Assembly (NCBI RefSeq): GCF_026151205.1
Contig: NW_026971800.1
Coordinates: 1-47,983 of the forward strand
DNA: 47,983 nt
Source of the DNA: Bolinopsis microptera
Taxonomy: Eukaryota > Ctenophora > Tentaculata > Lobata > Bolinopsidae
Direction of reading: 5' to 3'
In this document: one piece after another, positions 1 to 47,983 of the stretch
How the letters are laid out: each line of letters begins with the position of its first letter
Numbering within the stretch: position 1 is the first letter of the stretch
Position numbers and translations under genes: made by a program
The notes under the pieces: generated by a model
What the model was told of the DNA's origin: nothing
What the model saw: the letters and a program-made list of their open reading frames with translations, nothing else
Database searches by the model: none

Positions 1-379
1 AAAAAATTACCCAACCTTTTTTTGTTGTCTTAATTTTTTGTGTTAATTTTCATCTTAGAGGCTGCTATAGTTGTTGTATTAGGTATGGCCTATGGCGAGG
101 GCCCTGCTGTATTTATATTTGGGTCGTGTTCTTGTATCCTGTCAGTTTTAACTTCGCACCGTGCTTAATTGATGTTTGCTTGAGTTTGTAAGGAGTATCT
201 CTAATTTTATCATGAACAGGAGACACATTTGGAGAGTTTTTTGTTCGGTGCAGTCGTGCAGATTCTTTTGAAAGTTATAATGTAAGTCGTGTCTCGTGAT
301 TAAAATGTAACTGAATTTTCCAAGATTTAATTTCACAAATTGTCATGCATACTTAGTCTTACTTTAAAAGCCTAGTATG
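1..379. other. No recognisable gene
   Basis: AT-rich sequence. I see no coding segment resembling a known family and no RNA gene. The only long open frame, on the minus strand at 148-336, has no recognisable protein features. Confidence 0.5.
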
Positions 380-510
380 TTACAATCTTTTATTCACAGT
401 TACAATCTTTTATTCTCAGTTACAATCTTTTATTCAGTTACAATCTTTTATTCAGTTACAATCTTTTATTCTCAGTTACAATCTTTTATTCAGTTACAAT
501 CTTTTATTCT
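380..510. repeat. 18-20 bp minisatellite, 7 copies
   Basis: Seven copies of TTACAATCTTTTATTC start near 380, 400, 420, 438, 456, 476 and 494. They are joined by short spacers (CAG, CACAG or CTCAG), so the period alternates between 18 and 20 bp. The array ends about 95 bp upstream of the next open reading frame, so it lies in that ORF's putative 5' flank. Nothing shows that it is regulatory. Confidence 0.9.
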
Positions 511-606
511 AGCTTTTGCAACATTTTAATTGCTCTCTTATCGGTAGTGTTATCTCAACTTGCTGTTACACCGACACGTCGTGCTGTACGCCTTGGCTTT
601 TGTAAA

Positions 607-1446
607 ATGGATTTTTCCGTCGAACATCTGAACAGATTTGAAAAGGAGCTATCGTCAGCGATGAATGAGATTTTGAAGATGTCAAAAGCACAAAGCGTTA
701 CAGAACTGAATCATTCGAGATTAATGGCTGTAAATAAAGATCCCTTGGCTACTGCAGTTGAAAATCTTTCTAAGCTATTGACTAGTAATCTTGAACTTTG
801 TAAATGTGCAGCCAGTACGATAGACAAACTTAAATCAGATCAGCTGAACTATCAGAAAGACCAGATTAAACAGCAACAGGAGCAACTCGACTCTTTTAAA
901 ACAACTGTTCATACCGAGATGAAGACAGCGTGGAGCGATATCGTGAAGAAGAACTGCGAGACAACTACAAGTACTCCGTCGATCAACAGTATAAAAACAG
1001 CTGTGAAAACCGTAGTTGAAGACGACATCCGTAGTAAGAATTTCATTATCTACGGTGTACTGGAGAATTACTCCCCTGATCCACACTTAGTGGCAGAAGA
1101 AGTGATCGAATTGATTTGGGAATCCTCAGGGTGTGATCCTAAAGTTGTAGCAGCAAATTCTATCGGGATTAAAACAACTTCAGGCAGTGGTAAACCGAGA
1201 CCAATAAAAGTGACATTGGCTTGCGCGGAATCAGTAAAAATGGTTCTTGCTCGAGCAAGAAATCTGAAGAAATCTAAATGTACAGCGTACCACACATGGT
1301 ACATCACACCTGACAGAAGCAAGGAGGAGAGAGCAGCTCATCAGAAACTTGTTGTCAAAGTAAAGGAAATGATCACTGATGAGCCAACAAAGTATCATTA
1401 TATTAGAGACGGCAAGATTTTCAGTGTAGATAAGGTTAAGGTGTAA
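607..1446 (+). CDS. LINE ORF1p-like protein, stand-alone
   Basis: A 279-residue intact frame. I take ATG 607 (context AAAATGG) over the upstream in-frame GTG at 547. Visible layout: a helical, Gln/Lys-rich probable coiled coil (about residues 60-110), an RRM-like core opening with RSKNFIIYGV (142-151) and carrying RPIKVTL, and a C-terminal piece with YITPDRSKEER and YHYIRDGK (about 232-270). This order of coiled coil, RRM-like fold and C-terminal domain is that of nucleic-acid-binding ORF1 proteins of L1/CR1-like retrotransposons. In that family the protein coats element RNA and acts as a chaperone. No endonuclease or reverse transcriptase follows: the next 700 bp are non-coding or encode a tiny ORF, then proline dehydrogenase begins. 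It is either a LINE remnant that lost its 3' part, which is unusual because LINE copies normally lose the 5' end, or a domesticated ORF1. I am sure of the family and unsure of function. Confidence 0.75.
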   Translation: MDFSVEHLNRFEKELSSAMNEILKMSKAQSVTELNHSRLMAVNKDPLATAVENLSKLLTSNLELCKCAASTIDKLKSDQLNYQKDQIKQQQEQLDSFKTTVHTEMKTAWSDIVKKNCETTTSTPSINSIKTAVKTVVEDDIRSKNFIIYGVLENYSPDPHLVAEEVIELIWESSGCDPKVVAANSIGIKTTSGSGKPRPIKVTLACAESVKMVLARARNLKKSKCTAYHTWYITPDRSKEERAAHQKLVVKVKEMITDEPTKYHYIRDGKIFSVDKVKV

Positions 1447-1864
1447 CATTCGGTGTTTTTGATATCTACATAATTACTTTGATTTAAATGTGTGTATGGC
1501 TCTTATTTATGGCTGTTGCGTGTATTTGTTGATTACGGCTAATAACGAGGAACTTTTAATTGTGAGTTAATAAACTGCAACCGTGATTGTAACTCAGGTA
1601 TGTGATGACTTGTGGAGCACACATCGCTGAATAGCAATCGCGAAGCAGGTCTCACCAAGGCTAGGTATATTTAGGGTTTTTATTTTTCTGAGGACACTTT
1701 GCCAGTAGTTTAACTTTTTGTGTTGTGTGCTACGGTACAGTGTTTCAATTTTTGGATATAGTGGTATGTTCTATCTTTCTATTTATTTATCTAATTCTAA
1801 TGTAATATTTCAACATTATAGTAAACATTAACCAGTGTACCAAAAGCTGGTCCCCAAACAAAAA
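1447..1864. other. Spacer with a poly(A) hexamer
   Basis: No endonuclease or RT coding sequence follows the ORF1-like gene. An AATAAA hexamer lies at 1569-1574, about 120 bp after its stop, and could serve as its polyadenylation signal. A pyrimidine-rich stretch ending ATTATAG near 1822 resembles a splice acceptor but is not decisive. Confidence 0.4.
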
Positions 1865-2089
1865 ATGTCTGCTTGCGATTATTCAATAACCTATGCAGTA
1901 TGCATTATAACGCAGCTTTCTCTGCCAATAGTATATTATGAGATACATGGTTATAATAATTTTGAAACTTTACCGTTGGTGATAGTGGCTTGCTGTTCCT
2001 CTTTGATGTTCCTCTGGAACCTTTTACAGACAAGATTTTACATTGAGGCATTTATTTATCATATCAAGAAAGTCCAAAGCGTTGCTTGA
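1865..2089 (+). CDS. Hypothetical 74-residue two-helix membrane protein
   Basis: I do not recognise this protein. The frame is open upstream to a GTG at 1835, but the first ATG is at 1865 in an AAAAATGTC context. The 74 residues contain two hydrophobic segments, about 8-26 and 35-53, separated by a short polar loop (EIHGYNNFE). The tail ends in HIKKVQSVA, so a small two-pass membrane protein is possible. Supporting context is weak: an AATAAA hexamer sits 42 bp after the stop, and a possible splice acceptor (ATTATAG) lies about 45 bp upstream. An open frame of this length can arise by chance in AT-rich DNA. It could also be a terminal exon of a larger gene. Confidence 0.25.
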   Translation: MSACDYSITYAVCIITQLSLPIVYYEIHGYNNFETLPLVIVACCSSLMFLWNLLQTRFYIEAFIYHIKKVQSVA

Positions 2090-2130
2090 TGCCTTGATAT
2101 TATGATACAATATTCCTTGTATTTTCCTAT

Positions 2131-2136
2131 AATAAA
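2131..2136 (+). promoter_or_regulatory. AATAAA polyadenylation hexamer
   Basis: Consensus hexamer 42 bp after the stop of the small ORF at 1865-2089 and 29 bp before the proline dehydrogenase ATG. If used, it would end a transcript coming from upstream. Confidence 0.3.
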
Positions 2137-2164
2137 TTTCGTATGAAATGTCAGTTTTACAGTG

Positions 2165-3954
2165 ATGCTAAGAGTCAACAATGTACTGAGATCAACAAGT
2201 TTGGGGGGCTCTCCCCAATACGGACGTCTGCAAGCTCTACCCCAACTTCAGCACAGCACTCCAGCCCGTCACAAACGCTCTGACGCACAAACTGACAGTC
2301 ACGTTGTTCCGCCCGTTCTCCTGAACTTCCAGGATGCGAAAGCAGCGTATGAGTCGAAAAACATGTTTGAACTGTTTAGATCCCGTATTGTGCTGCGTCT
2401 GTGTGGTATTGATTCCATTGTAAATAACAACGAGAAACTTTTGAAGTTCTCCAAAATAATGCTGCCGAAAAAGATGTTTGATTCTGTTATGAGGATGACA
2501 TTTTATGGTCAGTTTGTCGGTGGAGCTGATGTGAATGATCTACGACCAAAACTCTCAAAAATGCAGGAGTACGGGGTGAAGCCCATCCTGGATTACTCAG
2601 TTGAAGCAGATCTGAAGGAGGATGAAACAGATGAGATTCCCGAGATTGCTGTTACAGAAGTGCAGTTTAAGCAGGATTCCATTCCCACCAAGCGGTAGCT
2701 CGAGCTTATCCTTACAAAGGAGAAGACATTTGTGAGGAGAACTTGAAAATGATCCTGGAATGTTTGGAGACAGCGAGCCAAGTTTGTGATAAAAACGCAT
2801 TCTCCGCCATCAAGGTCACAGGTCTGAGTAAACCCAACGCACTGCTTGAAGGCTCTCATTTTTTGCATCGGATCCAGGAGTTGTATATCAAACATTCCCA
2901 AACGTTTGAAGGTACGCTGCCCTCCTATATCAACACCAAGTACCTCCCTAAAGATGTACTAGGACCCAAAGAACTTCTTGCAGAACTAAGAATGACGCTC
3001 GATAATTTCCGAGCTATGTTGACCAGTCTGGGCGCTGATTTAAACGAAAGTGAAATCACAGATATGTTTAATTCAATGTCTCCGGATGAAATGGGCCATA
3101 TTAAATACCACAGATTCCGTGAATTTTGCATGCCTGGTCCACCTGAGAAACCACTCTACACCGTGTTAACACATCTCAATCTTCCTGATGGTAAAATTAC
3201 AATGAGTGCCGATCACTTAGAAGCTCTTAATAGAGTCGAAGAAAGACTGATTGTGCTGTGCGACCGCGCAGTTGAGTTGGACGCCAAGATACTCATCGAC
3301 GCTGAACAGACCTACTTCCAACCTATGATAGGCTACTTTGCGAACAAGATGATGTCCCGATATAACAAGGAAAACGTTCACGTGTTCAACACGTATCAGT
3401 GTTATCTTAAGTCCACCCCGTCCCAGCTTATCTATGATGCAGATAAAGCGAACGTGCTGGGTTACAAACTTGGCGCAAAGCTTGTCCGTGGCGCGTACAT
3501 GGAACAAGAACGCCAACGTGCGCTCGACCTTAACAATGAGGACCCTATATACCCCGATAAAGCACACACGAACTCATGCTACCACAATATGGTTGAAATC
3601 GTCCTGAAGCAGATCGAAAGTCAGAAATGTCAGGTGATGATAGCATCCCACAACGAATTCACCATCCAGTACGTTGTGGAGCGAATGAGACAGTCTGGCA
3701 TTTGTCCGGCAAACGGAGGTATCTTCTTCGGACAGCTGCTTGGAATGTGTGATCAAGTCACGTACTTGTTAGGAGCAGGTGGGTACTGCAGCTATAAGTA
3801 CGTACCGTACGGACCCATTGAGGCTGTGTTACCGTATCTGTCCCGGCGTGCGTACGAGAATAAGGGAATGTTGAAGGGGAGTCAGAAGGAAATTGAGCTG
3901 CTGAAAGGAGAGCTGAAGAGAAGGAGATGGAGTGTGTTCAGTACTGCTAATTAA
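2165..3954 (+). CDS. PRODH: Proline dehydrogenase, mitochondrial, intronless, one frameshift
   Basis: FAD-dependent oxidation of L-proline to pyrroline-5-carboxylate at the mitochondrial inner membrane, the first step of proline catabolism. ATG 2165 gives an Arg-bearing, acid-free N terminus (MLRVNNVLRSTSLGG) suited to mitochondrial import. The first frame runs to a TAG at 2696-2698 and carries the family's FYGQFVGG and ILDYSVEADL segments. The rest is in another frame, open from 2671 and rejoining family sequence at ARAYPY (about 2698). A 1-2 nt indel within about 2671-2695 therefore separates two otherwise collinear parts. The second part has an EF-hand-like linker (3022-3130) and the catalytic barrel: IDAEQTYFQP (3295-3324), LVRGAY (3481-3498), ASHNE, FGQLLGMCDQ, YKYVPYGP (3793-3816) and the substrate-binding YLSRRAYEN (3835-3861). 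Total length, about 596 residues, matches animal PRODH. No introns are seen, although TTTTACAG directly before the ATG looks like a splice acceptor. It is either a retrocopy or intron-poor gene with a real frameshift, or an assembly indel in a working gene. Confidence 0.92.
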
Positions 3955-4991
3955 GGGTGATTGTATTTGTATGGTTAATTAGGAACGCTTTATTTAAACT
4001 GTGACCCAGGTTGAATTTGCTAGATTTATATCTAGAAACCCAGGCCCTTTGTAATCATTGTACAATGTACATTGTACATCGTACATTGGATTTAACTAAA
4101 TGTGTGTTGCTAGAATGCGTATTGTTTTTTATCGAAAATCTTTCAAAGCGACATACGGAATTAAACTTAGTCGAATTCATTAAAATTGTATACCTTTATC
4201 GGTGATATAAATTGAATAACTCGAAAATTAAAATCGCTAGGGAAGTTATATCATATATAGGATAGGATGTTTTTACATTTTGTATCAGCTGCAACGTATG
4301 TTAAAAACTTACTCTACAATTAACAATGGATTTTGCGCATATGGTTATGTATTTTATTCAGTTTAAGAGGATTCACCTTAATTTTTTTGTGATACTCGAG
4401 GGCCGGGGAGTATCACAAGTGATACTCGTGATTATTTCCGGCGAAAATGGTCAAATTCTCAAATTCAAAAACACTCGTGATCCCCCTACTCGTTTTCGAA
4501 ATAGCACTTCAGTTGACCACTAACTAAACCCGTGACAAACATTTTGAGGGGGTCACGGACCCAAGCATCAACTAGCTGAACTGTCGCAAAATAATATGTA
4601 GCTTTAGTTTTGCAGTTTATAAGGCTTTTATTATGCGGTACCAAAAGTTGTTTAAAAATGTTTAAAATGTTTTTGTCGAATGTCGCGTCGTTCACAAAAA
4701 CTTAAATTTGTTGTTTAGTATTTTAATAATAATAGTTTGTAAAGAGTGCGAGCGCAGCGTGCTAAATTACTTTTTCTACAACAGTTTGAGTTAATCTTCG
4801 AGATTGTTTTAAAAGCACCCCAGCGAACGCCGCGGGCTTCATGCGCCACTAAAACGTTTAAATTTCATTTTTATAATCCTCCCAAGACTCCTGTTAAGAC
4901 AAATTGCGAATGTTTAGCTTTAAAACTACTCTGTTCTTAAAACAATTGTTTTAATACTTTCAACACTACTATATAACAAATAATTTGAGGT
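3955..4991. other. Intergenic, two small hairpins, possible LINE 5' UTR
   Basis: No coding sequence that I recognise. Two short inverted repeats are visible: GTGATACTC at 4389-4397 with GAGTATCAC at 4408-4416 (the first half recurs at 4419), and CCGTGAC near 4531 with GTCACGG near 4553. The last few hundred bases probably hold the 5' UTR of the LINE that follows, but its exact left end cannot be set. No poly(A) tract follows PRODH. Confidence 0.5.
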
Positions 4992-5963
4992 ATGACACGA
5001 GGAGATACGAAACGAACACGAAATGTCAAGAAAAGTCCAGAGAAAACTGGTGCTACAGCAGAAAAGGATGTAACTGAAGATGAAGAAAATCGTAGTTGTG
5101 AATGCAGAAGGTATATTGAAGAGGAGTTTTCATTAGCTTGTGCATCCTGTGATATGTACTGGCATTATTGCTGTGTTGGACTGACAGGTCTGACACAAGA
5201 AGAAGGCGACCGTCTGTCTAACTGGCGTTGTCAAAATTGTTTCATATCACCTTACATTAAAAGCAACAGGACTCAGACCTCAAACCCTGATAATGAAGAA
5301 ACAAAAACACTACGGAATGTTATTAGGCAGGAACTTGAGGTCCTTACACCTTGTATCAGAGGGGTGGTTGAAAATGCAGTAAAAGATAACATTCCAACTA
5401 ACTTCGAGTCTGAAAAACCTAAAGAAATCACAAAAATAGTAAACCAGGCTTTCCAATCCTGGGCAGATGTGACTGCAAATAGTCAGAAGAAAGTTATGGA
5501 AGAAATGAGCCAACAGCAAGCTTCACAAAGTGTTATCAGTAAAGTTCAGACAAAGATGCACACTGATGAATATGAGCGAAATTTAAGAAAGCTCAATCTG
5601 TGTGTTTTGAATGTTCCAGAGAGCAAGAAAGCTGACACCAAGCTACGCCAGGAAGAGGACTCAAAGTTCTGCAAGGAGACACTAAAGATTGAAAAAAGGG
5701 ACTTTATCAGTTGCCATCGTGCAGGTAAAGTGGATCCAGATAAGCTAGACTCCTGTCGGCCATTGATCATCCAGACAGCTGACATGGAGTCAGTTAATTA
5801 TTATTCCAACCATGGCAAGGGCTGGAAAGAGTCATCATACTGGATAAATATGGATCTCTGCAGAGCAGACCGAGAGATCCGTTTTTTAGCCAGAGAAGAG
5901 AGGAAGAAGAGGCGGGAAGAAGCAGAGAAGAAAAAGACAGAGAAGAAGGTGGAGAAGAAATAA
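4992..5963 (+). CDS. LINE ORF1 with N-terminal PHD finger
   Basis: A 323-residue protein. A Cys4-His-Cys3 zinc ligand set is visible: C36, C38, C50, C53, H58, C61, C80 and C83, with the tryptophan of SNWRCQNC just before the last pair. This is a PHD-type finger, known from ORF1 of several CR1/L2-like elements. A helical middle (about 100-190) is followed by an RRM-like segment starting RNLRKLNLCVLNVPES (about 195-210), and a strongly basic Lys/Arg/Glu tail (REERKKRREEAEKKK) ends the protein. In this family ORF1 binds element RNA, and the PHD finger may read chromatin; that last role is inference. The stop lies 29 nt before the ORF2 ATG, the usual tight spacing. The frame is intact although ORF2 is broken. 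Confidence 0.85.
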   Translation: MTRGDTKRTRNVKKSPEKTGATAEKDVTEDEENRSCECRRYIEEEFSLACASCDMYWHYCCVGLTGLTQEEGDRLSNWRCQNCFISPYIKSNRTQTSNPDNEETKTLRNVIRQELEVLTPCIRGVVENAVKDNIPTNFESEKPKEITKIVNQAFQSWADVTANSQKKVMEEMSQQQASQSVISKVQTKMHTDEYERNLRKLNLCVLNVPESKKADTKLRQEEDSKFCKETLKIEKRDFISCHRAGKVDPDKLDSCRPLIIQTADMESVNYYSNHGKGWKESSYWINMDLCRADREIRFLAREERKKRREEAEKKKTEKKVEKK

Positions 5964-5992
5964 ATAGCATTCACAAAGAATGTAGTCAGCCC

Positions 5993-7833
5993 ATGAATAT
6001 TTTTTATACTAATGCTAATGGACTATTTAATAAAATTGATGAACTAAAATGTATTCTATCAGTTTATAAATCCATTCATGTAATCTGCATTACAGAAACT
6101 CATTTTAATAGTGATATTTTAGATGCTGAAATTTTTATTGAAGGTTTTAGTATGTTTAGAAAGGACAGAGATTTTAAAATCGATAACTCCACTAGCAACA
6201 TAAGTGGAGGTGGAGGTTCTATTATTTATATCAAAAACAGTTGTAATGCTTCATTAGTGAGCTCATTTTTAAAAGCACCAGATTCTTTAGCTATCAATGT
6301 CAATACCTCTGGTGGATTGATTAGTATTTGTTGTATTTATAGGTCTACTTCTTTAAATTTAGAACAGAACAATATGTTATTATCTTGCATCAAGAACATA
6401 TCTAGTGAAAAGAATGTTTTTGAAACTATTATTATAGGAGATTTTAACCTACCTAATGTATCTTGGGAAACTGGTAGTGTAAATAGTGGTATTTCTAGTA
6501 AGAATCAGGTTTTAATGATTCAACAAAAGTATATTGATTTATTTAATGACAGTGGTTTGATGTGGTACTTTACTAACGAAACAACCAGAAGACGGCTTGT
6601 GAAAGATACTCTCCAGGAGAGTCTTCTTGATCAGGTTTTGTATACAAATGATGCTCTTGTCAACGGTTGTAAGATCGTTTCTCCGCTTGGCAAGAGTGAT
6701 CATGTTGGGATACTTGTCGAACTGGTCGTTTCGCCCAACACTAACAAAAGTCCCAAACAAAAGATTTTGAAGCCTATTTGGGGTAAGATTTCCTCAGAGG
6801 AGTTATTTAACTTTAGTAAGAATAATATTGACTGGGATTATAGTTGTACAAATAATGTCCAAGATATGTGGGTTGAACTACATGGTAAATTGGAGTCTGT
6901 TGCTGCAGCTGTCCCAGCTGCTTCGGTTTATCTCGACAACAGACCTGTCAAGTTGCCATGGAGTACAACTTCACTTAAAAGAATGAGGAAGAACAAGGAC
7001 AAAGCATGGGCTGAATTTGATATTAATCCTTCGATTATTAACTTGAGCTGTGCAAATAGCAAGCAGCATATTTTTGAGGTGGCAGAAATTAAAGCTAAAG
7101 TAAATTATGAAAAGAAGATTACATCTAATTTAAAACAGAATTGTAAATCTTTTTACTCGTATTTGCGTAATAAACGACAAGTGAAATCAAGTGTTGTTTC
7201 TTTAGATAGAGGAGATGGTACACGCACAGATAGTTCATCTGAGTCAGCTGAGGTACAAGTGCTAGTGCCTTTAGTTCTGTGTTTGTGCGTGAACCACCTG
7301 GCCCTCTCCCTAAAAATGAGAGTTTAAGTTATAACAAAGAGGTTATTGATGATATGGAAATTAACAGTTCTGATATCAAGAAGCAGCTTTTAAAGCTTAA
7401 TGTTTTTAAGAGTTCGGGTCCAGATGGCGTTCATCCAAAGTTGTTGAAATCCTTAGCATACGATGAAATGTTTGTTGAAGCTGTTACTAAATTATTTGTT
7501 AAATGTTCAGAAACAGGAGTTCTGCCTGACATTTGGAAGACAGCATCTGTTGTAGCATTGTTTAAAAAGGGTGTTAAATCTGATCCCTTAAATTATAGAC
7601 CTGTCTCATTAACTTGTATTTTGTGCAAAGTGTATGAAAAGTTAGTGAGGGCACATTTATTAACATTTTTAGAAGAACGAATTTCAAAGCATCAGCATGG
7701 ATTTTTGAAGGGTAAATCTTGTCTATCTAATCTTTTAGAGACATTTGATAATATTCTTGATATTTTAGACGAAGGTGCTCCTGTCGATCTTTTGTATTTT
7801 GATTTTAGTAAGGCCTTTGACACAGTCCCCCAC
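5993..7833 (+). pseudogene. LINE ORF2, 5' part: endonuclease and RT up to motif A
   Basis: ORF2 makes the nicking endonuclease and reverse transcriptase for target-primed reverse transcription. The endonuclease is readable from ATG 5993: YTNANGLFNK at 5-14, the catalytic Glu in TETH (E35), IIGDFNLP (D150, N152), and SDH (D236, H237) near the domain end. A frameshift lies at 7252-7272: the first frame runs on to a stop at 7325-7327, while the family-like sequence continues from SAFSSVFV in another frame that is only open from 7252. The RT N-terminal part follows with KSSGPDGVHPKLL, NYRPVSLTC, HGFLKGKSC and motif A, LLYFDFSKAFDTVPH. At that point (7833) coding stops because a foldback element begins 6 bp later. 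The 3' half is at 12926-14131 in a frame that matches exactly once the insertion and one target copy are disregarded. Confidence 0.9.
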
Positions 7834-7839
7834 TTTAGA
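7834..7839. repeat. Target site duplication TTTAGA, left copy
   Basis: TTTAGA directly precedes the AGGCCTCCCCCAGCC terminus of the insertion. It recurs directly after the mirror terminus at 12926-12931. One copy is native LINE sequence encoding Phe-Arg of ORF2. Confidence 0.93.
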
Positions 7840-7885
7840 AGGCCTCCCCCAGCCTCGGATCTTAGGATTAGATTTGCAAAAATTC

Positions 7886-8262
7886 CTGAGACACAGGTGC
7901 AAAAGTTAAGACAGCAGAATAATCCTAAGACAGCAGAATAATCCTAAGACAAAATTTAAGAAATCCTGAGACAGCGAAAAATCCTGAGACAAAATTTAAG
8001 AAATCCCGAGACAGCGAAAAAACCTGAGACAAAATTTAAGAAATCCCGAGACAGCGAAAAAACCTGAGACAAAATTTAAGAAATCCCGAGACAGCGAAAA
8101 AACCTAAGACAAAATTTAAGAATCCTGAGACGCGCGAAAAAACCTGAGACAAAATTTAAGAAATCCCGAGACAGCGAAAAATCCTGAGACAAAATTTAAG
8201 AAAACCTGAGACAGCGAAAAATCCTGAGACAAAATTTAAGAAAACCTGAGACAGCGAAAAAT
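7886..8262. repeat. About 40-bp minisatellite, left arm
   Basis: Subterminal tandem repeat in which AAAATTTAAGAAATCC alternates with GAGACAGCGAAAAA. The unit is about 40 bp, with roughly nine copies in total. The first units are degenerate (CAGCAGAATAATCCTAAGAC) and become regular inward. One unit has CGCGCGAAAAAA in place of CAGCGAAAAAA, and the right arm shares this variant, so the arms were copied from each other after it arose. Confidence 0.88.
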
Positions 8263-8407
8263 TTTTAGATACAATTTATACAATAGCCACAAGAATATAC
8301 ATGGATATTACATCTTTTAATTTCTTGCAAAGAATATAATAAATACAATATTACTAGGTATAGTAGGAATGTCAATAAGTCAATAGAATTTGTCTGAAAC
8401 CTCTATG

Positions 8408-8570
8408 TGCCTGCTAATGAAGTGAGTATCCCAGATCATATCTTTCCAGATCATATCCCAGATCATATCTTCACAGATCATATCTTTACAGGTAGGACTG
8501 TATAATGGGGGCCCGATGTTATAGCGGACATCATCTCCCCCCCCCCCCCCCCCCTTACCCCTTCTTACCC
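8408..8570. repeat. GATCATATC-rich module with poly-C tract
   Basis: Four short tandem copies of an AGATCATATC-type unit (about 8435-8490), then CAGGTAGGACTGTATAATGG, a GATGTTATAGCGGACATCAT segment and a C-run of about 18 followed by CCCTTACC blocks. A diverged direct copy of the same module sits at the inner end of this arm (10039-10127), so the arm is bracketed by two copies of one module. Confidence 0.75.
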
Positions 8571-8750
8571 CCAGTTCCATAGCGGATATTATGCCAAATT
8601 ATTGGACGGAGATCGTCAACTAATATTTCTTCGGATATTTCTCCGGTTTGCAGTTCCATAACCTTATCCGGAGACCATCTACGGTAATTTTGTTGATTCT
8701 CACAGAGCAAAGTGCAAAGAAACTGCCACAAACTGCTACAATCTCCGAGA
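8571..8750. repeat. MITE half copy, left arm
   Basis: From CAGTTCCATAGCGGATATTA to CTACAATCTCCGAGAAAT this is nearly identical to the first 180 bp of the complete MITE at 9238-9533, in the same orientation. It then runs into unrelated sequence instead of the second terminus. The right arm has lost most of this half copy: there CTTTGCACTTTGCT joins GGGGGTAAGG directly at about 12117. Confidence 0.8.
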
Positions 8751-9115
8751 AATCTACTTATTGAGTTATTGACTAGCTTGCTAAAATTCATCGGCAAATT
8801 ACCGCTGCTCGAATCAATCAAAAGTTACCTAGCCAGGCCCATTTCAGTTTTGAGTACTGGAGTCGGTTATCTAGTCAAAGCCTAGCTTTTTTGTAACTTG
8901 CAAGTGCTTTTGCGGATTGTCGTGGATTTCGGCAAATAGTCGTGGATTTCGGCGATATTTTCAGATTATTCTTCAATGTCCTCAAACCTGAGCACTGGGA
9001 CTACTTAAGTTTTTGCTACTATCTGAATTATTTGCTCAAGCTACTGGCTCGCTAGGTTCAAAGGTTTATTTCCTATTTATCATGAAAAAAAAATTGTGCT
9101 GGGTAAAAGTTTACA

Positions 9116-9190
9116 CGGTGTTCACGCAGGTTTGAACACCCGACCTCGCGCAGAGCTAGCCGATCGCCTAGCAGCTAAGCTACTCGGGTG
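9116..9190 (-). repeat. tRNA-like (SINE head) module, left arm
   Basis: On the minus strand it reads CCGAGTAGCTTAGC followed by a region resembling an internal RNA polymerase III promoter. An A-box-like TAGCTTAGC block is followed some 35 bp later by a B-box-like GTGTTCAAACC. The length (about 75 bp) and spacing fit a tRNA-derived SINE head. I could not draw a convincing cloverleaf or anticodon arm, so I do not call a tRNA gene. The mirror copy is at 11636-11712. Confidence 0.5.
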
Positions 9191-9237
9191 ATGTACTCAA
9201 GAAATTTTTGATGTAAATATATATTTACCCCTTTTTA

Positions 9238-9533
9238 CCCCAGTTCCATAGCGGATATTATGCCAAATTATTGGACGGAGATCGTCAACTAATATTTCTT
9301 CGGATATTTCTCCGGTTTGCAGTTCCATAACCTTATCCGGAGACCATCTACGGTAATTTTGTTGATTCTCACAGAGCAAAGTGCAAAGAAATTGCCACAA
9401 ACTGCTACAATCTCCGAGAAATTCCCGGAGAGCTTCATCTCCGTATAATACAGTAGACGGAGCCGGAGAATCATCACCGTAGAAATGGACCTCCGTCTAA
9501 TAATTTGGCATAATATCCGCTATGGAACTGGGG
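9238..9533. mobile_element. MITE with about 43-bp terminal inverted repeats, left arm
   Basis: Both ends read inward as CCCCAGTTCCATAGCGG, then ATATTATGCCAAATTATT, then an (A/G)GACGGAG block, with one mismatch over about 43 bp. The body (about 296 bp) is rich in CCGGAG/CTCCG motifs. There is no coding potential of note. A target duplication cannot be set because both flanks are C/G runs. Confidence 0.8.
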
Positions 9534-9902
9534 GGTTAATCTGATTAAAAGCTACAAAAAATTCCAGAAATGAGATGGCTGGTTAACACCTACCTTTGGA
9601 AAGCTCTGATGAACCTGCCTGTGGAGAAATAAACGCACTTAACTTCACCTCAATTGAGCAATAACTATTTATCGCTTATTACTTCATTTATTTTGGATGT
9701 ACAGTGTGCTTCGTAACTAATTTATTATTACAAAGTTTACTTTCTAATAAGCTAAAACGACAACTAATCTTTCGTTTTACTCCCTACTGTACAGGTTTAC
9801 TCGTCAATCCAGGTATATGAGAATGTGTGAGAATGGTCTTGAAACTCTGAAAAGAGGGAAGCAGTTTTGGGGACGGGGAGATTGAAGCGGGTGGGCGACA
9901 AA
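9530..9902. repeat. About 370-bp module ending GGGTGGGCGACAA
   Basis: This module occurs three times in the foldback element: here, inverted at 10923-11287 in the right arm, and as a clearly diverged copy in the spacer (about 10309-10700). Landmarks are TAATCTGATTAAAAGCTACA, GAGAAATAAACGCACTTAAC, TACTCGTCAATCCAGGTATA and the GGGTGGGCGACAA end. Confidence 0.75.
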
Positions 9903-9919
9903 TGAACCCCCCCCCCCCT

Positions 9920-9943
9920 ATTGTAAGCCCCCCGGCTTACAAT
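9920..9943. repeat. ATTGTAAGCC hairpin
   Basis: A perfect 10-bp stem (ATTGTAAGCC and GGCTTACAAT) closes over four C. It directly follows a long C-run, and the mirror copy is in the right arm near 10880-10903. It is followed by TCAATTG/CAATTGTCG-type repeats. Confidence 0.75.
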
Positions 9944-10127
9944 TGACCCCCCATGCAATTACACTGAGTCAATTGATCTCAGTATAATAACATGGGGGTT
10001 AATTGTCGGGGGTCAATTGTCGTACTAAGCCCTAGATTGTACCTGCTAATGAGGTGAATATCCCAGATCATAGCTTCACAGGTAGGACTGTATAATGGGG
10101 GCCCTGATGTTATAGTGGACATCACTT

Positions 10128-10710
10128 CCGTCACTACGTAGTAGCTCGTGACACTGGGCTCCAGTTGGACGACCTTCGAACTGTTATGTGCGATCAAGAC
10201 GTGTGGAGGCAGACAGTGAATGGGAGTTCGATCGAGGATCGCCGAAAGTAAGTAAGTTGTTCAATCCCCCAGTACCTTTATTATTATAATTACCCTCCTA
10301 GGCTCCTACATCCTACCCGTTTTTGATGCTGTAATCTTCCCGTCCCCAAAACCGCTAATTCCCTCTTTTCATAGTTTCAGGACCGTTCTAATACATACTC
10401 CTATACCTGAATTGACGAGTAATCCAGTACAGTAGGAAAGTTAACTTTGTAGCTTTTCAGAAAGTTAACTTTGTAGCTTTTTAGAAAGTTCGGAGTAATC
10501 ACTCAGGTATAGTATCTCACAACGAAGCCCAATCTACATCCAAAATAAATGAAGTTATAAGCAATAAATAGGCAGTTATTGCTCAATTGAGCTGAAGTTA
10601 AGTGTGTTTATTTCTCCACGGGCTAGTCCATCGGAGCTTTCCCAAGGTAGGTTTTAACCAATCTCATTTCTTGACTGTTTTGTATCCTTTAATCAGATAC
10701 GGGAGGGGAA
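10128..10710. other. Foldback spacer with a diverged third module copy
   Basis: Unpaired centre of the foldback element. 10128-10308 is unrelated to the arms. In it, a short stretch around 10189-10250 would translate to a peptide with DVWRQTVNGSS, faintly like the C-terminal end of some LINE ORF2 proteins, too short to call. 10309-10700 is a diverged direct copy of the module at 10923-11287. No complete gene is present. Confidence 0.7.
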
Positions 10711-11289
10711 AGTGATGTCCACTATAACATCAGGGCCCCCATTATACAGTCCTACCTGTGAAGCTATGATCTGGGATATTCACCTCATTAGCAGGTACAA
10801 TCTAGGGCTTAGTACGACAATTAACCCCCATGTTATTATACTGAGATCAATTGACTCAGTGTAATTGCATGGGGGGTCAATTGTAAGCCGGGGGGCTTAC
10901 AATAGGGGGGGGGGGGGTTCATTTGTCGCCCACCCGCTTCAATCTCCCCGTCCCCAAAACTGCTTCCCTCTTTTCAGAGTTTCAAGACCATTCTCACACA
11001 TTCTCATATACCTGGATTGACGAGTAAACCAGTACAGTAGGGAGTAAAACGAAAGATTAGTTGTCGTTTTAGCTTATTAGAAAGTAAACTTTGTAATAAT
11101 AAATTAGTTACGAAGCACACTGTACATCCAAAATAAATGAAGTAATAAGCGATAAATAGTTATTGCTCAATTGAGGTGAAGTTAAGTGTGTTTATTTCTC
11201 CACGGGCAGGTTCATCAGAGCTTTCCAAAGGTAGGTTTTAACCAGCCATCTCATTTCTGGAATTTTTTGTAGCTTTTAATCAGATTAAC

Positions 11290-11586
11290 CCCCCAGTTCC
11301 ATAGCGGATATTATGCCAAATTATTAGACGGAGGTCCATTTCTACGGTGATGATTCTCCGGCTCCGTCTACTGTATTATACGGAGATGAAGCTCTCCGGG
11401 AATTTCTCGGAGATTGTAGCAGTTTGTGGCAATTTCTTTGCACTTTGCTCTGTGAGAATCAACAAAATTACCGTAGATGGTCTCCGGATAAGGTTATGGA
11501 ACTGCAAACCGGAGAAATATCCGAAGAAATATTAGTTGACGATCTCCGTCCAATAATTTGGCATAATATCCGCTATGGAACTGGGG
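11290..11586. mobile_element. MITE with about 43-bp terminal inverted repeats, right arm
   Basis: Mirror copy of the element at 9238-9533, with ends CCCCAGTTCCATAGCGG and CCGCTATGGAACTGGGG. Because it occupies the same relative place in both arms, it was in the sequence before the arm duplicated. Confidence 0.8.
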
Positions 11587-11635
11587 TAAAAAGGGGTAAA
11601 TATATATTAACATCAAAAATTTCATGAGTACATCA

Positions 11636-11712
11636 CCCGAGTAGCTTAGCGGCCAGGCGATCGGCTAGCTCTGCGCGAGGTCGGGTGTTCAAACCTGCGT
11701 GAACACCGTGTA
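11636..11712 (+). repeat. tRNA-like (SINE head) module, right arm
   Basis: A-box-like TAGCTTAGCGG at 11642-11652 and B-box-like GGTGTTCAAACC at 11684-11695. It differs from the left copy in the A-box flank (GCGGCCAGGC here, GCTGCTAGGC there), showing that the arms have begun to diverge. The anticodon arm is not convincing, so it is a tRNA-derived repeat rather than a gene. Confidence 0.5.
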
Positions 11713-12418
11713 AACTTTTACCCAGCACAATTTTTTTTCATGATAAATAGGAAATAAACCTTTGAACCTAGCGAGCCAGTAGCTTGAGCAAATAATTCAG
11801 ATAGTAGCAAAAACTTAAGTAGTCCCAGTGCTCAGGTTTGAGGACATTGAAGAATAATCTGAAAATATCGCCGAAATCCACGACTATTTGCCGAAATCCA
11901 CGACAATCCGCAAAAGCACTTGCAAGTTACAAAAAAGCTAGGCTTTGACTAGATAACCGACTCCAGTACTCAAAACTGAAATGGGCCTGGCTAGGTAACT
12001 TTTGATTGATTCGAGCAGCGGTAATTTGCCGATGAATTTTAGCAAGCTAGTCAATAACTCAATAAGTAGATTTCTCGGAGATTGTAGCAGTTTGTGGCAG
12101 TTTCTTTGCACTTTGCTGGGGGTAAGGGGGGGGGGGGGGGGGGGGGAGATGATGTCCGCTATAACATCGGGCCCCCATTATACAGTCCTACCTGTAAAGA
12201 TATGATCTGTGAAGATATGATCTGGGATATGATCTGGAAAGATATGATCTGGGATACTCACTTCATTAGCAGGCACATAGAGGTTTCAGACAAATTCTAT
12301 TGACTTATTGACATTCCTACTATACCTAGTAATATTGTATTTATTATATTCTTTGCAAGAAATTAAAAGATGTAATATCCATGTATATTCTTGTGGCTAT
12401 TGTATAAATTGTATCTAA

Positions 12419-12890
12419 AAATTTTTCGCTGTCTCAGGTTTTCTTAAATTTTGTCTCAGGATTTTTCGCTGTCTCAGGTTTTCTTAAATTTTGTCTCAGG
12501 ATTTTTCGCTGTCTCGGGATTTCTTAAATTTTGTCTCAGGTTTTTTCGCGCGTCTCAGGATTCTTAAATTTTGTCTTAGGTTTTTTCGCTGTCTCGGGAT
12601 TTCTTAAATTTTGTCTCAGGTTTTTTCGCTGTCTCGGGATTTCTTAAATTTTGTCTCAGGATTTTTCGCTGTCTCAGGATTTCTTAAATTTTGTCTTAGG
12701 ATTTTTCGCTGTCTTGGGTTTCCTTAAATTTTGTCTCAGGATTATCTGCTGTCTTAGGTTTCCTTAAATTTTGTCTTAAGACTTTTCGCTGTCTTAGCTT
12801 ATTTTGACATCTCAGGTTCGCTTAAATTTTGTCTCAGCTTTTTTTGCAGTCTTAGCTTTTCTTAAGCAGTTTGTCTTAGGAATTTTTGCA
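12419..12890. repeat. About 40-bp minisatellite, right arm
   Basis: Mirror of the left-arm array. Units are built from TTCTTAAATTTTGTCTCAGG and TTTTTCGCTGTCTC. It has about two extra, degenerate units at the outer side (12720-12880), including TTTTGACATCTCAGG and TTTTTGCAGTCTTAGC, that the left arm lacks. Confidence 0.87.
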
Positions 12891-12925
12891 AATCCAATCC
12901 TAAGATCCGAGGCTGGGGGAGGCCT

Positions 12926-12931
12926 TTTAGA
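12926..12931. repeat. Target site duplication TTTAGA, right copy
   Basis: TTTAGA directly follows the AGGCCT terminus and is identical to 7834-7839. It is immediately followed by CTTCTATCTAAATTGGAGG, the continuation of the RT coding sequence. Confidence 0.93.
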
Positions 12932-14131
12932 CTTCTATCTAAATTGGAGGGGTTTGGGGTCAAGGGAAAAGTTCTAGATGTTATAAAAGACTTTCTGACA
13001 GACAGAACCATGAGGGTTTGTGTAGAAGGACAATGGTCTGAGGTGAAACACGTGTTATCTGGTGTTCCCCAGGGGTCAGTATTGGGTCCTTTGTTATTTA
13101 TTCTTTATATAAACGATTTACCTGACAATGTTAAAAATAAGATTAAATTATTTGCAGATGATCTCAAGTTAGTTTGTAATGCAGCTAACCATGGAAGTGT
13201 ATCTGATGATATTTTAGAACTCGAAATTTGGGAGAGTTTTTGGCACTTAAACTTCAATCCTGCCAAGTGTAAAGTAGTTCATATTAATCTGAATAATAAT
13301 CCTAACTCGAATTATATTATAAATGGAGTGGAACTAGAAGTATCTGCACAGGAAAAAGATTTGGGGGTTATTACCCATAGCTCCTTGCTTTGGAATGAAC
13401 AGATAAAAGCATGTATTTCTAAAGCAAATCGTATGATCTGCTGGATTGTAAGGAACTTAGTTATTAGAGAAAAGGTTGTAATGATATCTATTTATAAAGC
13501 TTTGATAAGACCTCATCTTGAGTATTGTGTCCAATTGTGGAATCCAGTTGCGGCTCATGGAAGTTGGGGGACTGTTTTGGAGCTGGAGAGCGTCCAGAGG
13601 CGGTTTACCCGTCTTATTGATGAGGTGGGTACTCTTCCATACAGCCGTAGACTGGATATACTCAATTTGACAACGCTGGCAGAGCGGCGAATACGTGGGG
13701 ACCTTATTGAAGCTTTTAAAGTAACTAGTGGTTTGACTGAATATGGATCGGGTTTGTTCAGAATGAGCAGATCTGGTCTTAATTTAGTTTCAACCAATAG
13801 ATGTAGTAAGAGTGTAACTAAAGTCAGGAATATTCAGTCTTCTTTTCTTCCGGAGCGAGTCATTCCTTATTGGAACAAACTCCCTTCAGATGTCAAGAAC
13901 TGCTCGACAGTTTTAAGCTTTAAAGTTAGATTGGAAGGATTTAAGAAAGAAATGATTTCTAAAAACAGTGTAAATGATTCTTATTTTTGGACTGTTTCGA
14001 ATGAAGTTTTAGGGAAAATTGAAGGACCAAGTTATTTAAGCAATAAGGAGAGACATAATGAATATCTTTGGTTTCATCCTTTTGTGGCAAAGAAGCGTTT
14101 TATAAATCTTTATTCCACTGGGAAGTATTAA
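12926..14131 (+). pseudogene. LINE ORF2, 3' part: RT from motif B to the C terminus
   Basis: Starting in the target duplication, the frame reads FRLLSKLEGFG and continues the family pattern that motif A (FDTVPH) begins at 7816-7833, so the insertion sits between RT motifs A and B. Visible RT features are GVPQGSVLGPLLFILYINDL (motif B and beyond), KLFADDLKLVC (motif C, with the catalytic Asp pair), and the thumb/C-terminal region with RRIRGDLIEAFK and a later RVIPYWNKLPSDV signature seen in metazoan CR1/L2-like elements. It has 401 codons and no internal stop. No RNase H domain is apparent. The part has no start codon of its own at the junction, and it is dead in this copy. Confidence 0.9.
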
Positions 14132-15042
14132 TGAATTGTTTATAGATAATGTATTAGATTTTATTAGTTAAAATTGAATTTATTAAATTATTAATGTTGA
14201 TGGAAAAGTATATTTATTTAAAGTATTTTTCTATTTAGTGCAATGATATTTTGTAGACACTTGTGATGATGTTATGTCATAATCTTTACTTACTTACTAA
14301 TCATCGAATACTGAAGAGTTCAATTCAATCCAAGGTAAATTGTTCAAATTATGAGTGATCATGAATGAAAAATGAATAATTTACACGTAAAATTTGCCTC
14401 AAAATTTGTCTTGAAAAATAACCATAACTCTGGCTATGATTTGAATTTAGAAAATTTAAAATGCTAGTGCCGCGCACAAAAATGTTCCGCGCATTTAAAA
14501 CGTGTCGATAATGCGCCCAAACCAATGTCGCGTTGGATAATAGTATCCAAGCTGGTTGAATTCACAATTTTCATTTCTTGTTCCAGTTTGTAGCTTTGTG
14601 TGGCAGCCATATTGGTTTTATGCGTGCGCTTATATTGCGTGCTATCTATATATCTTACCGTTAAATGTACGTTTACAGATTTAATCGAGATCTCTGCGAG
14701 GCTTTCATAATTATGTATGATATAGCTTGATATGGTGTTACTTCAAATTGCTGTAATTTCTATTTATATTGACTGAAGTAGAGTACAAAATAAAATTATT
14801 TGCTCTCTAATTTTAAGGATGTCGACCTGCAACTGAAATTGAGTGATATTCGACTTTCAATTTAGATTCGCTAGTCAACAAAATGATTGCTCACTCCGAA
14901 ATAACGACTTTCAAGGAATGGTATGTACCCTATTATTTACAACAAGGCTCCCAGCATTATAGTAAAACATAGACAATAGACAATATTTTAATATAAACTA
15001 TAATTAATTTTTGACCGGGAACATTCAGCAGTTAACTTTGTC
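14132..15042. other. LINE 3' region, then unannotated AT-rich spacer
   Basis: 14132-14299 is the probable LINE 3' UTR, ending in CTTACTTACT. From about 14300 to 15042 I see no gene, RNA or repeat. It contains scattered CGCG-type dinucleotides and AT-rich stretches only. Confidence 0.5.
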
Positions 15043-16480
15043 GTATTTTAAAACAAGTAACTCGGGCCCAGTTCGTAGAGAAGATGGATTTGCTGTATTT
15101 TAAAACAAGTAACTCGGGCCCAGTTCGTAGAGAAGATGGATTTGCTGTATTTTAAAACAAGTAACTCGGGCCCAGTTCGTAGAGAAGATGGATTTGCTGT
15201 ATTTTAAAACAAGTAACTCGGGCCCAGTTCGTAGAGAAGATGGATTTGCTGTATTTTAAAACAAGTAACTCGGGCCCAGTTCGTAGAGAAGATGGATTTG
15301 CTGTATTTTAAAACAAGTAACTCGGGCCCAGTTCGTAGAGAAGATGGATTTGCTGTATTTTAAAACAAGTAACTCGGGCCCAGTTCGTAGAGAAGATGGA
15401 TTTGCTGTATTTTAAAACAAGTAACTCGGGCCCAGTTCGTAGAGAAGATGGATTTGCTGTATTTTAAAACAAGTAACTCGGGCCCAGTTCGTAGAGAAGA
15501 TGGATTTGCTGTATTTTAAAACAAGTAACTCGGGCCCAGTTCGTAGAGAAGATGGATTTGCTGTATTTTAAAACAAGTAACTCGGGCCCAGTTCGTAGAG
15601 AAGATGGATTTGCTGTATTTTAAAACAAGTAACTCGGGCCCAGTTCGTAGAGAAGATGGATTTGCTGTATTTTAAAACAAGTAACTCGGGCCCAGTTCGT
15701 AGAGAAGATGGATTTGCTGTATTTTAAAACAAGTAACTCGGGCCCAGTTCGTAGAGAAGATGGATTTGCTGTATTTTAAAACAAGTAACTCGGGCCCAGT
15801 TCGTAGAGAAGATGGATTTGCTGTATTTTAAAACAAGTAACTCGGGCCCAGTTCGTAGAGAAGATGGATTTGCTGTATTTTAAAACAAGTAACTCGGGCC
15901 CAGTTCGTAGAGAAGATGGATTTGCTGTATTTTAAAACAAGTAACTCGGGCCCAGTTCGTAGAGAAGATGGATTTGCTGTATTTTAAAACAAGTAACTCG
16001 GGCCCAGTTCGTAGAGAAGATGGATTTGCTGTATTTTAAAACAAGTAACTCGGGCCCAGTTCGTAGAGAAGATGGATTTGCTGTATTTTAAAACAAGTAA
16101 CTCGGGCCCAGTTCGTAGAGAAGATGGATTTGCTGTATTTTAAAACAAGTAACTCGGGCCCAGTTCGTAGAGAAGATGGATTTGCTGTATTTTAAAACAA
16201 GTCACTCGGGCCCAGTTCGTAGAGAAGATGGATTTGCTGTATTTTAAAACAAGTAACTCGGGCCCAGTTCGTAGAGAAGATGGATTTGCTGTATTTTAAA
16301 ACAAGTCACTCGGGCCCAGTTCGTAGAGAAGATGGATTTGCTGTATTTTAAAACAAGTAACTCGGGCCCAGTTCGTAGAGAAGATGGATTTGCTGTATTT
16401 TAAAACAAGTAACTCGGGCCCAGTTCGTAGAGAAGATGGATTTGCTGTATTTTAAAACAAGTAACTCGGGCCCAGTTCGT
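15043..16480. repeat. 52-bp satellite, about 27.7 copies
   Basis: Unit TGGATTTGCTGTATTTTAAA, then ACAAGTAACTCGGGCCCAGT, then TCGTAGAGAAGA (52 bp), in head-to-tail order. Copies are almost identical. The only common variant is GTCACTCGGG in place of GTAACTCGGG at about 16201 and 16305, exactly two units apart. Such homogeneity points to recent amplification. Each unit carries one GGGCCC. Confidence 0.97.
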
Positions 16481-16483
16481 ACG

Positions 16484-16539
16484 AACTACAGCAAATCTAT
16501 CTTCTCTACGATCGTAGAGAAGATAGATTTGCTGTAGTT
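16484..16539. repeat. Perfect 56-bp palindrome at satellite edge
   Basis: The centre is CTACGATCGTAG at 16506-16517. Each 28-bp half is a variant of the satellite segment TCGTAGAGAAGATGGATTTG, here with GATAGATTTGCTGTAGTT, so the array flips orientation twice within 60 bp. The junction with the array, TTCGTACGAA (about 16477-16486), is itself palindromic. Confidence 0.93.
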
Positions 16540-17838
16540 GTCAGTTTACGGACAAATAAAGTCGAAAAGCATTAATCAGAATATGTTTTAGGCTGTCCCA
16601 AAATTTCGGATTCTTTTTCTGTAGTTTGAAATTGGCGGGAATTTTAAAACTCTCGGTACCAAACCAATATTTTCAGCGCAGAGTTTTAGCGCGCGCCAAG
16701 AGCACACACGTATTTTTGCATTGAAGCTGCGCGTTATTTGCACGTGCACTTCTACAGATTAAAATTTGGAGAGGGCCCTTACTGCTTACATTACTAAGTT
16801 GTTATGTAGTAATATTGTGAATTTGTCCGAAACTGGAAACAAATCTTGTAAAATTTTACGAATAGAAGTTATAGTATTACTTGACTGTAAAAATTTACTG
16901 AGTTTCACTTCCATATTTCAGGATCCGACCGCTGATATTAAAATTGAAGAGTTAGATTTCATTGGAACATGGAATTACTGTAATGGAAAATAAAACAGGT
17001 CTTGCTGAGCACTGAGGATGAAGAAATGTTATGTGGGGAGAAAATGGGCTACTGGAAGCACTCCTGCGCGCAGTGTTGTGACCTCCCTTCGTCGTAATTA
17101 GCTCGTATTCAGATTGAACAATTTTGAAGTCAAATAAATGTTGTTTCTTTTAGATTTGAATAAACAATAAGGATTCAGTCCGAAAGTAATTTGTCTACTA
17201 AATAACATTTTGAAATTATGAACAAAATTGGTAAAAATTTGCCATAGTTGTGACCAAAAAATTACGCGCAGAATTAGATATTTCTTCATAAACGCGTGAA
17301 CATTTTTGAGTTTAACATTGAATATCTTAGCTCGGTTATTTTAATACTTAATTTTGAAGTATCTATCCGATGACTAAACATTTTATCTTTACGACAGTAT
17401 AATTTTTTTTTTGTATATTTGCTAAATTAAAAAAAACAGTAGGAATAGAGGATGATAATTAATCACTCTACAGTCGACTGTCACGTGACAAAAACGCCGT
17501 GATTTCATTGGTTAACCTGATAACGCGCCGCAGATCTCTATAAACACAAATTATTCATCGCGCGTGCAGTAAACTCAAATTAAGTCCTAATTTGTTACCG
17601 AAATTTGGCAACTATCAACATCATGGCACAATTAAGTCGCATGCCCAGTAAATTGCTAATCAAATGTACGGCACTAATAATACAGTCTACACTTACAGTG
17701 TATGAATTCATGAACGAATTTATTAAGGCAGATTGGTAGAACAACGATCGTAAATGATAATTTGTATTAACAGTGGAAAGTGTTCTTAAGGGAGACTGTT
17801 GTGCAGCCATGTCGGGAGTTATAAAACACCGAACACGA
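16540..17838. other. Unannotated spacer with promoter-like motifs
   Basis: No protein I can defend. Motifs seen: an E2F-like TTGGCGGGAA (16632-16641), CACGTG within GTCACGTGAC near 17481, an ATTGG (inverted CCAAT) near 17508 and a TATAAA-like CTCTATAAAC near 17537. The open frames at 16766-16993 (+) and 17595-17810 (-) show no family features. Promoter activity is only a possibility. Confidence 0.35.
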
Positions 17839-20800
17839 CATTAAAAACACTTTCCAACTACAAAACTTAACCACTAAACCAGCTTTGAGCACCATTTCTA
17901 GGTTATGAGACGGCTAAATGATGCGAATAATAAATCCTCAGAGCTCCCAGTACCTTCTCTACATTAAAAACACTTTCCAACTACAAAACTTAACCACAAA
18001 ACCAGCGAGATCTGAGCACTATTTCTAGGTTATGAGACGGCTAAATGATGCGAATAATAAATCCTCAGATCTCCCAGTACTCTACATTAAAAACACTTTC
18101 CAACTACAAAACTTAACCACAAAACCAGCTCTGAGCACTATTTCTAGGTTATGAGACGGCTAAATGATGCGAATAATAAATCCTCAGAGCTCCCAGTACT
18201 CTACATTAAAAACACTTTCCAACTACAAAACTTAACCACAAAACCAGCTCTGAGCACTATTTCTAGGTTATGAGACGGCTAAATGATGCGAATAATAAAT
18301 CCTCAGATCTCCCAGTACTCTACATTAAAAACACTTTCCAACTACAAAACTTAACCACAAAACCAGCTCTGAGCACTATTTCTAGGTTATGAGACGGCTA
18401 AATGATGCCAATTATAAATCCTCAGAGCTCCCAGTACTCTACATTAAAAACACTTTCCAACTACAAAACTTAACCACTAAACTGCAGCTCTGTGCACTAT
18501 TTCTAGGTTATGAGACGGCTAAATGATGCCAATTATAAATCCTCAGAGCTCCCAGTACTCTACATTTAAAACACTTTCCAACTACAAAACTTAACCACAA
18601 AACCAGCGATCTGAGCACTATTTCTAGGTTATGAGACGGCTAAATGATGCGAATAATAAATCCTCAGATCTCCCAGTACTCTACATTAAAAACACTTTCC
18701 AACTACAAAACTTAACCACAAAACCAGCTCTGAGCACTATTTCTAGGTTATGAGACGGCTAAATGATGCCAATTATAAATCCTCAGATCTCCCAGTACTC
18801 TACATTAAAAACACTTTCCAACTACAAAACTTAACCACAAAACCAGCTCTGAGCACTATTTCTAGGTTATGAGACGGCTAAATGATGCGAATAATAAATC
18901 CTCAGATCTCCCAGTACTCTACATTAAAAACACTTTCCAACTACAAAACTTAACCACAAAACCAGCTCTGAGCACTATTTCTAGGTTATGAGACGGCTAA
19001 ATGATGCCAATTATAAATCCTCAGAGCTCCCAGTACTCTACATTAAAAACACTTTCCAACTACAAAACTTAACCACAAAACCAGCTCTGAGCACTATTTC
19101 TAGGTTATGAGACGGCTAGATGATGCCAATTATAAATCCTCAGAGCTCCTAGTACTCTACATTAAAAACACTTTCCAACTACAAAACTTAACCACAAAGC
19201 CAGCTTTGAGCACTATTTCTAGGTTATGAGACGGCTAAATGATGCGAATAATAAATCCTCAGATCTCCCAGTACTCTCATTAAAAACACTTTCCAACTAC
19301 AAAACTTAACCACAAAACCAGCTCTGAGCACTATTTCTAGGTTATGAGACGGCTAAATGATGCCAATTATAAATCCTCAGAGCTCCCAGTACTCTACATT
19401 AAAAACACTTTCCAACTACAAAACTTAACCACAAAACCAGCTCTGAGCACTATTTCTAGGTTATGAGACGGCTTAATGATGCGAATAATAAATCCTCAAA
19501 TCTCCCAGTACTCTACATTAAAAACACTTTCCAACTACAAAACTTAACCACAAAACCAGCTCTGAGCACTATTTCTAGGTTATGAGACGGCTAAATGATG
19601 CGAATAATAAATCCTCAGATCTCCCAGTACTCTACATTAAAAACACTTTCCAACTACAAAACTTAACCACAAAACCAGCGATCTGAGCACTATTTCTAGG
19701 TTATGAGACGGCTAAATGATGCGAATAATAAATCCTCAGATCTCCCAGTACTCTACATTAAAAACACTTTCCAACTACAAAACTTAACCACAAAACCAGC
19801 TCTGAGCACTATTTCTAGGTTATGAGACGGCTAAATGATGCCAATTATAAATCCTCAGAGCTCCCAGTACTCTACATTAAAAACACTTTCCAACTACAAA
19901 ACTTAACCACAAAACCAGCTCTGAGCACTATTTCTAGGTTATGAGACGGCTAAATGATGCGAATAATAAATCCTCAGATCTCCCAGTACTCTACATTAAA
20001 AACACTTTCCAACTACAAAACTTAACCACAAAACCAGCTCTGAGCACTATTTCTAGGTTATGAGACGGCTAAATGATGCGAATAATAAATCCTCAGATCT
20101 CCCAGTACTCTACATTAAAAACACTTTCCAACTACAAAACTTAACCACAAAACCAGCTCTGAGCACTATTTCTAGGTTATGAGACGGCTAAATGATGCGA
20201 ATAATAAATCCTCAGATCTCCCAGTACTCTACATTAAAAACACTTTCCAACTACAAAACTTAACCACAAAACCAGCTCTGAGCACTATTTCTAGGTTATG
20301 AGACGGCTAAATGATGCGAATAATAAATCCTCAGATCTCCCAGTACTCTACATTAAAAACACTTTCCAACTACAAAACTTAACCACAAAACCAGCTCTGA
20401 GCACTATTTCTAGGTTATGAGACGGCTAAATGATGCGAATAATAAATCCTCAGATCTCCCAGTACTCTACATTAAAAACACTTTCCAACTACAAAACTCA
20501 ACCACAAAACCAGCTCTGAGCACTATTTCTAGGTTATGAGACGGCTAAATGATGCGAATAATAAATCCTCAGATCTCCCAGTACTCTACATTAAAAACAC
20601 TTTCCAACTACAAAACTTAACCACAAAACCAGCTCTGAGCACTATTTCTAGGTTATGAGACGGCTAAATGATGCCAATTATAAATCCTCAGAGCTCCCAG
20701 TACTCTACATTAAAAACACTTTCCAACTACAAAACTTAACCACTAAACCAGCTCTGAGCACTATTTCTAGGTTATGAGACGGCTAAATGATGCGAATAAT

Positions 20801-22679
20801 AAATCCTCAGAGCTCCCAGTACTCTACATTAAAAACACATTCCAACTACAAAACTTAACCACAAAACCAGCTCTGAGCACTATTTCTAGGTTATGAGACG
20901 GCTAAATGATGCGAATAATAAATCCTCAGATCTCCCAGTACTCTACATTAAAAACACTTTCCAACTACAAAACTTAACCACAAAACCAGCTCTGAGCACT
21001 ATTTCTAGGTTATGAGACGGCTAAATGATGCCAATTATAAATCCTCAGAGCTCCCAGTACTCTACATTAAAAACACTTTCCAACTACAAAACTTAACCAC
21101 AAAACCAGCTCTGAGCACTATTTCTAGGTTATGAGACGGCTAAATGATGCGAATAATAAATCATCAGATCTCCCAGTACTCTACATTAAAAACACTTTCC
21201 AACTACAAAACTTAACCACAAAACCAGCTCTGAGCACTATTTCTAGGTTATGAGACGGCTAAATGATGCGAATAATAAATCCTCAGATCTCCTAGTACTC
21301 TACATTAAAAACACTTTCCAACTACAAAACTTAACCACAAAACCAGCTCTGAGCACTATTTCTAGGTTATGAGACGGCTAAATGATGCGAATAATAAATC
21401 CTCAGATCTCCCAGTACTCTGCATTAAAAACACTTTCCAACTACAAAACTTAACCACAAAACCAGCTCTGAGCACTATTTCTAGGTTATGAGACGGCTAA
21501 ATGATGCGAATAATAAATCCTCAGAGCTCCCAGTACTCTACATTAAAAACACTTTCCAACTACAAAACTTAACCACAAAACCAGCTCTGAGCACTATTTC
21601 TAGGTTATGAGACGGCTAAATGATGCGAATAATAAATCCTCAGATCTCCCAGTACTCTACATTAAAAACACTTTCCAACTACAAAACTTAACCACAAAAC
21701 CAGCTCTGAGCACTATTTCTAGGTTATGAGACGGCTAAATGATGCCAATTATAAATCCTCAGAGCTCCCAGTACTCTACATTAAAAACACTTTCCAACTA
21801 CAAAACTTAACCACAAAACCAGCTCTGAGCACTATTTCTAGGTTATGAGACGGCTAAATGATGCGAATAATAAATCCTCAGATCTCCCAGTACTCTACAT
21901 TAAAAACACTTTCCAACTACAAAACTTAACCACAAAACCAGCTCTGAGCACTATTTCTAGGTTATGAGACGGCTAAATGATGCGAATAATAAATCCTCAG
22001 AGCTCCCAGTACTCTACATTAAAAACACTTTCCAACTACAAAACTTAACCACAAAACCAGCGATCTGAGCACTATTTCTAGGTTATGAGACGGCTAAATG
22101 ATGCGAATAATAAATCCTCAGATCTCCCAGTACTCTACATTAAAAACACTTTCCAACTACAAAACTTAACCACAAAACCAGCTCTGAGCACTATTTCTAG
22201 GTTATGAGACGGCTAAATGATGCGAATAATAAATCCTCAGATCTCCCAGTACTCTACATTAAAAACACTTTCCAACTACAAAACTTAACCACAAAACCAG
22301 CTCTGAGCACTATTTCTAGGTTATGAGACGGCTAAATGATGCGAATAATAAATCCTCAGATCTCCCAGTACTCTACATTAAAAACACTTTCCAACTACAA
22401 AACTTAACCACAAAACCAGCTCTGAGCACTATTTCTAGGTTATGAGACGGCTAAATGATGCGAATAATAAATCCTCAGATCTCCCAGTACTCTACATTAA
22501 AAACACTTTCCAACTACAAAACTTAACCACAAAACCAGCTCTGAGCACTATTTCTAGGTTATGAGACGGCTAAATGATGCCAATTATAAATCCTCAGAGC
22601 TCCTAGTACTCTACATTAAAAACACTTTCCAACTACAAAACTTAACCACAAAGCCAGCTTTGAGCACTATTTCTAGGTT
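17839..22679. repeat. 119-bp satellite, about 40.7 copies
   Basis: The unit runs from CATTAAAAACACTTTCCAAC to CTCCCAGTACTCTA (119 bp). Two subtypes are mixed: one with GATGCGAATAATAAATCC plus AGATCTCCC, one with GATGCCAATTATAAATCC plus GAGCTCCC. Several copies are recombinants (GCGAATAATA with GAGCTCCC). A few copies are longer by 2 nt or so (CCAGCGATCTGAGC, near 18004, 18603, 19676 and 22058). The last copy decays at TTCTAGGTTCTAAAACGAC. Confidence 0.97.
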
Positions 22680-23652
22680 CTAAAACGACAAAACGATGCG
22701 AATTATAAATCTCCCACTGCGTAAGCCGGTAAACTAATTAACCGGCTAAAAAAGCTGAGACGGCTATTATGTATTATCGTAACGACATGATCACGGCCGT
22801 TAAATGGCTATTAGTTGACTGTTCATAACAGCTGCTCTATATTTGTGCGCTCTATCATAAGGTTGTTTCAGAGCTGCTAAACTCCGGCTAATATAACAAG
22901 CCTTTTTATATAGCCATTTAAGAAGGAAAAATACTTAGCACTTTACAACCAACAATCACTCATGTTTTAAACCTTTATAGCGAGTCGGCATATTACAATT
23001 TTACCGAAGTCAATTATTTTTACTTGAAAAGTATAAGAGTTAAGACTGCAGAATCTTTAGTATTATAAGTATAAAAAGCAGAAAAACACGCCACATGAGG
23101 TCTCAAAATATAGATAACAGTAAGATTTTTAATCTGCCTGCACGTGAGATGGGGGGAATGTTTTTTATTCTTCTTCTTTGCAGGAAGTGGTAACCTGTTC
23201 TATCCCTCTAGTTCTTTTTGTTGTTACGCCACTGCTTGTTGTATTTCCTGCTATCACTGGTTGTGTGTTCCGGCCCTGTTAGTGTTCTTGGACAGCCAGG
23301 ACTGTTTTTCTTTGCTCCTGATAAGATATTTATGATAAGATATTTATGAAAAATAAAATAAGGAGGAAAGGAATTATTCAACGTTTCAATGTGACAACAT
23401 CGTAATCAAACGTGGGATCAACAGAAATTTGACTCTCATAAATAATATTCAATTCGGATTTCAAATATAATAAGGAGCTAAATAAAGTAGTGTTTAAACC
23501 AAATTAATTGATGAGTACACCCGTCTTATTATATGCTATAGATTGAGTTATACAATATCAATATATACATCTATGCAGAATTTGATATGTATGAATCATG
23601 ATTCCACCTAATTTGTGAACGGAAATTATTGCGGAATCGAAACTTTTTAAAT
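22680..23652. other. Unannotated spacer
   Basis: The first 100 bp still echo the 119-bp satellite (GATGCGAATTATAAATC, then GAGACGGCTATTATG), with CCGGTAAACTAATTAACCGG as a small hairpin near 22724-22743. The rest is AT-rich with no recognisable coding or RNA features. Confidence 0.45.
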
Positions 23653-23653
23653 A

Positions 23654-23737
23654 CAGTAAAACCCCGATTGACCGCGGAGTTTGGGGGAAAGGAAACATCT
23701 GCGGTAAATCGGGGTTCGTGGTAAATCGGGGTTTTGT
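23654..23737. mobile_element. Pogo/Tigger-like terminal inverted repeat fragment
   Basis: TA followed by CAGTAAAACCCCGATTGACC resembles the terminus of pogo/Tigger-type Tc1-mariner elements (CAGTAAAACC...). ACCCCGATTGACCGCGG is met by GCGGTAAATCGGGGTT at 23701-23716, and TAAATCGGGGTTTT occurs again at 23722-23735, giving a small foldback of about 84 bp. It is either a tiny MITE or the collapsed ends of a larger one. A transposase is absent. Confidence 0.5.
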
Positions 23738-23798
23738 TTGTTTACATTATACTAATTGTATCGATGTAAATACGTTTGGTCAAAGAAGAGTCAACCTA

Positions 23799-24120
23799 AA
23801 AGTAACAATTACATGGTAGTTCAGTACACTAATAAATATGTTGAGGATATCAACCTTAACAAGATCCTGAAATCATTCTCAGACATGTAGACTTCCTCAA
23901 GTCTCATGGAATTAAAATCAAGTCTGAGAATAGAAAGCTTCCATATCTGTATGGTACGACAAAAATGCACAAGGACCCTATTAAATTTCGATTCATTACA
24001 TCTGGAAGAAATAGTTCCTTGCAGCAGTTGTCTGTAGCTGTTGGATTATGTTTGAAAACGTGTCTGAAAGTTGCTAAAAATTATTCTGGGATTAATCTTA
24101 CTTCGGAATATGTATTTTAG
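23799..24120 (+). pseudogene. Penelope-like element RT fragment
   Basis: No ATG-initiated frame covers it, but translation from about 23893 gives FLKSHGIKI, then LPYLYGTTKMHKDPIKFRF, ITSGRNSSLQQLSVAVG and a CLKTCLKVAKN stretch, ending at TAG 24118-24120. The pattern LPxLYxxxKxHKxPxxxRFI is diagnostic of the finger/palm part of Penelope-like reverse transcriptases. A SNNYMVVQYTNKYVEDI segment just upstream (about 23800-23850), in another frame, fits the preceding part of the family. The two pieces are separated by at least one frameshift and a stop. The catalytic aspartates are not included. It is a dead fragment. Confidence 0.75.
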
Positions 24121-24333
24121 CATGACGTGTCATTCTTTTTGTTAGTTCGTTTTCAATTTTTGATCTTAATTTTAATTTTCAGTACGTTTTACCTAAAAAT
24201 ATCATTTTTTAGCTAGCAGAATGGTTTTCAGAGGGCATTAATGAAATGTACTATGAGCTGGTCCCAAGTCCAGACGCCATTTTATTCTTTGTAATTTTAA
24301 ATAACACTGTCTAGTCATTGACTACTGAATATA
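24121..24333. other. Short unannotated spacer
   Basis: AT-rich, T-run rich sequence with no gene between the Penelope-like fragment and the first direct repeat. Confidence 0.4.
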
Positions 24334-24604
24334 CATGGAAACATATGTGGTCATAAGCTATCTATACTATACATTGCACATCGTTTATTAATTGTAATTA
24401 AAGCAAGTCATTGAATGTTTTATCTGGCAACAGTGCACTGGGTAGGAATGTGAGTGTGTACTGTGTATTTTTTGTAGCTCGCTCAATGGTGAATCTTAAC
24501 GTAGGCCAATTTTATTTAGAGATATCAATTATATCATAGCCAAACTGGGGAAGGTTTTCATAGTCAACTTAAACAAGTTGTGATTACATTACATAAGCTG
24601 ACGG
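24334..24604. repeat. About 270-bp direct repeat, copy 1
   Basis: From CATGGAAACATATGTGGTCA to AACAAGTTGTGATTACATTA. It matches 26237-26508 with scattered differences and small indels. Shared blocks include TACATTGCACATCGTTTATT, TGTTTTATCTGGCAACAG and CATAGCCAAACTGGGGAAGG. The two copies bracket the 178-bp array. They lack the TG...CA ends and primer sites that would mark LTRs. Confidence 0.85.
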
Positions 24605-24609
24605 TTATT

Positions 24610-25270
24610 TTCGATTTTCTCAAGATCTAACTGATAGAATTTGAATTATTTCCTTGTGTTTGAAGTCATATCTCACGTTTGGCACATAGAAATTCGCGCA
24701 AACTTGCTCAGATTATCCGTCTTATAGACATGTGACTATCTGGAAAGTTTAAAGAAATTCTATCAGTTAGATCTTGAGATAATCGACTTTCGTCAAATAT
24801 CGTACCAAAACCGCCAATTTGAGATATTTTAATGTGTTTGAAGTCATATCTCAAGTTTGGCTCATAAAAATTCGCCCAAACTTGCTCAGATTAATCGTCT
24901 TATAACCATGTAACTATCTGGAAAGTTTAAAAAATTCTATCAGTTAGATCTCAAAATATATGCCCGCGTTCCGCGAGAACGCACCAATTAGAGATATTTT
25001 CTTGTGTTTGAAGTTATATCTCAAATTTGGCATATAGAAATTCGCTCAAACTTGCTCATATTGTCTGTCTTATAGCCATGTAACTATTTGGAAACATTTT
25101 AAGAAATTCTATCAGTAAGATCTTGAGATAATGGACTTTCGTCAAATATCGTACCAAAACTGCCAATTTGAGATATTTTAATGTGTTTGAATTCATATCT
25201 CAAGTTTGGCACATATGAATTCGCCCAAACTTGCTCAGATTAATCGTCTTATAGCCATGTAACTATCTGG
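24610..25270. repeat. 178-bp tandem repeat, about 3.7 copies
   Basis: TGTGTTTGAAGTCATATCTC (or a close variant) recurs at about 24655, 24833, 25003 and 25180, giving periods of 178, 170 and 177. Other unit landmarks are TTCGCCCAAACTTGCTCAGA, CCATGTAACTATCTGG and GACTTTCGTCAAATATCGTA. One copy carries CCCGCGTTCCGCGAGAACGC (about 24963-24982) where others have the GTCAAATATCG segment. The array is interrupted at 25271-25664 and continues to about 25835 and again at 26015-26044. Confidence 0.9.
25263..25270. repeat. Target site duplication CTATCTGG, left copy
   Basis: CTATCTGG occurs before the G-run terminus and again at 25665-25672. In uninterrupted copies of the 178-bp repeat the same site is a single ACTATCTGGAAAG, so one copy is a duplication. 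Confidence 0.88.
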
Positions 25271-25664
25271 GGGGGGGGGGGGAGCCAAGGAGATATTTGT
25301 AGATATTTGTAGATTAATGTAGAATGAATAATCCACGAAAAAAGTGGTTGACATTCTACAAATTTATACATTTATCTCCAAAAATTCAGTAGAATTTCTG
25401 GGCACATATTTGAGATTACATTTTTGTAGATAAATGTAGATATTTGTAGATTATTGTCAATGGATAATTCACGAAAATTCTACAAATTCTACAAATTTAT
25501 ACATTTATCTCCAAAAATTCAGTAGAATTTCTGGGCACATATTTGAGATATACATTTTTTGTAGATAAATGTAGATATTTGTAGATTATTGTAATGGATA
25601 ATTCACGAAAAAAGTGGTGAATTAACGTATCCAAATATCTACAAAAATCTACTTGGCTCCCCCC
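25271..25664. mobile_element. MITE with 8-bp target duplication (hAT-like)
   Basis: A 394-bp insertion in the 178-bp array. The ends are GGGGGGAGCCAAGG and ACTTGGCTCCCCCC (inverted, with one mismatch). The left G-run is about 13 long. The 8-bp duplication CTATCTGG is the length typical of hAT elements. Internally, GTAGATATTTGTAGATTA-type motifs recur and a block of about 133 bp (TACATTTATCTCCAAAAATT, TTTCTGGGCACATATTTGAG) is present twice. No coding capacity. Confidence 0.88.
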
Positions 25665-25835
25665 CTATCTGGAAAGTTTAAAGAAATTCTATCAGTTAGA
25701 TCTTGAGATAATCGACTTTCGTCAAATATCGTACCAAAACCGCCAATTTGAGATATTTTAATGTTTTTGAAGTCATATCTCAAGTTTGGCACATAGAAAT
25801 TTGCCCAAACTTGCTCAGATTATCCGTCTTATAAA
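25665..25835. repeat. 178-bp tandem repeat, continuation
   Basis: From the second CTATCTGG copy the array resumes at the exact phase where it was interrupted and runs to GTCTTATA, where a second insertion begins. Confidence 0.85.
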
Positions 25836-26015
25836 TCAAGAGGCTTGCATATAATGAACATGTTGACATGGGTGCAGAGTTGAGTCTGTACGGAACCTAG
25901 TAGTTTCAGTTCCTTGTTTAACTTGCCGTACAGCAAGGACATCCACTACTTTAGCCCGGCGAGGCACATAACTCACTCTACAACTCCATGTCAAATGTTT
26001 CATATATTCATATAT
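25836..26015. mobile_element. About 180-bp inverted-repeat insert in the array
   Basis: The array sequence CTTATAGCCATGTAAC is split between CTTATA (about 25835) and TAGCCATGTAAC (about 26016). The insert's ends are imperfect inverted repeats: GCATATAATGAACATG then TTGACATGG, against CCATGTCAAATG then TTTCATATATTC. TATA at the borders could be a short target duplication. There is no recognisable coding sequence, so it is probably a small MITE-like element. Confidence 0.55.
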
Positions 26016-26044
26016 AGCCATGTAACTATCTGGAAAGTTTAAAG

Positions 26045-26212
26045 TCAGGGTCAGGATCAGGATCAGGATCAGGATCAGGATCAGGGTCAGGATCAGGGTC
26101 AGGGTCAGGGTCAGGGTCAGGGTCAGGGTCAGGGTCAGGGTCAGGGTCAGGGTCAGGGTCAGGGTCAGGGTCAGGGTCAGGGTCAGGGTCAGGGTCAGGG
26201 TCAGGGTCAGGG
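26045..26212. repeat. (TCAGGG/TCAGGA)n hexamer array, about 28 units
   Basis: A pure hexanucleotide tract. TCAGGA predominates in the first eight units, then TCAGGG is uniform. It differs by one base from the metazoan telomere hexamer TTAGGG. It directly abuts the last fragment of the 178-bp array on the left and TTAATTGTCGCCCACCC on the right. Its translation on the minus strand (Leu-Thr repeats) is not a gene. Confidence 0.95.
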
Positions 26213-26236
26213 TTAATTGTCGCCCACCCATTTTAC

Positions 26237-26508
26237 CATGGAAAATGTAGTCATAAGCTATCTATATATAATATTATACATTGCACATCGTTTATTAATT
26301 GTAATTAAAGCAACTCATTGAATGTTTTATCTGGCAACAGTTATTATACATAGTGTGCACTGAGTAGGAATGTGAGTATGTATTTTTTGTACTTATTAAC
26401 GGTGAATCTTAACGTGGGCTGATTTTATTTGGTGATATCAATTATTTCATAGCCAAACTGGGGAAGGTTAAATAAAACAAGTTGTAATTAAATTAAATTA
26501 GCTGATAG
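26237..26508. repeat. About 270-bp direct repeat, copy 2
   Basis: Diverged direct copy of 24334-24604. It has extra short insertions (TATATAATAT near 26265, TTATTATACATAGT near 26340) and substitutions. Copy spacing is about 1.9 kb. Confidence 0.85.
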
Positions 26509-28793
26509 TAGAAACTTTTCGCAAATAAACTGTGAATTAACAGTGAACAGTGAACACATATAATTTGAGAGAGAATTGATTCGTTCACCGGACACATACA
26601 TTATACTGTCCAGAGATATTATGGGAGGTTCAAGCTTATTAAAAGATTCTTTGAACTTTTGAAAAGTAGCAAAAATTGAGAAAAATTGATAATCTAGGAG
26701 GGGATAGGGAGTTGGTTCAAACATATAAGTAATAAAACATGTTTTATTTTGCAGAATTATACAATATGCATATGTTATCGTCTTCGACTATAAGGGATGA
26801 TGGGGCGATGACGTGATTATAATTATATATGATAAAGTTCCAGGTGATGACTAATTGAAGGCGTGTAAGTGTGAGGATGAAGAATCAGCCTTGATGCATG
26901 AGCTGGAAGGGTGAACGAGGTAAAAATATGTACATGGTACAATTTCATAGAAACTGAGAACAAAAATCCTTTACATCAGTACAGACCGATATGCTTGCCT
27001 TCAATTACAAACCTTGCTTTAAAAATGATATTGTTATTCAAGTTAAAAGCCTTCGAAGTTTTTTAATAAACTATCGCATGATATTGTATATCAATCAAAT
27101 TGCAACTCTTAAGTTAACTTGTTGTTTAATTGTATTACTGAGTCATAAATGAACACTTGTAGTACGTACCTATATGGCGGTTGATCTGCAACTTGTCCCA
27201 TGCTGATGAACCTGATAATTAAAATATTTGTTGTAAATATCCATAATATTCACACTAGATTCTAGACGGCAAAGTTCGAATTGCAGTCGGAACTGCAGAG
27301 TGGAGACGTACATTTTGTTAATTTACTAAAGTAACTGGTAAAAACACTTCTATGGAAATAAAACCAGGTTATATAATAAATTTATAGTCTATTAAACTAC
27401 ATCGATAATAGTATATTATATGGATAACAATAATAATAATATCAGTTTCGGCTGCTCAGGTCAAAATTCGAAAACCTATCATTTTATGCAGCCTAGATTT
27501 AATGATTCAAATAAGAAGCGCAGTGTTTCTAAAGTAAGACCGTAGACTTCTACAATAGCTGGATCAGCTATGGCTTAAGGAAAAACAATATATGCTCTTC
27601 GCATAAAAAAAACACAATTAAAACGAATGCAAAATTTGTGATTCTACTTCTAGGATGACATATCAAAAATATTTTTAAATAGGACTCAAGCAATCAGGCG
27701 TAATCTAAACTATAGTTTATTGATACTTCAACTTGGCTTTGCTTTATATTAAAATCTCAGCATTTTGATCCAGCGAAAAATTCTATTTGTACCTCGACTC
27801 ATATGTCATACGAAACAGTACACTAGAAAATACGGCTCAACAATTTTAACTTCTGAAGGCGGCTCTGTATCATTCTACATTCTGACAACAGTCCTTCTAT
27901 GCTATGTCAACAATTTAAAAACCTATTCATTCAACTTATAGGATTTCAAGGTATTACACAAGTGGCAATGATGAATCATGGATGATAATTGATTATTGAC
28001 GAAAACTCGACAAGCAAGTTTGAAACCCAAAGTAAGAAATCGGGATCAAATATGATTGACACGTAACGCGCGCGTATAACATGTGCTTATCCAATGCGAA
28101 ACTAAAAGTGGTGAAAATGGAAGAATCGACTGTAGAGTGATTTAGCGCGACCGAGGAATAGAAACGTCGAAGGTCTTGCGCTTATTTCAGTCCCAAAATA
28201 TACCCTAATCATAAACTTCATAAAACCCACTGAAAATGATGTCTACAGGCATATTTAGCCCTTACACCTTCCCAAATCATTTAGCAAGGATTCAGAGTCA
28301 GCTTTTAAAATTAGCTTTCGAATAACATTGTTAAGACATAAAACTATAAATAAATGAGTGCGTTTTTCTCTTTCGTCTCAACAGTTTCTCTTTCATTTTA
28401 ACACTATATATTAGTAAAAGCAATCAGCGATCTTTATTCATCATTAAGGGAGTAAAATAATTGGTCCTCGTTAATGTTTAGTGTCTGATTACAGTTTCGG
28501 TCCGACCTCCACACCTGAAAAGATATTGGGGGTATTATCAGTTAAGTAAATGGAAAAATCATATTTGCATCATAAAACTATGAAAACTAATGTTTTTGAA
28601 GGCTCCCTATTCGTTTAAGCAATCAAATAGTCAGTGCAAAGAACAGTTGAAGGCACCGGGAATGTTTCGAATAAATCCTGTCTACTATCAGACCACACAC
28701 TCCACTATGCACTTCAATGTATCGTATAACAATGGCAGTTGAAATGTGTTCCCGCCATTTTAAAATCAAAAATGTGCGCAGCATCTTACGGGT
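26509..28793. other. Unannotated AT-rich region
   Basis: About 2.3 kb without any defensible gene, RNA or long repeat. Small items: an ATAATAATAATAAT microsatellite near 27427, a GCGCGCG run near 28067, and TCGACTGTAGAGTGATT (28127-28143), an exact inverted copy of a 17-mer at 17461. Confidence 0.45.
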
Positions 28794-28858
28794 TATGCGC
28801 CGTGATCAACGGTCACGGCGCAATGGTTCTGCGCCGTGACCATTGATCACGGCGCATA
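28794..28858. repeat. Nested GC-rich palindrome, 29-bp stem
   Basis: TATGCGCCGTGATCA...GGCGCA pairs with TGCGCC...TGATCACGGCGCATA over 29 bp with one mismatch and a 7-nt loop (ATGGTTC). Each arm is itself a hairpin: GCGCCGTGA with TCACGGCGC over a 7-nt loop, so the 9-mer GCGCCGTGA occurs four times in alternating orientation within 65 bp. It is GC-rich in an AT-rich setting. Confidence 0.93.
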
Positions 28859-29430
28859 CACATTGCGTTTAAATTGTCGTATAAATGTGCAGCTTCTCTG
28901 TGAAATTTGGTTGACTCGACTAATTTAAAAATTTAATACTCTTTGTTTCATTCTAGTTTAATTGTATTTCTATTATGGTCGGAAAGAATTATAATGTTTT
29001 TTTCTTCTACTGGGCCACATTCAGCCTGTCATTCCGCCATATTTTCAACGGCTATGAACACTAACATATGAACACTTATATGAGCCTGAACCCCATGTAA
29101 GATGTTTCTTTGTAGTCAGCAGTGTATTACTATTTCGGTTTTATAGTCGCATTTAATTCAGTAAATATTAATGGTTTCTTCACCTCTTCAAAGTTCAATG
29201 TAATTGGTTTGGAGGTCATTTGAAATAAGGAGGTAAAATAACTCACATAGCTTCCAGCAAGTTTCACGGATATAGTGATTGAGTTTCTAGTCAACCTAGC
29301 CTCTTTGCCTGACTGATTTCTTGTTCGGCAGGGTGACTGCTTAAACGTCAACTTCAACCTCTTCCACTGCATCGAATCGTACTAGTAGAATTTGTACCTG
29401 AAATATTACATTTAGTTTAGCGACCTTCAC
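28859..29430. other. Unannotated spacer
   Basis: No recognisable gene. The minus-strand open frame 29130-29372 has no family features. Confidence 0.4.
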
Positions 29431-29956
29431 ATGTGGGTCAAACTGAGTAACATCTGCTTATTTAGTCAAACATCTAGTGTGGCCTTGCCCATCGGCAGCC
29501 TGTCTGATACTTGGAAGCTGGAGAAATGTCGACTCCAACAGTCCTACCAGCAGTTTTTTGATGACATGATAAGGGCGATTCAACCGCAAGTCAGGTCAGG
29601 GAGAGTTTGGAGACCAGACAAGGAACTAGATTGTGCTGAGAGGGACTTAGTCTGTGAAGCGGTGAGAGGAATGGTCCAGCCGTACAGCAAGGATTGGTTT
29701 TGGAGAATGGAAGAAACCGTGGAAGAAGATGAACGCCCGGGAACAACAAGCTGAGGTCCTTCAGAGAGTTAAAAGAAACCTCGAGCATGAAAGTGAAGTT
29801 CAATGCGGCTCTCTTGAGATGCAGTCAAGATGGGGACAGTGGAGGGAAGAGGTTATGAAGACGGACATGAGCTGGCACACACTCTTTAAGTATGGTGATT
29901 CGCTCACAGGTTTTATGCTCAGTGCGACTTATGGTACTGTGGTCACACCAAATTGA
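29431..29956 (+). pseudogene. Retroelement polyprotein remnant, post-RT region
   Basis: Two overlapping open frames (29431-29754 and 29729-29956) with a protein-like look in sequence. The first carries WKLEKCRLQQSYQQ, then SGRVWRPDKELDCAERDLV and RGMVQPYSKDWFW. The second has EVLQRVKRNLEHESEVQ, then RWGQWREEVMKTDMSWHTLF and a GFMLSATYGTVVTPN end. The order (KxEKxRL..., GRxW..A...L, Q..W..W......SW..L...F...ATY....P) resembles the segment after the RT in a widespread family of fish and invertebrate retroelement ORFs. I recall this pattern rather than having checked it. A frameshift near 29700-29750 separates the parts, and the Cys-rich segment expected next is missing. It could instead be a decayed host gene exon. 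Confidence 0.45.
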
Positions 29957-30152
29957 TTTTTTTAAATAATCCAAATACAGGCAGCGATTTAGTCAACTTA
30001 AGTTTGTCATTTATGTAATTGAAAATTAAAAATGTATCCTTCATAGAATTTTGTATTATCTCGAGGGTATAAAATTGTCAATTGAGAAACACGTCATAAA
30101 TCTAAACAAATAAGTTCATTAAAATAGCTATCAATCAGTAAATATAATGGCG
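29957..30152. other. Short unannotated spacer
   Basis: AT-rich sequence without features before the CAGGAGGG repeats. Confidence 0.4.
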
Positions 30153-30193
30153 CAGGAGGGTCAACCTGAAAAGAACATTGCTTGACCCTCCTG
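30153..30193. repeat. 12-bp stem hairpin
   Basis: CAGGAGGGTCAA (30153-30164) is the exact reverse complement of TTGACCCTCCTG (30182-30193), with a 17-nt loop. The right half is the first unit of the tandem repeat that follows, so the array starts with an inverted unit. Confidence 0.9.
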
Positions 30194-30390
30194 CCCCACC
30201 GCATGGATCAGGAGGTTCATTTCAGAAACAGTGCTTGACCCTCCTGCCCCACTACATGGATCAGGAGGTTCATTTCAGAAAAAACAGTGCTTGACCCTCC
30301 TGCCCCACCACATGGATCAGGAGGTTCATATTAGAAAAAACAGTGCTTGACCCTCCTGCCCCACCACATGGATTACGGGGGTCATTTGAA
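30181..30390. repeat. 53-56 bp tandem repeat, 4 copies
   Basis: CTTGACCCTCCTGCCCCAC recurs at 30181, 30234, 30290 and 30346, with CATGGATCAGGAGGTTCAT in the middle of each unit. The last unit decays at CATGGATTACGGGGGTCA. Confidence 0.92.
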
Positions 30391-30597
30391 CCCACAAGAC
30401 CATGTGCACTTATTTCTACATCGCGCGCGATACGTGCGTGCGTGATTACATGAAATCTTACCGCGCCCTACGCCAAGTAGACGAAAAGCGTGGTCGAAGA
30501 GCGAGAGTCGGTACAATAAATAAAACGAGAGTTGGTACATTTAACTGGCATTTTTTAACCGTGGTACAATCAGAATTGCATACAGCCGACACAGGAT

Positions 30598-30600
<3 letters not shown>

Positions 30601-30636
<36 letters not shown>

Positions 30637-30900
30637 AGGGTGGGGGGGTGGGGAGGGGGGGGAGGGCCGGGAGGCGGGGGGGGGGTTGGGGGGGGGGGGG
30701 GGGGGGGGGGGGCGGGGGTGGGGGGAGGCGGCGGGTGCCCGGAGGGGGGGGGTTGGGGGGGGGGGGAGAGGGGGGGGCACAATAATGGGGGGGGGCCAAT
30801 CGGGGGGCGGGGGCGGCCGGGGGGGGGGTGAGGGGGGGGGGGGGCTATGGGGGGGTGGGGCAATGGGGGGGGCAGGGGCAATGACGGGGGGGGGGGGGGG
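30601..30900. repeat. 300-bp G-rich low-complexity tract
   Basis: Nearly pure G on the plus strand with scattered A, T and C; G-runs reach about 36. Translations (poly-Gly on plus, poly-Pro on minus) are composition artefacts. It is either a decayed homopolymer or tandem repeat with quadruplex potential, or an inaccurate read-out of one. Confidence 0.85.
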
Positions 30901-31566
30901 CAGGAGGCATTGTTGTAGTGCAGAGATTTGAACGAAACCACTTTCTATGAAACAAGGCATGTCCAGGGCCAGAAGGCATCGTGAATGGGTCGTTAGGGTT
31001 GCAGTGTTTGCGCCTGAATGAGCGCAACGATGAAAATAGCTTATCTCCAACTGTATTTGTACCTGTACAAGAGAGTCAGAAGAACGCCAGATGCCCGTAT
31101 ACTTGATTTCTGCTAGGATTCCATGGATCGACTCTTTTCCACTCCTGACTTATCTCAATTACATTTCCGGTTCCTTCACAGTTAAAACGTGTATGAAGTT
31201 TTTGAACTGCTGATACTTACCACAATCTTTAACATTGAACTATGTCTGACTTTATGAGATTGAAGCTCCAATAAAATTGTTCTGTTGTTAGACGGTCACT
31301 TTTGTGCAAAGAGTAGCAATGTTCTAGATTTATGGCGTATCATAACATTATCCGTCTTCAGCACCTAATGTGTATGCGGACAGTTTGTAGTTTTCCATCG
31401 ATGAGATTTGAGGGAGGGTTATATATATTAGTAGCTGGTTCTTTCATCTCTTGCACTTGCAATGTCAATCTGCCTACTTCTGAAATGTTTCTTTAATTAG
31501 AAACTATACAGCTCGCACTTGAACACAGCTGTAATATAGTAATATCAACAATAACGATCCAGAAAA
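30901..31566. other. Unannotated spacer
   Basis: No recognisable gene or repeat. GTGCAGAGATTTGAACGAAA near 30919 has no tRNA context. Confidence 0.4.
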
Positions 31567-32450
31567 TGACGTTAAAAACAAATCATTGCACCGTGCACGG
31601 CGTGTAACAACTCCTGTTTACTAGGTACTACGCTACTTCCTATTTTTCATTTAATTTGCAATAGTGGGTGGTTACGACGGACATAAATAATTCTCTGAAA
31701 TTAAAGGTAGAGGACTAGAAAGCCCGTGAACGTGGTAACAGGACGAAGCTAGTTGTTTTCTTTGAAAGAAAGTTTTAATCGCATCAAAAAATATCCATCT
31801 CAACCGATGATACAGACGATTTAAAGTATAAAACACTTTAAACACAACGTAATACCACAAACGATAAAATGACGTTTAAAAACAATTCTTTGCACGGTGC
31901 ATGTGTGGCTCGCGCTAAAACAAACCGTGCTATGGGAACCTTTGGTTGTTACCTAAATTCCTATTTTTCATCAATTTGCACGTGGGCGGTCCGTACAGAC
32001 ATAACAGACAAAAAAATTATTTGAATTATAAGTAACACTAGAAAACCCGTGGTCCACAGGGAAGGAAGATAATGTAGTATTTTTTGGTAGTAAGTCAATT
32101 AAAATATTGTCGTAACATACACAGGGTAATATTCATCCAAACCGATCAAAAATGACGTTAAAAAGTTTAAATATCTTTTAAAACAATCATTGCACGTGCG
32201 TGTAATAACCCCTCGGCCGCCGTTTACCTCATGGTACTACGCACAGTTCATATTTTCCGTGCTGATTTGCACGTGGGCGGTCGTACAGACATACAGACAA
32301 AAGATTTTCTGAATTATGTAGAGACCTAGAAAAACCGTGGTCACAGGGAGAAAAGCTAATAGTAATTTTTGTTAGTAAGTTTAAATTGCGTCAAAAATTA
32401 TCCTACACAATGAAGATACAGCCAATTAAAATGTTGCTCGTACAACAAAT
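31567..32450. repeat. About 283-303 bp tandem repeat, 3 diverged copies
   Basis: TGACGTT(T)AAAAA starts copies at 31567, 31870 and 32153. Shared landmarks are CATTGCACG, TTTGCACGTGGGCGGTC, CGTACAGACATA, TAGAAAACCCGTGGTCACAG and AAGTTTAAATTGCGTCAAAA. Substitution and indel divergence between copies is considerable. Further copies appear in the degraded tail at about 33.8 kb and 42-43.7 kb. Confidence 0.85.
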
Positions 32451-32623
32451 TGTACAGGGTGGACCAAAAGTCAGTGTGCAAGTTGGGTCTTATACCTCCG
32501 CGTGTTTTAATTTGAGGGTGGTGCTTTGGTCCAGGTATTGGTTTACTAGTACTACTTTGGTTTCCGAGAGATTTCGTATCCAAAAAAATTTGAGGGCACA
32601 CTAACTCTTTCTAGCGTCGGTCC

Positions 32624-32674
32624 ACCCCCCCCCCCCCCCCCCCCCCCCACCCCCCCCCCCCCAACCCCCCCCCC
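32624..32674. repeat. Poly-C tract
   Basis: About 50 nt, almost all C. It marks the point after which long homopolymers become frequent throughout. Confidence 0.85.
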
Positions 32675-33774
32675 GGGGCCCCACTCTTCCCAATATATTA
32701 AAAAAAGACCACTTCCCTATAATGGCCTTTCCCTTCCCCCCGGGGAAACAACCCCCTCCCCGCCCCCCCCCCCCTAGACGATCACACGAGAGCATAATTT
32801 TTTTTTAGAGCCCTGCGTCACGGGCTACTCTCCCCTCTGTGTGTTATAGTATGTGTCTACGCCAAATATGATTGGCATTCTTACGGATCTAAAGAGTAAA
32901 AATTATGAGGCAAAACTAACGGAGTATGCGATAAAAAGAATTTACGAAATAGGGTTTGGACATTTCAAAGCATTTTGCGCTGTAATTACTTCGTTTAAAA
33001 CATAAAAGATTTGAGACTGGGGATTGTGGATTAAGTTAGGGGTACCCACTACCGCGTATCACGACGCTCCTCCTTTTATAAAATTGGGGCAGCCTTCCCA
33101 CCGGATTCCATTATATGTGTTAAAAACGGGTGATTAACGCGGGGGGTCGAACCTAATTTTCACGTGATTTAGGGTTATAAAAAACAAAAACCGAAGTCAT
33201 ACCTTGATCCACCCAAACGTAGATGGGGAGATAAACCTCGTTGAAGGGTTCCATTTTTCCTTCGGGTCATCTTTTAAAAAGGCTTTAGAGACTCTTCATT
33301 TTTTGCCAGGGGGCAAAACGTTAAATTTAAAGATTGGCCAGGCCAAAAACACAAATTCAATAAAAAATTTTTGGGCTCCGATTCCGGGGGGGATATCCCA
33401 AAACTATCCAAATAAAATTGCGGAAAAATGAACGCTTCTTTTTTTTCTTGAAAAACCAAAATTGGGGAAAACAACAAAATTATGTTGTTTCGCGGATTTG
33501 AACCAATATGTTGCTCGGTACCAGGTTGTGGGGGGTAGAAAAGTTCCTTATGCCAAGGGATTAAACAAAATAGAATTATTTCAAGTTTGGGTGGCAACTT
33601 CAGTGGTGGGACTGAAGCTATTAAGGGCCAGACGGGTTGGGGCGCCCACGTTGGGGGGGGACTTTTTTGGCCCAAACCCTGGGTTATTATCAAACAAAAA
33701 AAACCGAAATCAAAAAATGGGGTACGGGGTGAAAAAGCCGAGGCTAAATACAGATTGCACGTTGACTGGCCTAC

Positions 33775-33920
33775 GTTGGCGGTGGTATAAATTTTTAAAT
33801 TTATCCTCGCGTGGTTTTACACCATGATTGAGGCTTATAAGTTTACTAAAGCAAAATTTGCATAGTGTTTTTGTCATCCTAATTTGCCCACGTGGGTGCG
33901 GTCGTACCTGTAAGCAGTGT
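33775..33920. repeat. Degraded copy of the about 295-bp repeat
   Basis: GGTTTTACACCATG, TAATTTGCCCACGTGGG and GCGGTCGTACCTG echo the GGTACTACG, TTTGCACGTGGG and CGGTCGTACAGAC segments of the repeat at 31567-32450. Confidence 0.5.
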
Positions 33921-36900
33921 TACCCAAAGGGGGAATTTGCTGCTGATTATAGTAAGGAAAAGAGGAATTGTGAAAAAAACATTTAAAAATATTCCACCAG
34001 TTTTTAAATTACCCACGACAGTGCTGGTGGCGTTTTGCTCGCGGAGAGAAAAGGGTAAAAGGTAAAAGATATTGATCCCCCACCCCCAGGTCTTCTTGGC
34101 GGATTTTTCAGTGTGTGTAATTTTTTTTCGTGCCCCACAGAATTTTGTCCTTCTTTGTTTTTCCTAATAGCCTCATTGTACTAATTTCAAATTGTTATCA
34201 GTTCATAAAGGATTAACGCTAAAAAGAATTCGGCCTCATTTCCAAAACAAATACTATGATGCCGACGCAATATGCACGATTGTGCCGGCACAGAGCTGCC
34301 GACATTATTGTGGTACACTCTGTTTGGGCAAAACAAATATTGACCCAAGGAAAAAAAAGTTTTGAGTTTGAGTTTTGTTTTGTTCAAAATATATTACGCT
34401 TTTTTTAAGCTTTTGTTGTTCAAGGGTTTTTTTGTAAAAACAAAATGTCAGTTTAGGGCAATTTGATAAAATTGTTTCAACCTTTTAAGTTTGCTGGGGG
34501 AGTATGAAAGAAAATGGGGTCTTGGTCTCCTGATATGTTTTTCTAACTTTTACAATATTTGCAGAGATTTTCCCTAATAAAGATGAATTTGTAGTTTTAG
34601 CCCATTTTGCCTCAGAGTCTGGAAAAAGGGAGGGAAATCTGATTTTAATTTCGTTTTGGTTCGCGCGGTTGTAATTAGCTTAAATTAGAAAAGAAATTGG
34701 AGTAAAAGAAGGATGGACCGCTTTAGAGTTCAAAGTTTTAAAAATAAAACTATATGTAACTAAAAATGCTATTCCCCCGTATAATCCCCTTCCTTATTAA
34801 TATTTGTTGTGTTTATGGGTTAAAATAACTAAAGTGGAGATTTACTTGAATTATTTAGGGAACGAGGGAATGGAAAGGTAGAAAGAGCTCTTCTAACCAC
34901 GTTAATCAGCTCAAATACGGAGGGCTTTACGAGAGGGGAAAATTCCATGGCAAGTTGGCGTATTTGTAAAATTTAAAAAGTTTATTGTTTGTTTTTTAAC
35001 CCAAATGCTTGTTGTTATTTAGGTTCAACTTGGGTTTTGTGGGGTTCTGTAGTAAGTATATTCAGATGCCTGTTCGGGGGTTCAGTGGTTATAGAAAAAC
35101 TTGCTGGGAGAAAACAACGTTTTTTCCGGCGAGCGCGGATACAGTCTTGTTGTTCCCCAGTTTTAGCGTGTTTGCTGCCACTTTTGTTTTACTTGTCACT
35201 TTTAACGCGGCGTTGATTTTGGAGGGAGGAGCAGTTTTGGTTGAGGCAACCTCCCCACCTCGTTTACACAGTGTATTCACATGTCTAACCACCTGCAGTT
35301 TCTGGTGAGAGTGGATAACGGGCCCCAAGTTTTAACCTTTGACATTCAGTAGAGGGGAGATGTAAACAGGGGAAAAGGGGGGAAGTTAGGTCCAAGGGAT
35401 GTGCACCAGATTAGGGGAGGTGTGTAGATTTCGTGGGTGGTAGGGTAGAGGCTAAGGGAAGATAGCCCCAGCATTCATTCCTGGCTTTTCTCTCCCCCCA
35501 GTGAGTAGGGAAAGGGCGGGAACCACTAAACCACTTTAGTCGTGTTTCTTGTTTTTTTACTCCCCAGCGACACTTAATCAAGTCCATAAATTTTCTAAAG
35601 CGTTTGTCGGAACCTCAAAGATTCCCCCAAACTTCTATTTGACACAGTCAAGGTTTCCCATACTTGGTAATAACGCCCAATCCTGTTTAATTGTAGTTTA
35701 AATTGTCGCATTTGGGACTTTATGGAGAAAGCATCGAATTAATGGGATAATCTATGGGTGAAATTTAAAAAAATAAAGGGGAGGTTGTTTGTGTTCGAAG
35801 GGGCCAAAAATTGTTAATAAGGGATTTGGTAATGAATTGGTCGGTCCCAATTTGTTTATTCTTCAGAAATTTAAGGGCCCGGGACCATTTTACTATTGGA
35901 CTGTTGTCACCCATGGACTGTTGTCCATAGGTTTGCGCGCGGTCAGATTTAAATGTCCATAGTACGTAGTGTGTGTTATATTAGGGGCCGTTTTTTTGGC
36001 CTAAAGGGATTTTTGTTACGTGGGAACATAAAAACTCCTCCTTTCCAGGGGCACGTCGGAGCTTTGTCAAAAGGGCCGTTAAGCTAGCTGATTAATTTCC
36101 CTTGGGGCCTGACGTGGGGGTGTGGGCTGCGAGGGGGCACAGTCTAAGTTCTGTAACTTCGTTGCCAAAAACTGTTCAATGGGGAGGTAGATAACGTGGT
36201 CGTCCAGAGGATAACCCTTAAACTACCTATATAAGGGTCGCCAAAATTATATTGGGCGTGATAAAAGGGAGACATTTTGGGGCAGGTTGGCAGGGGGTTG
36301 GGCAGCAAAAGGGATAAGGGGGGGGGACGATTAAGTTTACTGATTAGATAGCAAGTGGGAGGGGGGGGTGGACAAGGATCACGTCTTAAAATATATCGAT
36401 CTTACTGTGGGACAGATAGGATAGCTTCCAAAGGATTTATGATTTGTGTTTTTAGGGTTCAGATTTTATTGTTTCAATTTTCGGGGGGGTGTGGTGCGGG
36501 AAAACTTTTCCAAAAAGGAGATTGGGTTTCCACGTGTCTTAGAAGGGGGGGCCACTTTTTTGCGCACTGCAGTTTTTGCCACTTTTTACCTCCTCTTTTT
36601 CCACATCACTTTTCTTTTTTGGGTCCCCTAGAATATTTCTTTTCAAAGCTGTTTGAATTAGAACCATGTTCGTAGAAAGGATATTTACCGAATTTTATAA
36701 AAAGAGATTGGTTATTATTTTTCATATCGGACGAGAGAAAAAATTTTTTTGTTAAGGACAAATGTGGTTTCATGTTCAGGGGGAACAATTAAGGGATAAT
36801 TTGGGGGATGTTATTTTAAACTTAAATTAGGCAAGTAAACCGCAAGAAAATTCATTAAGAAAAAGTGGTTTTATTGGCTCAGAAAAATTTGATTTCGGGG

Positions 36901-39564
36901 GGGGATTTTCTTTGGAATAACACTGGGGGGAAAAGGGTAGGTGAAAGCTTTTGAAAAAAAAGGAATTGCGAAAATAATTTTAAATTTTTTGTTTCCGCCA
37001 AAAAAATTGAGGTTTTTTTTCTTAATGGAATGAAAGCATGCGCTGAATAAATAAAAACCCCATGGTTTTGGATGGCCGAGACTTGCCATCGCGGAAACGA
37101 GATTTGGCCCTTCCCCATTGGGGAAAACCAGATGTTGTTGGTCCCCCCCCCCACTTGGGAATCAAAAATACGAAAAAAAAAACCCCCTGTTCGTTCCGTT
37201 GTGGGAAAGTAAAAAATGTTTTAAAACCCCACTAATAACCCCACCCGCCCGGGCCGGGGGGGGGCGGTGGGACCCAGGCCAACTCCATTTTTTTACTATT
37301 TCATTTTGTCCCAAGTTTTATTCCTTAAAGTATGTTTAGAAAATTCCGAGCCTAAAAAAATTCATGGCACAGTGTGGTTTAAAGGAGGCCGTGGCCTTTA
37401 CTTCGTGGGTACAACAGGCCCACAGTATGGCCAGGCTTACTTTTTCCTTGTTTCCCAATAGGGGGTAGTATACAAATTTGGCGAAAATGTTTGTGTTGGA
37501 CAAAAGAGAGATTATGTGTATTACAAAAAAATGGTTGTTGGTAACCCCAAAATTATTGTTGACCAATTTTAAATTGGGGACCTCTTAGGCTACTTTTTGT
37601 ATTTGGGGCGGGAATGTTTAGCATCGCATAAAATATCATTATAGTAAGAGCTTTCGCAATTACATAGTAGTTATATTAATTTTAATCATCTTGGATTTTA
37701 TACACTGTTATTCCGGTTTTTGTCCAGGATGAAAAACCTTGTATTCAAATTTTTTCCCGAATTACTGTACATTTTCCCGATTTTTTTTACTTTTGGGCTG
37801 CCTATTAGGTAGGCCCTTTTGCCCGGTCACGTTCGTGAGGGCTAGGGGCGGCGTGAAATTTTATGGGCGGGGGAACCCAGCTCTGGTAAAAAAAATCCAT
37901 TTTTCTGTTACCAAAAAACGGACCATATTTTATTTTGCTTATCTTTTTATAAAGGCTCCAATAGCTTTTAAATTAGAACTTTTTTTACACCCTTGTTGGG
38001 TAATTTTGGCGAATTGATTCTTAAAAACAATACAGGGGGGGGGGGACTGTTACCCATGCCTCCCTTAAGAAGCGGTTACTATATGTATTTGGGTACGGAG
38101 GGGGGGTCACTAGTATTCAAAGAATTTTTTCATTTAGTTTTTAAGTTTATAGTTTTAGCTCAAAAAAACATAACAACTTTAATCTATACTCAAAAAACCA
38201 TTAGGGATAGTTATCTCCCCAAATTCAGGATTTAATGTAAACCAACCACAAGGCCCACAGCAATTAGGTTTATTGGGATAATGTGAGGCTCTGGACTTGC
38301 TGAGGACATTCTAGGAAAATTTTGCCGTTCTTTGGAGTATTAAAGGTTTGTTAAAAACTTCAGAGTGGTCAGACCCCTGTTTGTATTTTTAAGGCTGTGT
38401 AGATTTTAGCATGAAAGGCAAATAGACAGGAGGGGAAGTGGATTTACCGGAGAATAGGAATTTAAATTAATTTTGAACTTTTAGTTGTAGGTGGACACAA
38501 CCCAGATGGATTTGTCGCATTTGATCATTTAGGTATTGATTCTTTTTCTGTTGGTTTTGATCCTTCCTGGTCAGCCCCGCTCTGGCTCGGCGCTTAGTGG
38601 TCAAATTTCAAATGATATATTTAACTTTTGGGACCTACCACTATTGCACTTTTTACAGGTGATATAAAACTTTTTCAACCCTTCCCAATTGGACCAGCCA
38701 AGCCCACTTCCCTTACAGCTCCTTATTCCCCGGACCGTTACCAACACTTAAGTTATCATAGCCACCCGGGTAAGGTGCTCAAAAATATTTTTTCTAACTG
38801 AGTTTTGAGGATAATGGTAAGGTTAATCCTCTCTTAAAATGTTCGTTACCAAATTTGCAGGGGGCCGGTGGAATGGAATGGGGGAAAACCGGGGGGCGAA
38901 AAATATGACGGAATGCGGGAACAGGGGATAGTTACATTTCCCCTCCGGTATTTACGCATTCTTTTTTGCATAAATTTTAGATGGATTAAAAAAAACGGGT
39001 AACTAAAAATTTGAATCTAAATTTTTCGACTTTGTGTGTTGTTTGGGGAAAATGGGAAGGTAGTACGGGGTCCCGGATGGGGTTTTCCCAATTTCTACAC
39101 CAATTTTGTTTGGGGGGTTTTGGTTGAATAAATAAGTAATTTTCAATACTTTGGGGGGTTCTTTCTCATATATGCATTTCAACGGGAGTAGAAGGTAAGG
39201 CCCTATTTCTATTTTTCCTATAGGAACGATTAAATGATCTGTTCTGTTATTTTTTTGGGATCAAATGATAAAGAGTTTAAAGAAAAATATGGGCAAGCTC
39301 AAGTTGCATATTGCATTACATAATTTTTCCTTAGTTTTAATAATGAACTCGCCCCCCACGAAGGAAAGTAACCCTCACCCGAAAAACCTTCCACCGCCGG
39401 GTTGGTTGGGGGGGATTTGGGTGGCTTCCGAAACGGGGGAGGTGGCATGTGGTGGTTTTCAACCCTATGCTAAGGGAGAGACAAAGAGGGGGAACTTAGC
39501 ACATGTTTTTCCCTTCTACAAAACAGAGGGAAAAGGGGACATGTTCTAATTAGGCCCTCTCTAC

Positions 39565-41060
39565 TTAACTCCTAGAATAACCGCGCAGGAATTAACCAGG
39601 CTTTTTCCCCAAAGGCAAAATTAATTACCTTTTCAGCAGGGGGAAAATAACTAACACGCTTCACCAGCATCCACATGAGGAGTGTGTAATATAAACCCCA
39701 GGATTTAGGGTTTTTTTGATTTCGGACACTGAAAAAAAAACAAAATTGTTTTATAGGAGGGGAAAGCGGGGGGTTCTTACAACACGGCTCCCACCAGGGG
39801 CTTGTTTTTACCCATTGGGTCTCGCAGGGTTTAAAAAACCCCCCCAGGAGCTTTAACACCGCCTTTAACAGGGGGGGGGGGGAGCTTAGCACGCCTTCGT
39901 GTAGAAACCCCTTAGGGAGCCTCCCACTTAAGACGGCAGGATCTGCTAATTGTTACGCTTCACACAGGGCTTCAACGTCTTCGTGTTTTTACCCTATGAT
40001 TTTTGGTTTTTGGATCGGGGGTGGGGGGACGCTCAAAAGGAATAAACAAACGGGATATTTAGAGGGGCGAATTGCGGGTTCTTAAAACCCTCTACTCTAG
40101 GTTTCTCTCACGCTCTCAAGCCAAGGATACTAATCCACGTCTGCCGTTGTAACCCCAGGAATGTTTAGTATTACACTAATATCGGTTTAAAACCACGGGC
40201 TTTTTCTTTTTTCAGGTTGTTTACCGCACGTTCCTCGGTGTTGTAACCCCAGGGGACATTCTTTATATACACGCTCCAATTAGGGACCCAACCACCGTCT
40301 ATCGTTAGTGTATTATAAAACCCTTAGGGGACTCTCTAAAATAAAAAAACTTAACAGGACTCTTTACCCACGCTTTTCACAGGGGGGGGCGTTTTCCCAC
40401 GGTCTTTTCGTGTTTTTTTTGTCTCCATAGGATTTTGGTTTTTTGGGGTGCCGGGGGACCTTCAAAAAGACAATAAAAACGATGAGAGGGGGGAAGCCGG
40501 GTGGGAACTAACTAAAACACGCGTCACAGGCTGACCAGATCTCGTGTAAACCCCCCCCCAGGATTTTAAACGTTCAAAGGTGCTTACCCACGGGCCTGTG
40601 GGTTGTTACCCTAGGGATTTGGGTTTTGGGATTCAGGGGTGGGTCGCCGAACTCAAAAAAGAACCTCAAAAATAAACCGCGGAATTAGGAGGGAATAAGC
40701 GGGGGGGTCTACACGTTTTTCACAGGGTGGCCGTTGACCATGGGTTTTTTCTCGTGTTAAAACCCTAGGATTTTTATAACAGAAGCACGCTCTCACTCAA
40801 AACAAAGGCTAACCCCACGTTTCTCGTGAGGCAACCCCCGGATTTATACCCCACCCGCTCAACAGGGCTTTTGACGGGTAACGTCTCGTGTAGAAACCCG
40901 TAGGGGGGGGACTTCTAATACTTATTACAAGGGGAAAACTTTCTTTAAAAACATGTTTCACCCAGGGGGCTTTTTTTCCCCACCGTTTCTGTGTTACGCC
41001 TTAGGATTTGGTTTTTTTGGAATTCGGGTGGGGGGGGGCAACTCAAAAAACGCGTCAACG
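39565..41060. repeat. Degraded satellite of irregular period
   Basis: CACAGGG...TTCGTGTT...ACCCTAGGATTTTGGTTTTTTGG followed by CAAAAA...AATAAA recurs around 39965, 40378, 40590 and 40955, with many partial copies of TCGTGT...CCCCAGGA between. Spacing is irregular (about 210-415). It is probably a tandem satellite whose units are blurred by sequence error. Confidence 0.6.
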
Positions 41061-42359
41061 ACCGAGCGGCTCTGGTCGGGTGGGTACTAATCATGTTTGG
41101 GGTGAGGGAACGGGTGTTTACAGAGGGAAAGCATTTTGCATTTTACTTCCTTACGGAGTTTGGCACGGTGTTGAGGCCAAGGTCGCGCCAAATTTAGAGG
41201 GGGACCGGGAAATATGGGCAAAGTTCCCTGTTCCTATTTCGTGTGTAAAACCCCGTAAGGAGGTTAGGCAAACCAGGGTGCGGGGTGGTAAAACATGGGC
41301 GCAACGTCAAGGGGGGACTCCTTTCGTAGGGGAGGGGTCTGGTGTCGCCGTGATGTGTTGTTTTATTAAAAGTTTATATATGTTTGGGTGGGTTTATAAC
41401 TTAAGGAAGTCCCTCTTCTTACTCTAGGCAAGGCAGGAAAAAGGAGTTTGTGAGATTGGGGGGGTGGGGGAACCAAGAAGGTGTGGGGTTGAAAAAAATG
41501 CGCACCCCGCAAGGGGGGAAGGATTTTACCAGTTGTGACGGGCGGGGGACCGCCAATTCAAAAAGAAAAAAAAAAAAAAGGGGGGGGGGACTTTAATTTA
41601 AACCCTCGCCGAGAGGAGTTGGACTTTTATATCCACGTTGGAAAAAAATTGGAAATGAATTTGTGGATTTGGGCCGAGCCAAGAAGACGCGAACATAACG
41701 ATTTTATTAAACCCCCTTATCCTATCCCAGTAAAAACCATGACCCGGGAAGCGTCTGAATTAACCACTTATTGGGGAACCGGATTAAAAATTCGTTGTTT
41801 TGATTTGTTTACAAAAGGGCCTTAGGGTTTGTGTGTGGGGGGGGGGGACGCTACTCCTAAAACAAGGGTGTTTTTTGTCCGAGAAAAAACGTCTGTGGGC
41901 CAATAAAATTGTCGTGTTTTATTTCCCAGACGCCCCTAATACATTTATAGCATTAAAAACCCTATTTATTTTATAGCAGGTTTAATTATATCGGATAACA
42001 ATTTCAAGCGTCCCCAAAAATACTTCGGTAACCGGGGAAAGCTGGTAGGTTTTTAACCTATTGATAAAGTTTTTATATACTTTTTCATTGGGGGCAGAGC
42101 CTCTTTTCCTTTAAACGTGTTTCAAAATTATTATCATCGGCGAGTGGATATAAAAACTAGAAGGGGGAGAAAGGGCCGCATGTTCTTTAACCACCATTCT
42201 TTACCCCCTTTTCCTCTTAAAAGGGGGACTAAAATTAAGGGGGGGGTCTTTACCATATTTTTCCACCATCTTGCCGATTTTTAAAATTTTGCGGATTTTA
42301 AAAATGAATTTTTAATTTTCTTATACCTTGTTCTTAGAGGGCTAGGCTCAGAACATCCT

Positions 42360-43700
42360 ATTATATGATATCTAGAATAAACCCCGTGGTCAACAGGGGG
42401 GGAAGAAAGCTAATAGAGAATTTGTTTTGTTAGTGTAAGTTTTAAATACGAGGTCAAAAAAAAATATTCGGGTTTACTCAAAAAAACCGTGAGATTGAAC
42501 GAGCCGGAGTTTTAAAAATGTTTTGCTGGCCGGGCCGACATACCTAAACAACAAAACGTACTATTTCACAGACAAAAAACCGATTAATTAAAAATGGGCC
42601 GTTTGTTCGTTGTTTGTTTTTAACCATTCTGTTTTGGCAGCACCGTTTTTGTCAACGTTGCGTGTTTGTGTGCACAAAACCACCGGTTTGTTCTATTACT
42701 CGCTGAGGTTTACTATGCATCCTTTTGGGCTTTCTTGTAACCGGAAGGATTTGCACGTGGGCGGGTTCCGTTACAGGGGGGGTGGGGGAGCATTGGTTTA
42801 CAAAAACAAAAGGATTTAAAAATTTCTCTGTTAAATTTTTCATAAGTACTAGGAAAAAAAAAAAAAACCCGTGGGGTCCAACCGGGAGGAAGAGGATCTA
42901 CACTGAATAGATGATTTTTTTGCAGGGTCAGGTTTTTTCTTATTTCGTTGTCAAAGAAGTTATTTCATCCCCCCACCCAATTGTAAGCGATTTACAGCCG
43001 GATTAAAAAATGGTTGGCTCCGAAAAAAAGCTAGAGAAAGCCCAAAAAAATAAACAAAAACCGTTGTGTTGGATAATCTAACACTAAAATACCGATTAAA
43101 CAAAAAAATTTTCCGGTTTTCGCCAATCCATTGGCACGTTGGCCACGTTGGGGGCGTGTAATAAAAAAAATTTTCCCTCGTTACACCATGGTTTACTATT
43201 GCTTCTTTTTATTTTTTTCATCTAAAATTTGGCAACCGTGTGGGGGCGGGTGTGGGGCCAACGTACATACGAAGAACACATAAAAAAGGAGTTATTGTTA
43301 TTGTTGAAATTATTAGAGGGGGGACTAGGGTGAAAAAGCCCGTGGTAAAGTCTAGGGACCGAATGGCGATTGACAAGCCGATTGTTTTAAAATTTACAAA
43401 ATACACTTTGCCCCCCCCTCCTTTTAAAAAACACCAAGTGTTAATATTACCTCTCTCCATAAAAAAAAAACCGATACAAAAAGGGGGGACGTTATAAAAA
43501 ACAAATCTGTGTGGGGCACACGTTGCGAAATGTTGTGCATTTTTAAAAAACCCACCCGTTGCTATGGTATCCTTTTTTAGTTGTTTTTAAGTAAATTTTT
43601 CCCTATTTTTTCAATTATTAATTTTGGGGCAAGCCGTTGGGGGGGCGGTGGGCGTTAGCATTTACATTCTACAAAAATTAAATTCCTCTGAAATTTAGTT
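42360..43700. repeat. Degraded copies of the about 295-bp repeat
   Basis: Recognisable pieces: ACCCCGTGGTCAACAGGG and GAAGAAAGCTAATAG near 42380-42416, TTTGCACGTGGGCGGG near 42750, CCCGTGGGGTCCAACCGGG near 42870, and TACACCATGGTTTACTATTG near 43181. They are collinear with the unit at 31567-32450, with stretched homopolymers and indels. Confidence 0.65.
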
Positions 43701-46700
43701 AGAGATATATTTAGTGCGAAAACCCAACCTTCCGTTGTAGGGCGGGGGGAAAAAAAATCCATTAAAAGCGGCAATTCCACGGGCAGGGTTGTAGGAAGAG
43801 ACCAACTGGGAGTTTTACTTTTGTTGTGTTACGCTTGTTTCCAGGGGCCATCATGGTTTTTTTGCTGGATATTTTTTGGATTTTTGCGGATAAAGAATTA
43901 ATTAAGGTTTACTAGAAAAACTAAGGGGGTGGGAGGTGTTTTTAATGTGTGTGTTTTTAGAAATATAATTGATATTTAAAGTTGGGACTTAATTTCAAGG
44001 GGCAATCGATGATTTTGCCGGAAACTGTAATTCCAATTTACATAAAAATTCGGGGAAAAGGCGGAGGAGCAAATCAGGGTAGAACGGTCAACTTTCTATT
44101 AAAATTAAAATGGGTCTTACGCCTTTAAAGAGAAAAAAGGATAAAAACACTCATAGTATAGTTCTCACCTTTTGGGCAAAAGTCATGTGGCCCGTCTACA
44201 ATTCTTTTTTGCAGGGGTCGGGATTGGTAAAATAACTAAGATGAGCGCACATGGCCTAATTCAAACTATCAACCATTAAGTTTCAAATTCTTTAACGCCT
44301 TCCCACTTGAATTGTTACGCGTTTCTGGGAAAAGATTTGATTAGAGGATCAGATTTTTAATGTACTTTGGAGAGAATTATTTGGAAGGCGGATGACGCCA
44401 AGACGCACTCTCAAAAAAGGAGTTGTCGCCAGCCCGGGCTTAGGTTAAAAAAAATCCACACTATTCTTAATTATTTTATGAGGAGCGGAGTGACCGGATA
44501 ATATATTTAGATGTGTCTTTTTATCCTCGGGACCCATTTTAAACTGGGGGGGGGGGAATCACCACGGCAGGGGGGGGGGACAAAAGGGATTTCGCGATTA
44601 TTTTTTGGCACAGAATTTCGCGATAAGACCCGGGCGGTAATTTTAAACAGGGGCTTTTATACATTAAAAAAGGAAAACTATACAATTTAAAAATTTTGTC
44701 GGCGGGAGGGGGGAATGGGGCTGACCTCCAAAAATTATCCGGCGGATTTCAGTTAACGCGATTTGGCGCGGGGAAATCAATTTTTTCCCTGGGACACTCC
44801 ACCGGCATTCAACTTAGACCGGCGGATCACTTTTCCCGCAAAAACGCGCCGTAAAAAGGAATGATTTTCAAAAGGGGGATTTAACTTTTCATTGGGAGCC
44901 TAAGGGGAATAATGTGAAGGTTCGATACCTCTGCCACATGCTTTTTTAATGTCCTCCCAAAGGAATTCGCCAGGCATGAAAAAGTAATAGAGAAAAAAAA
45001 TTGGTGGCCGAAGGGAAATGGATGGTTTTTTAGGAGCTCCACTGCCAAAGGAAAGACTATTTGGGAACCCCCTCAAGTGGTAGAGTGGGGGTGGTATCCA
45101 AAAAAAACGGGGCGGAATTAAATTGGTAAAATAATTTTATTCAGATCCTCTTGGTGAGTTCTTGGGGGGGGGGAGAACCCCACTTTTAGTTTAGGTTTAT
45201 ACGGGGGTTTCATGCTGCGAGTATTGGGGATAAATAAGGTGTTTATTACTAAAATTTAAATAAAATTAATTTGTTAATTGTTTCCCACACAAATGTTTAA
45301 AAGTTGTAATTTACCACGGGATTATTCTTTATTCCTGTTGTTCTTCCTTAAAAGGTTATAAAAACCCCCACTCCCAACTATTAGCTTGGTGGGGCATTTT
45401 TACTATACATCGGGAATAGGTTTGGCAAATTATAGAAAAACCAACCTTGTTACTTGTCTCCTACGGAAATTATTTCCTTGTTAATGCCTTTGGGTTCCCG
45501 GTTTGTATAATGTCCGCCCAAATTTTCTTGATTGGGGGACAAGAAACTTTTTTAGCTAATGGCGCCTTTCTGGCTGACGGCTCAAAAACATAAAACTTTG
45601 GGATGTTGTAGTTTTGGGGGGTTGTGATTGGCCAAAATATTTTTGTATGTGATGGGTGATGGATGATTGAATTGGATTGTTTATATGACGCATGTTGGGA
45701 AAAAGTTTGTGGCCCCGAGTATAGGAAAAACAAAAGGGAGAAGTGATTTTAAACACGGGAAATTTTTTTTTTAAGCGTTTTCCTAGGGAAAAGTTTTTAA
45801 AAACTTACAAATACTTACAGGAGAGATATTCTTTCTGACTTCCTTATGGTGAAATTTGAAATAATAAATTAACAAACAATTTTCACAAGCTATAGTAAAT
45901 CCATCATTTTCACCCACCACCCTTTTTTGGGTTCTGAATTTCAAAAAAATCGTTAAGTGTGTTGTTTGTGGTCCCACTCGAAAAGTCACCTTCAATTTTG
46001 TTTTCGTCAAAATGGTTTTTTTTGTACCAAACTGAGGGATTTGGGGGAAATTTAAAGGATAAAACCACTTAATAAATATCGTCATTGAAAAATACTAATT
46101 CCCTTTGGTTCTAAATTAAAAAATGGGTTTTGGAAATAAAACCTGTTTTAAAGGTTTTTTTGCCCAATTTTTGTATCCCCCGTTTAGGGAAAATTGGGGG
46201 AAAAGGTTTCAATACCAATTTTGGACGGGTAAAAGGGTTTAAATGGTTTTTTTGGAAAAATATCTTTTCGTATAAAAATAATTGAAATGGTTTTTATTTT
46301 TGATTTAAAAGGGGCCCCAGTGCTTTATTAAAATTCCACCCAAAAAAAAATTCCTAAAAACCAAAACCGGGTGTAAAGTTTTAATCCGTTTTTTTGATTT
46401 TAAAAAAGATTTATTCAACCTCGGGAAATAGCGCAGTTCAAGGATCCACTAGACTCCTTTTCCATTTTTAATTAAGATCCATCCTCTGCAAAAACTTTGA
46501 GGGTTTCTTTTGGGGGCATTTCCCAACTTATTATAAATCCCTAAGGAAAAGTTTTTTTTTTTTTTAATTTGTGGAATAGTAAAATAGTTATGACCAAAAT
46601 GTTGAAAAAGTTAAATTTTAAAATTATTTATTCCCTAATTGATGGGGGCCTTTTCATTATCTTTTTCCACAAAAAAAGAAAAACAAAAAACGAAAGTCGG

Positions 46701-47983
46701 TCAAAAAACGTCGGGGAAAAAAAAAACCCCTTTTTTTTTAAAAAACCTTTAAATTTTTTTGAAAAATACATTTGTAGGGGAAAATTCCCCCCCCTTTCGG
46801 TTTGGGGGCCACCCCCTTCACAGGCAGTTAATTTCAGGAGAATAATAAAGCCCGGGATTCCTCCTTCTTCCACCTTTACAAACGGGGTATGGGGGGGTGG
46901 GGTATTATTCGGGGGCTAATTTCAGGGGGAAAAAAAGATTCCCCCAAATTTTTTTGATAAAATAGTTACTTTTTATTTATTTTGAGGGGGGGGCCAATGT
47001 GGGCTGTTTTTAAATTGCTCCAGTTTTGGACCCTCTGGACCCAATAAAAAAACAGCACCAGTTTTCCCCAAGTTTCTAGCATTTTATTTAGTTTTACTTT
47101 TTGTCAGTTACATTAAATTTCAAAATCAAACATTTTTTACTTCACATGTTTTTTTTAGAAGGGCCTTTTAATAAAAAAACAATTTAATTAATTTGTAAAA
47201 AATTTACCTCATTTAAAAAAAAATAACCAATTTACACTTAAATTTTTCAGGGGGCCAAAATTTGCAATATATAAATTTCCAAAAAAGTGTTTTAAAGTTT
47301 TTCTAGCAGGGAAAGTTTAAACTATCTGTGTTTTTCCACTTGAATTTTTATCCCGTTCCCAAGGTTTGGGCCCTGTTTTTGTCTTTCTGGGAAAAGGCTC
47401 GCATATCGCTTAAAAGTCAATCCCAAGCAATGCGGAATAAATTCAAATTTAAAGTAAAAAAGTAACAAAAATTTTAATAAATATGAAAACGTTTGAGATT
47501 GGAGGATTTTTCAGCAGCTGTTTTATTCAAACAAATTATTTTTAAAAACTTTTATTACCCCGTATTGTTTGAATAAGCATTTCCCCCCCATTTAAAAGCT
47601 TGGTTATCATCCTCCCCTTCCACCAATTCAATCCATGATTTTGTTTAACCATCAAGACTTAAAAAACCCCCGTCTTTTAAAGTTTTAAAAAAAACAAATT
47701 GATTTCAAAAAATTTCCAAATTGTTTTATTAAAAGGCCCTTTATTTTTCAGGGGAAAATTGCCCTCAAAAAAACTGGCTTAAAAAAGGAGGGGAAGCTCC
47801 ACAAAATTTTTGGGGGCCCTTTAATTTTTGGTTGTTTTCATAATTTGGTTGTTTAATTTCGTTAATTTTCGGGAAAAATTTAGGGACCAATTTACTATTT
47901 TTTACAATGTTCTCACAGGGGCCCCTTAAATGGCTTTTTCAATTTCTGGGTACAAAAATTTTTAAATTTTCCTATGACTGGGG

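Follow-up and report, generated by a model that had tools for sequence, protein, structure and literature searches.

A 5086-bp element in the genome of the ctenophore Bolinopsis microptera lies inserted in a LINE, where it has duplicated 6 bp of its target, and 22 further paired copies with the same ends, 21 of which are each flanked by their individual, perfect duplication of 6 bp, are present in that genome. The reading that we favor, and regard as somewhat probable, is that this is a non-autonomous foldback-shaped DNA transposon that is moved in trans by the enzyme of a longer relative. The foldback family in question is probably undescribed and is perhaps specific to ctenophores; neither a foldback element with a 6-bp duplication nor a ctenophore transposon of such a foldback kind was found described in open-licence papers. 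An earlier note on this DNA had proposed that a coding-free foldback element, possibly from a family not yet described, had been mobilized in trans, and the observations below lend support to that proposal.

The element and the LINE that it interrupts

The window (the whole stretch of 47,983 nucleotides that was analyzed) contains the following features.

7252..7839, + strand: target LINE, first part of the reverse transcriptase (RVT_1, E 5.8e-11)
7834..7839, no strand: left target-site duplication TTTAGA, adjoining the element; one of the 23 paired copies checked
7840..12925, no strand: the element, 5086 bp, set by its inverted ends and the LINE empty site
7840..7874, + strand: L-type end (..ATTAGATT), from a genome-wide search with the 35-bp end
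7840..10127, + strand: left arm, 2.29 kb, from self-comparison
7921..8262, + strand: left array of 40-bp units, 8.5 copies, with two CCTGAGACA motifs per consensus unit
9237..9533, + strand: nested MITE-like repeat of ~300 bp in the left arm
10128..10135: deletion junction of 8 bases, between left-arm sequence and right-hand sequence of the 16.2-kb copy
10136..10709, no strand: spacer
10710..12925, - strand: right arm, 2.22 kb, from self-comparison
11290..11586, - strand: the same ~300-bp MITE-like repeat in the right arm
12421..12865, - strand: right array of 40-bp units
12891..12925, - strand: R-type end (..ATTGGATT), from a genome-wide search with the 35-bp end
12926..12931, no strand: right target-site duplication TTTAGA, adjoining the element end
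12932..14131, + strand: target LINE, second part of the reverse transcriptase (RVT_1, E 9.5e-14)

The sequence AGGCCTCCCCCAGCC has a single occurrence in the window, at 7840, as does its complement, at 12911; the inverted termini are exact for 30 bp and show two mismatches by 54 bp. The placement of both ends to the base between two copies of TTTAGA, and the arm lengths of 2.29 and 2.2 kb given in the earlier note, are borne out by these measurements. The bulk of the arm length consists of blocks that are 97-100% complementary, and an inner stretch of 795 bp is 98.99% identical between the left and right arms; the outermost 440 bp, into which the greater part of the 40-bp-unit arrays falls, are just 80% alike. 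A foldback-type element is recognized by inverted arms that are long and contain tandem repeats, and both features are present here; the 40-bp units might possibly be transposase-binding repeats. The nested MITE-like repeat has solo copies in at least 12 other places among the matches listed.

When the element and one TTTAGA are left out, the reverse transcriptase frame runs through the joined flanks with no break, as the earlier note had stated, and both of its halves match RVT_1. A 300-nt joined flank aligned over its full length to all 40 of the LINE copies that were scored, from 173 candidates at first look, two of them at 100%; the match measured exactly 300 bases in 37 copies and 301-310 bases in the other three, so that every scored copy spans the joined site. 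The element itself appears to be free of coding sequence, since none of its 13 non-LINE frames of at least 65 aa reached the Pfam cut-off; two mirror-image frames gave matches to His1_capsid below that cut-off (E 0.0055 and 0.0027).

Other copies and their target sites

The 35-bp end was found 57 times in the genome, as compared to 0 times for a reversed control pattern. Inverted end pairs that form elements number 23, each joining an L-type to an R-type end, and 21 of them are located on chromosome-size contigs. At 22 of the 23 pairs the 6-bp duplication is perfect and different in sequence from all the others; the remaining pair (L040) has damaged ends, and its duplication reads as 5 bp, or as 6 bp if one base of the element end is assumed to have been lost. 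The numbers of ends in the genome and control searches, together with these perfect, all-different duplications, exclude chance. The genome search suggested in the earlier note has returned copies with the same ends and, apart from the damaged pair, the same duplication length. The 23 target sites are all different and AT-leaning, and their duplications exhibit dyad symmetry, position 2 being T in 18 and position 5 being A in 15 of the 23. Inner arms of the same side are 98.6% alike among the 14 loci that yielded them, which indicates that the family is young. A pair of two R-type ends on C2, which might have been taken for a giant 54-kb element, was left out of the count and rejected, since its ends and outside flanks constitute one inverted segmental duplication.

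A 16.2-kb relative and its large protein

One long relative is a copy of 16.2 kb with a 10-kb coding interior that carries one large ORF and several small ones. The earlier note had advised a search for an autonomous relative with the same ends, and this copy is a long relative of that kind. Its interior holds an open frame of 1038 codons, but the large ORF changes frame on the way to the C-terminus, and an intact enzyme gene was therefore not seen. Among the copies whose interiors were read, a set without those of 10.2 kb and 9.0 kb, the large ORF was found at full length in one only. Four other long copies were rejected as intact autonomous elements, L028, L042 and L038 because their inserts hold reverse transcriptase (RVT_1) and L026 because its insert is of low complexity; a 171-aa ORF of L040 was likewise discarded as a shared coding remnant when blastp against the L047 ORF gave no similarity.

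Comparison with the 16.2-kb copy supports the derivation of the window element from a longer element of this type by internal deletion, and the shorter copies of the family look like internal-deletion derivatives as well. Spacer positions 10150-10349 match the interior of the 16.2-kb copy, on its right-hand side, without any difference, and the junction at 10128..10135 is also present, in identical form, in L030 and L034. In coordinates of the 16.2-kb copy (offset 13,698,000), the deepest right-hand positions retained by family members are 13299, 13488, 13495, 13553, 13557, 13564, 13687, 13711 and 14099, with 13553 being the limit in seven copies and 13687 in three that share an identical junction; such a spread would be expected from repeated internal deletion. 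The junction of L037 exhibits 4 bp of microhomology. We considered whether the 10.3-kb interior might instead have been inserted at a later time, with duplication of 4 bp, and rejected this since part of the interior (182 bp) is kept in a second copy, C1:20986356, the breakpoints are several and differ, and no inverted ends are visible by eye at the junction. The interior genes also recur beside family features at two loci that are independent of each other. On C9, coding sequence that matches paralogues of the large protein, the large ORF itself being unmatched there at E 0.01, has a small interior ORF (79% aa) at a distance of ~0.5 kb; on C2, ~0.6 kb separates another interior ORF (76% aa) from a family end that has diverged (about 87%).

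The large protein may be the transposase of the family. Its N-terminus resembles a zinc finger and is followed by a conserved YD.Q..NQG motif, an SD motif, a stretch that is probably a beta-propeller and a conserved EH.FG motif; candidate D, D and E motifs were picked by eye only. With E 0.1 as the limit, the 1038-aa frame matched nothing in Pfam, it gave no match in a general protein homology search, and the large protein gave none in a PDB sequence search or in a search of viral contigs. Paralogues exist at other loci of the genome; four of them gave a sole Pfam match, below the cut-off (E 0.063), with no catalytic domain recognized, and Mnemiopsis, with relatives at 52% and 63%, was the only named organism that the paralogues matched. 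The two structure models are of low confidence (mean pLDDT 40.6 and 35.7). In a fold search with the low-confidence model of the C-terminal half, the highest-ranking chains were of the WD-repeat type or similar (E about 6e-6, TM-scores of at most 0.37 in the best 50 rows), most of which we take to be beta-propellers, and this likeness is a hint only.

Candidate movers and known systems

Under the reading that we favor, the large protein would bind the 40-bp repeats near the element ends, cut the element out and insert it into TTWWAA-like sites, where the cuts would be staggered by 6 bp, and the short copies would move in trans by means of enzyme made elsewhere. The presence of the 16.2-kb relative in the same genome makes it testable who moves a foldback element. 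Some foldbacks are orphans; for Tetris, by the account in PMC4079207, the autonomous partner was not found. We advance more tentatively, as a possibility that we would not yet call probable, that the family represents a new animal cut-and-paste superfamily, so far of ctenophores only, with a beta-propeller between the transposase catalytic motifs, a fixed L/R polarity of the ends and short foldback copies that arise through repeated internal deletion. Should the large protein indeed be the transposase, a superfamily would be added from the ctenophores, maybe the sister group of the remaining animals.

Drosophila FB, Tetris and Meloidogyne Tm1 likewise have inverted arms that are very long and repeated internally, and many of their copies are coding-free. 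The duplication made by FB is 9 bp. Those described for Tetris are 8-10 bp and for Tm1 mostly 9 bp (PMC4079207, PMC3169594), so that these Mutator-type foldbacks differ in duplication length from the family described here. The 27 interior frames of at least 65 aa (L047 and L048) gave no Pfam match above the cut-off, and hence none to a MULE-type transposase, a search that a very divergent one could escape. Galileo, of the P superfamily, is similar in its foldback shape and, as described in PMC3573991, in the arm tandem repeats of some subfamilies, proposed there as secondary transposase-binding sites; it differs in its 7-bp duplication and its P-type transposase, for which the large protein of our family gave no Pfam match. 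For IS3EU and Dada the comparison was one of element ends, inverted repeats and target sites. The duplication of IS3EU and GingerRoot is usually 6-bp, but in the description of PMC10045372 their ends are TA..TA, or occasionally TG..CA in GingerRoot, as compared to AG..CT here, a comparison by ends only. Dada, named in the earlier note as a possible mover, is similar in its duplication of 6-7 bp and its large transposase, but is set apart by its description in PMC3706591, according to which it is without terminal inverted repeats and targets small-RNA genes, whereas the present family has long inverted repeats and 23 different AT-leaning sites.

The earlier note had also named Polintons, and it might be argued that the foldback is mobilized in trans by the integrase of a Polinton/Maverick resident in this genome, in which case the 16.2-kb copy would carry its large ORF as a passenger. 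The genome does contain 20 matches to the PF03175 polymerase, 13 of them in stop-free frames of 859-1261 aa, Polintons make 6-bp duplications (PMC10045372, PMC8097293), and the AG..CT end bases and the 16-kb size class of the family fit. We nevertheless consider this unlikely: all 20 PF03175 matches lie outside the 23 paired copies, no Polinton gene was recognized in the interior, where PF03175 and rve were absent from the same 27 frames (rve having been sought in interior frames only), and the family ends, AGGCCT, differ from the (AGT)2 or (AG)3 motifs that, as PMC8097293 describes, are common, alongside other motifs, in vertebrate Mavericks, the comparison being with these vertebrate motifs.

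Quite unlikely, in our estimation, is a mover of some other type unseen here, such as a hAT-type transposase, with the interior of the 16.2-kb copy being partly captured or nested. Families of hAT with 5-, 6- and 7-bp duplications exist (PMC12730594), and one weak, sub-cut-off LINE-like fragment is found in the interior (L047:4684-5001), but the stretch of interior shared by C1:20986356, the recurrence of interior ORFs with family features on C2 and C9 and the lack of inverted ends visible by eye at the L037 junction argue against capture or nesting. An artefact of assembly or duplication without any real insertion, to which the small size (48 kb) and unplaced status of the contig and the inverted segmental duplication on C2 might lend some color, is refuted beyond practical doubt by the 23 paired copies, each with its individual duplication and flanks.

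The insertion in the LINE and its empty site

The element studied here is 5086 bp long (7840-12925), has inverted ends of 30 bp without mismatch and is flanked on the left and right by TTTAGA. Its two arms are complementary in blocks of 97-100% for most of their length and ~80% complementary in the outermost 440 bp; arrays of a 40-bp unit lie near both ends. The host is a LINE of the EN-RT type whose reverse transcriptase domain lies left and right of the insertion, and the reverse transcriptase frame is unbroken once the flanks are joined with a single TTTAGA. The joined 300-nt flank was matched over its full length in all 40 LINE copies that were scored (a first look had given 173 candidates), two of them at 100%, and the match spanned exactly 300 bases in 37 and 301-310 in the other three. 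These LINE copies are the empty site of the insertion. The ends, the target duplication, the arms and the split reverse transcriptase described in the earlier note are confirmed.

Features of the window
2671-3954 (+), proline dehydrogenase domain (PF01619, E 9.1e-60) in a 427-codon open frame upstream of the LINE
5798-7327, LINE endonuclease domain
7840-10127, left arm
8555-8824 (-), frame with a sub-cut-off His1_capsid match, mirror image of that in the right arm
10710-12925, right arm
11999-12205 (+), frame with a sub-cut-off His1_capsid match, mirror image of that in the left arm
15043-16481, tandem array, 52-bp unit x28 (99%)
17838-22711, tandem array, 119-bp unit x41 (97%)
26044-26213, tandem array, GTCAGG x28 (97%)

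There are 15 frames of at least 65 aa in the window copy, of which two belong to the LINE; a Pfam scan of the other 13 gave no match reaching the cut-off. The two mirror-image frames match His1_capsid below the cut-off (E 0.0055 and 0.0027; scores of 17-18 bits, cut-off 27), probably by chance. Both arms also carry a MITE-like repeat of ~300 bp (9237-9533 and 11290-11586) with ends CCCCAGTTCCATAGCGGATATTATGCC, solo copies of which, ~300 bp long and 95-98% identical, occur in at least 12 other places.

A family with two types of ends

A search of the genome (264.65 Mb in 232 contigs, C1 to C13 each reaching beyond 14 Mb and C41 being the window itself) with a 35-bp end pattern at up to three mismatches found 57 places, and the reversed control none. 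Of these matches, 46 form 23 inverted pairs, 3.1-16.2 kb long with a median of 5.2 kb, and 11 are solo. Two of the solo matches face each other 54 kb apart on C2 (L064 and L065, C2:1467551 and 1521556); we rejected them as an element, since they represent an inverted segmental duplication with a diverged family end. Position 31 of the terminus is A at one end and G at the other in all 23 pairs, so that each element has one L end and one R end. Over the outermost 200 bp, L and R ends show only ~70-77% likeness, against mostly 96-100% for a given end type from copy to copy.

Target duplications were looked for in each of the 23 pairs; 22 pairs have a perfect one of 6 bp, every one different. The remaining pair, L040, has damaged ends and a duplication of 5 bp as read, which becomes 6 bp on the assumption that the element has lost one base; a scripted re-test of 17 pairs gave a longest match of 6 in 16 and of 5 in L040. 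The earlier note had named copies with differing ends or duplication length as evidence against its account, and this case is not realised. Target sites tend to TTWWAA (T2 in 18, A5 in 15 and A6 in 16 of 23, with L040 in its 6-bp reading).

Inner arm stretches of >650 bp were obtained from 14 of 18 loci offered (23 arms, both arms in nine loci); the four loci without one belong to a divergent set and do not enter the arm identities. Left and right inner arms of the same element are 98.6% identical, as are same-side arms of different elements, and opposite-side arms of different elements are 98.1% identical. Judged from these identities, the main set of copies is young, and the slight surplus of likeness within elements would fit some arm-to-arm conversion.

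Relation to known transposons

The Mutator-type foldbacks Tm1 (duplications mostly of 9 bp, PMC3169594) and Tetris (8-10 bp, PMC4079207) differ from the present family in duplication length, as does Galileo (7 bp, PMC3573991). IS3EU usually has the same 6-bp duplication but, by the description of its ends, differs in having TA..TA termini (PMC10045372). Dada, as described, is alike in duplication size (6-7 bp) but inserts into small-RNA genes and lacks terminal inverted repeats (PMC3706591). Polintons share the 6-bp duplication; the genome contains 20 Polinton-type polymerase matches, none of them inside a paired copy. Some Polinton-type polymerase genes (1261-aa frames) are themselves arranged as inverted pairs with 8-11 kb between the two members (C7:6691702/6702995, C9:6595755/6606125 and C9:663553/671611).

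Every superfamily tested thus departs from the family in at least one membership feature; the element works like a foldback terminal-inverted-repeat transposon and has the 6-bp step in common with Polintons. The evidence supports the earlier proposal of a foldback element moved in trans, for a family that is probably undescribed; the Polinton or Dada origin proposed with it is not supported, given the location of the polymerase matches and the lack of terminal inverted repeats in Dada.

A candidate long relative and its large protein

The 16.2-kb copy on C1 (C1:13698479-13714689, target duplication TTGTAA) is a candidate long relative. Its ~10.3-kb interior contains a 1038-codon stop-free frame (L048:440-3553, L048 being one stretch of this copy) and several smaller frames. 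The shorter copies have the outer parts in common with it and lack differing amounts of the interior. The repetitiveness of the arms made left-hand breakpoints more difficult to locate; those on the right are listed below. L036, L038, L039, L040 and L042 stand apart as a more divergent set. Breakpoints common to several copies suggest that some internally deleted forms multiplied after deletion.

Right-hand breakpoints (deepest position kept, long-relative coordinates, offset 13,698,000)
13299, 10.2-kb copy
13488, L037
13495, L043
13553, seven copies (L026, L028, L029, L031, L032, L033, L035)
13557, L025
13564, L027
13687, window copy, L030 and L034, with an identical junction in all three
13711, L044
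14099, L041

That the interior is part of the element is argued by the 182 bp of it retained at 99% identity in the 10.2-kb copy, by a diverged family end on C2 ~0.6 kb from a relative of an interior ORF (76% aa, with stops), and by a relative of the first interior ORF on C9 (79% aa) ~0.5 kb from coding sequence related to paralogues of the large protein. Against it, the full interior was seen in no more than a single copy, it contains a weak LINE-like fragment, and the C9 sequence, which matches the paralogues, does not match the large ORF itself at E 0.01.

The large protein is a candidate transposase of an unrecognised kind. Pfam gave it no match with an E of 0.1 or below, and none was found in the PDB or in a general protein search; the other frames of at least 65 aa in the two stretches of the long copy (L047 and L048) gave only sub-cut-off Pfam matches. 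It is 29% identical to a C12 paralogue over 400 aa (L052) and over 140 and 100 aa (L060), and the likeness carries on in a different frame of 246 codons. The halves of this paralogue match consecutively numbered Mnemiopsis leidyi models (ACHWQZ_G010909, 63%; ACHWQZ_G010908, 52%), the species of the named matches for two proteins from this genome; it also matches five unnamed ENA proteins. A tandem array of ~185-bp units lies on either side of its N-half exon (L052, 605-1226 and 2749-4158).

The large protein and its relatives conserve the motifs YD(E/G)Q(E/D)(I/L)NQG (VDEQ.. in the related protein P0009) and EH.FG, and some have a CxxC..H zinc-finger-like motif; the acidic residues might constitute a DDE triad. 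The structure model of the N-half was not usable; that of the C-half, of low confidence (mean pLDDT 40.6), is mostly strand over residues 45-308, and among its fold matches are many WD-repeat chains, with low TM-scores. A separate repeat family on C10 and C11 (L050, L051, L053 and L056), alike over up to 3.7 kb at 79-97%, contains ~800 bp of the large-ORF region at 82-92% DNA identity, by gene capture or common ancestry.
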